A stretch of 64,000 nt of DNA, taken from positions 248,001 through 312,000 of the forward strand of contig NZ_CP038231.1 of assembly GCF_006542395.2 (NCBI RefSeq), read 5' to 3'. The translations under genes were made by a program, and so were the position numbers. This document shows, piece by piece, positions 1-64,000 of the stretch. Source of the stretch: Formicincola oecophyllae. Its GTDB lineage: Bacteria > Pseudomonadota > Alphaproteobacteria > Acetobacterales > Acetobacteraceae. Position 1 is the stretch's first letter. Every line of letters begins with the position of its first letter. The notes beneath the pieces are model-generated. The model had not been told where the DNA came from. It made no database searches and saw nothing but the letters and a program-made list of their open reading frames with translations.

Positions 1-1
1 T

Positions 2-763
2 GGTGGCTTCATGGCAACCCAAGCTGTGGCCCCGGGGAAAGGCGCGGGTGTTGAAGGTGTGGGCACGCTTGAACACCTGCTGGCAGCCTGCCATTTGGTT
101 GGGCTGGACAATGTGAACATCACTGTTGAGGGGCCAGAGATCCCCATCTTGGATGGTGGCGCTTGGCTGTGGGTGCAAATGCTGCAAACGGCTGGTCTGG
201 TCAAACAGCCCAGCAAGCGTTGCTTGACCCGCCCTACATCTAAAATCCGTGTGGAAGCTGCCCATGGGCAAGCATGGCTGGAAGCCCACCCTCCCTTGCC
301 AGGGCAGGAGGGTGTGCTCTCCCTCAGCCTGACCATTGATTTCCCCCATGAGGCCATTGGGCGCCAAAGGGCTTTCCTTGTCCTTGGCCAGCGCAGCGCA
401 AGCGAACCACTCCTTGGCACCCCACCCACGCAGCCCAAAACCATGGCCGCCAGCCGCACTTTTGTGGAACGGGGCGCCATTGTGGCGCTGCAATCATCAG
501 GCCGCGCCTTAGGGGGCTCCCTGGCCCACGCCCTGGTGGCCGATGAAAGCAGCGGCACTGTCATCAACCCAGGTGGGGTGCGGTGGGGGGGACAAGAATT
601 CGTTCACCACAAACTCCTTGACCTCCTTGGTGACCTCTACACCACAGGAAACGCCGTCCGCGGGCGTTTTGAAGGTTTCTGCAGTGGTCACCGCCTTAAC
701 GGCGCCTTGGTGCAGGCCTTGGCCCAACAGGCCCCCATGTGGCCAACATGTACGAAAATGTGA
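2..763 (+). CDS. lpxC: UDP-3-O-acyl-N-acetylglucosamine deacetylase, 5'-truncated by window edge
   Basis: Zinc deacetylase that commits UDP-3-O-acyl-GlcNAc to lipid A synthesis in the cytoplasm. The reading frame is open to the window edge and the protein begins close to the family's first zinc motif, so roughly the first 60-70 residues lie upstream. Visible hallmarks are TLEHLLAA (zinc His, codon at 74-76), GLDN, the PEIPILDGG loop, and the C-terminal FVHHKLLDLLGDL (zinc His and Asp, about 600-640) followed by SGHRLNGALVQAL. The linker between the two LpxC domains is longer and more proline-rich than in the E. coli enzyme. It is followed after 92 bases by bamD, the usual alphaproteobacterial order downstream of the division cluster. 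Family assignment is firm; the start is not visible. Confidence 0.95.
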   Translation, partial: GGFMATQAVAPGKGAGVEGVGTLEHLLAACHLVGLDNVNITVEGPEIPILDGGAWLWVQMLQTAGLVKQPSKRCLTRPTSKIRVEAAHGQAWLEAHPPLPGQEGVLSLSLTIDFPHEAIGRQRAFLVLGQRSASEPLLGTPPTQPKTMAASRTFVERGAIVALQSSGRALGGSLAHALVADESSGTVINPGGVRWGGQEFVHHKLLDLLGDLYTTGNAVRGRFEGFCSGHRLNGALVQALAQQAPMWPTCTKM

Positions 764-855
764 CAAACAAGGTGAAACGATTTTATGGCGCTGAAAAGGC
801 ATTGAATTCGCCCAGCAGCACTGGTTCCCACCAATCCCCATGATATAAGGCCATT

Positions 856-2466
856 ATGGCTCGACAGCGCCCCCTTACCGCCCCTTTTCAGCCCCACCAC
901 GACCAGGTTCCAGCCTGCCGGGGGGGCGCGCGCCTCGGCACTTTTGCTTTGCTTGGGGGCATGGGGTTGCTAGCGGCCCTAGCCCTTGGCGGCTGCAATG
1001 ATGAGGACGTCTCCAAAGAGTTACCACGCTCCGCTGATGCGGAGACGCTTTACAATGATGGCCTCGATGCTTTGAGGACAGGGCGCTACAAGCTAGCTTC
1101 AGCTGAATTTGAGCTCCTGCAGCAAAGCTACCCTTATTCAGGCTACACTGGCAGCGCTGAGCTGATGGAAGGCTACGCTTACTACCTGCAGGATGAATAC
1201 GCTCTTTCCGTGCAGCAGCTGGAGCGGTTCCTGCAGCTGCACCCCACTAGCCCAGACGCTGCCTACGCCTACTATTTGCGTGCGCTCTGCTACTATGAGC
1301 AAATCGGCATCGTCTCACGCGATCAGCTTTCCACTGTGGAGGCCATGGATGCTTTGCAGGAGGTGGTGGCCCGCTTCCCGCAAACCGCCTACGCACGTGA
1401 CGCGCGCTTGAAAATCGACCTTTGCCGCGACCATTTGGCCGGCAAGGAAATGATGGTGGGGCGCTTCTACGAAGAACAGCGCGATTACCAGGGGGCCATG
1501 GGCCGTTACCAGCGCGTCATCCAGGATTACCAAAGCACCAACCACGTTCCAGAGGCGCTTGAGCGCCTGGTGGAGGTTAGCCTTGATTTAGGCCTGGTGG
1601 ATGAGGCTCGCACGGACGCCGCCGTGCTGGGCTACAACTACCCAGACAGCAAATGGTACCGCTTTGCTTACAACAAGCTTAAATGGCACCATTTGCTGAC
1701 CCCACGCATCTACCAGCCCAACAAGAACGGCACAGCTGAGGGGACCAGCGGCCAGGGCAACAGCCCTTACACCAACCCCAACCACCAAACAGCCCACCCC
1801 GGCCCCAAAGGGGCCCAAGAGCAGGGGCGTAGCACCCCCTCCACAGCGGGCGCGCATGGCGCTTCCGCCAACACCAAGAATCAGGGGGCGCCTTCCACCC
1901 CCGCACCTAACAAAGGATCCCACCCCGCCAATTTGGCCCCCGCCAGCCCTGTGCTGCCCAAGCCACCCCCAGCACGTGACGACCGTTCCTACGACATCGA
2001 AACCTGGGTGCCCCCCAAGGCTGTACCACTGCCCCCGCCACCAGCGGAGCGTTTCACACCTTCTGTACCAGTTGGGCAGGCCACGCACGGGCGTACGGCA
2101 GCCAGCGGCACCTGGGGCAGGCCCTCGCGCCGTGGCGGCCCTTCCAGGCCATACCGCCCCACTGGGCCGGAAGGCTATGCCCCCTCCAGGCCTTCCCAGG
2201 CACAGCGCCCCTTGGCGGGCAGCTGGTATGGCAGCGGCACGCCAGAGGCCATCGGGCCTGATGGCATGGTGGAAGCGCCCGATTACGCTCCCTCCGTGCC
2301 GTTGCATGCGCCTAACATTGTGGATGTTCCCAACCCCCCAGCCCCACCACCGCCTGGCGATATTGACGATGATCTTGACGTCCTGCCCCGCAAACCTGAT
2401 GGCGCTGGTGGTGTCATGGGGTCTGTTGGCAATTTTCTGGGTGATGTTTGGGACAAGATGTTCTGA
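856..2466 (+). CDS. bamD: Outer membrane assembly lipoprotein BamD with long proline-rich C-terminal extension
   Basis: Lipoprotein of the BAM complex that helps insert beta-barrel proteins into the outer membrane. The N-terminus carries a signal with lipobox LGGC (Cys47 from this start). Residues about 60-275 form TPR-like helical repeats typical of BamD/ComL, for example ETLYNDGLDALRTGRY and FPQTAYARDARLKIDLCRDHL. The protein is 536 residues, about twice the E. coli length, because residues from about 285 to the end are a low-complexity Pro/Gly/Ser/Ala-rich tail ending in an acidic patch and a short hydrophobic segment. An ATG at residue 36 lies inside the signal and would leave no charged n-region, so the upstream ATG is preferred. 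Sits between lpxC and recN. Confidence 0.93.
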   Translation: MARQRPLTAPFQPHHDQVPACRGGARLGTFALLGGMGLLAALALGGCNDEDVSKELPRSADAETLYNDGLDALRTGRYKLASAEFELLQQSYPYSGYTGSAELMEGYAYYLQDEYALSVQQLERFLQLHPTSPDAAYAYYLRALCYYEQIGIVSRDQLSTVEAMDALQEVVARFPQTAYARDARLKIDLCRDHLAGKEMMVGRFYEEQRDYQGAMGRYQRVIQDYQSTNHVPEALERLVEVSLDLGLVDEARTDAAVLGYNYPDSKWYRFAYNKLKWHHLLTPRIYQPNKNGTAEGTSGQGNSPYTNPNHQTAHPGPKGAQEQGRSTPSTAGAHGASANTKNQGAPSTPAPNKGSHPANLAPASPVLPKPPPARDDRSYDIETWVPPKAVPLPPPPAERFTPSVPVGQATHGRTAASGTWGRPSRRGGPSRPYRPTGPEGYAPSRPSQAQRPLAGSWYGSGTPEAIGPDGMVEAPDYAPSVPLHAPNIVDVPNPPAPPPPGDIDDDLDVLPRKPDGAGGVMGSVGNFLGDVWDKMF

Positions 2467-2672
2467 CCAGGCCAGCGTTGCTGGCGGGTGGGTGCGGAAT
2501 TCCTGCCACAGGCAACAAGGTTTCAGGTCCGAGGCGCTTCCCTGTCAGGGCACCTGCATTATGATGGGCCCTCCATGTTAGGCGGCAGGCTGGATGCGCT
2601 GAGCCACCGGCTGCCCAAACGCCCAGCTGCCCCGCTCGCCACAGAGGTCCCAATGACGCAAAACAACGTGCC

Positions 2673-6811
<4,139 letters not shown>

Positions 6812-6877
6812 GGGGCGCTTGCCCAGCCACTGCCGTGCGCCCCACCGTGCCCCCTTGCCGAAAGCCCCCTTAATACT

Positions 6878-8464
6878 ATGAGTGCCCCCCTTTCCGTTGC
6901 CGTCCCTGCCGCCGTCACAGCGGCTGTCGCCACCACGCCTGCCGCGCCTGCCCTTATGGCGGCGCAGGCTGCAACCCAGGCGACACAGGAAGGGGGGTTC
7001 TGGGCTGAGCCAAACGTGCTGTTCATTTCAGGGCTTCTGGCCATGGCGGCGCTGATTGGCGTTTCCATCCTGATTGCCCTTTCGGAGATCTCCTTTGCGG
7101 CCGCCCATGAAACCCGCATGCGCACCCTGGCCAAGGAGGGCAGCAAGCAGGCTCAGGATTTCCTCAAGCTGCGTGCCAACAGCGGCCAGGTCATCACTAC
7201 GTTTCAAATCTGCCTCAACGCGGTTGGGGTTCTGGGGGGGTTGGTTTCAGAATCTCTTTTCACGGAACCATTCGCTCATTTTCTGCATTGGTGCGGCCTC
7301 TCCCCCACCAGTGCCGAAAACGCTGGCGGCATCCTGGCCTTTATTCTGGTGACGGGCCTGTTCGTTATTTTCGCTGACCTGCTGCCCAAGCGTATTGCCA
7401 TGAACGCGCCTGACAAAGTGGCGCTCTCCGTCTCCTGGTTCCCTGCGGCGGCTTTGAAGGTACTTTACCCTTTCGTGTTGGTTTTCTCCTACCTTTCAGA
7501 TGTGCTGCTGCGCTTGCTACGCATCCCCGCTACACCCACTATTGAACCCATAACCCCTGAAGACTTGCGTGACGTCCTTGACGCCGGCACCAAGTCTGGC
7601 GCCCTGCTGAAGCAGGAACACAAAATGATTGAAAACGTCATGGCGCTGCAGAACCGTTCTGTGGGGTCAGCCATGACGCCCCGTGACGAGATCGTCTATC
7701 TCGACGTCACGGAAAGCCTGGAAAGCCAACGCAACAAGGTGCGCGCCAAGCCTTATTCACGCTACCCGCTGTGCGATGGCGACCTTGATCACGTCATCGG
7801 CTCCATCCGCGCTGAGGATGTTCTGGTGGCTGTGGTGGAGGAACCGTCCGTCCTCACAGAGACTGTCCCCACCTCGCGCAATCAGATTTACCACATGCGC
7901 CGCGATGTGCTGTCGCTGCCTGACACTCTCAACCTTTGGGAGACGTTAGCCCAGTTTGACGCGCATGGCGCTGGATTTGCCCTCATCGTCAGCGAATATG
8001 GCCTGGTGGTGGGGCTGATTACCTACAAGGACATCATGGGCGCCTTGATGGACGGGCTTGCCAACCCGTTTGAAGAGCAGGCGATCGTCCAGCGTGACGG
8101 CGACTCATGGTTGATTGACGGCGCAGCCCCCGTTGGTGACGTTGAGCGCGAGTTGGGCGTCACGCTGTGTGGTGAAGGGGAAGACTTCGACACCATCGCT
8201 GGGTTCATCGTCAAGAACCTGCGCCGTACAGCCCGCAAAGCAGATAAGGTGGAGGTCGGCTCCTTCCGCTTTGAGGTAGTTGACGTGGACGGATTCCGCA
8301 TTAACCAGCTTTTGGTGACGCGCATCGCCCCACCACCAGGCCCCCCTGCGCCACGCCGCATCAGGGAAGCGCAGCACAAAGCCTTGGGCAAGGCCCCCTC
8401 ACAGGCAGCACCCCTGCAGGGCGAAAAAGCGCCCCCCACTACCGCCAAGCCTAAAAACCGTTGA
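6878..8464 (+). CDS. CNNM/CBS-domain membrane protein, CorC/HlyC (TlyC) family
   Basis: Inner-membrane protein of the hemolysin C/CorC-like family, which is linked to magnesium or cobalt efflux; the substrate here is not known. The Ala-rich N-terminus (about 40 residues) is followed by a CNNM (DUF21) membrane domain with about four hydrophobic helices (residues 45-225), including the conserved FADLLPKRIAMNAP. Next comes a CBS pair beginning at MTPRDEIVYLDV (about 265-390) and a C-terminal CorC_HlyC transporter-associated domain (about 405-490) with GEGEDFDTIAGFI. A Pro/Ala tail ends the 528-residue protein. It lies 66 bases after ligA on the same strand but may have its own promoter. Older names such as hemolysin are family labels and not evidence of haemolysis. 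Confidence 0.88.
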   Translation: MSAPLSVAVPAAVTAAVATTPAAPALMAAQAATQATQEGGFWAEPNVLFISGLLAMAALIGVSILIALSEISFAAAHETRMRTLAKEGSKQAQDFLKLRANSGQVITTFQICLNAVGVLGGLVSESLFTEPFAHFLHWCGLSPTSAENAGGILAFILVTGLFVIFADLLPKRIAMNAPDKVALSVSWFPAAALKVLYPFVLVFSYLSDVLLRLLRIPATPTIEPITPEDLRDVLDAGTKSGALLKQEHKMIENVMALQNRSVGSAMTPRDEIVYLDVTESLESQRNKVRAKPYSRYPLCDGDLDHVIGSIRAEDVLVAVVEEPSVLTETVPTSRNQIYHMRRDVLSLPDTLNLWETLAQFDAHGAGFALIVSEYGLVVGLITYKDIMGALMDGLANPFEEQAIVQRDGDSWLIDGAAPVGDVERELGVTLCGEGEDFDTIAGFIVKNLRRTARKADKVEVGSFRFEVVDVDGFRINQLLVTRIAPPPGPPAPRRIREAQHKALGKAPSQAAPLQGEKAPPTTAKPKNR

Positions 8465-8537
8465 ACCCCCCCCTGCCTAAGGGCAGAATGGCATCAGCCA
8501 GCACGCCAGTGCCCGTTCCAGCGGCTGTGGAGGCCCT

Positions 8538-10235
8538 ATGAAGCAAAGAAAAACCAAACGCCCCCCCTTTGCGCAGGCCAGTGCGGCGCTTCTGGGCACT
8601 GTTGCGCTGTGTGGCGCCACAACTGCACCAACCTTTGCAGCGCCACTGCCACCCCCTGTACCTGAAGCAGCAACGCCGCTGGGCCCTGGGGACTATGTAG
8701 TGCCGCCTTTGGCCAGCGCCAGTGGGCCTGCGCACCCCAAACCCTTAGCGCTTCACGTGGCGGCAGGGGTGGAGAGCCTACGTGCCCTCATCAGTTTCAT
8801 CCCATGCTCCCATCCACCGCCTTCCGCTAGTCCTGCTGAAGCGGCGCGCTGCAAAACGCCTGACATCACCTTGCTGGCCAAAACATGGAACGTACCTGTT
8901 GCAGCAGTGCCTGAAGGGGGCAAAGCACCCCACAGGCAGCTGACAAACAGCAGCACCATGCGCTTCAGCCTGGGCAGCAGCGGAAACCCAGATGGCCTGG
9001 CTGACGAAGGGTCCGATGTTGACCCCAGCATGGGCATGGAAGCCAGCTTCATCAACATGGCGCCTGGCCACACAGCCATGCCTCAATTGCTGGTTTCAGG
9101 CTTCACGGGGGGGGCGCATTGCTGTGAGGTCACCAGCCTTTATGGGCGTGATAGCGCTGGACATTGGCGCAGCTGGAACCTGCCCATGCAGGAGGGTGGA
9201 CCGCCCCCCATCATCCAGCCAGTACCGTACAACCCAGCCCAGGCGAACCAGAACAAGGGCCTTTTTGGAACGGCGGGGGCCAATTCTAAGGCCCTTATGC
9301 GGGCCTTCGTTCTGGATGACGAAGCTTTTTTCTACAGCTTCGCCAGTTTTGCCAGTTCATTCGCTCCCGCCGTCCTCATGAGTTGGGACCCGCAGAAAGG
9401 GCTCAGTACGGTTACACGCCAGCCTGCTTACAGGGCGTGGCTGCAGGCAGATGCCCGCCGCACCAATGCTTGGGCACGCCACAGCCCCCCTGTTGATGAA
9501 CCTGATGGCTACCTGGCCTGGTTTGTAGCCACAGCGGCCAATTTAGGGCGTTTGGAGGAAGCTTGGCAGGTCATGCTGCGCTATGAGGACCCCAAAGGCG
9601 ATGGCTTTGGCATGTCACGTTGTATGCTTGACGTCCCCCCGACTGAGCAAACCCATTGCACAGCGGAACAGAACAAGCTTCTGCCCTTCCCCCAGGGGTT
9701 GGCAGCGTTCTTGGTCAAGCAAGGCTACATTACTCAACAGGAAGCGGCCCACCTGCCGCAGGTGGCGGTTGCTGACCAGGAACGCCCCCCTTTGCGCAGT
9801 ATGGTGACGGCTGCTGCCAGCGTGCTTGAAGCACCCCTGCCAGCCACGCCCCCAACAGCTGTGGCGGCTGGAGGTGGTGCCGTCACATCGGCCCACACGA
9901 ACACGGACGCGCCGGCAGCAGAGACTGCAGAAAGCAAAAACGCAACCACCACTGAGGCACGCAACGAAATCCTGGGAAGCGCCCAGGCTGACCTGGCTGC
10001 TAAAAGCCCCCACAAGCCCATCATGCTGTGGGGGCGGGAGCTGACGTTCCTGCAATTCCTGCTGTTGGGAGTGTTTGGACTGTTTGTCTACCTTTTGCCA
10101 AGCGCCATAGCCTATGCACGCAAACTGCCCAAACGGGCCTTGGTCCTGTTGTTGAATGTAGTAACGGGATTCACCATTGTAGGCTGGTTTGGCGCGCTTT
10201 ACCTTGCCCTGTTTTCACAGGCGGGCAGGCGTTAA
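8538..10235 (+). CDS. Exported protein with C-terminal superinfection-immunity-type two-helix domain
   Basis: A 565-residue protein with an N-terminal signal peptide (basic start, then a hydrophobic run ending near APTFAAP). A large periplasmic part of unknown function contains GFTGGAHCCEVTSLYG and several Cys pairs. A low-complexity Ala/Thr linker spans about residues 420-495. The last 65 residues hold two hydrophobic helices with the pattern LLPSAIAYARKLPKRALVL and VTGFTIVGWFGALYLAL. That pattern matches the small superinfection-immunity family (LPS-x-IA, a short basic turn, LN-x-x-x-GWT-x-x-GW). In that family small membrane proteins block phage genome entry, but the domain also occurs in housekeeping proteins, so an anti-phage role is only a possibility. 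The assignment rests on recalled family pattern, not a search. Confidence 0.6.
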   Translation: MKQRKTKRPPFAQASAALLGTVALCGATTAPTFAAPLPPPVPEAATPLGPGDYVVPPLASASGPAHPKPLALHVAAGVESLRALISFIPCSHPPPSASPAEAARCKTPDITLLAKTWNVPVAAVPEGGKAPHRQLTNSSTMRFSLGSSGNPDGLADEGSDVDPSMGMEASFINMAPGHTAMPQLLVSGFTGGAHCCEVTSLYGRDSAGHWRSWNLPMQEGGPPPIIQPVPYNPAQANQNKGLFGTAGANSKALMRAFVLDDEAFFYSFASFASSFAPAVLMSWDPQKGLSTVTRQPAYRAWLQADARRTNAWARHSPPVDEPDGYLAWFVATAANLGRLEEAWQVMLRYEDPKGDGFGMSRCMLDVPPTEQTHCTAEQNKLLPFPQGLAAFLVKQGYITQQEAAHLPQVAVADQERPPLRSMVTAAASVLEAPLPATPPTAVAAGGGAVTSAHTNTDAPAAETAESKNATTTEARNEILGSAQADLAAKSPHKPIMLWGRELTFLQFLLLGVFGLFVYLLPSAIAYARKLPKRALVLLLNVVTGFTIVGWFGALYLALFSQAGRR

Positions 10236-10273
10236 GCAGCCCTCACGGCGTGCCAGATGGGGGACGGTCAAAT

Positions 10274-10307
10274 CAAAAGCCGCCTACCCAGAGGGCGGCG
10301 GCTTTGA
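10274..10307 (-). terminator. Rho-independent terminator of the tRNA-Arg/Pro transcript
   Basis: A 9-bp stem (10276-10284 with 10297-10305, AAAGCCGCC pairing with GGCGGCTTT) is followed on the minus strand by a run of T. It lies just downstream of tRNA-Arg on the minus strand and 40 bases past the stop of the plus-strand gene, so it may serve both. Confidence 0.65.
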
Positions 10308-10345
10308 AAGCATCATAAAGCAGGGGCAGCAGGGCTGGGGTTTCA

Positions 10346-10419
<74 letters not shown>

Positions 10420-10432
10420 CCAAAAGCTTAAA

Positions 10433-10509
10433 TGGTCGGGGCGAGAGGATTCGAACCTCCGGCCCTCTGCTCCCAAAGCAGATGCGCTACCAGGCTGCGC
10501 TACGCCCCG
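10433..10509 (-). tRNA. tRNA-Pro (anticodon TGG)
   Basis: Minus-strand cloverleaf with acceptor CGGGGCG pairing with CGCCCCG, anticodon loop TTTGGGA (anticodon TGG) and T-arm GGTTCGAATCC. The 3' CCA is encoded (10433-10435). It lies 13 bases upstream of tRNA-Arg and is probably co-transcribed with it. Confidence 0.95.
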
Positions 10510-10632
10510 ACCGTGCTGCGGACCATAGCCGATAGCATGGTCGCCGCGCAATGGCCTTAGTGCGAAAATCATTCAAACACAGCATAAAAAGGCCAACGGA
10601 CCTTGCTTGTCAGGGCTTGAAGGACGTCTCAT

Positions 10633-11172
10633 TCACGATTTATGCGCAAGCGGCGCCACAAACATCGGCGCTGTGTCCCAAGGGAACAGCACCCATGTTT
10701 TCTGCGCGATGGGGGTGACGTAGTAATCCGTTTGGGGCTGGCCTTTGGGTTTGGCGTAAAGGCATGCGAAAACCGCTTTGGGCAGCAGAGCACGCACTTC
10801 CTTGGCAGTCACCCCTGAATCCACCAAGTCGTCAATCACCACAAAACCCTCCCCATCGCCAGCCGCAACGGGGGCCTTCAGCAGGTTGGGTTCGCCCTGG
10901 GTGCCTTCCTCGCCCTCATAGCTGGCGATGCAAACTGTCTCCACCAAGCGGCTGCCTGTTTCACGCGCCACAATGGCCGCAGGGATTAAGCCGCCGCGTG
11001 AAATCGCTACCAAACCTTTGATGGCCCCGTTTTGGCTGCATTCCCGCATGAGGGTGGCAGCCAGGGTGCGCGCATCACGGTGAAGTTGATCCCAGGTGAT
11101 GGTGGCATAATCAGGCGCTGATGCTTCTGGCGCATGAGCGGGGGCAGAAGAAACAGTGTTGGGGCTGGACAT
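10633..11172 (-). CDS. gpt: Xanthine-guanine phosphoribosyltransferase
   Basis: Purine salvage enzyme transferring phosphoribose from PRPP to xanthine, guanine or hypoxanthine, in the cytoplasm. From the ATG at 11172 it is 179 residues. The PRPP-binding loop VVIDDLVDSG is at 111-120, an ISRGG turn at 57-61, and the family C-terminus FPWDTAP is present. The longer frame starts with GTG at 11196; the internal ATG fits the family length better. The first 20 residues are a Ser/Ala/Pro leader not seen in the E. coli protein. It lies between tRNA-Asn and tRNA-Pro on the same strand with no partner gene. Confidence 0.9.
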   Translation of the reverse strand: MSSPNTVSSAPAHAPEASAPDYATITWDQLHRDARTLAATLMRECSQNGAIKGLVAISRGGLIPAAIVARETGSRLVETVCIASYEGEEGTQGEPNLLKAPVAAGDGEGFVVIDDLVDSGVTAKEVRALLPKAVFACLYAKPKGQPQTDYYVTPIAQKTWVLFPWDTAPMFVAPLAHKS

Positions 11173-11281
11173 GGAAAAGCGGCGCTCCGGTCGCACACGC
11201 CCAGAGGGCAGTGGAACGAAAACGCCGCTTCATGACGCTGCCCGTTAGCCAGGCGCTTGTTCAAATTGTTCAGAAAAAGAG

Positions 11282-11357
11282 TGGCTCCCGAAGTAGGACT
11301 CGAACCTACGACCCAGCGATTAACAGTCGCTTGCTCTACCAACTGAGCTATTCGGGA
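11282..11357 (-). tRNA. tRNA-Asn (anticodon GTT)
   Basis: Minus-strand cloverleaf with acceptor TCCCGAA pairing with TTCGGGA, anticodon loop CTGTTAA (anticodon GTT), T-arm GGTTCGAGTCC and encoded CCA (11282-11284). It lies between rnhA and gpt on the same strand. Confidence 0.96.
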
Positions 11358-11438
11358 ACAACGAGGACTTATCTACCGAAGCTGCCGGACGCCGTAAAGC
11401 CCCCTGAAACGCTTTTTTTCATTTTTCCGAACATTTCC

Positions 11439-11930
11439 TCAACTTCCCCCGCTTGAGGCCTTCAAAGCGCGCTCCACCTCTTCACGCCCTTGCGTTGCCA
11501 AAGCGTCCACATGTTCGTTCTCAGCAACGCCGGAATGACCCTTCACCCAATGCCAGCTTACGTCATGACGGTTGGCCGCATCCACCAATCTTTCCCAAAG
11601 GTCCTTGTTGGCCACAGGCTGCTTGGCGGCCGTGCGCCAGTTGTTGCGTTGCCAGGCGGCCACCCATTTGGTGATGCCGTTGCGCACATAGGTGCTATCT
11701 GTGGAAAGACGCACATTGCAAGGCCATTTGAGGACCTCAAGCGCCACGCACGCCGCCATCAGCTCCATTCGATTGTTGGTGGTGGCTCCCTCCCCCCCTT
11801 TGAGGGAACGTTCATGGCCACGGCAGCGCAACAGGGCCCCCCACCCCCCTGGGCCTGGGTTGGGGCGGCAGCCGCCATCTGTCCAGATGGCCACTTCATC
11901 CCTTCCCGGCACAGGTGCCTGCACGATCAT
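11439..11930 (-). CDS. rnhA: Ribonuclease HI
   Basis: Cleaves RNA in RNA-DNA hybrids, for example Okazaki primers. All catalytic positions can be read: Asp18 (TDGG), Glu56 (RMELMA), Asp78 (TDSTYV), His132 (KGHSG) and Asp142 (HVDALA). The basic handle region with [10 protein letters not shown] is present, as in the E. coli type. Length is 163, near the usual 155. The start overlaps the end of thrB by 4 bases, so the two are coupled; the thrB-rnhA pairing is common in alphaproteobacteria. Confidence 0.96.
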
Positions 11931-13015
11931 GACCTTTTCCCCAAAACCCTCAGGACCGCCACCACGTCAGCGCGCTGGAAAGCCTGCAGACGTTCACCAT
12001 AAACCCACGGGCTTTTGCGCGTCACCAAGGCACCGGGGGGGGTGGCCAGCCAATCATGCAGGCGGGTGAGGAGAAAGCGCATGGCAGCCCCCTGGCACAG
12101 GACAGGCAAGGCTGCCACTTCACCAGCCACCAACGGCCTGACAGCCTGGTAGCCTGCAAGCAACGCCTGAGCATGGTCTTTATTGAATAAAGCACGCCCC
12201 CCTACAGACACAGCCCCCTCTGGCTCATCAAAGCACCATGCGTTCAGGGCAATGGCAATGTCCCAAGCCAGCAGGTCCGTGCAAGCGAAATAGAAGTCAA
12301 TCATGCCAGCCAAGCGGGAACTGCCTTCAGCGCCTTCGGTAAAAAACACGTTGTCAGGGAACAAGTCAGCGTGTACTTGGCCACGTGGGCAACTGGCAGC
12401 GCCTGGCCACTGGACAAGGAGTCCTGGCAACGCCTGTCCGGCCAAATGGGCCAGGGCAGCTACCGCCTGGCTTTCTGAACCAGTGGGCTGGTGGTGGGCC
12501 ATTTCATGGCAACGCGCGAGGAGTCCCTGCCAACTGCCTGGTCCCAAGGCATTGGCACGCTCTGGGGTGTAGCTTTGCCCTGCCACATGAAGGCGCGCCA
12601 TGGCGGCACCCAGTTCATGACAAGCCTGGGGAGTGATGGCTCCGGCCCCCAATGAACGGCCACGCAGAAAACGAGTAAGGAGCGCGGGTCTGCCCTGAAG
12701 CCTGCCCAAGCACTGTCCAGCCTTGTTGGGCACAGGGGCAGGCACCGCCATTCCAGCCTGGGCCAGATGGCGCATCAGCCCAACGAACCAAGGCAGTTCA
12801 TCTGTGCGTACCCGCTTTTCAAACAAGGTGAGGATAAGCCGCCCCGCCTCCTTTCCAGTCCCGGCATCCCTGATGGGGGTTGGGTGGAGGTTTAGAAGGA
12901 AATTGCTGTTTTCCACTCCCTCAGCGATGGGTTGAATGCTGGCAAGACCACCAACATCATAACCAGCCAAGAACAAACCTGCCTGGGATGTGCTCACAGG
13001 GGTGTAGACAGCCAT
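11927..13015 (-). CDS. thrB: Homoserine kinase, APH-fold type
   Basis: Phosphorylates homoserine in threonine biosynthesis. It belongs to the aminoglycoside-phosphotransferase fold rather than the GHMP fold of E. coli ThrB. Key features are the N-terminal [12 protein letters not shown], the catalytic loop [12 protein letters not shown] (His-x-Asp with downstream Asn) and the metal-binding [23 protein letters not shown]. The start is set at 13015, giving 362 residues, because AAGGAG sits about 6 bases before this ATG; the frame also opens 7 codons earlier. It precedes rnhA with a 4-base overlap. Function is inferred from close family resemblance. Confidence 0.93.
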
Positions 13016-13073
13016 TTTCTCTCCTTCTTCACGCACTCTAAATGGTTACCCTGACTGGCGCGTTGCTCAAGGC

Positions 13074-13102
13074 AAAAAGCTGGCCCATGGCAGGCCAGCT
13101 TT
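13074..13102 (-). terminator. Rho-independent terminator downstream of ispH
   Basis: A 10-bp perfect stem (13076-13085 with 13093-13102, AAAGCTGGCC and GGCCAGCTTT) with a 7-base loop ends in a T run on the minus strand, 41 bases past the ispH stop. It separates ispH from thrB. Confidence 0.85.
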
Positions 13103-13142
13103 CCATCCCGTTCAGGGTTACTCAAAGCGGTGCCGTAAAGGC

Positions 13143-14195
13143 TCAGCCTGCCTTGGCATCCTTAGCGTCTTTGTTGTCCTTGCGTGAAAGGGGGGGCGGC
13201 AGGAAGAAGCTGATATGCTCTTCCTTGGAGATGCGCTCCTCCGTCTCCAGGTTGTAGCGCTGGCGCAGTTCAGCGATCATTTCCTGCACCAGAGCCTCAG
13301 GGGCAGAGGCGCCTGCCGTGATGCCCAGTGTTTTGACGCCTTTCAGCAATGACCAGTCCATGTCTGCAGGCTTCTGCAGCAGAATGGCCTTGCGTGCCCC
13401 AGAACGCTCCGCCACTTCGCGTAAACGCTGGGAGTTGGAGGAGTTGGGCGCGCCGAAAACAATGACCAAATCGCACTCATGGGCCACTTCCTTGAGGGCG
13501 CTCTGGCGGTTTGTGGTAGCGTAGCAGATGTCCTCACGCCGTGGCCCCTCAATATGGGGGAAACGCTTGCGCAGAATGTCGACGATCTCCGCCGTGTCAT
13601 CAACCGAAAGGGTGGTTTGGGTGATGAAGGCAAGGCGCTTCGGGTCCCTGGGCTGGACGGTGCGCGCCTCCTCAGCATCATTGATGAGCGTCACAGCGCC
13701 TGGTGGCAGCTGGCCCATGGTGCCCACAACCTCTGGGTGGCCTGTGTGGCCAATCATCAAGATGTGGCGCTGCTCTGGACCACCCCCTGCGAAGTGGCGC
13801 TCAGCCTCGCGGTGGACTTTGGAGACCAGAGGACAGGTGGCATCCACATAAAGCAGGTTGCGGCGCTGCGCCTCCACAGGCACTGATTTAGGCACGCCAT
13901 GAGCGGAGAAAATCACATGGGCGTTTTCGGGGACCTCATCAAGCTCCTCAACGAAGATGGCCCCCTTGGCCTCCAGCGCCTCCACAACGGTGCGGTTATG
14001 GACGATCTCATGGCGGACATAGACAGGCGCGCCGAAGCGGCGCAAGGCTTCCTCGACAACGCGAATCGCCCGATCCACGCCGGCGCAGAATCCCCTTGGC
14101 CCTGCCAGCAGAAGGCGCAATGCCGGCTTTGCGGATTGATCAGCCGCCATGGTGCCCCCCACTGGGGCCTGGGTTGGTGTGGACGCTTCAGACAT
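13143..14195 (-). CDS. ispH: 4-hydroxy-3-methylbut-2-enyl diphosphate reductase
   Basis: Last enzyme of the MEP isoprenoid pathway, an iron-sulfur protein making IPP and DMAPP. The three cluster cysteines are Cys37 (GFCAGVDRA), Cys121 ([11 protein letters not shown]) and Cys224 (ICYATTNRQ). The substrate residues in HEIVHN and IGHTGHPEV are present. The C-terminus has a short Lys/Asp-rich tail beyond the usual end. Another in-frame ATG is 15 codons inside and would remove a Thr/Pro/Gly-rich leader; either start gives a complete enzyme. Transcribed alone, with its own terminator. Confidence 0.97.
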
Positions 14196-14543
14196 GCTTT
14201 CTCCCGCCGAAAATGCCCCTGCTGAACTGGGGCTCCTAACTGCTTGCCCCGCTGCTGTCCCAACAGGGCTGCTGCTCGCTTATAGGGAGTGAGGGGCAGC
14301 AGCGGCAACATACCTAACTACACATAATTGCCACCAACCAAGCCACCCCTAACTGTGGGCTGCTGCCAAAGGGCGGCCAGGCAGGCTTTCGCCCCCTGCA
14401 AGGCACACCTCCCCAAGGCTGTACAAAATTTGGACTTTTTCCTTGGCCTTTGCTTTATAGTTTCACCATTAACCGCAACGCCACAGGACCAGCCTCTCCA
14501 CAAAAGCAAGGCTGCCCCTTCACCGCTGGAACCATTGGACGCC
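14196..14543 (+). promoter_or_regulatory. Divergent intergenic region with a good sigma70-type promoter
   Basis: About 350 bases between the divergent ispH and the lipoprotein gene. A -35-like TTGGAC (14430-14435) and a -10-like TTTATA (14454-14459) are separated by 18 bases and point toward the lipoprotein gene. No other gene or RNA is apparent. An open frame continues upstream of the lipoprotein start to 14328, but it would overlap this promoter. Confidence 0.5.
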
Positions 14544-15200
14544 ATGATGCCTTCACGCCCCCCTGCCAGCACGTCGTGGAGAAAACCCTTCATGAATGCC
14601 CTCTTGGTGGCTGCCATGGTCAGCGCGGGGTTGGGGCTGAGCGGTTGCCTGGATCCTAGCGGGGAAACCACCATGGAACATGCGCCTGCCTGCCCCGTTG
14701 TGGATGTACCCACCCTGGCCGGCGATCGCATTCGCTATGATGGCAGGGGGCTGGACATTGGCCATGTGGAAACCCAGCAGCACATCATCAGCGTGACGGG
14801 TGATTGCGCCAACGCCAAGCCAGATCGCTTCAGGCGGCCTATGACGCGTGTCCGCATTGGGCTGACCACGCAAATCGAAGGTGGCGCCGCTGTGCCGGAA
14901 CCAGGCCAGGATGACCGAGTGGCCCTGCGCATACCTTGGTTTGTGGCTGTGGTGAAAAACGGCACCATCCTGGGCAAGAAGATCTTCTATGAACGCGCGC
15001 CCATCCCTGCTGAAGGGCAGACGGAAGTCTTCAAAACCCCCCTTCACTTCATTGACGTGCCCACAGGGGGTAACCCGCATGTCAGCACTTACGTCATTGA
15101 GACTGGCTTTCAGTTAACGGGGCCTGAGCTGGACTACAACCGCCAACACCTGGATCCTGCCCATTACGAGCGCACCACTGAACCTTCCCCGGGGCAGTGA
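14544..15200 (+). CDS. Putative lipoprotein of unknown function
   Basis: 218-residue protein with a lipoprotein signal: basic n-region (Arg5, Arg13, Lys14), hydrophobic stretch and lipobox LSGC with Cys35. The start at 14544 is chosen because starts further in (14592) lose the basic residues and starts further out cross the promoter. The mature part looks beta-rich, with conserved-looking segments such as GDRIRYDGRGLDIGHV and a pair of Cys residues (PACPVV and GDCANAK). No enzyme motif is recognised. It stands alone between ispH and a convergent glycosyltransferase. Probably attached to the inner leaflet of the outer membrane, which is inference from the signal. Confidence 0.75.
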   Translation: MMPSRPPASTSWRKPFMNALLVAAMVSAGLGLSGCLDPSGETTMEHAPACPVVDVPTLAGDRIRYDGRGLDIGHVETQQHIISVTGDCANAKPDRFRRPMTRVRIGLTTQIEGGAAVPEPGQDDRVALRIPWFVAVVKNGTILGKKIFYERAPIPAEGQTEVFKTPLHFIDVPTGGNPHVSTYVIETGFQLTGPELDYNRQHLDPAHYERTTEPSPGQ

Positions 15201-15236
15201 AAGGGCGCTCGTGGTCCTGGCCATGGCCATTGGGAG

Positions 15237-16385
15237 TCAGGAACGGGGCATGTCCCACCAATCCATTTCCGCCTGGTCGTTTTCACTTGCTGGGCCATCC
15301 AGGCCGTAAAGGCGCGCCAGCAGGGCATGGGCCACGCGCCGCTCATTGAAAAGCTGGCTGTAACGCTCAAAACCCGCTTGGGCACGGCGGCGCCAGCCGG
15401 TTTCATCCAGCACATTGGCTGCCACCAGGCTAGCCAGACCATCAAGGGTGCTGAAAAAACCCATTTCCTCTGCTGTGAAGAACCGCTCCAGCCCAGTTTG
15501 GCGCTCAACCAGCACAAACTGGCCATGGCCAGCTAAGTGTGCCAAGCGGTCTGAACTGTAAAGCGGCCAATCAGGGCGTCCACTGATGTTAAGGCCCATA
15601 GCTGCGCGCCCCAGCTGGGCCGCATAGCCTGCACCTGTGCCATAAGGCTTACCCCGCAACCCAGCATAAGCAAAACGCACAGGCACTGTGTTGGGCAGCA
15701 GCGCACGGACTTTGCTTTCAAGGTAGCGTGTGAAATCGTCCATGTTCCACCATTGGCCCGCTATCAAGCGCTTGGGGCGGCTGGCATTGCCACAGCCGTA
15801 AAACACATGGGCTTGAGCTGGATCATGGCTTTGCCAATCGCGCCAAGCACGCCCACGTTCCACTGAAAGGTCAACCGGGTTGGGAAGCCACCCCACCGTG
15901 CCCCCAAAGGGCGCCTGCAGCACAGCGCGCGCGCAGGTGGGCGCCGTGCTGGTGAAGGTTGCATCCACCACTTGGTGGCGTTGGCGCAGGTTGTGGGCGT
16001 TTTCTGGAACATAGAGGGCATCCACATTCCACTGCGCCATTTTAAGCCCTGGACAGCGCCGCTTGATAGCCAGAAGGGCTTCAGGGGTGACCATGTAACC
16101 ATGGCCCAGCAACAGGACATCTGGTGCGGCGTCCACCACAAAATCAACCAAAGCGCGTTCAAGTGCCCTGCGCCCCAAAGGGCGGCTGCCCAGGAAAGAC
16201 CCAGCACGCGCCACATCCTTGTAAGGGACGTTGATGACATGGTGCCCCAAACGCACCAACCCATTGGATATTTTTCCCCCCACCCTGAACTGGCAAGGGG
16301 CATTGGATTTAAGGCCAAAGAAAAAATCGCTGACGTGAACGATTTTAAGCGCGCCAAGGGAGCGTGTGGCAGCTTCACCCTTCAT
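15237..16385 (-). CDS. Glycosyltransferase, CgeB/YkvP-like group 1 family
   Basis: 382 residues with a GT-B-like layout. The N-terminal Rossmann half has KIVHVSDFFFG and PDVLLLGHGYMVTPEALLAI. The C-terminal half has LNISGRPDWPLYSSDRLAHLAGHGQFVLVE followed by a Glu-rich ligand region, a pattern typical of CgeB/YkvP-type transferases (group 1 family, protein modification or cell-surface sugars). No acceptor can be inferred because no polysaccharide genes flank it. It ends just after the lipoprotein gene on the opposite strand and lies 42 bases after the coiled-coil gene, with which it may be co-transcribed. Confidence 0.7.
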   Translation of the reverse strand: MKGEAATRSLGALKIVHVSDFFFGLKSNAPCQFRVGGKISNGLVRLGHHVINVPYKDVARAGSFLGSRPLGRRALERALVDFVVDAAPDVLLLGHGYMVTPEALLAIKRRCPGLKMAQWNVDALYVPENAHNLRQRHQVVDATFTSTAPTCARAVLQAPFGGTVGWLPNPVDLSVERGRAWRDWQSHDPAQAHVFYGCGNASRPKRLIAGQWWNMDDFTRYLESKVRALLPNTVPVRFAYAGLRGKPYGTGAGYAAQLGRAAMGLNISGRPDWPLYSSDRLAHLAGHGQFVLVERQTGLERFFTAEEMGFFSTLDGLASLVAANVLDETGWRRRAQAGFERYSQLFNERRVAHALLARLYGLDGPASENDQAEMDWWDMPRS

Positions 16386-16427
16386 GATGCCACAACTGCC
16401 ACCCTTGCTAGGTCTCCCAAACCCTTT

Positions 16428-17189
16428 TCAATCTTTCCACCACTGCACGGGTTCAGGGCTTTGGCTGGCAGGTCGGGGAAGGGGGGCTTTGCGTGGCCTG
16501 CCACGGGTTCGCTTAGACGAGGGGGCGCTTTCATCTTCCCCCACAGGACCTTCCGCTGCAACCTTGGGGGTGGCGGCAGCCCGGGCTTTTTCAAGTGCCA
16601 GGCGCACTGTAATAAGGTCCTGGGTGAGCTGGTTGGTGCGCTCTTCAGTTTCCTGAAGCTTCAAACGCAAGGTGCCTTCATTGGTCTCCACACTGCGCAA
16701 ACGTTGGCGCAGCAAGACCAGTTCCGCTTCAGCATCGTGGGCGCGCCTTTCTGCAGCAGCCAGTCCAGCGCGCAGGCGCTGCATGTCACCCTCAGGGGTG
16801 TTTTCATCAGGCGTGTGCAGAACTGTGACGCGTGGCCCGGCATGGCTTTTGCCTTGCTGGCGCTCACGGCGCTGTTCAGCCCGTGTGGGGCCCAAGGCCT
16901 GATGTTCCACCACGACGGTGCCTTCAGCGGCAAAACGCCTGCGCCCTACACTGGGCCTGGAAGCACCCAGGCGCCGCTGGGCATCAGCTTGAGCACCCAC
17001 AGGCTGCGCGCCAACCTTGCCTGCAAATTTGCTAGGCCTGGCTGCTTGAGGCCGCGCCTGTGTGCGCGCGAAAATGCGTGCTGGGCTTGGTTGGGCATCT
17101 GGCGGGGTTGGCCCGTCTTTACGCCCCATGCCCAATTTGGCCAGCGCAAGGCGCATGGATTCTTCTGAAATGTGCGTGTCGTCCGCCAT
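16428..17189 (-). CDS. Coiled-coil protein with basic GRPRK motif, function unknown
   Basis: 253 residues from the ATG at 17189; the frame is open further upstream but that part is low in coding character. Three parts can be seen: an N-terminal conserved-looking helix (ISEESMRLALAKLGMG); a basic, disordered Pro/Ala/Gln middle; and a coiled coil (about residues 155-215) with heptads such as LRAGLAAAERRAHDAEAELV. The tail holds an AT-hook-like RTRGRPRKAPLP and ends in EPVQWWKD. The AT-hook resemblance suggests DNA or acidic-polymer contact, but this is inference. Possible operon with the glycosyltransferase downstream. Confidence 0.65.
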   Translation of the reverse strand: MADDTHISEESMRLALAKLGMGRKDGPTPPDAQPSPARIFARTQARPQAARPSKFAGKVGAQPVGAQADAQRRLGASRPSVGRRRFAAEGTVVVEHQALGPTRAEQRRERQQGKSHAGPRVTVLHTPDENTPEGDMQRLRAGLAAAERRAHDAEAELVLLRQRLRSVETNEGTLRLKLQETEERTNQLTQDLITVRLALEKARAAATPKVAAEGPVGEDESAPSSKRTRGRPRKAPLPRPASQSPEPVQWWKD

Positions 17190-17503
17190 TAGTCGCTGTT
17201 TCTGTCCATTACTGTCGGGGCATTGGCCTGTTGGAACAGGATCTTCCTCATCATGGTCTGCACCCAATAGTGTACAAGGTGCCGCCTGTGCGGGGCATGG
17301 GCAGGTTAAGGCCACGCCACCAAAAACGTCCTTGGCGTTTTCAGTCATGGCGGCCATGGGGTTTCGCCCACAGCACAGGGCCAAACTCATTACCAAAATT
17401 TCTGGACCACCTTAGGGAACAGTCCCAGCACCTTAACGTTTTCAAACTGAACTGTCACCACCAAGTAGCCGCCCTGCCCAGTTTATGACGGATTTTTCAG
17501 GTT
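17190..17503 (-). other. Non-coding stretch of about 310 bases
   Basis: No convincing gene or RNA. The frame of the downstream coiled-coil gene stays open to 17396, with a Cys/Pro-rich translation unlike a real N-terminus. It presumably contains the promoter of that gene, but I see no clear -35/-10 pair. Confidence 0.4.
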
Positions 17504-17695
17504 TTACCCTTTGGACTGGGCACTGGGTGGCATGTTGGCCAAGGGCACCTCTAAATTGCTCCAAGGCAAAGTGCGGGGGGGCTCATCAGGCAAAGGTGGC
17601 GGCGGCGGCGCTGGCGGCGCATTGCAGCCAGCCACCATAGGCAGCACAGCCAACATGATCCCAAGGGGTTTCAACGTCACGCAAAATGCCTTCAT
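17504..17695 (-). CDS. Small proline-rich lipoprotein
   Basis: 63 residues: basic start (Lys2, Lys9), hydrophobic segment and lipobox VAGC with Cys24, then a proline run (APPAPPPPPLPDEPP) and a short polar end. Small lipoproteins of this type, with a signal and a Pro-rich tether, are common in acetic acid bacteria, but I know no function. It is divergent from the DUF423 gene with only 40 bases between them. Confidence 0.6.
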   Translation of the reverse strand: MKAFCVTLKPLGIMLAVLPMVAGCNAPPAPPPPPLPDEPPRTLPWSNLEVPLANMPPSAQSKG

Positions 17696-17734
17696 GGTGT
17701 CCCCCTAACGGTCCCTACACTTGGAGCATTCATC

Positions 17735-18214
17735 ATGACCTCGTCAAACCCTGCCAACCCCACCACCCAACAACCTTCCACCTTAGAGAACTGCCCTACC
17801 ATCAGGGCTTGCTTCAGGGCTGGCGCCATCATGGGCGGCGTTGGTGTGGCTTTAGCGGCCATGGGGGCCCATTTGCCAGACAGCGCCTTGGCGCAGCCCT
17901 CTTTGCTGAAGGGGATGGAAAACGACCGCCCCCCTGTTGATGGCCGCACCATGCTGGGCCGTTCAGCGCGCCTGTGCCTGGTCCATGCCGCAGCCCTGTG
18001 CGCGCTGGGTGCGGCAAGCCCTGCGCTTAAGCCCCGCATGGCCAAGGCAGCGGCGGTCAGCCTTGCCACGGGCACAGCCCTTTTTTCAGGCACCGTTGCG
18101 CTGCGGGCCTTGAAAAAGCCCGTGCCGGCACGCTTGGCCCCCTTGGGCGGCCAATTGCTGATCGCTGGCTGGGGAATGCTGGCGTTGGCCCTTCCAAAGC
18201 GCCGTCCTTCCTAA
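17735..18214 (+). CDS. DUF423 family membrane protein
   Basis: 159 residues with about four hydrophobic helices. The family pattern is clear: GGVGVALAAMGAHLPDSAL near the N-terminus, a conserved His in LVHAAALCAL, GTALFSGTVALRAL, and the final LAPLGGQLLIAGWGMLALAL. DUF423 proteins are inner-membrane proteins of unknown role. The N-terminal 25 residues are a hydrophilic leader longer than usual. It stands alone, convergent with the small membrane protein gene downstream. Confidence 0.82.
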   Translation: MTSSNPANPTTQQPSTLENCPTIRACFRAGAIMGGVGVALAAMGAHLPDSALAQPSLLKGMENDRPPVDGRTMLGRSARLCLVHAAALCALGAASPALKPRMAKAAAVSLATGTALFSGTVALRALKKPVPARLAPLGGQLLIAGWGMLALALPKRRPS

Positions 18215-18242
18215 AGCTTGCAAGGCTGCTGGTTCATATCTT

Positions 18243-18581
18243 TCATGGGCGCTTCATAGAGCGTCTGCTCAAGCGCACCAAGGCCCACACAGCTTCCTGC
18301 ACAAGAAACGCGCTGATGAAACACACCCCCACCACAGCGTAAAACAGCACCTGTTCACGTGCACTGGCACTTTGAGCGCCCAACAAATTCTCCACCCCCC
18401 ACCACCAGGGGCGCTGAACAAACCACAGGACGGCCTGCTGGACGGGCCCCCAGCCGTGGGCCAACACCATAAACAGCAACGTTAAGGTTGTAAGGCCCAC
18501 AGTGCGCCCCACTGTCCCCGCCACACTTCCAGACTTGGGTAGGGCTGATGGGCTAGGGGGAAGGTTGGGTGCCTTGGTCAC
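18243..18581 (-). CDS. Small membrane protein, function unknown
   Basis: 112 residues with two likely transmembrane helices, VGLTTLTLLFMVLAHGW (about 28-44) and EQVLFYAVVGVCFISAFLVQ (about 76-95), separated by a Trp-rich loop (VQRPWWWGVENLL). The N-terminus is a Pro/Ser leader and the C-terminus is basic. Its start overlaps the end of the upstream aminotransferase gene by 4 bases, so it is probably translated from the same message. No family recognised. Confidence 0.6.
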   Translation of the reverse strand: MTKAPNLPPSPSALPKSGSVAGTVGRTVGLTTLTLLFMVLAHGWGPVQQAVLWFVQRPWWWGVENLLGAQSASAREQVLFYAVVGVCFISAFLVQEAVWALVRLSRRSMKRP

Positions 18582-19846
18582 CGCGGCATTTGGTGGCTGG
18601 CTGGGCGCAGGCTGGCTGGGCGCAGGCTGGCTGTGAAACGCTCCAGCCGTGCGCAGGCTTCCTCCAACTCCTTGTCAGAAGCGGCGAAGGAAAGCCTGAA
18701 ATGGTCTGCCTGCCCAAAAGCGCTGCCAGGCACGGTGGCCAGGTGCGCTTCCTCCAGCAACGCTTCTGTGAAGGCCACGTCACTGTCAATGGTACGCCCG
18801 CCTGCTGTCAAATGGCCTTTCAGGGCCTTCATGCCTGGGAAGGCGTAAAAAGCTCCCTCAGGCATGGCGCAGCTCAGCCCCTTCATGGCGCGCAGGCGCG
18901 GCACCACTTTGTCGCGCCGTTCCTGGTAAACGGCCCGCATGCGCTCCACACCCTCCATGGGACTCTGCAGCGCCGCTTGCGCGCCCCCTTGCGCCAAGGT
19001 GCAAATGCCTGAAGTCGCATTGCCCTGGGCACGGATCATGGCCTTGATGAGCGGTTCAGGGCCAGCAGCAAACCCAACGCGCCAGCCTGTCATGGCGTAG
19101 GCCTTGCTCACCCCATTCACAATCAGAACGCGCCCAGCGAGGTCTGGCGCCACGTTGAGCAGGGACACTGGCTTGCGCCCATCAAAGGTGAGGTGCTCGT
19201 AAATCTCGTCACTCATCACCATGACGTTGGGGAAGTCGCGCAGCACTGCAGCGATGGCTTCAAGGTCTGAACGCTCCAGAATGGCGCCTGTAGGATTGTT
19301 GGGGAAGTTGAGGACAAGCCATTTCGTGCGCTCATTCATGGCTGCGCGCAGGGCCTCTGCGCGGGGGCGGAAGCCATCGGCCTCATAGCAGGGAACCTCC
19401 ACAGCCTTGCCGCCAAACATGCCGGCAATCAGCGGGTAGCTGACCCAGTAAGGCGCTGGCACCACGATTTCATCACCATCCTCCACACTGGCCATGAAGG
19501 CATTGAAAATCAGCTGCTTGCCGCCATTGGCTACCATGATGTGCGCAAGGGGGAAATCCAACCCATTGTCGCGCCTGAACTTGGCCTGGACAGCTTCGCG
19601 CAATGGCTTCTGCCCTGCCAGGGGGGGGTAGCCTGTGTGGCCTTCCCGCACCTCGCGCACGGCACCTTCAAGGGCCACAGCGGGGGAAGGGAAGTCAGGC
19701 TGGCCAATAGCCAGTGAAATCACGTCACGCCCTTCTGCGCGCAGCTGACGCACGCGCTCAGCCATGGCGATGGTGGCTGGCACAGGCAGGGACGCAATGC
19801 GGCGCGCAGGCTTGAAAGGGCTTTGGGCTTTGGGGGCTGTGCTCAT
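18578..19846 (-). CDS. Class I/II aminotransferase (aspartate aminotransferase type)
   Basis: PLP enzyme of the AAT-I beta type, most likely aspartate or aromatic/branched transamination in the cytoplasm. The Schiff-base lysine is Lys248 (NGVSKAYAMTGWRVGF), with the substrate loop NFPNNPTG (181-187), GQPDFPSP near the N-terminus and SDEIYEHLTF. Length of 422 is usual plus a short leader. The C-terminus ends in two copies of SLRPA encoded by a 15-bp tandem DNA repeat. It follows its paralogue by 16 bases on the same strand. Substrate preference cannot be read from the sequence. Confidence 0.9.
   Translation of the reverse strand: MSTAPKAQSPFKPARRIASLPVPATIAMAERVRQLRAEGRDVISLAIGQPDFPSPAVALEGAVREVREGHTGYPPLAGQKPLREAVQAKFRRDNGLDFPLAHIMVANGGKQLIFNAFMASVEDGDEIVVPAPYWVSYPLIAGMFGGKAVEVPCYEADGFRPRAEALRAAMNERTKWLVLNFPNNPTGAILERSDLEAIAAVLRDFPNVMVMSDEIYEHLTFDGRKPVSLLNVAPDLAGRVLIVNGVSKAYAMTGWRVGFAAGPEPLIKAMIRAQGNATSGICTLAQGGAQAALQSPMEGVERMRAVYQERRDKVVPRLRAMKGLSCAMPEGAFYAFPGMKALKGHLTAGGRTIDSDVAFTEALLEEAHLATVPGSAFGQADHFRLSFAASDKELEEACARLERFTASLRPASLRPASHQMPR
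18596..18633 (-). repeat. 15-bp tandem repeat at the 3' end of an aminotransferase gene
   Basis: The unit GCTGGCTGGGCGCAG (plus-strand reading) occurs in 2.5 exact copies: 18596-18610, 18611-18625 and part to 18633. The period is a multiple of three, so copy changes only add or remove five residues (SLRPA) in the protein tail. Confidence 0.9.
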
Positions 19847-19862
19847 AGCAGCGGGCTTCCTT

Positions 19863-21176
19863 TCAGGCCTTCATCGGCTGGGCGGCTTGGCAGAAGGCTT
19901 TGATGCGCGCGCAGGCTTGGCGGAGGTTCTCGTCAGAGGTGGCGTAAGACAGGCGGATGTGGCCAGGCGCCATAAAGGCGCTGCCGGGAACGGTGGCCAC
20001 GCCTGCCTCCTCCAGCAGGGCTTCGGCTACGTCATGGTCTGTGTTCAAAGGGCGCCCCTGGGAGCTTTTCTGGCCCAGCATCCCCCCAACGGAGAGGAAG
20101 ACGTAGAACGCGCCCTCAGGCAGGAGGCACGCAAGGCCAGGCACGCCTTCCAGGCTGGCCACCACCAGGTCACGGCGTTTCTCGTAAGCAGCGGCCATGT
20201 CAGCCACGCAGTTTTGCGGCCCTTCAAAAGCGGCCTTGGCTGCAGCCTGCGCAATGGAGCAGCTGTTGGATGTGCTCTGCCCCTGCAGTTTAACCATGGC
20301 TTTGATAAGCGCCTGGGGGCCTGCGCCAAAGCCCATGCGCCAGCCCGTCATGGCATAGGCCTTACTGGCGCCGTCAACAATCAGGGTGCGGTTTTTCAGT
20401 TCAGGCGCCACCTGCAGGATGTTGGGCGCCAGCGCCTGCCCTTGGGGGCCTGTGCGCCACTGCGGCCCATAGGCCAGCTGGCCGTAGATATCATCGCTCA
20501 TGATCCAAAGCTGTGGGTGGCGCGCTAGCACATCCGCCAAGGCGCGCAGCTCCCCAGCGCTGTAGACAGCGCCCGTGGGGTTGCTGGGGGAGTTGAGGAC
20601 AAGCCATTTGGAACGCGGCGTTACAGTGGCCTCAAGCGCCTGGGGGGTCAGCTTGTAGCCTGTGGAGGGGGCACAGGGCACCACAACAGGCTTGCCGCCG
20701 CTCAGCAAAGCGATGTCAGGGTAGGAAACCCAGGCTGGCGCTGGGATGATGACCTCGTCACCAGCATTGAGCGTGGCGGTCATAGCATTGTAGATGACCT
20801 GCTTGCCACCTGTGCAGATGATGATTTCATCAAGGCCATAATCAAGCCCGCGCAGGTTTTTCAACCACTGCGCAAGAACAGCACGGGTTGAACGCGTGCC
20901 GGCAATGTCAGTGTATTTAGTGTCGCCAGCGCGGATGGCCTCAATGGCGGCGTCACATACATGGCGTGGGGTGGGAAAGTCCGGCTCGCCAGCGGAAAGG
21001 CTGATGACGTCAGCTCCAGCGCTTTGCAGGGCGCGGGCTTTTTGACTCATGGCGATGGTTTGGCTGGGCTGAATGCGCCCCATGCGCTCAGCAGCCGCAA
21101 AAGGCACTGCGCTGGCTGGAGTGGGTTCAGAAAGCTTAGGGGCGGAGGAGGCAGAAGAAGGCACTGCTGGGCACAC
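19863..21176 (-). CDS. Class I aminotransferase, paralogue of the neighbouring gene
   Basis: 437 residues, PLP lysine at Lys272 (DGASKAYAMTGWRMGF), substrate loop NSPSNPTG (196-202) and SAGEPDFPTP. The two neighbouring proteins share the same layout and motifs, and this one is closer to the classical aspartate aminotransferase pattern (RIQPSQTIAMSQKARAL). The GTG start at 21176 has GGGAG 9 bases upstream. An in-frame ATG at 21083 matches where most family members begin, so the first 31 low-complexity residues are uncertain. Probably co-transcribed with the second aminotransferase and the small membrane protein. Confidence 0.88.
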   Translation of the reverse strand: MCPAVPSSASSAPKLSEPTPASAVPFAAAERMGRIQPSQTIAMSQKARALQSAGADVISLSAGEPDFPTPRHVCDAAIEAIRAGDTKYTDIAGTRSTRAVLAQWLKNLRGLDYGLDEIIICTGGKQVIYNAMTATLNAGDEVIIPAPAWVSYPDIALLSGGKPVVVPCAPSTGYKLTPQALEATVTPRSKWLVLNSPSNPTGAVYSAGELRALADVLARHPQLWIMSDDIYGQLAYGPQWRTGPQGQALAPNILQVAPELKNRTLIVDGASKAYAMTGWRMGFGAGPQALIKAMVKLQGQSTSNSCSIAQAAAKAAFEGPQNCVADMAAAYEKRRDLVVASLEGVPGLACLLPEGAFYVFLSVGGMLGQKSSQGRPLNTDHDVAEALLEEAGVATVPGSAFMAPGHIRLSYATSDENLRQACARIKAFCQAAQPMKA

Positions 21177-21478
21177 GGTCGGTCACTCCCGCAGCCCTGC
21201 TCCCCTGTCAGAGCGCAAGCAAATAATTGAAGCCAACAGCCTAGGGCTTTGGGTCATAATCACCCCAAAAGCCAGGGCGCCTGCGCAGGCACTGCAGCTT
21301 AGGCACGCTTGCGCAGGGGGAGGCCGGCATGCCGCCCAGCGTTCAGCACGAACAAGGGCGGACTTGAAGCAGAGGGCGGCGGGCCAGGGGGTTGCTAAAA
21401 GCAGGGCAAGCCCCGCCCCTGGCCAGGCCTCCTCACCCCATGGTGGGCGGGAGGGCCTGATTGCTTGGTAAGGCCTGG
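21177..21478. other. Intergenic region of about 300 bases
   Basis: Lies between the end of rplS and the start of the first aminotransferase, both on the minus strand. It should hold the rplS-cluster terminator and the aminotransferase promoter, but I see no clean hairpin with a T run. Open frames here are short and of unlikely composition. Confidence 0.4.
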
Positions 21479-21886
21479 TTAGCGGGCAGCGGCGCCGGCA
21501 GCGCTCTTCTGGCCTTTTTTCACCTGGTCACGGGGACGCTCGGCAATGCGGGCAGACTTGCCTGAACGCTCGCGCAGGTAATAAAGCTTCGCACGGCGCA
21601 CCTTGCCGTGGCGCACCACGTCAATGCTGGCCAGCACAGGGCCATAAAGCGGGAACACACGCTCCACGCCTTCACCGTTGGAAATCTTGCGCACGGTGAA
21701 GCTGCTGCCCAGGCCGTCATTTTTACGGGCAATCACAACGCCCTCAAAATTCTGCACACGCTCACGCGTGCCTTCAACCACGCGCACGCCAACCTTCACG
21801 GTGTCGCCAGGGGCGAAATCCGGCACAGGGCGTTTCTCAAGAAGGCGCTGCATCTCGCGCGCCTCAAACTGCTGAAGAACATTCAT
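21479..21886 (-). CDS. rplS: 50S ribosomal protein L19
   Basis: 135 residues with the L19 signature: [34 protein letters not shown] in outline, [17 protein letters not shown], and [18 protein letters not shown]. It sits at the large/small subunit bridge near the A site. A short Lys/Gly/Ala-rich tail follows the core. It is the last gene of the ffh-rpsP-rimM-trmD-rplS cluster, 135 bases after trmD. Confidence 0.98.
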
Positions 21887-22021
21887 GACTTATACTCCGT
21901 TGTAAGCCGCCTTGCTGTGGTCGGCCTTAGACCTCAAAATCATCTCAAACGCAAATCCCGCGCACGGCCCCCAAGGCCATGGGCACGGTTTTGGCCAGCT
22001 TTTCCCTAAGCTGGTGGCGTT

Positions 22022-22735
22022 TCAGGAATTATTTCCCCGCTCCCCCTGCCCTTGGGTGGCTGGCAGCAAATCAGGCCTGCGCGCTTTGGTCGTGGCCTGC
22101 GCCTGCTGCAGGCGCCAAGCGGCAATGGCCTTGTGGTTGCCTGAAAGCAGCACGGGGGGAACGTCCCGTCCCTCCCAGCAAGCTGGGCGGGTATAGTGCG
22201 GGTATTCCAGCAACCCTGAATCGCCGAAGCTTTCCTCCCCAGCGCTCTGGGCTGACCCCATCACGCCAGGCAGCAAGCGCACGCAGCCATCCAGCAGGGC
22301 CAGCGCTGGGATCTCCCCCCCCGACATCACGAAATCGCCCATGCAAAGCTCCGTGACTGTGTGCTTATCCAAAACGCGCTGGTCCACACCTTCAAAGCGC
22401 CCACACAAAACCACCAGGCCAGGCCCAGCGGCAAAGCGCTCCACATCGCGCTGGCTGGCGCGACGCCCACGCGGCGTAGGGTAAATCAGCGGCCTGCCAC
22501 CACGTTCCAAACTGGCCAGAGCGGCATCAAGCACATCAGGCCGCATGACCATGCCAGCGCCGCCGCCAAAGGGCGCATCATCAAGCGTGCGGTGCGCACC
22601 AAGGCCGAAGGGGCGCAAATCATGGGCGCGGCACTGCCATTGCCCCCGCTCCAAAGCGCGCCCAGCCAGGGAAAACCCCAAAGGGCCTGGGAACATCTCA
22701 GGAAACAGGGTCAGGATGTCAGCTTGCCAGCTCAC
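22022..22735 (-). CDS. trmD: tRNA (guanine37-N1)-methyltransferase
   Basis: SAM-dependent enzyme of the SPOUT knot fold that methylates G37 and prevents frameshifting. Diagnostic segments are [55 protein letters not shown] and [13 protein letters not shown]. Length of 237 is typical. Its start overlaps the end of rimM by 4 bases. A Gln/Ala/Thr-rich tail follows the core. Confidence 0.98.
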
Positions 22736-23319
22736 GCAGGGCTGCTTTCAGCAGTGCCTTGGGGTGCTTCTTCCGCTGGGGGGTGTAAATCACCACGCAC
22801 CTCCACCTCATCAGGCAGCACGATGGTAAGGCGCTTGGCCTGCAGATCAACGTCAGGCACGCACGCTTTGTTGAAGGGCACTAAAGTGCCATCAGCCAAC
22901 TCCAAGCTGGCGCCAGCCCCATAATCGTGCACAGCCGCCACGCGCCCCAGCTTTTCCCCCCCTGGGGTGAAGGCTTCCATGCCAACCAGGTCAACGATGT
23001 AGAAATCGCCCTCTTCTGGCTCTGGCAAACGGGCGCGCGGCACAAACAGCTCACGCCGCCCCATGGCCTGGGCTGCCTCGCGCCCTTGCAAAGGCTGCCC
23101 CTGACCATCGCGCAAGCGCGCAATGCCATCACCAACCCATTCAACATTCCACGCGCGCCCGTCACTATCGTGAAGGGGGGAGAGGTCCTCAAGGGCCTCT
23201 GGCGTTTCCGTGTTGGGGTAGAGCCTGACCAAGCCACGCACACCATGGGGCTTGCCAATGGTGGCCACCATCACGTCCTGGCTTGGGGCCGTTCCTGCTG
23301 GGCGGGGGGTGGATGTCAT
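22732..23319 (-). CDS. rimM: 16S rRNA processing/maturation factor RimM
   Basis: Assembly factor for the 30S head that binds S19. The N-terminal domain has [20 protein letters not shown] and the PRC-barrel domain has [18 protein letters not shown] and [17 protein letters not shown]. Both domains are complete; short polar extensions occur at each end. Overlaps trmD by 4 bases and lies 87 bases after rpsP. Confidence 0.96.
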
Positions 23320-23406
23320 GGTGGCACTTTCACAAAGGGCTGGCGCAGGGGGCCGAGCTTTGCCAAGGGGCCAACCACCGTTTAGGCAGCGCCCCCTGGC
23401 AAGTAA

Positions 23407-23868
23407 TCAGGAAGCCTTGGCTTCCTCAGCAGGGGCCTCAGCAGCGGGCTCTTCCTTAGGGGCAGCCTCAGCAGCGGCCTTCTCGGCGGCAGCTTTCTCT
23501 GCAGCGGCGGCTTTGGCTTCCTCAGCGGCCTTGGCGGCCTCGGCCTCAGCAGCCAGGCGCTCCTGCGCCTTCTTCTTGGGGGCAGCCTTCTTGGGCTGCT
23601 CGTTCCATTTCGGCATCGGGATCATGCCGGCCTTGCCCAGGAAGCGCGCCACGCGGTCGGTCGGCTGGGCGCCACGACCCAGCCAGAACTGAATGCGCTC
23701 CTCAACCAGCTTCACGCGGTCGGCGTGGTCTGAAGGCAGCATGGGGTTGTAAGCACCAACGCGCTCAATGAAGCGGCCATCACGCGGGCTGCGGATGTCA
23801 GCAATAACGATGTGGTAGTAGGGGCGTTTCTTGGCGCCCGCACGGGCGAGACGGATCTTGACGCTCAT
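23407..23868 (-). CDS. rpsP: 30S ribosomal protein S16 with long Ala/Glu/Lys tail
   Basis: The first 85 residues are a canonical S16: [36 protein letters not shown] and a conserved Trp-Gly region. The remaining about 65 residues are almost only Ala, Glu, Lys and Pro and probably form a charged helix or a disordered tail. Total length of 153 compares with about 82 in E. coli; C-terminal extensions of S16 are known in alphaproteobacteria. It is 83 bases downstream of ffh. Confidence 0.97.
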
Positions 23869-23951
23869 GGTCTCTCAATCACTCCTGGTGGCCTGTTGCC
23901 AGGCCTGGTTACTGTCTGTTTTTTGCCTGTGTTGTGCAAAACTCTGTGCGG

Positions 23952-25364
23952 TCAGCCCAGCGTGGGGGGCACACCCCCGCCAAACTTCTTGAGCATCTCG
24001 CCCATCCCGCCCTGGCCACCAAGGGCATTCATCATGCCGGCAAGCCCCATCTTGTTGATGCGCTTCATCATGGTGGACATGTCGTCAAACTGCTTCAGCA
24101 GCTTGGTCACCTCAGCCACGCTGGCGCCAGAACCAGCGGCAATGCGCTTCTTGCGTGAGGTTTTGATGATGGAGGGGTTGCGCCGTTCCTGCTTGGTCAT
24201 GGAGGAGATCATGGCCTTGTGGCGCGTGAACACGGAGGTGTCCAAATCCCGCCCTGCAAGCTTTTCCTTAATCTTCCCCATGCCAGGGATCATGCCCAAC
24301 AAACCGGTGATGGAACCCAGCCTGTCAAGCTGCTTGAGCTGGGAGACGTAGTCATCCAGGTCAAAGCGGCCCTCCATCATTTTCTTGGCAACGCGCTCCC
24401 CCTCCTCATGGTCGAGGTTCTCAGCCGCCTTCTCCACCAGGCCGGCGATGTCACCCAACCCCAGAATGCGCCCTGCCACGCGCTCTGGGTGGAAGGTCTG
24501 GAGGGCGTCCAGCTTCTCCCCCATGCCCATGAACTTAATGGGCGCACCCGTGACGGCCTTCATGGAAAGAACGGCGCCACCCCTGGCATCGCCATCCATG
24601 CGGCTGGCCACCACACCTGTGATGCCAACAGCGTCACGGAAGGCGGTTGCGGTGTTTACGGCGTCCTGCCCCGTCATGGCGTCCACCACCAGGATGGTCT
24701 CCACCGGGTTCACAGCGTCACGCACCTGGCGGACTTCATCCATCAGGGCCTCATCAATGGAAAGGCGCCCTGCGGTGTCAAGGATGACGGCGTCAAAGCC
24801 GCCCTCTTTGCCTGCCTCCATAGCGCGCTTGGCAATATCCACAGGCCCCTGGCCAATCACGATGGGCAGTGACTCCACCCTGTACTGGCTACGTTCGCCA
24901 GCCTGCTTGGCCAATGTGGCCAGCTGCAGCTGGGCGGCTGGGCGCTGCACGTCCAGCCCAGCCAGCAAGACTTTTTTACCATCGCGCGCCAAGCGCAGGG
25001 CCAGCTTGCCAGCGCTGGTGGTTTTGCCAGCCCCCTGCAAACCAACCAGAAGGATGGCGGCAGGTTTGGCCTGGCCCAGTTCCAGCGGCACAGCGCCAGA
25101 ACCACCAAGCGAATCAATCAAAGCTTCATTGACAAGCTTAGCAACGGCTTGGCCTGGGGTAGTGCCTTCCACAACCTCAACACCTACCGCGTTCTCACGC
25201 ACCTTTTTAACGAAGGTACGCACAACGGGCAGCGCCACGTCAGCCTCAAGCATGGCAATCTTGACTTCGCGCATCGCTTCAGAGACGTCATCGGCCGTCA
25301 GCTTGTCGCCACCGGCAAGACCCTCAAAAACACGCGCCATCCGTCCTGAAAGCTGCTCGAACAA
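23952..25364 (-). CDS. ffh: Signal recognition particle protein Ffh
   Basis: GTPase that binds signal sequences and 4.5S RNA and targets ribosomes to FtsY. N domain (1-95); G domain with P-loop GLQGAGKTT (108-116), the DTAGR motif, and TKMDGD in the form SRMDGDARGGA; then the methionine-rich M domain with MIPGMGK and the RNA-binding SKKRIAAGSG-like segment (SRKKRIAAGSG). Length 470, close to usual. First gene of the conserved ribosomal cluster; a possible promoter lies about 85 bases upstream. Confidence 0.98.
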   Translation of the reverse strand: MFEQLSGRMARVFEGLAGGDKLTADDVSEAMREVKIAMLEADVALPVVRTFVKKVRENAVGVEVVEGTTPGQAVAKLVNEALIDSLGGSGAVPLELGQAKPAAILLVGLQGAGKTTSAGKLALRLARDGKKVLLAGLDVQRPAAQLQLATLAKQAGERSQYRVESLPIVIGQGPVDIAKRAMEAGKEGGFDAVILDTAGRLSIDEALMDEVRQVRDAVNPVETILVVDAMTGQDAVNTATAFRDAVGITGVVASRMDGDARGGAVLSMKAVTGAPIKFMGMGEKLDALQTFHPERVAGRILGLGDIAGLVEKAAENLDHEEGERVAKKMMEGRFDLDDYVSQLKQLDRLGSITGLLGMIPGMGKIKEKLAGRDLDTSVFTRHKAMISSMTKQERRNPSIIKTSRKKRIAAGSGASVAEVTKLLKQFDDMSTMMKRINKMGLAGMMNALGGQGGMGEMLKKFGGGVPPTLG

Positions 25365-25445
25365 ATTCTGTCTCCGGCTCCATGCTCAAAAGCGCCACTG
25401 CGCGAACCCTCGCGGAGTGACGTTTCCGTAACTGACTACGCCCAG

Positions 25446-25474
25446 GGTGTATCCCGCGCAGCCTTCAAGGTCAA
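25446..25474 (-). promoter_or_regulatory. Possible promoter of the ffh cluster
   Basis: On the minus strand a -35-like TTGACC (25469-25474) and a -10-like TACACC (25446-25451) are 17 bases apart, upstream of ffh. The -10 is a weak match, so this is tentative. Confidence 0.35.
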
Positions 25475-25617
25475 CCAGCGTTAACAACCCCAAGCCATGC
25501 CAAGTCCCCAACTGCATGTGCGGTCAAGGGCTGGAAACGCTTGACGATGCAGCCAAGCTGGATTATCCCTCAACCCACGCTGAGCGCGCACACGTCATAT
25601 GCCTGGCATGTGTCTAA

Positions 25618-25708
<91 letters not shown>

Positions 25709-25735
25709 TCAGCTTTAGCTAAGCTTCCTAATATT

Positions 25736-25755
25736 AAGGGCTTCTTAGAGCCCTT
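25736..25755 (+). terminator. Hairpin after tRNA-Ser
   Basis: A 7-bp stem, AAGGGCT (25736-25742) with AGCCCTT (25749-25755), 28 bases after tRNA-Ser. There is no T run after it, so termination is uncertain; the stretch to hsdM is AT-rich and should contain the hsdM promoter. Confidence 0.35.
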
Positions 25756-25878
25756 ACGGCTGGTACTTGATAAGCTTTAAAAATATATCCAAAATCTGGC
25801 TTAAGGCTGGCCAAGCATGCCAGCGCCCTTTATAAAACAACCACCCTTTTTAAGCGTGTGTTAAAGGTTTAGGCCACC

Positions 25879-27780
25879 ATGACTGCTTCTGACGTTACGC
25901 CATCCTCAACGCCAGAAAACCAGCCAGACGAACGCAGCGCGCAATTTACCGAACTTTCCTCCATGATATGGCGCGTGGCTAAGGAAGCCCCTTTGCGCGG
26001 CCATTTTAAGCAACACCAATATGGCACGGTTATTCTGCCCTTTACCATTCTGCGGCGCTTAGACCAAGTTTTAGCCCCCACTAAGGAAGCTGTTTTAAAG
26101 GAAGCCCAGGACCCGCTTTGGCAAGGCCAGCCCTCTATTGATGTTCTTAAAAACACCGCCAACCAAGCTTTTGCCAATACATCACCGCTTGATTTAACTA
26201 AAATTGCTGGCGCACCGCACGATTTAGAAGCCAACCTTAACGCTTATGTTGCTGCTTTTACGCCTGAAGCACGCGATATTTTCGACCACTTTAAGTTTGC
26301 TTCCATTATCAGTGCGCTAGCGCAAGCTAATATCCTGCATAATGTTGTTACCCTTTTTGCTAGTTTCGACCTCAGCCCAGAACGTGTGGATAACCACCAA
26401 ATGGGCAGCATTTTTGAGGAACTCATCAGGCGCTTTTCTGAAACATCTAATGAAACAGCTGGAGAGCACTTTACTCCACGTGAAGTGATCCAATTACTGG
26501 TTGAACTCATCTTTGCTGAAGACCGCACAGTGCTGGCCCAAACCAAGGCCCCTATCCGTTCCATTTACGATCCAGCCTGCGGCACAGGCGGCATGCTTTC
26601 TGTAGCTGAAGATTATTTGAAGTCTATTAATCCTACAGCCAGTGTGAATGTTTTTGGGCAGGAATTAAACCCAGAATCTTACGCTATTTGCCGTGCTGAT
26701 ATGCTGATTAAAGGCCAAAATGTGGAGCATATCCACCTTGGCAATACCCTTTCAGATGACAAACTAACAGGCCAGCGCTTTAACTATATGCTTTCTAACC
26801 CGCCCTATGGTGTGGACTGGAAAAGCGCCCGTAAAGCGATTGAGGATGAACATAAAAACAAAGGCTATGATGGGCGCTTTGGCCCAGGGTTGCCACCTAT
26901 TTCTGATGGAAGCTTGCTCTTCCTACTGACCCAAGTTGCTAAAATGAAGCCAGTTAGCGATGGCGGCAGCCGCATTGGTATTGTTTTAGACGGTTCACCG
27001 CTTTTTACAGGTGGTGCAGGTTCAAGTTCATCTGAAATTCGCCGTTATGTTCTTGAACAGGATTTGGTGGAGGCCATTATCGCCTTACCAACGGAGATGT
27101 TCTTTAACACAAACATTGCAACTTATGTTTGGGTGCTAACCAACCACAAACCTGTTGAACGCCGAGGCTGTGTGCAATTAATTGATGGTTCAAGCTTCTG
27201 GCGCAAAATGCGCAAAAGCTTGGGTTTTAAACGCCGCGAAATCACCCCAGAACAGGTGGGGGAATTGGTGGCGCTTTATAACCAGGCCAAACCAGCCCAA
27301 CGCGCTACCTTGGTGGATAGTACTGGTCAGGAAACCATGCAGATTGTGCCAGAGGGCACAGAACCACCCCAAGCCCTCGAAGGTGGCAGCGTTAAGCTCG
27401 CCCCCCTTTCCGTTATCGTGCCGAATAAGGCCTTTGGTTTTAGGCAAATAACTGTAGAACGCCCGCTTTATAATGAAGATGGCACTGTGCAAACGGGCAC
27501 AAGGGGTAAAGCTAAGGGTAAGCCCCTGGCCGATAGTGCTTTGCGTGATACGGAAACCATCCCTTTAAATGAGGATATTCAAACCTGGTTTGAACGCGAG
27601 GTAAACCCCCATGCCCCTGACGCTTGGATTGACGAAAGCAAAACCAAAGTGGGTTATGAGATCCCTTTTAACCGTTACTTCTATGTTTATGAACCACCAC
27701 GCAGCTTGAAGGACATTGATGCTGATTTGCAGGCTGTTACAGCCCGCATTACAGCGCTTTTGGGAGGGATGGCATCATGA
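25879..27780 (+). CDS. hsdM: Type I restriction-modification system, DNA methyltransferase subunit HsdM
   Basis: N6-adenine methyltransferase subunit. The helical HsdM N-terminal domain (about 25-175) is followed by the SAM-binding motif YDPACGTGGML (Tyr230-Leu240) and the catalytic NPPYGV (from Asn307). The length of 633 exceeds the usual 500-530 because of an insertion-like region around residues 480-570. Codon choice uses many A/T-ending codons, unlike the flanking chromosome, which suggests acquisition. The stop overlaps hsdS by 4 bases. With HsdS it would protect DNA and with HsdR it would restrict it. Confidence 0.96.
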   Translation: MTASDVTPSSTPENQPDERSAQFTELSSMIWRVAKEAPLRGHFKQHQYGTVILPFTILRRLDQVLAPTKEAVLKEAQDPLWQGQPSIDVLKNTANQAFANTSPLDLTKIAGAPHDLEANLNAYVAAFTPEARDIFDHFKFASIISALAQANILHNVVTLFASFDLSPERVDNHQMGSIFEELIRRFSETSNETAGEHFTPREVIQLLVELIFAEDRTVLAQTKAPIRSIYDPACGTGGMLSVAEDYLKSINPTASVNVFGQELNPESYAICRADMLIKGQNVEHIHLGNTLSDDKLTGQRFNYMLSNPPYGVDWKSARKAIEDEHKNKGYDGRFGPGLPPISDGSLLFLLTQVAKMKPVSDGGSRIGIVLDGSPLFTGGAGSSSSEIRRYVLEQDLVEAIIALPTEMFFNTNIATYVWVLTNHKPVERRGCVQLIDGSSFWRKMRKSLGFKRREITPEQVGELVALYNQAKPAQRATLVDSTGQETMQIVPEGTEPPQALEGGSVKLAPLSVIVPNKAFGFRQITVERPLYNEDGTVQTGTRGKAKGKPLADSALRDTETIPLNEDIQTWFEREVNPHAPDAWIDESKTKVGYEIPFNRYFYVYEPPRSLKDIDADLQAVTARITALLGGMAS

Positions 27781-29132
27781 GCAACAACCCTAAAACCCCT
27801 CACCACTCGATCTTAAAGCCTTACCCTGCTTACAAACCATCAGGCTTGCCCCAAAACGCTGATTGGATTGGCGCTATTCCTGAAGGATGGGCTGTAAGCA
27901 AAGCAAAAAAAGAATTATTTTTCACTGTAGGTAAAACACCTAGCAGTGGTAAAGATGATTACTATGATGGTGGAGATTATAACTGGGCTAACATCTCTGA
28001 CCTTAAATCTAAATATATTTCTGAGGCAAAAACAAAAATAACTCTTCAAGCGATTAAGAAGTTTGGCATGAAACCTTGTGTGGAAGGTTCATTGCTTTTT
28101 TCCTTTAAGCTCAGTGTCGGATTAGTAAGCATTGCTAAAATTCCCCTCTATACTAATGAAGCTATAGCAAGTTTTAGGCCGGGCTCAAATTTTTCTATTG
28201 AATGGGCATATTATGCACTGCCGGAATATTTAATTCATAATGCCAGGCCAAATATATATGGTGCATTATTACTTAACCGAAACAAAATTGAAAATGCTAT
28301 TATAATTTTTCCTCCCCTTTCAGAGCAAAGGGCGATTGCGGGGTGGTTGGATGTGGAATGTGGGAAAATCGATGAAGCGGTGAAGGCCCAGGAAGAGCTG
28401 CTGGCGCTGCTGGATGAAAAGCGCTCTGCCCTTATCAGCCATACTGTAACCAAGGGCCTTAACCCTGCTGCCCTTCTTAAACCCTCTGGCCATCCCTGGA
28501 TCGGCCCCATCCCCGCACATTGGGAAGTAAAACCATTAAAAAAATTAGTTAATCAAATTAGTTTGAAGAGTTCATCAGTTGATGAAATAAAAATTGGTCT
28601 TGAAAACATTGAAGGCTGGACAGGTAGATATATACCTACAGAAAGTGAATTTGAAGGTAATGGAATAAATTTCATTAAGGGAGATATTTTGTTTGGCAAA
28701 TTAAGGCCCTACCTAGCTAAATCTTGGATTGCTAGTTTTAATGGTGAGGCTATAGGGGATTTCATCGTTATACGATGCAAAGAGGCAAAACTATTTAATA
28801 AATATCTTAATTTCTTTATCCTAACTAAGGATTTCATACAGCAAGTCAATGGGCTTTGTTTTGGAGCTAAAATGCCACGTATAGATTGGCTTGGGTTAAG
28901 TAGCCAGTTAGCTCCTCTTCCTCCCCTCTCCGAACAAAAGGCGATTGCGGCCTATTTGGATGAAGAATGTGGGAAAATTGATGAGCTTAAACAAGCTGCC
29001 CAAGAGGCCATCGCGCTTTTAAAAGAAAAGCGGTCTGCACTGATTTCCGCTGCTGTTACGGGCAAAATCGATGTGCGTAATTTGGCCCCTCAACCCTCTT
29101 TGAGTACGGATTCAAGCACCCCTTCACGCTGA
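27777..29132 (+). CDS. hsdS: Type I restriction-modification system, specificity subunit HsdS
   Basis: 451 residues with the usual two-TRD plan. TRD1 occupies about residues 20-178; a conserved helical region starts PPLSEQRAIAGWLD (Pro179); TRD2 covers about 240-380; and a second copy of the helical region starts PPLSEQKAIAAYLD (about 382). The repeated spacers let the two TRDs read a bipartite target. Both TRD-coding stretches, especially 28530-28900, are extremely AT-rich against the spacers, as expected when TRDs are swapped by recombination. The target sequence cannot be predicted from sequence. Confidence 0.95.
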   Translation: MSNNPKTPHHSILKPYPAYKPSGLPQNADWIGAIPEGWAVSKAKKELFFTVGKTPSSGKDDYYDGGDYNWANISDLKSKYISEAKTKITLQAIKKFGMKPCVEGSLLFSFKLSVGLVSIAKIPLYTNEAIASFRPGSNFSIEWAYYALPEYLIHNARPNIYGALLLNRNKIENAIIIFPPLSEQRAIAGWLDVECGKIDEAVKAQEELLALLDEKRSALISHTVTKGLNPAALLKPSGHPWIGPIPAHWEVKPLKKLVNQISLKSSSVDEIKIGLENIEGWTGRYIPTESEFEGNGINFIKGDILFGKLRPYLAKSWIASFNGEAIGDFIVIRCKEAKLFNKYLNFFILTKDFIQQVNGLCFGAKMPRIDWLGLSSQLAPLPPLSEQKAIAAYLDEECGKIDELKQAAQEAIALLKEKRSALISAAVTGKIDVRNLAPQPSLSTDSSTPSR

Positions 29133-29177
29133 AAAAGCGCTAAGCTTCTCTAGGTTGAGTGGATAAGGACGCAGGCC

Positions 29178-32100
29178 ATGCCAACAGATTTTCACCAAGA
29201 AGTGCATTTTGAAGATGCCCTCTGCCGTGACCTCGCCCAAGAGGGCTGGCTTTATGAGGCCCCCTTAACCAATCAAGGCAGCAACAGCCAGGGCTATGAT
29301 GCTGCTTTAGCCCTTTATCCAGCAGATTTGGCCGCTTGGGTGCAGGAAAGCCAACCCGATTTATGGCAGCACTTTAAAACCATGAAGGGATTGGAGAACA
29401 ACGAAGCAGAAGCAGTCCGAGTTCTGGGTGCCCATGTGCGCAAAGCGCTTGACCACTATGGTGTTTCAGATGTTTTGCATAAGGGGGTAAGGATTATTGG
29501 CCTGCCACGCCCCCTTAAGCTATGCCAATTTAAGCCTGCACTGAGCTTGAACGCCGACTTATTAAAACTTTACCACGCTAATAAACTGCGTGTGTTGCGC
29601 CAAGTTTATTACCAGCAGCCCTTAGCAGGGCAAAAAAGCCAAAACAGTATTGATGTTGTTTTGTGCCTTAATGGCGTGCCTGTTGTTACTATGGAGCTGA
29701 AATCAGATTTCACCCAAAGCGCCCAGCAGGCTATCAGCCAATACCGCCAAGATAGGCTACCCAAAGCGCCGCGCCGCCCTGCAGAACCATTGCTGAGCGT
29801 GCCTGGGGGTGCAGTGGTGCATTTTGCTGTGAGCCAATCAGAAGTGGCCATGTGCACAGCGCTTAATGGTGCGCAAAGCGTGTTTTTGCCTTTTAACCAA
29901 GGCAATCAAGGTGGTGCTGGCAACCCAGCCCCAAAGGATGGCTACGGCACAGCTTATTTGTGGCAGCAGGTTTTAACGCCAGATTCGTTATTAGAAATTC
30001 TTGACCGTTTCCTTAAACCTGCCAAAACCAACAAAGGTGTGATTAAGGGTTGGATCTTCCCGCGTTACCACCAGCTTATGGCGGTGCGTTCTGTTGTAGA
30101 GGATGTGCGCCAAAAGGGCGCAGGGCAGCGCTACCTTATTCAGCATTCAGCTGGCAGTGGTAAAACCAAATCCATTGCATGGGTGGCCCATGCGCTTGCT
30201 GATTTGCACAATGACCAAAACCAAAAGCTGTTTGATAGCGTTGTTGTGGTTTCAGACCGCAAAGTGCTTGATGGACAGCTGGCTGATGAAATTAGCGATT
30301 TTGAAAGCGTGCGCGGCATGGTCGCTACGGTCAGTGGTGCTGGTGGTTCTAAAAGTGAAGAACTCGCCCAGGCTTTAACGCAAAAAAAGAACATTATTGT
30401 TTGCACGATTCAAACATTCCCGTTTGTTCTTAAAAAACTTGCTGAACTCAGTACTCAGCACGGGCAGCGCTTTGCTGTTATCGCTGATGAAGCCCATTCA
30501 TCCCAAACAGGCCAAGCAGCGCAGCAACTTAAAAAGGTCCTTTCAGGCCCGCGTGTTGGCGATGAAATCATCACACCAGATGATAGTGAGGAGGATATTT
30601 TAACTGATATCCTCAGCCAGGATATGAGCCAACGTGCTGCCCAGGCCCCTGGTATTTCCTATTTAGCGTTTACAGCCACACCAAAAGCCAAAACGCTTGA
30701 ACTTTTTGGCACGAAGCCAAACCCCACCCAGCCTGTGAGCGAGGATAACAAACCAGCACCGTTCCACATTTACCCTATGCGCCAAGCTATTGAGGAAGGC
30801 TTTATTTTAAATGTTTTGGACAATTGGGTGTCTTATGGGCAGGCTTTTAAATTAGCCCTTAGTGAGGATGATGCTGGCCAACGCGAAGTTGATAGCAGCA
30901 AAGCAACCCATTCCATGTTGAATTGGGTGCGCTTAAACCCCAAAACGATTGAAACCAAAGCGCAAATTATTTTAGATCACTACACAACGGTGGTTCAAAA
31001 CCTGTTAAGCGGCCAAGCACGGGCTATGGTGGTGACACGCTCCCGCCCAGAAGCTGTTTTGTGGACGTTAGCCCTGCGTAAGGAAGCCAAAGCACGCCAA
31101 CTGATGGTGGATAATGGCCAGGGCGGCCAAGGCCCGCTAGCTGTGCTGGGTGCGTTTTCAGGGGAAGTGCATTCCCCCACCCACGGCATTGCTGAACCTT
31201 TAACAGAAGCCGCCCTTAACCAGCAGGAACTGCAAGGGCAAGATATTAGGGAAGCTTTTGGTAAAGGCTGTAACCGCATTTTGGTGGTGGCGAATAAGTT
31301 CCAAACTGGTTTTGATGAACCATTGCTATGCAGCATGTATGTGGACCGCCCCCTTTCTGGTATTCAAGCTGTGCAAACGCTGTCGCGCCTTAACCGTTGT
31401 TATAGCGGGCCTTATGGCACTAAAGAACAAACTTATGTTGTGGACTTTACCAACAAACCTGAAACCATTTTGGAAGCATTCCAAACTTATTTTGAGCATG
31501 CAGAACTTGCTGAGCCTAGCAAACCAGAAATGGTTATGGAACTGGCCCATAAGTTGGAAAGCAGCGGTTATTTTAATGATCAACAATTAGATGATTTTGT
31601 TAAAGTGATCTATAAGCCCAATGTTACCCCCAAAAATGTGGATAAAGTCCTGCGCCCCCTTGTGGATCCGTTACTGCAGGCGCACCGCCAAGCGCAGCAA
31701 GCTTTAAACGCTTATGCTTTAGCAGGGCAGGACAATAGCGCTGCTGCAGACCGCCAGCGGACTGTTATCAAGCAGCTTGAAGATTTTAGGAGGAATTTGG
31801 GCACTTATTACCGTGCTTATAATTTTTTAAGCCAGCTTTGGAATTACCAAGATACATCCTATGAAAAGCTTGCTCTTTTAGCGCGCTTTTTGCCGCCCTT
31901 ATTAAAATTTGAGCGCGACCAGGAGGTGCTTGACCTTTCAGAACTGGAGCTTACGCACCTTCATATTAAAAGCCGTGGCAAGCAGGCGCTTATTTTGCAG
32001 CCAAGCCAAGGTGAAGGGTTAAGTGGCCTGCGTGAAGCTGGCCTTGGTGGCCAGCATGAGGCTGATAAAAAATCCCTTGAGGTGATTTTGCAGCAGCTTA

Positions 32101-32405
32101 ACCAACTTTATGGCACTGAATGCAGCAATGAACACCAATTAGGGTTCATCCAGGAGGCTACCAAAGCAATGATGCAGAATGCGACTTTGCGTGACCAAGC
32201 CCTGCACAATAGCCGAGATAGCTTTATGCAATCCCTTGACCTGCAAAAAAGCTTAACCCAAGCCCTTATGGATTTAAGAAAATCTGGTGAAAGTTACCAG
32301 AAAATGAGCACCGCAACGTTAATGGATGCAAGCATTAAGGAAAAGCTTATCTCTATGCTTGTTCAGGATGGGCAGCTTTGGGATAAGCTGCGCATCAACC
32401 CTTAA
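29178..32405 (+). CDS. hsdR: Type I restriction-modification system, endonuclease/translocase subunit HsdR
   Basis: 1075 residues. The N-terminal PD-(D/E)xK nuclease shows Asp159 and Glu173-x-Lys175 (IDVV and VTMELK). The SF2 helicase motor has Walker A SAGSGKTKS near residue 325, DEAH near residue 437 and TFTATP-type motif III (AFTATPKAKT). Further motor motifs include ANKFQTGFDEP and QTLSRLNRC, and a helical C-terminus binds the methylase core. It starts 45 bases after hsdS and ends before a strong terminator. No frameshift is seen, so the system looks functional. Confidence 0.96.
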   Translation: MPTDFHQEVHFEDALCRDLAQEGWLYEAPLTNQGSNSQGYDAALALYPADLAAWVQESQPDLWQHFKTMKGLENNEAEAVRVLGAHVRKALDHYGVSDVLHKGVRIIGLPRPLKLCQFKPALSLNADLLKLYHANKLRVLRQVYYQQPLAGQKSQNSIDVVLCLNGVPVVTMELKSDFTQSAQQAISQYRQDRLPKAPRRPAEPLLSVPGGAVVHFAVSQSEVAMCTALNGAQSVFLPFNQGNQGGAGNPAPKDGYGTAYLWQQVLTPDSLLEILDRFLKPAKTNKGVIKGWIFPRYHQLMAVRSVVEDVRQKGAGQRYLIQHSAGSGKTKSIAWVAHALADLHNDQNQKLFDSVVVVSDRKVLDGQLADEISDFESVRGMVATVSGAGGSKSEELAQALTQKKNIIVCTIQTFPFVLKKLAELSTQHGQRFAVIADEAHSSQTGQAAQQLKKVLSGPRVGDEIITPDDSEEDILTDILSQDMSQRAAQAPGISYLAFTATPKAKTLELFGTKPNPTQPVSEDNKPAPFHIYPMRQAIEEGFILNVLDNWVSYGQAFKLALSEDDAGQREVDSSKATHSMLNWVRLNPKTIETKAQIILDHYTTVVQNLLSGQARAMVVTRSRPEAVLWTLALRKEAKARQLMVDNGQGGQGPLAVLGAFSGEVHSPTHGIAEPLTEAALNQQELQGQDIREAFGKGCNRILVVANKFQTGFDEPLLCSMYVDRPLSGIQAVQTLSRLNRCYSGPYGTKEQTYVVDFTNKPETILEAFQTYFEHAELAEPSKPEMVMELAHKLESSGYFNDQQLDDFVKVIYKPNVTPKNVDKVLRPLVDPLLQAHRQAQQALNAYALAGQDNSAAADRQRTVIKQLEDFRRNLGTYYRAYNFLSQLWNYQDTSYEKLALLARFLPPLLKFERDQEVLDLSELELTHLHIKSRGKQALILQPSQGEGLSGLREAGLGGQHEADKKSLEVILQQLNQLYGTECSNEHQLGFIQEATKAMMQNATLRDQALHNSRDSFMQSLDLQKSLTQALMDLRKSGESYQKMSTATLMDASIKEKLISMLVQDGQLWDKLRINP

Positions 32406-32417
32406 TCATCCTGGCTA

Positions 32418-32445
32418 AAGCCCCTGTAAACAGGGGCTTAGTTTT
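32418..32445 (+). terminator. Rho-independent terminator of the hsd operon
   Basis: A 9-bp perfect stem, AAGCCCCTG (32418-32426) and CAGGGGCTT (32431-32439), with loop TAAA, then GTTTT. It is 13 bases past the hsdR stop and just before the convergent end of the TonB receptor gene; it may act on both strands. Confidence 0.85.
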
Positions 32446-32460
32446 AAAAGCTCTGGCGTT

Positions 32461-35028
32461 TTAGAACTGGGCTGCAACAGTGCCGAAGAACTCCCGCGGT
32501 GCCGCCATGAAGAGGACCGGGTTGTCATCCCCCCTGATGGCAGCAGCGCCATGGATGCCGCCAGCGTAATGCTGCCCAAACAGGTTGGTGACGCCAAAGC
32601 GCGCCTGGAAGTTGTTCACAAAGCCAACGCGCCCGAAATCATAGGCCCCGGTGAGTTCAGAACTCCAGAAGCCAGGCGTTTTGACGTCGTTGGTGTAGGT
32701 GAGGTTGCGTGCGCTGCTGTAGGTAGTGTTGAAGTTGGCTGAAAGCCTGTGCCACCTGTAATGCAGGTTCATTTTGTACATGAACTTGGGGTAGTAGACC
32801 TGCTGCTTGCCTTTGATGTTCACCGCCCCTGTGGCCAGCGGCAGGTGGCTGTTCTGGTAAGTGGCATTGTTGTAGCTGAAACTGTTGGTCAGGGCGACAT
32901 CGCCCCATGTGTCGCTGTCCACGTCAAACAGGCGCAAGGGATGGATGGTGCCGATGAGGTCAACGCCATTCATGGTTTCCTTGCCCAGGTTCTGGTAGGA
33001 GCTAACCGGGTTGGTGATGGATCCAGACGTGATGGGGCCAAGCCTGTTCTGGTAATCAACGTGGTAATAATCCACAGCCGCATTCAGAACGGGCGATGTG
33101 TAGCGGTAACCCACAAGGTAGGTCCAAGTGCGCTCCGGCTTGAGGGACTTCTTGTTCTGCTCAAACACCTTCTGACCGCTGATGCTGCGCGAACCAAGGC
33201 CAGACCACGGCGTGCTGCTGCCAAACTGCACGTTGTAATCATAGGCCCTCATGTTCTCAGCGATGTCAGCGTAAAGTTCATGGTTTTTGAGGAAATGGTA
33301 GTTGTAGCTGAAATGCGGCAGAAAGGCCGCAGCAGCCGTCAAGCTGCCATTGGCCGCGTGGCTGTAGGGCAGCTGCCAGCCCTGGCGCGCCAGCTGGGCT
33401 GAATGGTCCCATTTGGTGCCACCCGTTGTGGTTTGGGTGAGGGAGCGGAAACCCGCCAGGAACGTCATGCCCTTGGTGATGGTGAAGGTGTCCTGCAGGT
33501 AGAACTGGAACGTGTTGGTGTTGGTCATGTCCTTCGCCCAGTGTTGGTCATTGCTTTTGTGCAAATGGTGCATCATGGAAAGCGGGCCTGAGGGGGTGTC
33601 CGCCTGCAGGTCGTTGTAGGTTTCCATGAAGTCGTTCTGGTACCAGAGGCCCGTTTTGATGGCGTTGCGCTTGCCTGCCTGGATGTCGAAATTCTGGGTG
33701 AAGCCAATGCGCCTCATGTCCGGGTGCTGGCGGAATTCAGCCATGGGGAACTGCGCTGGCGTCACAAAGCCAGGCATGGTGCCGCCATACCAAGCATTGG
33801 CCACCTGGCCGTAACCCAGTGTGGTGGAACGCACATTGGGGGCCAGCTGGAACTCCCCCTTCAGGCCAGTCAGGTAGGCACGCTGGATTTGGCCACTTTG
33901 GTAGGCTTCATCACTGACTTCATCGCCACTCAGCCCAGGGGCGCCCACAGCAGCGCCAGAGCAGGAGGGGTTGAAGGCCACGCAATTGGCCCAATTGACG
34001 GCCTTGCGGTAGTTTGGCTTGAAATAGCTGCCCTTGTAGCCAAGGACATGTTCCATGTTGTTGGTCATTTCAAGCGCGTTGTACTGATCAAAATCTGAGT
34101 AGTCGAAGTTGAAGGTCAGCTTGCCAACATCAGCCACGGGTTGGACGAGCTTGAAATTGCCCACATATTCCTTTTGGTAGCCATAGCCTGCCCAAAGGTT
34201 CTGGTCTGTGCGGTTGAAGGCAGCGTAGAACTTGGTGCCCGTGTCATTCAAAACACCTGAATTAAGGCGGATGAACGTGCGGTAGCCGCTGAAACTGGCA
34301 AATTGCTGGCTGATGTCAGCCTTGAATTTATTGGTGGGGTCCACCGTTTTATAGGTCAGCACACCGCCCAGCGTTTGGGCAGACGGTGTGTCCAGCGCCC
34401 CGGCGCCCTGGCTGACAGCCAAGGAGGCGATGTCCTCCTGGATGGCCAGCTGGTTGACGGAGGCACCACCCACATTGGCGAACATCTGGTTGCCCATGGG
34501 GATGCCATCAAGCGTCACGCCAAGTTGGGTGAGGTTGAAACCGCGCAGATAAAATGTGTCTGAGGCCGTGTCCATGCCAAACCCATCAGCACTGGTGAAA
34601 TTAGTGCCAGGCGTGGTGAGGGCAAGGGCCTGCAAAGGGTTAGTGCCTGTGACGAAATCATCAAGCACTTTGCGGTTGATGACATTTTCAGAACCAGTGA
34701 GCGCCTTGTGACGCCCACCGATATGGAGGGCCTCCAAGCTGCCTTTCACGTCATGGGGCCTGGGACGCCTGTGGGCAGAGGTATGGTTGCTGCCATGCAG
34801 GCGCGCGGTGGGGCGCCGGCTGTGTGCTTTCCTGTTATTGGAAACAAGGTTAGCACCTTTGGGTGGTGCCGTTATGCCTTTGGCGCGTGCAAAGGCTGGC
34901 GCCGGCACAGCGCAGCTGATGAGCAGCACAGTGCCCAAGGCTGGCGCCAGCGCCGTGCTGGATAGGTAACGGGCCGTGGTGTGGTTGCGGCGGGATGGCC
35001 TGAAGCCATGGCGTGGAAACTGTTTCAT
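32461..35028 (-). CDS. TonB-dependent outer membrane receptor
   Basis: Energy-dependent outer membrane transporter; the substrate is unknown. The start at 35028 gives 855 residues with a long basic signal region (KQFPRHGFRPSRRNHTT) before the hydrophobic core. The plug domain holds PLQALALTTPGTNF, FYLRGFNLTQLGVTLDGIPMG and an Ala/Gly/Val-rich strand (about 150-250). The remainder is a 22-strand-type barrel rich in aromatic and Asn residues, ending in the outer-membrane C-terminal Phe (VAAQF). No siderophore gene, TonB or Fur-type box is visible nearby. Closest to FepA/FecA-like receptors in plan, but that is not a substrate claim. Confidence 0.9.
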   Translation of the reverse strand: MKQFPRHGFRPSRRNHTTARYLSSTALAPALGTVLLISCAVPAPAFARAKGITAPPKGANLVSNNRKAHSRRPTARLHGSNHTSAHRRPRPHDVKGSLEALHIGGRHKALTGSENVINRKVLDDFVTGTNPLQALALTTPGTNFTSADGFGMDTASDTFYLRGFNLTQLGVTLDGIPMGNQMFANVGGASVNQLAIQEDIASLAVSQGAGALDTPSAQTLGGVLTYKTVDPTNKFKADISQQFASFSGYRTFIRLNSGVLNDTGTKFYAAFNRTDQNLWAGYGYQKEYVGNFKLVQPVADVGKLTFNFDYSDFDQYNALEMTNNMEHVLGYKGSYFKPNYRKAVNWANCVAFNPSCSGAAVGAPGLSGDEVSDEAYQSGQIQRAYLTGLKGEFQLAPNVRSTTLGYGQVANAWYGGTMPGFVTPAQFPMAEFRQHPDMRRIGFTQNFDIQAGKRNAIKTGLWYQNDFMETYNDLQADTPSGPLSMMHHLHKSNDQHWAKDMTNTNTFQFYLQDTFTITKGMTFLAGFRSLTQTTTGGTKWDHSAQLARQGWQLPYSHAANGSLTAAAAFLPHFSYNYHFLKNHELYADIAENMRAYDYNVQFGSSTPWSGLGSRSISGQKVFEQNKKSLKPERTWTYLVGYRYTSPVLNAAVDYYHVDYQNRLGPITSGSITNPVSSYQNLGKETMNGVDLIGTIHPLRLFDVDSDTWGDVALTNSFSYNNATYQNSHLPLATGAVNIKGKQQVYYPKFMYKMNLHYRWHRLSANFNTTYSSARNLTYTNDVKTPGFWSSELTGAYDFGRVGFVNNFQARFGVTNLFGQHYAGGIHGAAAIRGDDNPVLFMAAPREFFGTVAAQF

Positions 35029-35551
35029 GATGCGGTGCCCAAGGCAGCCGGCCTTACCCCAGGCAGCAGGGCGCATTTTTCCTACCACGCTTTGGAAGCA
35101 TGTTCGGAAAAGGCCTGCAGCACTTAGTGGTTAAGCGGCAGCCGTCATGGCGCATGGTTCGCCCCCACCAAAACAGGCAACGCCTGGTGGTGCTAGCCCC
35201 CAAAGGGGCTAAGGGGCCTTATGGCCAGATTTTAAGGAAGGGAGGAAGTGCTGTGCTGCCTCAAGCAGCGGGGCAACACATTCGCATCATCACGCCTGGC
35301 ATGGTCATGGCGGCGCGCTGTTCAGTCTGGTGTGGCAGAACGGGCTTGAAAGGCGCGCGGGCCATGGGAACGTCCTTTTGTCAGGGCAGCCAGCCGTGGT
35401 GGGCAAGCATACTGTGGCGTGGTTCCACCATCCCGCCACAGCGTGCTGAGCCTGGCAAGGGGTAGTTGCCAGTGTACTGAACGGAAAAACAACCCTGTTG
35501 CACAAGCGCAACATTATTGGCACTGCCCAGAGCATCCATTGGCCAAACCCA
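35029..35551. other. Intergenic region of about 520 bases beside the recombinase gene
   Basis: No convincing gene. It contains a hairpin-forming AGCCCCCAAAGGGGCT near 35196-35212 without a T run, and an inverted repeat with a 6-bp spacer at 35490-35519 near the 3' end of the recombinase gene (separate entry). It should also hold the TonB-receptor promoter, which I cannot identify. An open frame of 121 codons here has an unlikely composition. Confidence 0.5.
35490..35519. repeat. Inverted repeat with 6-bp spacer, candidate recombinase site
   Basis: Arms CAACCCTGTTGC (35490-35501) and GCAACATTATTG (35508-35519) match at 9 of 12 positions, with perfect 6-bp inner arms TGTTGC and GCAACA around a 6-base spacer. 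Twelve-base arms and a 6-8 base spacer are the layout of crossover sites used by tyrosine recombinases. It lies 33 bases beyond the 3' end of such a gene. The functional link is inference. Confidence 0.35.
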
Positions 35552-36637
35552 TCAAGCGAAGCTTGAACCGGGGTTGTCCTTCAGCAAGTCGGCTTGGCGT
35601 ACATAGCCCATCAGAACATCAAGGCTTTTATGGCGTGACGTGTCAGCGATCTTCAGCGCGCTGACACCAGCCATGGCCGCTGTAGTGATGAAGCCGGCGC
35701 GCAGGCTGTGGCCAGAGACCATGTCGGCATCCAGCCCCGCTTCCACAGCGTACTTCTTCACCATATTGGCCACGGAGCGCCCATTCATAGGGCGTTCTGA
35801 AAGATGGCCCCAGCGGTCTATGGAACGGAAAACAGGCCCCGATTTGATGCGCGCCGCACGCAGCCAAGCCTTGAGCAAGCGTGGCGCCTTCAAATGAAGG
35901 CCATCAGGAATGCCAACAGATTGGCCAGCGCCCACTTTATCGGTTTTGCTGCGCCTGATGGCCAGAACCACGCCACCTGTGCGCCAAAGGATATCCTCCA
36001 CAACCAGGGCCACCAGTTCAGAACGCCTGAAAGCCCCCATAAAGCCAATGGCCAGCATGGCGGCGTCACGCTTGCCGCGCAGTGTTTCCGTGGGGCAGCA
36101 GGCAACCATGGCTGCAAGGTCCTCCGCCAGGATGGCAGCGTGGCGTTCTGGCCTGGTGCCCAGTTCACGCCGGATGCCAGCCAGGATCCTGTCCACATCT
36201 TCATGGCGGGCGGGGTTGGGGTCTGTGCGGCCCATGGCGCGGTAAGCATAGGCCACGCCTGCACGCGCCCGGCTGATGGTGCTGGCGCGCAGGCCATCGC
36301 GCGCCATGGCGGCCAGCCAAGCGGCGATTTGTTCAGCGCTGGCTTGGGCCACTTCCTGGTTGCGCCTGCGGCACCAGCGCGCAAAGCTGCGCGCATCGCT
36401 TTCATAGGCACGCAGTGTGGCTGGGGCGAGGGCTGCGCGCGCGAAAGCATCCAGCCACTCCCGCTCCGTGACTGTTAGTTGGGCTGTGCCGGCAGTGCCT
36501 TGCCCAGTGGCCACTAGCTCTGTGGAGGTGGCCTCCACCAGGGTAGCACTGTTCCCCTCCTGAGCGTGGTCAGGGGTGGGGACAGGCAGGTTGGCGTCTT
36601 CATCCATGCCGTCAGGTGGTGGGGCGGCAGTGTTCAT
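35552..36637 (-). CDS. Tyrosine recombinase / integrase
   Basis: DNA strand-exchange enzyme of the phage-integrase family. From the ATG at 36637, with GGGA 8 bases upstream, it is 361 residues; the longer frame starts with TTG. It has an N-terminal SAM-like core-binding domain (WLDAFARAALAPATLRAYESD and following) and a catalytic domain. Catalytic residues read in order: Arg in GAFRRSEL, Lys in RRSKTDKVG, His-x-x-Arg in HSLRAGF, His in TSRHKSLD and Tyr in LMGYVRQ. A Pro/Glu-rich leader of about 60 residues precedes the binding domain. No phage or plasmid genes adjoin, and no tRNA borders it, so its substrate is unknown. Confidence 0.92.
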   Translation of the reverse strand: MNTAAPPPDGMDEDANLPVPTPDHAQEGNSATLVEATSTELVATGQGTAGTAQLTVTEREWLDAFARAALAPATLRAYESDARSFARWCRRRNQEVAQASAEQIAAWLAAMARDGLRASTISRARAGVAYAYRAMGRTDPNPARHEDVDRILAGIRRELGTRPERHAAILAEDLAAMVACCPTETLRGKRDAAMLAIGFMGAFRRSELVALVVEDILWRTGGVVLAIRRSKTDKVGAGQSVGIPDGLHLKAPRLLKAWLRAARIKSGPVFRSIDRWGHLSERPMNGRSVANMVKKYAVEAGLDADMVSGHSLRAGFITTAAMAGVSALKIADTSRHKSLDVLMGYVRQADLLKDNPGSSFA

Positions 36638-36776
36638 AGCGATGGTCCCTGATTGGCTGAGGGTTGGAAAGGCTTGAAAAAGTCTTTTGGGGCTTAAAGC
36701 GTTTGTTACCAAAAACCGCGCTGCGCTGCGGATTTAAGGGGAAATCATGACTTCTGGTAATGTCGATTATCGGTTC

Positions 36777-36802
36777 TTACATGTAAAGACACCTCAAGGT
36801 GT
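36777..36802 (-). promoter_or_regulatory. Two palindromes upstream of the recombinase gene
   Basis: TTACATGTAA (36777-36786) is a perfect 10-bp palindrome. ACACCT-CA-AGGTGT (36789-36802) is a 6-bp inverted repeat with a 2-base centre. Both lie about 140-165 bases upstream of the recombinase start, next to a GATAAT-like -10. They could be operator sites, but which protein would bind is unknown. Confidence 0.4.
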
Positions 36803-36807
36803 AAGGG

Positions 36808-36832
36808 TGAAAAAACCTCCCGTAGGAGGTTT
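36808..36832 (-). terminator. Rho-independent terminator downstream of the exported-protein gene
   Basis: An 8-bp perfect stem (AAACCTCC, 36813-36820, with GGAGGTTT, 36825-36832), loop CGTA, followed on the minus strand by six T. It is 30 bases past the stop of the gene ending at 36863 and insulates it from the recombinase gene. Confidence 0.88.
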
Positions 36833-36862
36833 GGTGAGCAACAGGGAAAAGCCCTTCAACCC

Positions 36863-37282
36863 TTAAGGCATGGCTAGGCGGACCACCTTGGCGCGGTCTG
36901 GAAAACGCACCAGAACCATGTTGGCCTGCCCCACAGCACACGCTGTGGCCTGGGCGGTGTGCAGCACCAGTAGGCAGGCGGGCTGAACCGCCAACGCGCC
37001 TTTAGGCAAGCGCAGATAGTAAAGCGGTCCTGTGGCCATGGCACTAACACGGGGCGTGGAACTTTCAAGCCACACAGCCCCCCAGGGCAGCCGCCCTTCA
37101 GCCACAGCAGCCAGGTTGGCCTGGACGTCCCCCGCCACCATCACTGAGCTGGCGCTGGCACAAGCGGCCTTGGCCTTGGCATGATAACTGCCATGAGGGG
37201 TCACTGTGCGTGCTGAAGCGTGGCTGGCCTGAACACCCATAACCAGCAGGACCAAACCAAGGCAGAGTGGTTTTATTTCCAT
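36863..37282 (-). CDS. Small exported protein, function unknown
   Basis: 139 residues with a signal peptide (MEIKPLCLGLVLLVMGVQASHASA) and predicted cleavage after ASA. The mature part has four Cys, a patterned GPLYYLRLPKGALAVQPACLLVLHTAQATAC and no motif I recognise. The ATG at 37282 is preferred over a longer frame because it starts the signal directly. It overlaps the end of the upstream transporter gene by 10 bases, so it is likely in the same operon. Ends before a strong terminator. Confidence 0.65.
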   Translation of the reverse strand: MEIKPLCLGLVLLVMGVQASHASARTVTPHGSYHAKAKAACASASSVMVAGDVQANLAAVAEGRLPWGAVWLESSTPRVSAMATGPLYYLRLPKGALAVQPACLLVLHTAQATACAVGQANMVLVRFPDRAKVVRLAMP

Positions 37283-37695
37283 GCAATCACCAGAAGCCCC
37301 ATGACGATGATGAGGCACCCCAAACCCATGCGTGGCGTGATGGCTTCCCCCAGGAACAGGGCGGCCAGCACCATGGCCACCACCACGCTGCCTTTGTCAA
37401 TCAAGGCGACATTGGCGACGTCCCCTAATTTGAGGGCCTTGTAGTAGAACAGCCATGAAAGGGCCGTGGCAAAGCCTGAAACGCCAAGCCACAGCCAGTT
37501 GGGCCCACGCAGCTGCGCGAAGTCACGCCATGGGACCACCAGGGCAGCGAACAGCAGAACGAAAAAGGCTACGAAAAGCGTTCTGACCGTCAAGCCCACA
37601 TTGGCGGTGACGCCAACCAGCCCCATTTTGGCGATGACGGACACGCAACCAGCGCACACCATGGAAAGCAGTGCGTAAAGCAACCACATGCTCAT
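37273..37695 (-). CDS. EamA-type (DMT superfamily) half-size membrane protein
   Basis: 140 residues with five hydrophobic helices, matching a single EamA repeat: start MWLLYALLSMVCAGCVSVIAKMGL, middle SWLFYYKALKLGDVANVALID, end LFLGEAITPRMGLGCLIIVMGLLVIA. Half-size DMT proteins usually act as homo- or heterodimers exporting small molecules. Ligand unknown. The gene downstream overlaps it by 10 bases. Confidence 0.85.
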   Translation of the reverse strand: MSMWLLYALLSMVCAGCVSVIAKMGLVGVTANVGLTVRTLFVAFFVLLFAALVVPWRDFAQLRGPNWLWLGVSGFATALSWLFYYKALKLGDVANVALIDKGSVVVAMVLAALFLGEAITPRMGLGCLIIVMGLLVIAWK

Positions 37696-37731
37696 GTTAA
37701 CGTTCTTTCATCAGCCCCACCCCGCCTTTGT

Positions 37732-38148
37732 TCAGGAACCAGGGCAGTGTTTGCTGGCCAGAACGCGGTTGATGGCGTCCATCTCCCCCTTGGTGCGGGC
37801 GAGGGCCTCACGCACGTCATTACCGCTGAGTTCAGCCATGGAATAGCTGTCGCTCAAGGAGCCAGGGCCCCAAATGGATAGATTATAGGCCTGGCGCTGC
37901 TTGGCTGTTTCCTTGGCTAAGGCGTCACCGGTTGTCAGGGCGGTGTGGGCCAGCTGGGCGCAGCTTTCTGAAGCGTAGGCGCTGTCTGAAACAGGGGTGG
38001 GGGCAACGTCCTCTGGTGCTGGGACGTCTGCCATGCAGCCAGCCAGCCCAAAGGCGCTGCCACCCATGAGGAGAGCCAGGGCCAGTTGGGTGCGGTTGGG
38101 GAACCACGTGGTTAGGATGGTGGGCATGTGCTTGGGGGGCATCGTCAA
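37732..38148 (-). CDS. Putative lipoprotein
   Basis: 138 residues. The N-terminal region has a basic stretch (PNRTQ), a hydrophobic run and lipobox LAGC (Cys38), followed by a Pro-rich tether and a helical mature part with two Cys (SESCAQLA and ASKHCPGS) that could form a disulfide. ATG starts at residues 3 and 8 are possible. No family recognised. It is 36 bases upstream of the EamA-like gene on the same strand. Confidence 0.65.
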   Translation of the reverse strand: MTMPPKHMPTILTTWFPNRTQLALALLMGGSAFGLAGCMADVPAPEDVAPTPVSDSAYASESCAQLAHTALTTGDALAKETAKQRQAYNLSIWGPGSLSDSYSMAELSGNDVREALARTKGEMDAINRVLASKHCPGS

Positions 38149-38224
38149 ATCCTACTTCCGCGACAGATGTGTGATGGTGTGCTGCCCCTCATAGCAGAAG
38201 CCAGCCTGCAGGCCACAGGCGCGC

Positions 38225-39082
38225 TCAGGGTGCTGTGCGCTGGGGCAGGGAAATTGGTGGATGGTTTTGGGTGGGCACGCGCCCAGGTTTGGTTTTGCGC
38301 GCGCTTTGCTGGGTGGCGTTTTTGCGCCGTGCCGCCATGAGCGGTGGGGCCACTTTGTGCTGGAGCTGCGCACGAGCGGCCTCCAGGCGCTCTTCGCGCA
38401 TGTGGTCGCTCTCTTGCTGGGCTTCGCGCATTTTCTCGCGCTGGGTAGGGTCCATGTTGTTGCTGTTGTCGCTGTCATTGATGCCTTCCTCCACCAGGGA
38501 GCGCGGCAGTGTTTTGACGAAATCGAAACCGCGCTGGCGCAGGCTGGCTGGCGTCAGGATGTAAATGCCGCCAGGGCCATTGATGAGCTGGTCGTTGTAA
38601 TCCAGGCTGGGGAACACTTCAGCGTTGATGTCGCGCCCTTCATTCATGGTGGTTTGGATCGTCATGGTGGCCAGGTCAGCCGGGTGGGTGGGGTTAAGGG
38701 TTATGCGCTTCACATCCAGAACCAAATGGCCGCTCATGCTGTGGCCCTCCATGTCCGTGGCGGGATAAAGCGTCTGCACCATGGTGGCGCCCTTGTGGGG
38801 CCCCGCCGTGATGAGGCGCGTGAACTGGACTGGACTGTCAAAATGCAGGATCAGCACATCGCCAGGCTCTATGCCCTCAACATGGCGCTGCCAGTAAAAG
38901 TGGAGGCCAGACTGGTAGAGCGCAAAGCCACCCCACCCAAGCAACACCACAGCCAAGCACCCAGCCAGAACGCGGCGCCACAAGGGCTGCAAGAAATGGC
39001 CCAGCCACTGTCCAGCGCTACTGGCGCGGGCCTTGTTTTCAACAGATCTGAAAGCGCGCAGAACGGCTTGTTCGTGAAACAT
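38225..39082 (-). CDS. Membrane-anchored protein, function unknown
   Basis: 285 residues from the ATG at 39082; a TTG start 11 codons earlier is also open. One transmembrane helix, LAGCLAVVLLGWGGFALYQS (about 40-60), puts the rest in the periplasm. There a domain of about 150 residues carries GDVLILHFDSPVQFTRL and GGIYILTPASLRQRG. The C-terminus is a charged coiled coil (REKMREAQQESDHMREERLE) with a basic tail. It may belong with the neighbouring small envelope genes, but I know no family. Confidence 0.65.
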   Translation of the reverse strand: MFHEQAVLRAFRSVENKARASSAGQWLGHFLQPLWRRVLAGCLAVVLLGWGGFALYQSGLHFYWQRHVEGIEPGDVLILHFDSPVQFTRLITAGPHKGATMVQTLYPATDMEGHSMSGHLVLDVKRITLNPTHPADLATMTIQTTMNEGRDINAEVFPSLDYNDQLINGPGGIYILTPASLRQRGFDFVKTLPRSLVEEGINDSDNSNNMDPTQREKMREAQQESDHMREERLEAARAQLQHKVAPPLMAARRKNATQQSARKTKPGRVPTQNHPPISLPQRTAP

Positions 39083-39233
39083 GGCTGACAAACCCCGCAC
39101 AATGAATGGCAGCAAAGGACGTCACTCAACGCCCATCTTGGTTCGGCCACCTTCAAGCCTGGCAGCCTTGTGGCGCTATGATGCCACGGGCTGGGGCGTG
39201 ACCCAACCACCCCACCTACTGGGGGTAGGGCAT

Positions 39234-39270
39234 GAAAAAAACCCGGCCACCCTTGGGGAGGGTAACCGGG
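39234..39270 (-). terminator. Rho-independent terminator of the downstream minus-strand gene
   Basis: An 11-bp stem (39242-39252 with 39260-39270, two G-U pairs) with a 7-base loop, followed by a run of T on the minus strand. It lies about 80 bases past the stop of the gene at 39349. Confidence 0.85.
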
Positions 39271-39348
39271 GCACAGTTATTCACAGCCATTCACAAGCTG
39301 TTTGCTGCCGGGGCGTGAGGCCAAAGCCAGCACCACGGCCTGCAATTA

Positions 39349-39759
39349 TCAGCGTTTGCCGGCTTCCTGGAGCTTCTTGTAGAAATGCGCCACCTGCTCA
39401 ATGACCTTCGGCGCCACATGCTGGCCGATATTGGCATCCAGGCCATGGATTTCATGGGCCTTGGCCATCATCTCAAAATGGCTGACGGGGATCTTGTCCT
39501 CGCGCACGCCGTCCTTCTCCATCATGTGCAGTACTTCATTGGCCATGTTAGCCCATGAGATGGCCACAGCTTCATGAGGGGTCTTGACCAGGACATTGTC
39601 GTTGGGAAGCTCTTTGCAGATAACCTCAAAGCCTTCCTCGCGGGCATGCTTGTTGTCCTGCTTGGCGTCAACGGCACGCACGGAGAACACGTCGCCACGG
39701 TCTGTACGCAGCTTGAAGTATTTGCGGTAATCCTCGTTGGACATTTGGCGGTGCGGCAT
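39349..39759 (-). CDS. Conserved small cytoplasmic protein, function unknown
   Basis: 136 residues from the ATG at 39759, where AGGGA lies 8 bases upstream. The protein is charged, with no signal or membrane helix: SNEDYRKYFKLRTDRGDVFSV, AREEGFEVICKELPNDNVLV and a helical C-terminus KVIEQVAHFYKKLQEAGKR. The composition looks like a small soluble, possibly stress-related protein, but I recognise no family. Single-gene unit with its own terminator. Confidence 0.7.
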   Translation of the reverse strand: MPHRQMSNEDYRKYFKLRTDRGDVFSVRAVDAKQDNKHAREEGFEVICKELPNDNVLVKTPHEAVAISWANMANEVLHMMEKDGVREDKIPVSHFEMMAKAHEIHGLDANIGQHVAPKVIEQVAHFYKKLQEAGKR

Positions 39760-39914
39760 GGTGGTTGTCCCTGTTGCTGGGTTGTTCACGTTCAGGCAAT
39801 CCGCCTGGGTCACCTTCCACGGAGGGGGGCCGCAGGCGCTCTGCATCAGGGTGAATCTTTAAGGCAGTTCAGGCTGGTTGGCCACTGCTATCTCAACCCC
39901 AGGCCAGTGGTGGC

Positions 39915-41714
39915 TTAGAAATGGAAGAAAAAATTGGATTGCGCCGCTGTGGTAGAGGAAGCCCCGCCATGACGGCTGAGCTGGTGACCCGTCATCCAGC
40001 GGGCCAGGAAGCCATTCCAGGTGACGTTGGGGCACAGGGTGGCTGTCGCCTCCACACGGGGTACAAACCCCATATAGTGCCCATGCCATGGCCTTAGGGT
40101 GTGAAGGCCGCTCATCAAATAAGCGTAGAGGCCATCATGGGTGCTGTAACGCCAAAAAACGGAACCGGCGATTTTGAAGCTCAATCGCCCTGGAATGGCG
40201 TTGAAGCGGTAGAAGGGCTGCACCCCGATGAGGTTGGCGCCATTGAGAGAGGCTGTGGGATCCAGGTACATCGGGTTGGGCCCAAGTGAAATATTGGGCG
40301 CGATGTAAGTGTTGATGGTGCCCTGGCGCCTGTTGCCGCCTCCGCCAGAATAGATGTCCGCCTGCACCCCTAGGGTGGAGGCCATCTTGCCTGTGAAGCG
40401 CCAAGCCAGCGTTGTGTTCACTGAAAAAGCCTCCACAGCGCGCCGCCTGCCTGCCACAGCGGACACATAGCCATTGTCAAAGCCCCGCCTATTCCAACCC
40501 CCAGGGCCATAGCCCATCATGCCGTTCAACTGCGCTGGGCTTTTGTGCGTTTCATGGAAAGTACCTGTCTGGTAAATGCCGCCAACCGAGTAAAGCAGGC
40601 CTCCATAAGTGCCGTGCCAACGGAAGCCGAAATCGTTGCGCGCTGTGGAACCGGGAATGCGCTGGCTGCCCAGGCGCGGGTTCATCCATGTGGCTGCTGA
40701 GGAGTTCCCGTCAAGGCCACCGCCATTCATGGTGAAGCCAAGGTAGAAAAGCTCCAGGAAGCCCAGCCCTTTGCGGCTTGGCAGGGCGATGGTGGTGTTG
40801 AAACCGTAAAGACGATTATTGTACATCTCCGTGTCTTTGAAGAAGCTGTTGCCTTTGTGCATGTCATTGGTGGCAACGAAGTCCCAGGCGTCCACACGCA
40901 CTTGCCGCCAGAAATGGTACAGCCTGAAGCCGTTCCAGGATTGGGGCACTGTTGGCACCTCACGCGTGCCAATCAGGTATTCAGGCCCATCACTGAACTG
41001 TTGGCGCCCGAAAATGAAGCCACCATGGCCACCGATCCAATCAGGCGCCCTGCCGGCCAGCTCTACAAAAGCTTGCTGGACGTCCAGGTCCTTGTTCCAG
41101 ATGGGGCTATAAAAATAAGGGCGCCAGCCGCCAGCGTCCGCATTGATGAGCTGCCCAAACACGCGCACATGCTGGCCCAAGTGCAAATCGGCAGACAGCA
41201 GGTTGCGTACATAGAAACGCCCCGCGTCATTATGGCTTTTGGCCACAGGACCTTGCCCTGGTGATGTGTAATGGCCGGGCGCGCCTCCTTTGCCAGGCAC
41301 CCAGAAGCCGTCTGGGTCGTGGCCACCGCCGCCAAAGGCGTTCAGCATCGGGCGGGAATTAAACCAGTTGCGCACGCGGCTCTCACCGTGGAAGCCAATC
41401 CAAATGGCGCCCCCTGAAGTGATGTTGATGTGGTTCAGGGTTCGTCCCACCCCCTTGCTCCCTTTGGGTAAAGGGGCGCCTGCCGGGATGCCGTAACGGG
41501 TTGGGCTTCCAAAACCTGTGTTGTGGCCTTGAACAAACCAATTAGCCGTAGGTGGGACTACTTGAACGGGGGCCGAATGAACAGTGGAGGGGGCAGCCTT
41601 TGCCTGGCCCCCTGCCGGAGCAAACGCCAGCAGGGCCACGGCGCACCAGCAGGCAGCAGGCTGCCAGCGTTGCAGGCGCTTATCAAGGACCGTGGCCGTG
41701 GTGGCGTGATTCAA
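39915..41714 (-). CDS. Alginate-export-type outer membrane porin
   Basis: 599-residue barrel protein. The signal region (KRLQRWQPAACWCAVALLAFAPAGGQAKA) is followed by a Pro-rich leader and a barrel of the alginate-export family. Family-like segments include DVQQAFVELAG, FIFGRQQFSDGPEYLIGTREVP and WNGFRLYHFWRQVRVDAWDFVA. It ends in an aromatic strand, NFFFHF. The start codon at 41714 is TTG, and no in-frame ATG is found before the signal, so the start is uncertain. In other bacteria such porins carry polysaccharides or small anionic solutes; whether it passes nitrate here is only suggested by its divergent neighbour narK. Confidence 0.82.
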   Translation of the reverse strand: MNHATTATVLDKRLQRWQPAACWCAVALLAFAPAGGQAKAAPSTVHSAPVQVVPPTANWFVQGHNTGFGSPTRYGIPAGAPLPKGSKGVGRTLNHINITSGGAIWIGFHGESRVRNWFNSRPMLNAFGGGGHDPDGFWVPGKGGAPGHYTSPGQGPVAKSHNDAGRFYVRNLLSADLHLGQHVRVFGQLINADAGGWRPYFYSPIWNKDLDVQQAFVELAGRAPDWIGGHGGFIFGRQQFSDGPEYLIGTREVPTVPQSWNGFRLYHFWRQVRVDAWDFVATNDMHKGNSFFKDTEMYNNRLYGFNTTIALPSRKGLGFLELFYLGFTMNGGGLDGNSSAATWMNPRLGSQRIPGSTARNDFGFRWHGTYGGLLYSVGGIYQTGTFHETHKSPAQLNGMMGYGPGGWNRRGFDNGYVSAVAGRRRAVEAFSVNTTLAWRFTGKMASTLGVQADIYSGGGGNRRQGTINTYIAPNISLGPNPMYLDPTASLNGANLIGVQPFYRFNAIPGRLSFKIAGSVFWRYSTHDGLYAYLMSGLHTLRPWHGHYMGFVPRVEATATLCPNVTWNGFLARWMTGHQLSRHGGASSTTAAQSNFFFHF

Positions 41715-41800
41715 AGTGCACCCATGCGCTTTTCCAAAGGGCAGGATGGAAGCACAGCTGTTGTTGCCGCCAGCTAGTCTTCTAAAGTAACGCTCTGTAA

Positions 41801-41816
41801 TGATGAACGTTCGTCA
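41801..41816. promoter_or_regulatory. Palindromic operator-like site between porin and narK
   Basis: TGATGAACGTTCGTCA is a 16-bp palindrome with one mismatched pair, centred on GAACGTTC, a form typical of TetR-family operators. It lies 87-102 bases upstream of the porin start and overlaps a TTGACG -35-like box on the minus strand. It is about 160 bases upstream of narK. No TetR-type gene is nearby. Confidence 0.45.
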
Positions 41817-41846
41817 ATGAATCAGCCCCAATCTGTGAAATAAAAT

Positions 41847-41877
41847 TAACCAGTGGTTATGGTTAACTTTGGTTATG
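41847..41877. promoter_or_regulatory. GGTTA-rich repeat and palindrome upstream of narK
   Basis: An interrupted palindrome TAACCA-G-TGGTTA (41847-41859) is followed by further GGTTA units, giving three GGTTA copies spaced by a few bases in an AT-rich patch. It is about 100-130 bases upstream of narK. It could be the nar control site. It does not fit the FNR consensus (TTGAT-4-ATCAA). Confidence 0.35.
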
Positions 41878-41974
41878 GCACGCCCCATCAGGGGGTAAGT
41901 TCACTGCACCTATTTTCCCCGTTCCGACTGGACCCACCTGGCTTTGGCCCCATGGCGGGGGCCTGTCAGCTGTA

Positions 41975-43366
41975 GTGGAGGGGGCGGTGGGAAAAGTCTT
42001 GGGCACATGGTTGCCAGAAAATGCCGATTTTTGGCACCGCGAAGGGCACCAGGTCGCCAGGCGCAACCTGGTGGTTTCCGTCCTGTGCCTGTTTCTGGCG
42101 TTCGCTGTTTGGATGATATGGAGCGTCCTGGTCGTCTACCTGCCTGAAGTTGGTTTCCACTTCACCATGCAGCAGTTGTTCTGGCTGGTGGCGGCGCCCA
42201 GCCTCTCAGGTGCCACGCTGCGCATTGTCTATTCCTTCATGGTGCCCATTGTGGGGGGGCGGCGCTGGACGGCGTTTTCAACGGCGCTTCTGCTGGTGCC
42301 GGCCCTAGGTACGGGTTGGGCTGTCACCAATCCCCATACCCCTTATGGCCTGTTCCTGGCCCTGGCTGTCCTGTGCGGCCTGGGGGGGGCCAATTTTTCC
42401 TCCAGCATGGCTAATGTCAGCTTGTTCTACCCGCGCGCTGAAAAAGGCTCCGCCTTGGGGTTGAACGCTGGCATTGGCAACCTGGGCGTTTCAGCTGTGC
42501 AGTTCATTGTGCCCATCGTCATCAGCTTCGCGTTGTTCGGGGTATTGGGGGGCGCGCCTGAAGCCATGGACACAGCCCGTGGTGTCCAGCCAGTGTGGCT
42601 GCAGAACGCTGGCTTCATCTGGGTTGCGCCCCTGCTGGCCTGCACAGTGCTGGCGTGGTTTTGCATGAACGACATCGCAAGCATCAGGGCGTCCTTCACC
42701 CAGCAGCTTGTGGTGTTCAAGCGTTTGCACACATGGGTGCTGTGCTTGCTTTATTTGGGGGTTTTTGGGTCCTTCATTGGTTTTTCAGCTGTTTTCCCAT
42801 TGCTGACGCACACGCAGTTCCCCACGGTGAACGCTGTGAAGTACGCTTTTCTTGGGCCTTTGCTGGGGTCGCTTTGGCGGGTGGCTGGGGGGTGGCTTGC
42901 TGACCGCCTCAAAGGCTCCCGGGTGCTTATAGGCAGCTTTGCCGCCATGGCCGTGGCGATTGGGGGCGTGCTGCATTTCATGCCCCATGCTGGGCACGGG
43001 GGCAGCTTTGCGGGGTTTTTCGCCATGTTCATGCTGCTGTTCACTGCTTCAGGCATTGGCAATGGCGCTTGCTCGCAAATGATGCCGGTGGTTTTCCTGC
43101 GCGCCTGCCTCAACAAAGCCCCCAATGGGGAGGAAGGGCGCAAAGCCGCCCTCATCGAAGGCACCAGGGAAGGCGCCACCGTTCTGGGCTTCACAGGGGC
43201 CATTGGGGCTTATGGCGGTTTCCTGCTGCCCCAGGGGTTCAGTTTCTCGCTGGCCCACGCCCACAGCGCAGCCCCTGCCTTCGCTGGCCTTATCGCGCTT
43301 TATGGCGCTTGCATGGTCATCACTTGGTTTTTCTACCAGCGCAGCGCCACCACCACCCCTTGCTGA
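41975..43366 (+). CDS. narK: Nitrate/nitrite MFS transporter
   Basis: Inner-membrane carrier that imports nitrate and exports nitrite. It has about 12 hydrophobic helices and follows E. coli NarK closely: PENADFWHREGHQVARRNL, YSFMVPIVGGRRWTAFST, GANFSSSMANVSLFYP, FGSFIGFSAVFPLL and AGGWLADRLKGSR. Length 463. The start codon is unclear: the frame opens at GTG 41975, but GTG 41987 has GGAGGG just upstream. It is the first gene of the nar operon, 12 bases or so before narG. Confidence 0.96.
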   Translation: MEGAVGKVLGTWLPENADFWHREGHQVARRNLVVSVLCLFLAFAVWMIWSVLVVYLPEVGFHFTMQQLFWLVAAPSLSGATLRIVYSFMVPIVGGRRWTAFSTALLLVPALGTGWAVTNPHTPYGLFLALAVLCGLGGANFSSSMANVSLFYPRAEKGSALGLNAGIGNLGVSAVQFIVPIVISFALFGVLGGAPEAMDTARGVQPVWLQNAGFIWVAPLLACTVLAWFCMNDIASIRASFTQQLVVFKRLHTWVLCLLYLGVFGSFIGFSAVFPLLTHTQFPTVNAVKYAFLGPLLGSLWRVAGGWLADRLKGSRVLIGSFAAMAVAIGGVLHFMPHAGHGGSFAGFFAMFMLLFTASGIGNGACSQMMPVVFLRACLNKAPNGEEGRKAALIEGTREGATVLGFTGAIGAYGGFLLPQGFSFSLAHAHSAAPAFAGLIALYGACMVITWFFYQRSATTTPC

Positions 43367-43396
43367 GCTGGCTGGGCATTGGACAAAGGCACCCCC

Positions 43397-46300
43397 ATGA
43401 CTGATTTTATTGACCAGCTGCGGTTCCTCACCCCAGCGCGCCAGACCTTCTCCCGCGGGTGGGGCAGCACGGACACGCAGCCGCGCGGCTGGGAGGACGC
43501 CTACCGCAGCCGCTGGCAGCATGACCGTGTGGTGCGCTCCACCCACGGGGTGAACTGCACAGGGTCGTGTTCCTGGAAGATCTACGTCAAAAACGGCATC
43601 GTCACGTGGGAAACCCAGCAGACGGACTACCCCCGCAACCGCCCTGGCCTGCCAGACCATGAGCCGCGCGGCTGCCCCCGCGGTGCCTCCTATTCCTGGT
43701 ACATGTACGGCCCCAACCGCATTAAGCATCCCCTAGCGCGCGCCTCACTAGTGCGTGCGTGGCGCCAGCACCGCAAGGCACTGCCGCCCGTGGCGGCTTG
43801 GCAGGCCATGATGGCGGACAGGGAACTGGTGCGGTCTTACCAGCGTGAACGGGGCCTTGGTGGCCTGGTACGCATCAGCTGGGAGGAGGCCAACGACATC
43901 ATCGCTGCAGCCAACATCCACACAGCCCGCACCCATGGCCCCGACCGCATCGTGGGGTTCTCCCCCATCCCCGCCATGTCCATGGTCAGCTACGCCGCTG
44001 GCACGCGCTACCTTTCCCTGATTGGGGGGGCTGCACTGAGCTTCTATGACTGGTACTGCGACCTTCCCCCAGCCAGCCCCCAGGTGTGGGGGGAACAGAC
44101 GGACGTCTCCGAATCAGCTGATTGGTACGCTTCAGGCTATCTCATTCTCTGGGGATCCAACGTACCCCAGACACGCACCCCAGACGCCCACTTCATGGCG
44201 GAAGCACGCTACCGCGGCACCAAAGTCGTTGCCGTGACCCCTGACTATGCTGAGGTGACGAAGTTCGGCGATGAATGGCTCCACCCCCGTCAAGGCACGG
44301 ATGCGGCGCTGGCACTGGCCATGGGCCACGTCATCCTCAATGAGTTCCACATCCAGAGGCAGGACCCTTACTTCACCGACTATTGCCGCCGCTTCACAGA
44401 CATGCCCCAGCTTGTACTGCTGGAGGCCAAGGATGGCGCCTGGGTGCCTGGGCGCTTCCTGCGCGCAGCCGACCTGCCAGGCGCTGGTGGGGAGGGCAAT
44501 AACCCCCAGTGGAAAACGCTTGTAGTGGATGAGGCCACAGGGGACCTGGCCATTCCCCAAGGGTCCGCCGGGTTCCGCTGGGGGCAGGAGGAGAATGGTC
44601 AGCCTGGCCCCGACCAAGGCAAATGGAGCCTGCGACCTGAAACATCAGGCGGCCAGGAACTGCACCCGCTGCTGAGTTTGGAAAACACCCGTGACGACCT
44701 ACTTGAGGTGCTGTTCCCCTGCTTTGAAAGCGGCGAAGGTGGCGCTGACGAGAACCAGGGCGGTGGTAGACAGGGCCCATCCCCCCAGCAAAAAGGCAGC
44801 GGGCAGGGCATTCGCCGCATTCTGCGGCGCTTTGTGCCGGTCAAACGCGTGCAAACCACCACGGGTGAAGCTTACGTGGCCACCGTTTTTGACCTGAACG
44901 CCGCCCAATACGGCATCGACAGAGGCTATGGGGATGGGGCTGCGTCCTATGATGACGCCACCACCCCTAACACCCCTGCCTGGCAGGAGGCCATAACCGG
45001 CGTGCCACGCGCGCAGGTCATCCGCATAGCGCGGGAGTTCGCAGCTAACGCTGCGGCCACAAAGGGCCGTTCCATGGTCATCATGGGTGCCGGCTTGAAC
45101 CACTGGTACCACATGGACATGAGCTACAGGGCGATCATCGCCATGCTCCTCCTGTGTGGCTGCGTGGGCCAGCCTGGTGGGGGGTGGGCCCATTACGTAG
45201 GGCAGGAAAAGCTGCGCCCGCAGGCTGGGTGGCAGCCTTTGGCGTTTGCTACGGACTGGAACCGCCCCGCCCGGCAAATGAACGCCACCTCCTTTTTCTA
45301 CGCCCACACTGACCAATGGCGCTATGAGACAGTGTCGCCATCTGACCTCCTCTCCCCCCTTGCGGACCGCAGCCGCTTCACAGGCAGCATGATCGACTTC
45401 AATGTGCGCGCTGAACGCATGGGCTGGCTGCCCTCCGTGCCCCAGCTCAACGCCAACCCTTTGCACGTGGCAGCCCAGGCGCGGCAAACGGGCATGGAGG
45501 TTAGTGATTACGTGGTCTCGCGCCTTCAATCAGGGGAACTGCGCTTCGCTAGTGAGGACCCAGACAGCCCAGAGAGCTTCCCCCGCAATATGTTCGTGTG
45601 GCGTTCCAACCTCCTGGGTGCTTCAGGCAAGGGGCATGAGTATTTCCTCAAGCACCTGCTAGGCACCCGCAACGGCCTGATGAGAGGGGACATCGGCACC
45701 ACCGGCGCCCCCAAGCCAGAGGAAGTGGTGTGGCGCCCCCAAGCGCCAGAGGGCAAGCTTGACCTGCTTGTCACGCTGGATTTCCGCATGTCCAGCACAT
45801 GCCTTTACTCAGACATCGTCCTGCCGACAGCCACGTTCTATGAAAAGAACGACCTCAACACCACGGACATGCACCCTTTCATCCATCCCTTCACCGTAGC
45901 TGTGGAGCCAGCTTGGGAAGCACGCAGCGACTGGGACATTTTCAAAGGCCTGGCCAAACGCTTCTCCGAGCTGTGCCCAGGCTGGCTTGGGCAGGAGGAG
46001 GACGTTGTCGGCACCCCCATCCTGCATGACACAGCGGGGGAGCTTGCCCAGCCTGACGGTCCCCTGGACTGGAGGAAGGGGGAGTGCGCTCCCTTGCCAG
46101 GGCGCACCATGCCCAACTTCACAGTGGTGGCACGCGACTACCCCCGCACTTATGAGCGGTTCACCTCCCTTGGCCCCCTCCTGGCGGAGCGTGGCAATGG
46201 CACCAAAGGCATTTCCTGGCCCACATGGCCTGAGATCGAGCGCCTGAAGGCGTTCAATGGCACCACTGACAGTGCCACCGGATCGGCGCGCGCACGCATT

Positions 46301-47197
46301 GAAACCGACCTGGACGCTGCCGAGGTCATTTTGAGCCTGGCCCCTGAAACCAATGGGGCTGTGGCTGTGCGCGCCTGGCAGGCCCTGTCGCGCAAAACGG
46401 GCGGGGACCTGGCGCGCCTGGCCCAGGGCCGCGCTGATGAACGCATGACCCATGGCGACCTGCAGACCCAGCCACGCCGCGTCATCACAAGCCCCACTTG
46501 GAGCGGCATTGAATCAGCGCGCACCACCTATTGCGCCAGCTACACCAATGTTCATGAAGGGGTGCCCTGGCGTACCTTGACAGGGCGCCAGCAGTTCTAC
46601 CAGGACCATGAATGGATGCGCGCCTTTGGCGTTGGATTCTGCACATGGCGCCCGCCCTTGAACCTGGGCAGCCATGGCCAGGGGCGCCCCGTTGCCCCCA
46701 ACGGCCACCCTGAGCTGGTGCTGAACTTCATCACCCCCCACCAGAAATGGGGCATCCACTCAAGCTATGGCGACAACCTGCTGATGCTGACGCTGAGCCG
46801 TGGCGGTCCCACCGTGTGGTTGTCTGAAAAGGACGCTACCCGCCTCGGCGTGGCTGACAACGACTGGATTGAGGCCTTCAACAGCAACGGCGCCCTGGCT
46901 GCGCGCGCCGTCGTCAGCCAGCGCGTGCCTGAAGGCATGAGCATGATGTACCACGCCCAGGAAAAAACCCTGAACGTGCCGGGCGCGGAAGCCAACAAAC
47001 GCCGCGGCCTGCACAACTCCGTCACGCGCGTTGTGCCCAACCCCGTCCACATGATCGGCGGTTACGCGCAGCTGAGCTACGGCTTCAACTACTACGGCAC
47101 CGTTGGCAGCAACCGTGACGAATTCGTGACCGTGCGCAAAATGGCGCAGGTGGATTGGCTTGAAGGCCCCCAGGAAAGGCAGGAGACAAAAGCATGA
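43397..47197 (+). CDS. narG: Respiratory nitrate reductase alpha subunit
   Basis: Catalytic bis-MGD molybdenum subunit facing the cytoplasm, reducing nitrate to nitrite. It is 1266 residues, from the ATG at 43397; a TTG 18 bases upstream is also open. The FS0 cluster ligands are His50, Cys54, Cys58 and Cys93 (HGVNCTGSC and RGCPRG), matching E. coli numbering to within one residue. The molybdenum Asp lies in EQTDVSESADWYASGY. The Asn-His-Trp-type segment LNHWYHMDMSYR and a C-terminal IGGYAQLSYGFNYYGTVGSNRDEFV are present. No twin-arginine signal, as expected. Overlaps narH by 4 bases. Confidence 0.98.
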   Translation: MTDFIDQLRFLTPARQTFSRGWGSTDTQPRGWEDAYRSRWQHDRVVRSTHGVNCTGSCSWKIYVKNGIVTWETQQTDYPRNRPGLPDHEPRGCPRGASYSWYMYGPNRIKHPLARASLVRAWRQHRKALPPVAAWQAMMADRELVRSYQRERGLGGLVRISWEEANDIIAAANIHTARTHGPDRIVGFSPIPAMSMVSYAAGTRYLSLIGGAALSFYDWYCDLPPASPQVWGEQTDVSESADWYASGYLILWGSNVPQTRTPDAHFMAEARYRGTKVVAVTPDYAEVTKFGDEWLHPRQGTDAALALAMGHVILNEFHIQRQDPYFTDYCRRFTDMPQLVLLEAKDGAWVPGRFLRAADLPGAGGEGNNPQWKTLVVDEATGDLAIPQGSAGFRWGQEENGQPGPDQGKWSLRPETSGGQELHPLLSLENTRDDLLEVLFPCFESGEGGADENQGGGRQGPSPQQKGSGQGIRRILRRFVPVKRVQTTTGEAYVATVFDLNAAQYGIDRGYGDGAASYDDATTPNTPAWQEAITGVPRAQVIRIAREFAANAAATKGRSMVIMGAGLNHWYHMDMSYRAIIAMLLLCGCVGQPGGGWAHYVGQEKLRPQAGWQPLAFATDWNRPARQMNATSFFYAHTDQWRYETVSPSDLLSPLADRSRFTGSMIDFNVRAERMGWLPSVPQLNANPLHVAAQARQTGMEVSDYVVSRLQSGELRFASEDPDSPESFPRNMFVWRSNLLGASGKGHEYFLKHLLGTRNGLMRGDIGTTGAPKPEEVVWRPQAPEGKLDLLVTLDFRMSSTCLYSDIVLPTATFYEKNDLNTTDMHPFIHPFTVAVEPAWEARSDWDIFKGLAKRFSELCPGWLGQEEDVVGTPILHDTAGELAQPDGPLDWRKGECAPLPGRTMPNFTVVARDYPRTYERFTSLGPLLAERGNGTKGISWPTWPEIERLKAFNGTTDSATGSARARIETDLDAAEVILSLAPETNGAVAVRAWQALSRKTGGDLARLAQGRADERMTHGDLQTQPRRVITSPTWSGIESARTTYCASYTNVHEGVPWRTLTGRQQFYQDHEWMRAFGVGFCTWRPPLNLGSHGQGRPVAPNGHPELVLNFITPHQKWGIHSSYGDNLLMLTLSRGGPTVWLSEKDATRLGVADNDWIEAFNSNGALAARAVVSQRVPEGMSMMYHAQEKTLNVPGAEANKRRGLHNSVTRVVPNPVHMIGGYAQLSYGFNYYGTVGSNRDEFVTVRKMAQVDWLEGPQERQETKA

Positions 47198-48780
47198 AAG
47201 TGCGCGCGCAAATCGGCATGGTGCTGAATCTAGATAAATGCCTGGGCTGCCACACCTGCGCGGTGAGCTGCAAAAACGTCTGGACGTCACGTGCTGGACT
47301 TGAATACGCCTGGTTCAACAATGTCGAGACCAGGCCAGGCACTGGCTACCCCACCAACTGGGAAGACCAGGGGCGCTGGAAAGGTGGCTGGCGGCGCGAC
47401 AAGGCAGGGCGCCTACGCTTGGCCATGGGCAACCGCGCCCGGCTGCTCTCCAAGCTGTTCGCCAACCCTAACCTACCGGGGCTGGACGACTACTATGATC
47501 CCTTCACCTTCGATTATGGCCACCTCCAGCAAGCCCCGCTTTCCAAAGCGCCGCCTGTGGGGCGCCCGCATTCCCTGGTGACGGGCGGGGCGATGGCCGT
47601 CAAGTCCGGCCCCAACTGGGAGGATATGCTGGGCGGCCCTTTCAGCCAGCGTTCAAACGACCACAATTTCGAAGGCGTGCAGAAAAAGATCTATGGCCAG
47701 TTTGAAGAGACCTTCATGGCCTACCTGCCGCGCCTGTGTGAACATTGCCTCAACCCAGCCTGCGTGGCGGCCTGCCCGGCAGGTGCTGGCTACAAGCGAG
47801 TGGAGGACGGCATCGTCCTAATAGACCAGGACAAGTGCCGGGGCTGGCGCCTGTGCGTTTCAGCCTGCCCGTACAAAAAAGTCTACTTCAACTGGAAAAG
47901 CGGCAAATCAGAGAAATGCCTTTTCTGCTACCCGCGCCTTGAAGGTGGCGTGCCAACGCTGTGCGCTGAAACCTGCGTGGGGCGCATTCGCTACCTTGGC
48001 GTGATGCTGTACGATGCCGACCGCATTGGCGAAGCCGCCGTGGTCGCGGACCCCAAGCGCCTCCACCAGGCGCAACTGGACATGTTCCTCAACCCCCATG
48101 ACCCTGCGGTGCAGGCTGCAGCCCTGCAGGCTGGCATCCCAGCTGAATGGGTGGAGGCAGCCTGCCGTTCCCCCATTTATAAAATGGCCGTTGATTGGCA
48201 GATCGCCTTCCCCCTTCATCCAGAGTACCGCACCTTGCCCATGGTCTGGTACGTGCCCCCCCTCTCCCCCATCAGCAAAGCAGCAGAGGCAGGCGACCTA
48301 CCCATGGCTGGTGTCCTGCCTGACCTAGACGCCCTGCGCATACCCATGCGCTACCTGGCCAACCTCCTGACAGCTGGCGATGTAGCGCCCGTGCGGGCGG
48401 CGCTTGGCAAAATGCTGGCCATGCGCCATTTCATGCGCGCCCGCACCCAAAACCCCCAAGAGCTGGGAAGCGCTGGACCAGAGGCCCACCCTGATGATGC
48501 GGCGTCAAAGCGGGCCATCCACGTTCTGGCGGAAGCTGGGCTGACGGCCTCCACAGCGCTTGCCATGTATGATTGCCTAGCCATTGCGCGCTACGAGGAC
48601 AGGTTTGTGGTGCCCACAACCCACCGTGAATACGCTGGCAGGGCCTTCCACATGAAGGGGGCCTCTGGCTTCGCCTTCAATTGCGGCCCTGGCGGCCTTG
48701 AAAGTGGCGGTGGTTCAGGCCTTTTCGGCAAACCACGTCAAAGCGGCCCTAACACACCCAGGGGAGGGCGCGCCCTATGA
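47194..48780 (+). CDS. narH: Respiratory nitrate reductase beta subunit
   Basis: Iron-sulfur electron wire between NarI hemes and NarG. Four cluster motifs can be read: Cys16, 19, 22 and 26 (CLGCHTCAVSC), then CEHCLNPACVAACP, then CRGWRLCVSACP in which Trp replaces a Cys (the [3Fe-4S] site of this family), then CLFCYPRLEGG with CAETC. Length of 528 is normal. The C-terminal 25 residues are Gly/Ser-rich and differ from E. coli. Overlaps narG and narJ by 4 bases each. Confidence 0.98.
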   Translation: MKVRAQIGMVLNLDKCLGCHTCAVSCKNVWTSRAGLEYAWFNNVETRPGTGYPTNWEDQGRWKGGWRRDKAGRLRLAMGNRARLLSKLFANPNLPGLDDYYDPFTFDYGHLQQAPLSKAPPVGRPHSLVTGGAMAVKSGPNWEDMLGGPFSQRSNDHNFEGVQKKIYGQFEETFMAYLPRLCEHCLNPACVAACPAGAGYKRVEDGIVLIDQDKCRGWRLCVSACPYKKVYFNWKSGKSEKCLFCYPRLEGGVPTLCAETCVGRIRYLGVMLYDADRIGEAAVVADPKRLHQAQLDMFLNPHDPAVQAAALQAGIPAEWVEAACRSPIYKMAVDWQIAFPLHPEYRTLPMVWYVPPLSPISKAAEAGDLPMAGVLPDLDALRIPMRYLANLLTAGDVAPVRAALGKMLAMRHFMRARTQNPQELGSAGPEAHPDDAASKRAIHVLAEAGLTASTALAMYDCLAIARYEDRFVVPTTHREYAGRAFHMKGASGFAFNCGPGGLESGGGSGLFGKPRQSGPNTPRGGRAL

Positions 48781-49514
48781 CCACCATCCACTTGGACCAG
48801 CGGGCTTTGAAGGCTCTCGCCCTTCTCCTGCATTACCCAGATGAGGTCTTGCTGGCCAATCTTAGCGGTCTGGAGGTTATCCTGGCAGCGGTAGGCCCTT
48901 TCCAAACGGACATCAGCCCGTTCTTGGCTTGGCTGGGCCACGCTGATTTGCTGACGCTGGAAGCAGCCCATGTCAGCGTTTTCGAATGCAGGCGCAGCAC
49001 TTCGCTGCATTTGTTTGAACATGTGCACGGCCAATCACGGGAACGTGGGCAGGCCATGGTGGATCTGTTGGCGATGTACAATGCTGCCGGTCTTGGCATG
49101 GTTAATGGGGAACTGCCCGATTACCTGCCGGCTTTCCTGGAGTACCTGTCGCGCTGCCCAGTGGCTGAGGCCCAACCTCTGCTAGCTGAGGTAGCGCACC
49201 TAGTGCGCGACATCGCCCAGAACCTGGTCCAATGTGGCAGCCCATGGTGGCGGCCGTGCTCACTGTTGCTGGAAATGGCAGGCGCAGCCCCTGTGGCAGC
49301 CCCAACCGCCCCACCAGAAAACCCTTTGGGGCAGGCTGACCGCGCCCGCCTGGACAGGGAATGGGAAGAAGATCCAGTGACCTTCAACAAAGCGCCTTGC
49401 AACCCCAAGGGCCAGCAGCCCCACCACCCCCATGTCCGCCATCATGGCAGACCTGCCAACGCTCCCCATGGGGAAAACGGGAAAGCCAACAGGGAAAACG
49501 CAACGCTATGCTGA
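48777..49514 (+). CDS. narJ: Nitrate reductase assembly chaperone with His-rich tail
   Basis: Helical TorD-family chaperone that binds the NarG N-terminus during cofactor insertion. The core is LALLLHYPDE, LTLEAAHVSVFECRRSTSLHLFEHVHGQSRERGQAMVDL, YLPAFLEYLS and a helical end. The C-terminal 40 or so residues are polar and His-rich (PHHPHVRHHGRP), unlike E. coli. The reading frame overlaps narI by 7 bases, so part of this tail is a by-product of the overlap or a genuine metal-binding tail. Not part of the final enzyme. Confidence 0.93.
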   Translation: MTTIHLDQRALKALALLLHYPDEVLLANLSGLEVILAAVGPFQTDISPFLAWLGHADLLTLEAAHVSVFECRRSTSLHLFEHVHGQSRERGQAMVDLLAMYNAAGLGMVNGELPDYLPAFLEYLSRCPVAEAQPLLAEVAHLVRDIAQNLVQCGSPWWRPCSLLLEMAGAAPVAAPTAPPENPLGQADRARLDREWEEDPVTFNKAPCNPKGQQPHHPHVRHHGRPANAPHGENGKANRENATLC

Positions 49515-50197
49515 ACTGGATCTGTTTTGGGGTTTACCCCTATGTGGCCCTCACTGTGTTCCTCCTGGGCAGTTTCCTGCGCCACCACCACGCCCCTTAC
49601 AGCTGGAAGGCCGATTCGTCACAGCTCCTCAGGCCGCGCAGCCTGCGGTTGGGCAGCAATTTGTTCCATGTGGGGGTGCTTGGTCTGTTCGCTGGCCATG
49701 GTGTGGGGTTGCTGACACCCCATTGGCTTTACCAATCCTTGGGGCTTTCCGCCCATTGCAAGCAATTGCTGGCCATGGGGCTGGGCGGTGTGATGGGTAC
49801 AATGGCCTTAGTTGGCTTGGCGCTGCTCATTCACCGCCGCCTTATGGATCCGCGCATCAGGTGTACGTCACGTTGGATGGATTTCATCATCCTGGGATGG
49901 CTGTTCATGACGCTGTGCCTGGGCCTGACCACTATCCCCTTCTCATGGCACCACGCTGACGGACATTTGATGATGCAGCTCGCCGACTGGGCGCAAGCCA
50001 TCGTGACACTGCACCCTGCCGCAGGTTTCATGGTTGGCGTGCCCTTGATTTACCGTCTGCACATGATGTGCGGCATGACGCTGTTCGTCCTGTTCCCCTT
50101 CAGCCGCCTTGTCCACGTCTGGAGTGGCTTTGCCAGCGTTGCCTACTTGGCGCGCCCACCCCAAATTACCCGTTCCTGGCCACGTACTAAGCAGTGA
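49508..50197 (+). CDS. narI: Respiratory nitrate reductase gamma subunit, cytochrome b
   Basis: Membrane quinol dehydrogenase with two b hemes; electrons pass to NarH. It is 229 residues and about five helices. Heme His candidates are in FHVGVLGLFAGHGVG and YRLHMMCGMTLFVLFPFSRLVHVWS, matching the four His of E. coli NarI. The ATG at 49508 is chosen because the family starts with a short lead to the first helix (MLNWICFGVYPYVALTVF); the frame is open further upstream inside narJ. Last nar gene. Confidence 0.96.
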   Translation: MLNWICFGVYPYVALTVFLLGSFLRHHHAPYSWKADSSQLLRPRSLRLGSNLFHVGVLGLFAGHGVGLLTPHWLYQSLGLSAHCKQLLAMGLGGVMGTMALVGLALLIHRRLMDPRIRCTSRWMDFIILGWLFMTLCLGLTTIPFSWHHADGHLMMQLADWAQAIVTLHPAAGFMVGVPLIYRLHMMCGMTLFVLFPFSRLVHVWSGFASVAYLARPPQITRSWPRTKQ

Positions 50198-50405
50198 AGG
50201 CGCCATTCCCCGAAGCCCCTTGAGGGGCGGCTAAAAAGAGGACAAAGCGCATTTTTGGCAGTTTGAAAGGGGGAATTTGTAACGTGGTGATGAAATTGTG
50301 CCTTCTTGCAGCCATAGCCAGAAGGTGGCTGGCTGTGTGGGCGGGCAGCGCCCGTGGCGCCAGCCTGGCCGGGTTGGGGCCAGTTTCTGGAACTGGAGGT
50401 TGTCC

Positions 50406-51110
50406 ATGACCACACCGCACCACACCACCAATCCCCTGGAAGCGCCTTTCCATGAACTGGTGCGCAAGCGGCGCGCCCTGCGCGCTTTCAAGCCTGACCC
50501 TGTGCCTGATGATGTTCTGCGTTCTGTGCTTGAAGACGCCCAGCACACCCCTTCACAATGCAACACGCAACCTTGGCAGATGCACATCGTTTCCGGTAAA
50601 GCCCGTGATGAGCTGAGCGCCGCCATCCAAGCTGAGGAGAAGATTGGGCACCGCACGCCTGACTTCACCTTCGCGCGCACGGATTACCCAGCCCTTTACG
50701 AGGCGCGCGCCCAGCACCAGGGGGCGGAGTACTACAAAGCCCTTGGCATCCCGCGTGAGGACAAGGCCGCGCGGCGTGACGTCATGTGGCGCAACTACAC
50801 CTTTTTTGGCGCCCCCCACGTGGCGCTACTGTTCATGCCACAGGTGGGCGATGACGTCCGCATAGCAGGTGACCTTGGCATGTACGGCCAAACCTTCCTG
50901 CTTTCGCTGGCAGCCCATGGCCTGGGTGGGTGCCCACAGACTTATCTGGGGTTCTACGCTGGCACCATCCGCAAGGTTCTGGGCATTGATGAAAACAGCA
51001 AAATGCTTTTCGGGGTGTCCTTCGGCTATCCAGACATGACAGCCCCTGCCAACAGCGTTTACAAGATTGGCCGTGCACCGCTTAAAGACAGCGTCACTTT
51101 CCACTCTTGA
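50406..51110 (+). CDS. Nitroreductase family flavoprotein
   Basis: FMN enzyme reducing nitro groups, quinones or similar with NAD(P)H. It is 234 residues; ATG at 50406 has GGAGG seven bases upstream. The FMN phosphate site is KRRALRAFKPDPVPDDVL, then QHTPSQCNTQPWQMHIVS, and the C-terminal half contains GLGGCPQTYLGFYAG and GVSFGYPD. It starts 208 bases after narI and may be separate; the proximity suggests but does not show a role in nitrite or nitro stress. A second nitroreductase lies at 54056. Confidence 0.88.
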   Translation: MTTPHHTTNPLEAPFHELVRKRRALRAFKPDPVPDDVLRSVLEDAQHTPSQCNTQPWQMHIVSGKARDELSAAIQAEEKIGHRTPDFTFARTDYPALYEARAQHQGAEYYKALGIPREDKAARRDVMWRNYTFFGAPHVALLFMPQVGDDVRIAGDLGMYGQTFLLSLAAHGLGGCPQTYLGFYAGTIRKVLGIDENSKMLFGVSFGYPDMTAPANSVYKIGRAPLKDSVTFHS

Positions 51111-51163
51111 TGAACTACGGGGGTCAGCGCCCCTAGCCTTGCCCCCGCTAGCCCAGCAGGAAC

Positions 51164-51784
51164 ATGCACAGAACGGCCACACATTTCTTGCAAGGATTGG
51201 ACAGCGATTGGGCCAAGGCCATCAAAACCGTTGGGCCCTGCACCCATCGCCCCCCCGCAGGGCGTGAACCGCATGAGGCCCTGGCGCGCGCAGTCGCTTA
51301 CCAGCAGCTGACCCCCAAAGCAGGCGATGCCATTCTCAAACGCCTTGTGGCGTGTGCTGGTGGAACCTTCCCCACCCCTGCCAAGCTTCTGACCATGCCT
51401 GTTGAAAGCTTGCGCGCCTGTGGCTTTTCAGCGCGCAAAGCGGCCACGCTGCAGGCCATCGCCCAAGGGGCGTTGGATGGGTTGGTACCTTCCAGCGCCG
51501 CAGCTCGCACCATGGCTGATGAGGAACTGGTGGCATGCTTGACCACCCTCAAAGGCATTGGACGCTGGAGCGCTGAGATAGTGCTGATATTCGGCCTGGG
51601 CCGGATGGATATCCTGCCTGTGGATGATTACGGGGTGCGGGAAGGCTACCGCCTGCTCAAAAACCTGCCGCAGGCACCAACGCCCGCCGCCCTGCGCGCA
51701 GTGGGGCAAAATTGGGCGCCCCACCGCACAGTGGCTTCATGGTACCTTTGGCATTTGCCGCGCCCTGCCAAAAAACGCGCTTGA
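51164..51784 (+). CDS. DNA-3-methyladenine glycosylase II type, HhH-GPD fold
   Basis: 206 residues. It excises alkylated bases. The fold is recognised from AVAYQQLTPKAGDAILKRL, the Gly-rich helix-hairpin-helix LKGIGRWSAEIVLIFGLGRMD and the catalytic Asp in LPVDDYGVREGYRLL. It lacks the N-terminal beta domain of E. coli AlkA, as in short AlkA-like enzymes. Alone, 53 bases after the nitroreductase on the same strand. Substrate range unknown. Confidence 0.88.
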   Translation: MHRTATHFLQGLDSDWAKAIKTVGPCTHRPPAGREPHEALARAVAYQQLTPKAGDAILKRLVACAGGTFPTPAKLLTMPVESLRACGFSARKAATLQAIAQGALDGLVPSSAAARTMADEELVACLTTLKGIGRWSAEIVLIFGLGRMDILPVDDYGVREGYRLLKNLPQAPTPAALRAVGQNWAPHRTVASWYLWHLPRPAKKRA

Positions 51785-51837
51785 GGGGGTGCCACAAGCG
51801 CGCAGGTACCTTGTCACTGAGTTACTGAAGGGGAGCG

Positions 51838-52413
51838 TTAGCCAAGGGCGCTAAGGGCCCCCACCCACGCTTCAACGCTTTGGCCACTTTCAAGGGAAGG
51901 CTGCACCAACCCATTGACCATGAAAGTCGGGGTCATCCACACGCCATTCTGGCGCCCATAGCGGGTCTGCTGGCGGAAAAGGGTAGTGACGGCCTCAAGC
52001 CCATAAGGCTCCGCCAAGTCCAGCCCGGTAAGAGCGGACACTTTCCGCACCACCTGGCGCGGCGTCATGTCCATGGCGGGGCCTTCAGCATGGAGGGCCT
52101 GTGTGCAGGTGAAGTCGTCCCGGTGGGCTGTAATGGCCTCCAGAACAGCCAGACCCTGGGCAGGGCCACCAACCAAGGCGGCACCCAGGATGCACCGAAT
52201 CAAAGGGCCAGACCACAAGTGCCAGGGCTGGTCGTAAAGGAACAGGCGCAATGTCAGCCGCCTTTCCCCCATGGCTTGAAGCAACGGCATGAGCTTGGGC
52301 ACGGTGCGCGCGCAGAACGGGCATGTGGGGTCCAGGAATACATCCAACGCCATGGGGCCTGCGCCCCAGCTCAGCACTTGCTGGAAAGATGGTTTTGCTG
52401 CCGCCATATCCAT
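51838..52413 (-). CDS. DsbA-like thioredoxin-fold protein without signal peptide
   Basis: 191 residues with a single Cys pair, Cys31-Pro-Phe-Cys34 in LDPTCPFCARTVPKLMPLL, at the thioredoxin active-site position, followed by a helical insertion typical of the DsbA/FrnE group (TPRQVVRKVSALTGLDLAEPYG) and the cis-Pro segment MTPTFMVNGLVQPSLESGQ. No signal peptide or membrane helix, so it should act in the cytoplasm unless the start is upstream. Convergent with the glycosylase gene. Redox partner unknown. Confidence 0.75.
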   Translation of the reverse strand: MDMAAAKPSFQQVLSWGAGPMALDVFLDPTCPFCARTVPKLMPLLQAMGERRLTLRLFLYDQPWHLWSGPLIRCILGAALVGGPAQGLAVLEAITAHRDDFTCTQALHAEGPAMDMTPRQVVRKVSALTGLDLAEPYGLEAVTTLFRQQTRYGRQNGVWMTPTFMVNGLVQPSLESGQSVEAWVGALSALG

Positions 52414-52506
52414 TATCCCTTTATTGACCCCACCAGACTGGCCCGTGTCAGGTTAGTGTCAAGGCCCTGCGCCCTTCCCTGGCCAAAGGCTGTTCACAAA
52501 GAGTGA

Positions 52507-53799
52507 TCAACGGCCCCTGGCAGGGCGCCTGCTACCACCGGAACGGCCCGCAGGGCGCGCGCCGGAGGGGCGGCCACCAGCACGACCCCTGCCACCGCCG
52601 CCACGCCGGCCACCACCAAGCACAGGGGGCGGCAAGGTGGAGGTGCGCGCCGCTTCCGAATGGTGGGGGTGGTCAAGCTCAACCGGGACAGGCTTGCCGA
52701 TGCGCTTTTCAATCTCGCGCAGCCAAGCGCGCTGCTCCGCATCACAGAGGGAGACAGCTACCCCCTCACGCCCAGCGCGGGCTGTGCGACCAATGCGGTG
52801 GACGTAGGATTCAGGCACATTGGGCAGGTCGTAATTGAAAACATGGCTGACGCCATCAACATCAATGCCGCGGGCTGCGATGTCAGTTGCCACCAGGACC
52901 TTCACCGTTCCATCACGGAAGCCGTTCATGGCGCGTTCACGCGCGCCCTGGGATTTGTTGCCGTGGATAGCGGCAGCCGGGATGCCGTGCTTTTCCAGGA
53001 ATTCAGCGATCTTGTTGGCCTCGTGCTTCATCAGGGTGAAGACAACAGCACGTTCAACGCCCCCTTCGGCCTCATCCTTAATCAAGCGCAGGAGGGCATC
53101 CTTTTTTTCAGGCGCGTCAACAAACAGGACCTTCTGGTCAATGCGGTCAACGGTGCTGGCCTCTGGTGTGACCTGAACGGTGGCTGGGTCCTTCAGCAGG
53201 GAATGGGCCAGCTCCCTGATGGTGTCAGGCATGGTGGCTGAAAAAAGCAAAGTGCGGCGGTTTTCAGGCAGGCGGGCAACGATTTTGCGGATGTCATGGA
53301 TGAAGCCCATGTCGAGCATACGGTCCGCTTCATCCAGCACGACAATCTCCGGCGTGGAAAGATCGATGAAGCCTTGGCCTGCCAGGTCAAGCAAGCGCCC
53401 AGGCGCTGCTACCAGAACGTCAACGCCACGCTTCATGGCCTCCACTTGGCGGCCTTGACCAACACCGCCAAACACCACCGCATGGCTGAACTTCATGTGG
53501 CGACCATAGGCAGCGAAGCTTGCGTCAATCTGGGCAGCAAGCTCACGCGTGGGGGCCAGCACCAGCACCCGCGCCCCGCGTGGCTTGGGCTGGCCTGGAT
53601 GGGTGGCCAGGTAATCGAGGATAGGCAGCGCGAACGCAGCCGTTTTGCCTGTGCCCGTCTGCGCCAGGCCCAAAAGGTCGCGTCCTTCCAGCAGGGGGGG
53701 AATGGCGCCAGCCTGAATGGGGGTGGGCTTTTCGTAGCCCTCTTCATGAAGGGCTTGGAGGAGGGGCGCAGACAGGCCAAGTTCAGCAAATGTTGTCAT
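52507..53799 (-). CDS. DEAD-box RNA helicase, RhlE-like
   Basis: 430 residues from the ATG at 53799. Q motif GYEKPTPIQAGAIP, Walker A AQTGTGKT (46-53), PTRELAAQ, DEAD, SAT and HRIGRTARAGREG are all present and in order. The C-terminus is an Arg/Gly-rich tail (GGGRRGGGGRGRAGGR) that would bind RNA, as in RhlE. Typical roles are ribosome assembly and mRNA turnover in the cold. A hairpin about 140 bases upstream may belong to a long 5' leader (separate entry). Confidence 0.94.
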   Translation of the reverse strand: MTTFAELGLSAPLLQALHEEGYEKPTPIQAGAIPPLLEGRDLLGLAQTGTGKTAAFALPILDYLATHPGQPKPRGARVLVLAPTRELAAQIDASFAAYGRHMKFSHAVVFGGVGQGRQVEAMKRGVDVLVAAPGRLLDLAGQGFIDLSTPEIVVLDEADRMLDMGFIHDIRKIVARLPENRRTLLFSATMPDTIRELAHSLLKDPATVQVTPEASTVDRIDQKVLFVDAPEKKDALLRLIKDEAEGGVERAVVFTLMKHEANKIAEFLEKHGIPAAAIHGNKSQGARERAMNGFRDGTVKVLVATDIAARGIDVDGVSHVFNYDLPNVPESYVHRIGRTARAGREGVAVSLCDAEQRAWLREIEKRIGKPVPVELDHPHHSEAARTSTLPPPVLGGGRRGGGGRGRAGGRPSGARPAGRSGGSRRPARGR

Positions 53800-53937
53800 T
53801 GTATCAGGTCTCTTCCCAACTGTGGCGCACCCTCTGAAAAAGGCGCGCAACCGCCAAGGCAACAGGGAATGGTTGACCCAGGCGGTGGCCAATATGTGGA
53901 AGGTCATCCCTGACAGGGCTTTTCCCGCAGCTGGCCT

Positions 53938-53958
53938 GTCCCCTCAATAAAAGGGGAC
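53938..53958 (-). promoter_or_regulatory. Hairpin upstream of the DEAD-box helicase gene
   Basis: GTCCCCT (53938-53944) and AGGGGAC (53952-53958) form a 7-bp perfect stem with a 7-base AT-rich loop. It is about 140 bases upstream of the helicase start, on the side transcribed with it. It could be part of a long 5' leader or a terminator for the gene upstream, without a T run. Confidence 0.3.
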
Positions 53959-54055
53959 TTGGATGGTGCGATTATAAGCGCCCCACGCCCCCTCCGCAAG
54001 CCCTACAGCCACAACCCAGCACAAAGCCTTGTCCTGGCAGCGCCTGGGCAGGCTT

Positions 54056-54694
54056 TCAGCCAGCCCCTGGGAAAGCTTCCTCCAGCACCACCTCATCATA
54101 AGGCAGCAATGCCAACCGCGGCCCAGGTGCTGCCATCTGGTGGCCCAGCGCCACCAACATCACCACCTGGTGGTTGGGCGGCAGCTTCACGAACTGCCCC
54201 ACAGCGGCGAAGTCAATGCCCGTCATGGGCAGTGACTGCAGGCCATAAGCCTGGGCAGCCAGCATCAAGGCCATCGCGCCCAGCGCTCCTGAGCGGATGC
54301 CTTCATCATGGGGCATATTGGGCTGAGCGAAGTAGGCTGGCATCATGTCCTGGATGTAGCTTTCCGCACGCGCTGCGGGCATCCCCTTGAAATAGCGCTC
54401 CGGGTTTTGCCGCCAGGCGTCATCTGCAGCGCAGACCACTACAACAACTGAGCTTTCGCTAACAGGCGGCTGGTTGAAGGAAAGGGCGCGCAAAGCCTCT
54501 TTGCGCTTTTGGTCACGCACCAGCACGAAACGGTAATTCTGAATGTTGTAGGCCGTTGGTGCCAAGCGCGTGGCTTCCATGACAGCTTTCAGAACATCAT
54601 CAGGGACAGGGTCGTTGGGGGTGAAGTCATGCACCGCGCGGCGGCGGGTGATGGCTTCCAGAACCTGGGGCAGAACAGGGGTTGGGGTTGTCAT
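54056..54694 (-). CDS. Nitroreductase family flavoprotein (second copy)
   Basis: 212 residues. N-terminal FMN site ITRRRAVHDFTPNDPVPDDVL, central TRLAPTAYNIQNYRFVLV, then GALGAMALMLAAQAYGLQSLPMTGID and MLVALGHQM. Different from the copy at 50406 in sequence but the same fold, with the typical NAD(P)H-dependent reductase layout. Its start overlaps the upstream gene's end by 4 bases, so the two are co-translated. Confidence 0.87.
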   Translation of the reverse strand: MTTPTPVLPQVLEAITRRRAVHDFTPNDPVPDDVLKAVMEATRLAPTAYNIQNYRFVLVRDQKRKEALRALSFNQPPVSESSVVVVVCAADDAWRQNPERYFKGMPAARAESYIQDMMPAYFAQPNMPHDEGIRSGALGAMALMLAAQAYGLQSLPMTGIDFAAVGQFVKLPPNHQVVMLVALGHQMAAPGPRLALLPYDEVVLEEAFPGAG

Positions 54695-55110
54695 GAGGGC
54701 TCTCCTGCCGTTGGCGCCCCCGAAAGGCCATGTTTGGCGTTGGATTGGTCCAGCTCGTACAAGGTGCGCGCGAAAATGACCTCAAGCTTCTGGCGTGTTG
54801 GTGTGGGGGTGGCACCTTCTGGCAGGGGCGCCAGCTGGCGGCGCAGCCACTGCACTTCCTCATCTGTCAGGCGCATGCGCCCCCCATTGTCAACACGGGA
54901 GGCAAACCCCCAGAACACCCTTTGCACGCCGCCATTGCCCATGATGGCAGCGCGCAACGCAGCGCGTTCCCCAGGGTTCAGGGTTATGATGGTGTCAGGC
55001 AAAGCGGGGCGCTGGGTGGGGGCTGGCGCAGGCGCCCTGTTGGCCACAAAGCCGCCCATGGGCGCTGGGCGCAGCCCAGGCTTGGGCGCGGGTGGGGTGA
55101 AATCGTCCAT
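54691..55110 (-). CDS. Small protein of unknown function coupled to a nitroreductase
   Basis: 139 residues. N-terminal Pro/Ala-rich, probably disordered part (PAPAPTQRPALP), then a helical charged segment, ALRAAIMGNGGVQRVFWGF and LTDEEVQWLRRQLAPLPEG. No signal or membrane helix. The 4-base overlap with the nitroreductase suggests one operon. I do not recognise the family. Confidence 0.6.
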   Translation of the reverse strand: MDDFTPPAPKPGLRPAPMGGFVANRAPAPAPTQRPALPDTIITLNPGERAALRAAIMGNGGVQRVFWGFASRVDNGGRMRLTDEEVQWLRRQLAPLPEGATPTPTRQKLEVIFARTLYELDQSNAKHGLSGAPTAGEPS

Positions 55111-55236
55111 GGCAGTACTTCCAGTTTCCCATTCTTGACAGTGGGGCAGCGCTTTGATGTGAAAAGTTCACTTCGTAAAACTTCACACTGATAGTGATGG
55201 CGTGTTTTCCCATGGTTTGGCTACCAGGGGCAACGC

Positions 55237-55608
55237 TTACAAAGGCAACCCCCAGTGCCGCCCCACAACCACGGTGAGGCTGTAAAGGGTAAAAGTCAGC
55301 GCGCACCCCACCGCCAAGGCCAGCCAAAAGGACCAACCATGCCCCAGCAACCATGGCAGGAGCAGGAACATGGGCAGGCTTGGCAACACATACCAGAATG
55401 TCGCTGTGCTGTGGGCGCTCATTAGGGCGCGGTCTGGCTTTTCGCACCACAGCCAAACCATCGTCATGATGGAAAGCAGCGGCAGTGACACCACCAGCGC
55501 CCCCAAGCCAGGCCAGCGTTGCGCCACAGTAGCTGCACCAGCAATCAGCAGGCCTGAAAAGGCGGCCTTGATGGTGAAAAGCCCTGCGGGGGAGGCCAGC
55601 GCCGCCAT
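55237..55608 (-). CDS. DUF3147-like membrane protein
   Basis: 123 residues with about four helices. The family pattern is visible: IKAAFSGLLIAGAATVAQRWPGLGALVVSLPLLSIMTMVWLW, a short acidic loop, and FWYVLPSLPMFLLLPWLL. Inner-membrane protein of unknown function. The ATG at 55608 is preferred; the longer frame runs into the divergent gene. Confidence 0.72.
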   Translation of the reverse strand: MAALASPAGLFTIKAAFSGLLIAGAATVAQRWPGLGALVVSLPLLSIMTMVWLWCEKPDRALMSAHSTATFWYVLPSLPMFLLLPWLLGHGWSFWLALAVGCALTFTLYSLTVVVGRHWGLPL

Positions 55609-55716
55609 GAAGGAAGAAGCCACTTCACACTGTTCCCTACTGCTTTGCCCAAACCATGATGGGGGCTTGGACTGGCGGGCGCCATGTCCGCCTGCCCAGG
55701 CTTGTGCCACAATCCT

Positions 55717-56346
55717 ATGACCTCATCCATCACAGCAGGAGGAGCCATAGGACGCAAGGCCAAAGAGGAAGCAGCGGCGCGCAAAGCCCTCACCCTGGCG
55801 CGGCGCAAAGCGCGCAGCCACCATTCATCCCTCCTGGCGGTTGTGGAGGGGGTGGCCGAACAGCATTTCCTTGAGGCCCTCCGCCCAACCCTGCGCGCGA
55901 AACGGTGCAATTTGAGCCTGGTTCAAGCAGGCGGCGCTGAGAGGATGCGCCATGCCCTAGCTAAATCGAAGCCTGAGACCTATGACCATGTCCTGCTGAT
56001 GATGGACGCTGACCAGCCTGCCGTGGTGCGCGCTTTGCGCCAGGTGGCTGATGACCACCATCACCACATGGTGGTTTCCCAACCCTGTTTTGAACGCACT
56101 TTATGGGACATCCTGGCTGTTGGAGGCCCCTCTGGCGTTGTGGGGCCTTTTCCTGCCTTAACCGGCACAGCGCGCTCCCCCAAACAAATTTTCAAGGAAC
56201 ACTTTAGCTGCCATGCCCATGAGCTGGACTGGAACTATCTCCTGCGCTCCGGGCGCCAGCCTGGACCATTTGCCAGCAGCGATGACATCATGGGCCGCCT
56301 AGCACGCCACCCAGCCTTGGCGCCCTTGTGGGAAAAGCTGCGTTGA
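55717..56346 (+). CDS. RloB-like TOPRIM protein
   Basis: 209 residues. A basic N-terminus (RKAKEEAAARKALTLARRKARSHHS) is followed by a TOPRIM-type domain: the Glu of LAVVEGVAEQHFLEALRP, then the DxD in VLLMMDADQP, and the RloB-like stretch QPCFERTLWDILA with a helical end PKQIFKEHFSC. RloB is a small protein found in Campylobacter type I restriction loci; its function is not known. Here the gene stands alone, 23 kb from the hsd locus. The assignment is by pattern and could also fit another TOPRIM family. Confidence 0.55.
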   Translation: MTSSITAGGAIGRKAKEEAAARKALTLARRKARSHHSSLLAVVEGVAEQHFLEALRPTLRAKRCNLSLVQAGGAERMRHALAKSKPETYDHVLLMMDADQPAVVRALRQVADDHHHHMVVSQPCFERTLWDILAVGGPSGVVGPFPALTGTARSPKQIFKEHFSCHAHELDWNYLLRSGRQPGPFASSDDIMGRLARHPALAPLWEKLR

Positions 56347-56370
56347 ACGCCCCACCACCAAACGCTTCCT

Positions 56371-57192
56371 TCAAACATTGGAAGCTGGCCAGGCCTGGCT
56401 CAAGAACCCACCTTGCCTGAACGGTGCCACTTGGGTGGCCCGGCCTGTGCGGTCGTCCACCTCCACATAAAGGCCACATACAGTCGCAGGGCCAGGGGCA
56501 GGCTGGTGGCGCGTGCGCTTGACCTTGTTGGTGAAACGTTCAAGGGCAATGGTCTTGTCCATGCCAATGATACTGTCATAAGCGCCGCACATGCCGGCGT
56601 CCGTCTGATAGGCTGTGCCCCCAGGCAGAATGCGCCAATCGGCTGTGGGCACATGGGTGTGGGTGCCCACCACCAGGGAAACGTGGCCATCCAACAAGGT
56701 GGCCAGGCCCATTTTCTCTGACGTGGCCTCCGCATGGATGTCGACCACGATCGCTTGAACTGTGGTGCCTAGGCGGTGTTTACTCAGCAATTCCGCCACA
56801 GCGCGGAAAGGATCATCAAGCGGATCCATGAAGATCCGCCCCATAAGGTTGAGGACAAGCGCTTTGCAGCCTGGTTTGACTTCAACCACCACTGCACCGT
56901 GGCCAGGCGTTCCTGGCGGATAGTTCAAAGGCCTGATGAGGTGCGGGAAAGCGCCGATGGCGCTGACCATCTCGCTTTGATCCCATGCGTGGTTGCCCAG
57001 CGTCACGACATCAACGCCGCTTTGAAACAGTTCCGTTGCGATGGCGCGCGTCAGCCCAAAGCCATGGGCGGCGTTCTCCCCATTGGCCACGACCAGGTCT
57101 AGCTGGAGTTCTTGGCGCCAGCGCTTCATGTTTTGGCAAACAGCGTCACGGCCACTGCGCCCCACAATGTCACCCAAAAAAAGTATTTTCAT
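56371..57192 (-). CDS. YmdB-type metallophosphoesterase (TIGR00282)
   Basis: 273 residues. Metal site residues are in LFLGDIVGRSGRD, NGENAAHGFG, LGNHAWDQSE and THTHVPTADWRI. The family includes B. subtilis YmdB, a cyclic-dinucleotide and RNA-acting phosphodiesterase. It is beside the folate cyclo-ligase gene, as in many alphaproteobacteria. Confidence 0.92.
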   Translation of the reverse strand: MKILFLGDIVGRSGRDAVCQNMKRWRQELQLDLVVANGENAAHGFGLTRAIATELFQSGVDVVTLGNHAWDQSEMVSAIGAFPHLIRPLNYPPGTPGHGAVVVEVKPGCKALVLNLMGRIFMDPLDDPFRAVAELLSKHRLGTTVQAIVVDIHAEATSEKMGLATLLDGHVSLVVGTHTHVPTADWRILPGGTAYQTDAGMCGAYDSIIGMDKTIALERFTNKVKRTRHQPAPGPATVCGLYVEVDDRTGRATQVAPFRQGGFLSQAWPASNV

Positions 57193-57268
57193 GCCACAAG
57201 CCTAACAAAAGGGCAGGCGCACCATGACGGCCACCTGACAAGGGGATGCAACTGGGGCTGCGTGCCCA

Positions 57269-57943
57269 TCAAAAAGCAGCGGCCGTGGCGTGAAGGGCCA
57301 TTTCTGTGGCGATGAAGGGCAAGGACACATCATGAGGGCCCATCGGCACGTGGGGGACTTTTTGGCTTTCCAAGGCGAACCCCAGCGCCTGTACAGGCTG
57401 CCCTGGCGGAAAAAGCCCTGCCAAGGTGCGGTCATAATAACCACCACCATAACCCAACCGCCCACCATGTTCATCCCAGGCCACCAAAGGCACGAGCAGG
57501 ACATCAGGACGCTGAACAATCCCTTTGGGGTGGCACGTGCCATAACGGCCTTGCACCATGGCGCTTCCTGGCTGCCAACGCCTGAAACGCAATGCCGTGC
57601 CAGCTGGTGTGGTTTCAGCTAAGGCCACGTTGAAGAGCCTTCCGTAACCAGCCAGGCGCCTGCAAAGGGGCCGCAAATCCACCTCACCAGGAAGGGGCCA
57701 CACAGCCCCCACCACCAAGGCACGCCCCTTGTCGTGTCTATGTTGGCGGCCATGCATCCATAGATGCTGGGCCAGGCGGTCGCAGAGAGCGTTGTTCTGG
57801 CTTGGCAGGGGCACAGTGCGGGCTTTGCCACACAAAGCGCGCAAACGCCTCTTCTCCCCTTCCACAGCGTGCGGGGGCACCTTCCCACCCAGGAGGTGGG
57901 GCTGTGCCCGCATAATGGCTATGGGAGGTGGTGATGACATCAT
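57269..57943 (-). CDS. 5-formyltetrahydrofolate cyclo-ligase
   Basis: Converts 5-formyl-THF to 5,10-methenyl-THF with ATP. 224 residues. ATP-binding RRLRALCGKAR near the N-terminus and the signature GRLGYGGGYYDRTLA followed by ALGFALESQKVPHVPMGPHD are present. Its 5' end lies just before the 6S RNA candidate; the fau/ygfA-6S linkage is known in many proteobacteria. Confidence 0.9.
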   Translation of the reverse strand: MMSSPPPIAIMRAQPHLLGGKVPPHAVEGEKRRLRALCGKARTVPLPSQNNALCDRLAQHLWMHGRQHRHDKGRALVVGAVWPLPGEVDLRPLCRRLAGYGRLFNVALAETTPAGTALRFRRWQPGSAMVQGRYGTCHPKGIVQRPDVLLVPLVAWDEHGGRLGYGGGYYDRTLAGLFPPGQPVQALGFALESQKVPHVPMGPHDVSLPFIATEMALHATAAAF

Positions 57944-57955
57944 TCAATCAGAAAA

Positions 57956-58108
57956 GCGGGGCCGCCCTGGCCGTTGGCGTGTGAACCTCCCAGACCTGAC
58001 TAGTCAGGTGGGTGCCGGATAACATGACCAAAGTCACGACAGAGCCAGCTCCCTGGGATGTGCTTACGGCCCGGGGGTTTCGTAGCCTGACGCACCGGGC
58101 AGCCCCGC
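57956..58108 (-). ncRNA. ssrS: Candidate 6S RNA (SsrS)
   Basis: The minus-strand region of about 150 bases between zapA and the folate cyclo-ligase, where 6S RNA sits in many proteobacteria. The ends form a 12-bp closing stem: the 5' side CGGGGCUGCCC (58097-58107) pairs with GGGCGGCCCCG (57957-57967) with one G-U pair. The middle contains an open, weakly paired region and further local stems. The assignment is by position and stem layout; no covariance model was run. The RNA would bind sigma70 RNA polymerase in stationary phase. Confidence 0.6.
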
Positions 58109-58158
58109 CTTGGTCCTTACATGGCACCATTCAGGCCCCCTCTGCAAGTCCTTTGGTT

Positions 58159-58725
58159 TCAGGACTGGGGCTGGGGGCCAGCAGTGGGTTTTGCGTTCGA
58201 AGCCGTGGCACCTGCCGTGGGGGCAGCTTCTTGCGCAGCTTTGGGGGCTGCGGTTTGTGGCTTGGACAGCAATTTGGGCGCAGCTGAAGGTTCCGTGGAC
58301 GGCGCCCCTGCAGGCGGTTCGTAAGGGCGCCCAGGCTGGCTTTCCCCTGGCGCAGGCTCCTGGCCAGGCAGGACCATGCTGGCAGCCAGCTCCGTTAGGG
58401 CGCGTTCCAAATGGTTCAAGCGCGCTACAGCCTGCGCCTCAAGGCGCTTGGCCTGGGTGCGTTCCTGCGCGAAACGGTTTTGGACGTCATCACCATGGCT
58501 GGCCAGGCGTTTTTCAAAAGCTGCGCGGGCATCGTCCTTTTCATCGGCCATCAACAGCGCAGTCAGGAAAAGGGCGTGGCTTTCGCTGGTGGGGGCAAGG
58601 TGCTGGCGCACCATGTCCAGCTTTTTCTCAACTTCGTCTGCCAGCTCGCGCACGCGTTTCTCATCACCATCGCTGCAAGCCACAGGAAAGGTTGATGTGC
58701 CAATGGTTATTCTGAGCTGGGCCAC
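58159..58725 (-). CDS. zapA: Cell division protein ZapA with Pro/Ala tail
   Basis: Promotes FtsZ bundling at midcell. 188 residues. The conserved head is TIGTSTFPVACSDGDEKRVRELADEVEKKLD, followed by the coiled-coil helix ESHALFLTALLMADEKDDARAAFEKRL. The last 75 residues are Pro/Ala/Ser-rich and disordered, an addition to the about 110-residue E. coli protein. Just upstream of the 6S RNA candidate and downstream of a small coiled-coil gene. Confidence 0.88.
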   Translation of the reverse strand: MAQLRITIGTSTFPVACSDGDEKRVRELADEVEKKLDMVRQHLAPTSESHALFLTALLMADEKDDARAAFEKRLASHGDDVQNRFAQERTQAKRLEAQAVARLNHLERALTELAASMVLPGQEPAPGESQPGRPYEPPAGAPSTEPSAAPKLLSKPQTAAPKAAQEAAPTAGATASNAKPTAGPQPQS

Positions 58726-58727
58726 GG

Positions 58728-59051
58728 TCAGCCTTCGCTTCCGCTGGCGCTTTCAGGGGTTTTGGCATCAGGGGCGGTGTCAGCCAGCAAAGTGCGCAGC
58801 TGGCCTTCAACCTCACCCAGGCGCTGCCCAAGGGCCTGAAGAGCCCCTTCAAGGGCTGTGCGCTCAGTCTGCAGGAGGGCTTCGCGCTGCCGGAACGATT
58901 CAGCCAAGCCTTGCATGGCCTTTTCAGCGCGCGCCAATCCTTCGCCCAAGGCATTATTAGCTGCAGGGGCCGCGCTTGCGCCGTCAGTTGATGAAAGGGA
59001 AGGTGATGAAACGGAAGGGGCTGCTGCGGTCTGTGGGCTTTTGTCTGTCAT
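58728..59051 (-). CDS. Small coiled-coil protein upstream of zapA
   Basis: 107 residues. A Ser/Ala-rich N-terminus (about 35 residues) is followed by one long helix, GLARAEKAMQGLAESFRQREA and on, with Leu/Ala heptads, then an acidic tail. It resembles the small DUF4164-type coiled-coil proteins next to zapA in other alphaproteobacteria. Two bases separate it from zapA, so translation is coupled. Confidence 0.65.
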   Translation of the reverse strand: MTDKSPQTAAAPSVSSPSLSSTDGASAAPAANNALGEGLARAEKAMQGLAESFRQREALLQTERTALEGALQALGQRLGEVEGQLRTLLADTAPDAKTPESASGSEG

Positions 59052-59219
59052 GACATCCTCCTGATGGCCTTTTCCACGATCCCTATATAAAGGATGTTCC
59101 CTCAGCTGAGGGATAGATTGCAGTCAAAACGTTCGAAAAGAACACTTCAAATAGAACGTCCTGTAGCGTCACAACCCAGGCCATGGCTTGGAAGTCTGCA
59201 GCCTTGGCAGGGAAAGGCT

Positions 59220-59687
59220 ATGATGGCAGCCACCATGCCAGAAAAACCGCTTAAAAACACCACTGCACCCCAACTTGCCTTCCCAGAATCCGCCCTGATG
59301 CTGGAAAACGCTGCCCAACTGGCGGCCTTGGCAGCTTTTTTGGAAAACTCACCTCCCGCAACCATCCTACTGGTTTCACCGCCAGGCGCTGGCCGGGCAC
59401 TGGGGGTGCCTTGGTGGCAGGCCCTGCAGGAATTGGCTGGGGAACTGTTCAGCATGAATGGGGCGGCCCGGCGCCACAGGTTTTTCTGGGCACTTGATTG
59501 CGCTGATTCACCTGCTTTCGCCCTCCAGGCCCTGCAGCCAGAGCGCGGTCCTGCGAGTGATTATGCCATATGCCGCAACCTGCGTGCCAAATTGGCAGAG
59601 CCATGGGCTGACCGCATTCTGCCCTGCCCCCCGCCAACGCTTAGAGTGGAGCGCTACGTTACGTCCCGTGAATCCACCGTGAGGTAA
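59220..59687 (+). CDS. Small soluble protein, function unknown
   Basis: 155 residues from the ATG at 59220, with AGGGAAAGG just upstream; the frame opens further upstream with a Lys/Arg-rich, unlikely N-terminus. The body has TILLVSPPGAGRALGVPWWQAL, ELFSMNGAARRHRFFWALDCADSPAFALQAL and a basic end. No catalytic motif recognised. It is 59 bases upstream of the ThiE-like gene and probably shares its transcript. Confidence 0.6.
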   Translation: MMAATMPEKPLKNTTAPQLAFPESALMLENAAQLAALAAFLENSPPATILLVSPPGAGRALGVPWWQALQELAGELFSMNGAARRHRFFWALDCADSPAFALQALQPERGPASDYAICRNLRAKLAEPWADRILPCPPPTLRVERYVTSRESTVR

Positions 59688-59746
59688 GGCCCCCTCTGGA
59701 CGCAAAAACATGTTCTGGCTAGGCCATGCGTGGTAAAGGGGCCCCC

Positions 59747-60433
59747 ATGGCCCATCACAACAGCATGAACATGACCAAGCTTTACCCCATCATCACCGAA
59801 GCGCTGCTTGAACAGCCTGCGGCGCGGCAGAAGCTCCTTGACCAACTGCCAGCGCTTTTGAAGCGCGATGATGTGGCAGCCCTGCGTTTGCCTGTGGCCA
59901 AAGCGCCCTTCCCACCTTTTCTTAACGCCCTTATCACGCTTTGCCATGAAAGCGGCACTGCCTTGATGGCCATGCCACTGCCCCCTGAACGGGCGCGCTC
60001 CCTGCCACTGAACGCCAAGAGCGCTGGCCAGCAGCGCTTGGACGGACTTCACGCCAGCAGCCTGGGGGCGTGGCAGGCCTTGCCACGCTTCACCGGTCAT
60101 GATGCCCCTCAAACCGGTTGTTGCTGCGCCAGCCTTGATGAGGCCATGCAAGCTGGTGAGGCCGGTGCTGATTATGTTTCGTTCCAAGCCACTGAAGTGG
60201 CGTTCTTCACGCTTTGGAACGCCATGGCTGAGCTGCCAGCTGTGGCTGAATGCGGCGGCACACCCGAAAGCTGGCCAGACATGGCGCGCCAAGCGGCCAT
60301 GGCTGGGGCTGACTTCGTGGCTTTCCCCCTGCCTGTGACTGATGACGGCACACTCGATAGCGCAGCGATCGATGCCCTGGGCGCTGCAGTACTGGAGGGT
60401 TCAGCCCACCATCTGGCAGGGGAAGGTGCGTAG
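59747..60433 (+). CDS. ThiE-like (thiamine-phosphate-synthase fold) protein
   Basis: 228 residues. TIM-barrel pattern resembling thiamine-phosphate synthase: KLYPIITEALL, RLDGLHASSLGAWQAL, CASLDEAMQAGEAGADYVSFQA and AGADFVAFPLPVTDDG. Family-specific catalytic features (the GVHLGQ-DL motif and the SxxT/K loop) are not convincing, so it may be a non-catalytic relative or a different enzyme of this fold. No TPP riboswitch is seen upstream. Shares its transcript with the gene at 59220. Confidence 0.5.
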   Translation: MAHHNSMNMTKLYPIITEALLEQPAARQKLLDQLPALLKRDDVAALRLPVAKAPFPPFLNALITLCHESGTALMAMPLPPERARSLPLNAKSAGQQRLDGLHASSLGAWQALPRFTGHDAPQTGCCCASLDEAMQAGEAGADYVSFQATEVAFFTLWNAMAELPAVAECGGTPESWPDMARQAAMAGADFVAFPLPVTDDGTLDSAAIDALGAAVLEGSAHHLAGEGA

Positions 60434-60525
60434 CACCCCTGAAGATCCTCAGTGGTCCAGGCGTGGTCCAGGCCGCTTAAGTGCTTGAGCCCCCCCGCAG
60501 CAGGGCCTGGACAGGGGTTTTCATA

Positions 60526-60927
60526 TCAGCAGCCATTGCCGCGCATTTTCCAGCTAATGACGATGTTGTTAGTGATGTCAAACGTGGTGCTGCAGCTGTA
60601 GGTGGTGGCGTAACCGCCGCTCCACCCCCAACCAGGACCATCCCAATAGCCCCATGGACCACCACCCCAACCCCAGCCCCAGCCAGGACCATCAGACGTG
60701 TAGTCGGTGATGGTGGCGCTATAGGCAAGGAAGGTGTGCCCCCCCACTTGGTAGCTTGAATTGGGCACGCCAAAAGTTTCAATCAACTTCAGCTCGCTTT
60801 GCCCCACCATGCTGTTGAGCACCTGGGCATTTTGCAAGGCGGGCGCAGCACAGGCTGAAGCCAGCAACGCAAGCGCCAGGCCAACACCAGCGCGGCGGGA
60901 CAGAAAGGGTTTTTCCATGGAAGTCAT
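60526..60927 (-). CDS. Gly/Trp-rich lipoprotein
   Basis: 133 residues with a lipoprotein signal, SRRAGVGLALALLASAC (Cys26). The mature part opens with ALQNAQVLNSMVGQSELKLIETFGVPNSSYQVGG, similar in layout to SmpA/OmlA-like small domains, then a run of Gly-Trp repeats (about residues 79-103), then a Cys-rich end with DITNNIVISWKMRGNGC. Function unknown. It may help fold or anchor envelope proteins (inference). Confidence 0.6.
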   Translation of the reverse strand: MTSMEKPFLSRRAGVGLALALLASACAAPALQNAQVLNSMVGQSELKLIETFGVPNSSYQVGGHTFLAYSATITDYTSDGPGWGWGWGGGPWGYWDGPGWGWSGGYATTYSCSTTFDITNNIVISWKMRGNGC

Positions 60928-61128
60928 CCGATTGAAAATCAGGTGGGACCAAAGCCAGGCATGGGCCTGGGACTGAACTGATGGGTGGGAAGGCTGCGCA
61001 CTTGGGCAGGTAGGGTGACGATTGCGGGCGTTTCAAGAGTTACCATCCCGGCACCTGTCTGGCCACCACCCCAGTCAGGGCAACCTTTGAGGAAGCGCCG
61101 CCTAAGCATTGCGCTTGCTCAGCGCTGT

Positions 61129-62217
61129 TTAAAACTGCACGTCCTGAATGCGCCCTGCCCCCGTGGCCAACATGACCAGCCGATCGAACCCCAGGGCGAT
61201 GCCACAGGTTGGCGGCATGTGGGGAACAGCCTCAAGGAACGCTTCATCAAGCGCCCAATCCTGGTCAGGGTGAAGGTGCAGCCGCTGGGCGCGGTCGCGC
61301 TGGAAGCGTTGCCGTTGCTCAACCCCATCAGTAAGTTCATCAAACGCGTTAGCTAGTTCCAACCCCCCTGCGTAAAGCTCAAAACGCAGTGCCACGCGCC
61401 CATTATCAGCGCGGCGGCGCGCTAGGGCAGCTTGGGGGGCTGGCCAGTCAGTCAAGAACGTTGGGCGCGCAACGCCAAGATGTGGCTCCACATGTTCCAT
61501 CATCAAACGAAAGAACAAGTCCTCCCAGCTCTCCTGCCACCCATCGGCATGGCCGCGCCGCTTTGTGCCAGCCGCTTGGGCCAAGGCTTCCACATCCCCT
61601 TCCCAATTGCCTGGCGCCGTCTCCCGCAAGGTCGCCAGCACGCTGCAGCCCACATGGCGCAGGAAGGCATCCTCCACCGTCAGTCTCTCAAAAGGCCCCG
61701 CCAGATCTATGCTGTGCCCGCCACGCTTAACACGGGGCGGCAGGAGGGCACGCAGAAGCCCTTCTGTCTCCGCCATCAACTCAGGCAACGTGAAATAGGG
61801 CCTGTACCATTCCAGCATGGTGAATTCAGGGCTGTGGGTGGCGCTTTCCTCACCGTTGCGCCACACGCGCGCTAATTGAAACAGGCCCTGAACAGGTCCC
61901 TCCCTGTCTATACCTGCCGTGCCGCACAGCGCTGCCAATAGGCGCTTCATGGCAAATTCTGGGCTGGTGTGGAGGAAGTGCCTCTCCACACCGCCTTCAG
62001 GCTTTTCAACCTGCACGGCCATGCAACGCAGGTGAACTTCTTCCCCTGGCACGGGCACCAGGGCTGGCGTCTGCACTTCAAGCAGGCCGCGGGCGGTGAA
62101 GAAGGCCCTCACTCCCGCTGCCATCATGGTGCGCCGTTTGAGGAAGGGCGCCTTCTCAGCCAAGGCGCGCAAGGCATGGGGCAAGGGAGGCGTGGAGGAG
62201 GGGTGATGTTGAACCAT
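61129..62217 (-). CDS. epmA: EF-P--lysine ligase (EpmA, GenX/PoxA type)
   Basis: Truncated lysyl-tRNA synthetase catalytic core (362 residues, no tRNA-binding domain) that attaches beta-lysine to EF-P. From the ATG at 62217. Class II motifs: motif 2 in VQGLFQLARVWRNGEESATHSPEFTMLEWYRPYF, motif 3 in GIALGFDRLVMLATGA. The frame is open for a further 82 codons upstream but runs through epmB territory. Divergent from epmB, 26 bases apart; with epmB and efp it forms a full modification set. Confidence 0.92.
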   Translation of the reverse strand: MVQHHPSSTPPLPHALRALAEKAPFLKRRTMMAAGVRAFFTARGLLEVQTPALVPVPGEEVHLRCMAVQVEKPEGGVERHFLHTSPEFAMKRLLAALCGTAGIDREGPVQGLFQLARVWRNGEESATHSPEFTMLEWYRPYFTLPELMAETEGLLRALLPPRVKRGGHSIDLAGPFERLTVEDAFLRHVGCSVLATLRETAPGNWEGDVEALAQAAGTKRRGHADGWQESWEDLFFRLMMEHVEPHLGVARPTFLTDWPAPQAALARRRADNGRVALRFELYAGGLELANAFDELTDGVEQRQRFQRDRAQRLHLHPDQDWALDEAFLEAVPHMPPTCGIALGFDRLVMLATGAGRIQDVQF

Positions 62218-62243
62218 GCACCGCTCTTTATTACACCCACGCC

Positions 62244-63314
62244 ATGAAAGCAGCCCCGCCCCCTTCACCCCAGCACACCCTCCGCAGCGCCAAGGCCCTG
62301 ATTGAAGCTGGCTTGGCGCCCGCCACTGAGCGCACGGCACTGGAGCATGTGGAAGCGCGCTATGCCGTTGCCGTGCCACCCGTGCTGGCGGCCTTGATTG
62401 AGCCAGGGAACCCTGATGACCCCATCGCGCGCCAGGTCGTCCCCCAAGCGGAGGAGCTTTCAACAGCCCCCCATGAGGTAGAGGACCCCATTGGCGACCA
62501 AGCCCATGAGGTCATGGCAGGACTCATCAGGCGCTACCCTGACAGGGTTCTGTTCAAGCCAGTACTAGTTTGCCCCCTTTACTGCCGCTTCTGTTTCAGG
62601 CGCGCCCATGTTGGGCCAGGCCAAGCGCCTATGCTACCCCCCCACCAGGTGGAGGCGGCGCTGGACTGGGTAGCGGCGCACCCTGAAATCCGCGAAGTGA
62701 TCCTCAGTGGTGGGGACCCTTTCATGCTTTCACCGCGCCGCCTTAGCGCCATCTTCAAGCGCCTTGACGCCATGGCGCATGTGGAGGTAGTGCGCATCCA
62801 CACCCGAATGCTGACCGCCGCCCCAGAAAAACTGGACCAAGCCTTGCTTGAGGTGCTGGGTGCCAGCGCTAAGCCGCTTTGGGTGGTGGCACACATCAAC
62901 CACGCTAAAGAACTGACCAGCCAAGCTGTGCAGGCCGTCAGGGCCCTCATGAGGGTGGGGGTGCCCGTGCTGGCGCAAAGCGTTCTGCTGCGCGGCGTCA
63001 ATGACAGCGTTGAAGGGCTTGGCGGTTTGCTGCGCGCCCTGCTGCGCGCACGCATCAAGCCTTACTACCTGCACCATTTGGATGCGGCGCCAGGAACGGC
63101 CCATTTTCATGTCCCTGTTGAAGAAGGGCGCGCCCTACTGGAAGCGCTGCGCGGTACCATCAGTGGCACCGCCATGCCCACCTACACGCTGGACATCCCG
63201 GGTGGTTACGGCAAAGTGCCCTTGGACGCCGACCACCTCCAGGCCATCCCCCATGGCAACTTCCCAGGCATGGTCAAGGCGCCAGACGGATCGACAAGGA
63301 GCTTCCAGCGTTGA
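62244..63314 (+). CDS. epmB: EF-P lysine 2,3-aminomutase, radical SAM
   Basis: Converts lysine to (R)-beta-lysine for EF-P modification. 356 residues. Radical-SAM cysteines CPLYCRFCFR (Cys-x3-Cys-x2-Cys), then the SAM-binding EVILSGGDPF and VVRIHTRML, and PLP-binding-type HINHAKEL. The C-terminus GGYGKVPL resembles the EpmB/KamA group. Size and the adjoining epmA and efp favour EpmB over catabolic lysine aminomutase (KamA). Confidence 0.92.
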   Translation: MKAAPPPSPQHTLRSAKALIEAGLAPATERTALEHVEARYAVAVPPVLAALIEPGNPDDPIARQVVPQAEELSTAPHEVEDPIGDQAHEVMAGLIRRYPDRVLFKPVLVCPLYCRFCFRRAHVGPGQAPMLPPHQVEAALDWVAAHPEIREVILSGGDPFMLSPRRLSAIFKRLDAMAHVEVVRIHTRMLTAAPEKLDQALLEVLGASAKPLWVVAHINHAKELTSQAVQAVRALMRVGVPVLAQSVLLRGVNDSVEGLGGLLRALLRARIKPYYLHHLDAAPGTAHFHVPVEEGRALLEALRGTISGTAMPTYTLDIPGGYGKVPLDADHLQAIPHGNFPGMVKAPDGSTRSFQR

Positions 63315-63640
63315 TAAACTCCGCAGCCCATCCCACCTTCTTGCCCACGCCACCCAAGTCCTGGCTGGGGCGCCATCCCTTCAACCGTGCCGCTGTCCTC
63401 GCCATGGTTGGACTTTTGTTAGCGGCCTGTGGTGGGGATTACTACGCCACGCCCATTTTCGCTGATGGCCACTGGTACATGGCTGGTGATGCCAATTGCG
63501 TGCACTGGACGGCCAGCCCAAACCACATCACCTGCACCAATGCCCAGGGTAAGGTGGATGGCATCCGCCTGCCCATGAGCAAAGCCGCGCTCGACCAGAT
63601 GATGTGGGAGGATTACCTGGTTGAAGGCGGCCCATACTAA
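63311..63640 (+). CDS. Putative small lipoprotein
   Basis: 109 residues with lipobox LAAC in VLAMVGLLLAAC (Cys40). The TTG at 63311 overlaps the epmB stop by 4 bases; the next ATG (63404) would start inside the hydrophobic core and lose the basic n-region, so an upstream start is needed. The mature part has GDYYATPIFADGHWYMAGDANCVHWTASPNHITC. No known family. Confidence 0.6.
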   Translation: MINSAAHPTFLPTPPKSWLGRHPFNRAAVLAMVGLLLAACGGDYYATPIFADGHWYMAGDANCVHWTASPNHITCTNAQGKVDGIRLPMSKAALDQMMWEDYLVEGGPY

Positions 63641-63884
63641 GCCTCCATAGCGGGGCCGCGTGGCTGTGGCGGCCTTGCCCGTTGGGCCGTGGTCAGGCTA
63701 GAAGTCCCCTTCAGACATGAAGATGTGGCTCATCAAGCCCGATGAGCGGTCCTTTCGCCCTGGTGCAGTAGGCACATGGCCCTTGCTGGCCTGTGCAGAC
63801 ATTGTGGCAGGGCGTGACAAGGGAGCCCTCAGAAGCGGCGCCCACCGCCCCATTCAGCACCAAACCCGCAAGGACTGAAATTCC

Positions 63885-64000
63885 ATGAAGCAGCAAGCCA
63901 ACCTCATCCGCGCAGGCCAGGTCATTGAGCACAATGGCCGCCGCTGGACCGTGCTTAAGCAGCAGATTCTGACCCCAGGCAAAGGGGGTGCCTTCATCCA
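63885..64000 (+). CDS. efp: Elongation factor P, 3'-truncated by window edge
   Basis: The first 38 codons of EF-P: MKQQANLIRAGQVIEHNG and the KOW-type fold ending at the modification loop TPGKGGAFI. Lys33 in PGKGG is the site that EpmA/EpmB would beta-lysylate (E. coli Lys34). EF-P rescues ribosomes stalled at polyproline. Given the many proline-rich proteins in this genome, it is likely important here. The rest lies outside the window. Confidence 0.93.
   Translation, partial: MKQQANLIRAGQVIEHNGRRWTVLKQQILTPGKGGAFI

Follow-up and report, generated by a model that had tools for sequence, protein, structure and literature searches.

A plasmid-type, Cre-like recombinase as candidate chromosome dimer resolvase in an acetic acid bacterium that lacks XerC and XerD

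The recombinase and its plasmid-borne relatives

On the minus strand of the Formicincola oecophyllae chromosome, at 35552-36637 of the window (the whole 64-kb stretch of DNA analysed here, C1:248001-312000), lies a gene for a tyrosine recombinase, with its ATG at 36637 and its stop codon ending at 35552. The question that it raises is on which DNA such an enzyme acts, and to what end. The frame is intact and the 361-aa product matches Pfam PF00589 (E 3.2e-12); six residues (R204, K231, H310, R313, H336 and Y345), whose catalytic roles we assign from an alignment with Cre and from the catalytic residues of Cre, are invariant in a 35-sequence alignment, which bears out the full catalytic set claimed in an earlier note on this DNA. 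An AlphaFold2 model (mean pLDDT 86.1; confident except for a tail of about 46 residues) has Cre as its best PDB match (TM 0.72, by query length), and Cre is among the closest solved sequences (E ~1e-12, ~25% identity). The protein combines a two-domain Cre-like fold with the R-K-H-R-H/W-Y catalytic set, and is our candidate for a single chromosome-dimer resolvase.

The genome, which is rated 100% complete and comprises 1,957,668 bases on three contigs, carries the gene on C1, the 1,945,806-base contig, and the gene is thus not plasmid-borne; its GC content of 0.632 is host-like, against 0.41-0.48 in the neighbouring restriction genes. The absence of phage, plasmid or tRNA neighbours, also claimed earlier, is confirmed in part: no plasmid genes were recognised beside the gene, and neither att repeats nor element genes were found there (phage and island genes were sought among the listed ORFs), but the tRNA part is only roughly true, as a tRNA-Ser gene (window 25618-25708) lies 10 kb off. 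This tRNA gene directly precedes type I restriction genes of low GC (0.41-0.48), hsdM, hsdS and hsdR (stretch 25618-32405; HsdM and HsdR by Pfam), which probably form an acquired island. No direct repeat of the tRNA-Ser end (att) was found within window 24.5-44 kb, and on that ground a role as integrase of the restriction island was discarded. Between the promoter side of the recombinase gene and a 151-aa gene, a hairpin with a perfect 7-bp inner stem (AACCTCC...GGAGGTT) at window 36808-36837 is likely a terminator.

The best plasmid matches of the recombinase (48% identity) come from 4.6-11 kb plasmids of Komagataeibacter and Acetobacter, and in a tree of 96 rows it falls into a clade with small-plasmid recombinases of acetic acid bacteria (support 100/96), as sister (99/92) to those of pGXY050, Apa386Bp4 and pApBDGP5B; its exact place is less sure because its branch is long (1.15). 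These three enzymes share 48% identity with it, and all three plasmids have a 28-bp site of the kind described below. Unlike it, they are encoded on plasmids of 4.6-11 kb, next to genes for the BrnT toxin (3/3) and HigA (2/3); they lack its long N-terminal tail and carry no annotation beyond site-specific integrase. A close orthologue did not turn up: the best match among 100 family genomes reaches 48%, and a single-protein contig search confirmed none, the search covering this genome alone of its genus and collections that may omit records very near it.

Loss of xerC and xerD from a genome that keeps FtsK

Only two PF00589 genes are present in the genome, this recombinase and a P4-type integrase at C1:216883, which leaves a single Xer-like recombinase. 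It scores 50.2 bits against TIGR02224 (XerC; cut-off 335.15) and 59.1 bits against TIGR02225 (XerD; cut-off 329.6), below both of these NCBIfam cut-offs, which are strict in that the relatives' true XerC/D also fall short of them (~160-313 bits). A XerC/D-like gene at E 1e-40 or better is present in 97 of the 100 family genomes and not in this one; the three genomes without it are this one, G031 (~380 contigs) and G039 (~1240 contigs, 87% complete). The XerD model gives E values of 1.6e-46 or lower in 34 of the 36 family genomes searched; the value is 5e-16 in this genome and 2e-6 in G031, the 5e-16 match being, by its score, the recombinase itself.

Comparison with six small-genome relatives (G029, G032, G040, G046, G061 and G069) allows the missing genes to be placed. 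There, xerD adjoins accA in all six, with aroK-aroB on its other side in five, and xerC lies beside priA or within ~2 kb of it in all six, adjoining a second common gene in five. The accA/aroK/aroB and priA neighbourhoods of this genome have the same gene order, with no N in them (accA, shikimate kinase, dehydroquinate synthase and PriA were confirmed by Pfam), yet xerD is missing between its conserved neighbours at C1:1453055-1453720 and xerC is missing at ~740 kb, so that no two paralogous recombinases stand at the conserved loci. A genome rated 100% complete has lost both xerC and xerD from their syntenic loci, and FtsK is kept at full length (1103 aa), with its gamma domain. Such a loss need not be compensated in the way that we propose below, since G031 (2.5 Mb, rated 100% complete, its assembly fragmented), a second family genome without XerC/D-like genes, is also without a relative of this recombinase.

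Candidate sites of action

If the enzyme acts on a site of its own, where might this be? The earlier note had pointed to an inverted repeat 3' of the gene, with 12-base arms (nine matching) and a 6-base spacer, as a Xer/Cre-type crossover site. The repeat, CAACCCTGTTGC-ACAAGC-GCAACATTATTG at window 35490-35519, is present as described, but the role suggested for it is not borne out. Repeats of that quality (12-base arms, spacer 6, at least nine matches) occur about once per kb in the window, numbering 61 against a mean of 36.4 in 10 shuffles, and those with a perfect inner 6 number eight against a mean of 3.7. The whole genome holds one copy at up to three mismatches, so that the second copy of the 30-base site that had been called for is lacking; the inner halves have four matches in the window at up to two mismatches, with 6.9 expected. 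On the gene strand (minus), the repeat forms a stem followed by a T-rich tract, GGGTTGTTTT, and is probably a weak terminator of the recombinase gene; even this role is no more than likely, since the fold of the stretch is not more stable than that of shuffles (z 0.93). No counterpart was found beside the recombinase genes of 86 related loci: repeats of 9/11 quality occur in the 200 bp downstream for 24 of 82 relatives and in the 200 bp upstream for 25 of 83, control stretches having them in 132 of 751 cases, and none of the downstream ones resembles it. Its inner halves (at most one mismatch, spacer 5-8) have seven matches in 537,882 bases of the relatives, the nearest 340 bp from the recombinase match, and therefore show no pattern. 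We thus rejected this repeat as recombination site for its single copy, chance-level count, terminator-like form and want of a counterpart in relatives, whose common site is found 5' of the gene, outside the interval 35490-36637 that the note had considered.

These 86 loci, searched for symmetric sites near the gene, comprise 80 from named genomes (the best 80 of 568 from a contig search with an alignment as query, all 37-47% identical) and six from plasmids. A 28-bp site (11-6-11, approximately ACTTCCGATAA-N6-TTCTCGGAAGT) recurs upstream of their recombinase genes, as exemplified by ACTTCCGATAA-CTGTTC-TTCTCGGAAGT in Microvirga lenta. At up to three mismatches it has 90 matches in the 50,106 bases within 600 bp upstream, against 62 in 487,776 other bases; these counts allow spacers of 5-8 and take palindromic sites on both strands, and the 62 include some sites of this kind that lie further upstream. 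A site with a 6-bp spacer and at most two mismatches lies within 900 bp in 34 of the 86 relatives, and from the 31 distinct ones, none of them from this genome, we built a matrix with which left-out training sites score 12.9 to 41.7; among the 52 loci left out of it, some have 7-bp spacers or more distant sites, and in others none was seen. A widespread family of Cre-like recombinases, annotated as no more than integrases, thereby gains candidate 28-bp sites. Within the clade of our enzyme, the matrix (flat background) finds a clear best site in five of the seven replicons or contigs examined, namely pGXY050 (28.9), pApBDGP5B (25.0), Apa386Bp4 (23.6), G. cadivus (19.3) and G. sphaericus (19.1; second 17.4), and no clear site in two G. 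oxydans plasmids (10.9); a stricter relatives' consensus gives pGXY050, Apa386Bp4 and pApBDGP5B in part a lower score or none. On small plasmids of acetic acid bacteria, a related recombinase probably resolves plasmid multimers at this 28-bp site. The core pattern also has nine matches in IMG/VR, with no related recombinase in the stretches fetched, and these are probably due to chance.

Applied to C1 (59 stretches including the window; 974,808 bases, half of the genome), the relatives-only matrix ranks C1:1772678 first (28.9) and C1:284750 second (19.5), the third place scoring 16.5. The second of these, a candidate gene-side site ACTTCTGGTAA-TGTCGA-TTATCGGTTCT at window 36750-36777 (plus strand; half-sites 36750-36760 and 36767-36777, spacer 36761-36766), lies 113 bp upstream of the recombinase ATG and ranks first in the window, where the next distinct place scores 12.2. 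The first, a candidate dif-like site ACTTCTGATAA-CATCTA-TTATCGGTAGT at C1:1772678-1772705, has the same orientation and is intergenic, flanked by a vWA/TerF-like gene and a gene for a glutathione S-transferase; the one frame alongside it is an unsupported one of 84 aa. In 40 first-order Markov copies of the scanned stretches the maxima were 9.9-20.4; the site at C1:1772678 therefore stands out by itself, and the gene-side site, whose score falls inside that range, by its place and its likeness to the other. The matrix maximum in 189,108 bases of XerCD-bearing relatives was 17.8. A matrix-free search of the scanned half agrees, in that the arms of either site, used as query, match best at the other (3/22 mismatches, 19/22 positions common), the next independent places having 6 and 5 mismatches. 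Palindromic positions number 6/11 in the gene-side site and 9/11 in the other, and the spacers TGTCGA and CATCTA agree at 3/6. Thus two such sites are present in the scanned half of the chromosome, one beside the recombinase gene, directly oriented and 458 kb apart by the short way round; directly oriented sites at that distance, with different spacers, do not fit the inversion or excision at this spot that had been suggested. Degenerate as it is, the gene-side site could be an ancestral cis site, an operator or a relic, and from the relatives' sites we infer that the other is cognate to the recombinase. Contig C3 (9362 bases), a probable plasmid with a serine resolvase (Pfam) and a long glycosyltransferase-like frame, has no such site (best matrix score 8.6), and contig C2 reads N throughout. 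A perfect palindrome, ATGCTTGGAAAGAT-TTGA-ATCTTTCCAAGCAT, lies inside the glycosyltransferase-like frame of C3.

The GC skew of C1 changes from negative to positive at ~950 kb, where the 566 bases between maf (PF02545) and hemE (PF01208) hold 14 DnaA-box-like words (TGTGGATAA or TTATCCACA). As hemE is a marker of alphaproteobacterial origins, skew and words together place the replication origin in the maf-hemE stretch. The skew turns back at 1.71-1.79 Mb (the terminus zone), with a cumulative GC maximum at 1.71 Mb and a second peak at 1.76 Mb. Cumulative octamer polarity (each octamer counted once per 2 kb, since one repeat array sways plain counts) has its maximum at 1.76 Mb and stays high to 1.79 Mb, then drops, rises again near 1.82 Mb and falls; GGGNAGGG polarity gave no clear signal. 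The minus strand at C1:760021-762437 carries a CRISPR-like array in which CGCGTGTGCGGGGGA is repeated 30 times, mostly at intervals of 61 bases. The higher-scoring site (1.7727 Mb) is thus a symmetric, putatively cognate site near the replication terminus; the point exactly opposite the origin (1.9216 Mb) is 149 kb away, and the arms measure 824 and 1122 kb. The recombinase gene itself, at 0.284 Mb, is mid-arm, and GC skew rules out a terminus position for it. We scanned 1.62-1.91 Mb completely and the rest more thinly, the zone 1.71-1.79 Mb making up ~8% of the scanned bases; as this sampling favours finds there, the terminus position of the site is weaker evidence than it appears. A prophage-like stretch (C1 ~1760.7-1769.1 kb; L122:709-9088) lies ~4 kb to its left, with a cI-like repressor and tail/baseplate-like frames (by eye) and primosomal and late-activator PHROGs (by search); it has no tyrosine integrase of its own, because the genome has only the two PF00589 genes.

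A canonical dif in this genome was considered and, from a search of the scanned half for the dif of relatives, rejected. The putative dif of the XerCD-bearing relatives G032, G061, G040, G013 and G037 is CGTATAATATATATTATGCCAACT, identical over 24 positions in three, 21/24 in two, and 20/24 in a sixth (G062); this sequence did not turn up in the half scanned here, where the best match is 17/24. The genes that flank it in the relatives map to ~1.93, 1.91, 1.73, 1.66, 0.60, 0.12 and 0.01 Mb here and not to the terminus-zone site. A degenerate dif core pattern, run over 22 genomes, matched 2+3 times here and, as a reversed control, 1+1 times; where genomes are AT-rich it was not strict enough.

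Proposed role, rival explanations and known systems

The loss of xerC and xerD at both loci, the intact enzyme, the relatives' common site, the two matching sites in the scanned half (one in the terminus zone) and the FtsK with its gamma domain lead us to favour, with somewhat more confidence than doubt, the prediction that this gene encodes a chromosome dimer resolvase, a plasmid-type recombinase having replaced XerCD in a single-recombinase, Xer/dif-like system. We suggest that a small-plasmid-type recombinase, on the chromosome of a lineage without XerC and XerD, would act alone, like Cre, with two monomers binding each 11-6-11 site. On the model of Cre, XerH and XerL, the two terminus sites of a chromosome dimer would be brought together in a tetramer, and exchange of strands over the 6-bp spacer would release two chromosome monomers. 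The site at C1:1772678-1772705 would be the working dif-like site, possibly under some control by FtsK, and the gene-side site an ancestral cis site or operator; the difference between their spacers should prevent recombination between the two, which would split the chromosome. Points that weigh against this reading are the thinner sampling outside 1.62-1.91 Mb, the distance of the site from the antipode of the origin, the renewed octamer rise near 1.82 Mb, the degenerate gene-side site with its Markov-range score, the 34 of 86 relatives that have a close 6-bp-spacer site, the want of an orthologue that would show conservation, and the case of G031. Chromosome dimer resolution, one of several roles raised in the earlier note, is now the best supported of them (no XerC or XerD; a family-type site in the terminus zone), by way of a different site from the ordinary, single-copy 3' repeat that had been put forward for it. 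On a wider view, to which we give even chances, a Cre/lox-type module for multimer resolution on small plasmids was domesticated in an XerCD-less acetic acid lineage as a separate origin of dimer resolution, and a new dif arose in the terminus zone, kept apart from the ancestral gene-side site by its different spacer; the takeover may have come before or after the loss of XerCD.

A rather unlikely rival is that enzyme and upstream site came with a plasmid and work on plasmid dimers or in their own regulation; the site in the terminus zone would then be a relic or have some other cause, and chromosome dimers would go unresolved. The plasmid-borne state of the closest relatives and an upstream site placed as in those relatives would both fit this, as would the existence of XerCD-less bacteria without a known substitute (PMC2731167), of which G031 may be another. 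Against it, the gene has no recognised plasmid genes next to it, the plasmid-like C3 has its own serine resolvase and no site (C2 being all N), and a better site with the same arms in the terminus zone is left unexplained. We consider it improbable that the recombinase is a decaying relic with no present function: the want of a close orthologue, the long branch and the partly asymmetric gene-side site could be read in this way, but the open frame with all catalytic residues, the confident Cre-like model, the host-like GC and the better-kept second site argue otherwise.

Still less probable is an integrase that moves DNA, for example the low-GC restriction island between tRNA-Ser and the gene, or the prophage beside the terminus-zone site. 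The tRNA-Ser gene does adjoin the hsdMSR genes and the prophage-like stretch is close to the site; yet the tRNA end is not directly repeated in 24.5-44 kb, the GC of the recombinase gene is unlike that of the island, and there is only one strong site in 1.62-1.91 Mb, so that no pair of sites flanks the prophage. We give hardly any credence to crossover at the 3' repeat, for which the arms and spacer speak and against which stand its chance-level frequency, single copy, terminator-like form and lack of a counterpart near relatives.

For a chromosome dimer resolvase of this kind the closest precedent, by analogy, is XerL. According to PMC9765430, Legionellales lack XerCD and use the single recombinase XerL, which was tested by experiment together with its sites; in L. 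pneumophila over 400 kb separate the xerL gene from dif, and in Coxiella, where the gene is on a plasmid, one site adjoins it and a diverged site lies near the terminus of the chromosome. In outline the arrangement is the same here, with a lineage without XerCD, one recombinase, and gene and terminus site far apart. It differs in its host, one acetic acid bacterium, in the chromosomal place of the gene and in the tree, where the neighbours of the enzyme come from small plasmids; and ours is a prediction from sequence. PMC2731167 lists other proteobacteria without dif/Xer. The difSL/XerS and difH/XerH systems likewise have a single recombinase with a site near its own gene (PMC5357621 and PMC2731167), whereas the site next to our gene is mid-arm and the higher-scoring one 458 kb off; our enzyme scores 29.2 with the XerS model (cut-off 267), and its model matches the XerH structure less well than Cre (TM 0.56 versus 0.72).

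Few of the systems that maintain bacterial chromosomes are kept as widely as XerCD/dif, and our case, if true, would show how XerCD/dif can come to be replaced; it would also be a directly testable example of a plasmid module turned chromosome function, in a 1.96-Mb genome without XerCD but with FtsK. A literature search over titles and abstract starts (preprints and most subscription journals lying outside its scope) found nothing on the 28-bp site or on XerCD replacement in acetic acid bacteria. Cre/loxP of phage P1 is alike in being the closest solved fold and in using one protein on a symmetric site; it differs in sequence (~25% identity) and in its site, loxP having 13-bp arms and an 8-bp spacer as against the 11-bp arms and 6-bp spacer here. 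In contrast to XerCD/dif of Proteobacteria, there is one enzyme, far under the XerC and XerD cut-offs, and its candidate site is unlike the relatives' dif (best 17/24 in the scanned half); what the two have in common is a 28-bp, 11-6-11 site in the terminus zone and an FtsK that has kept its gamma domain.
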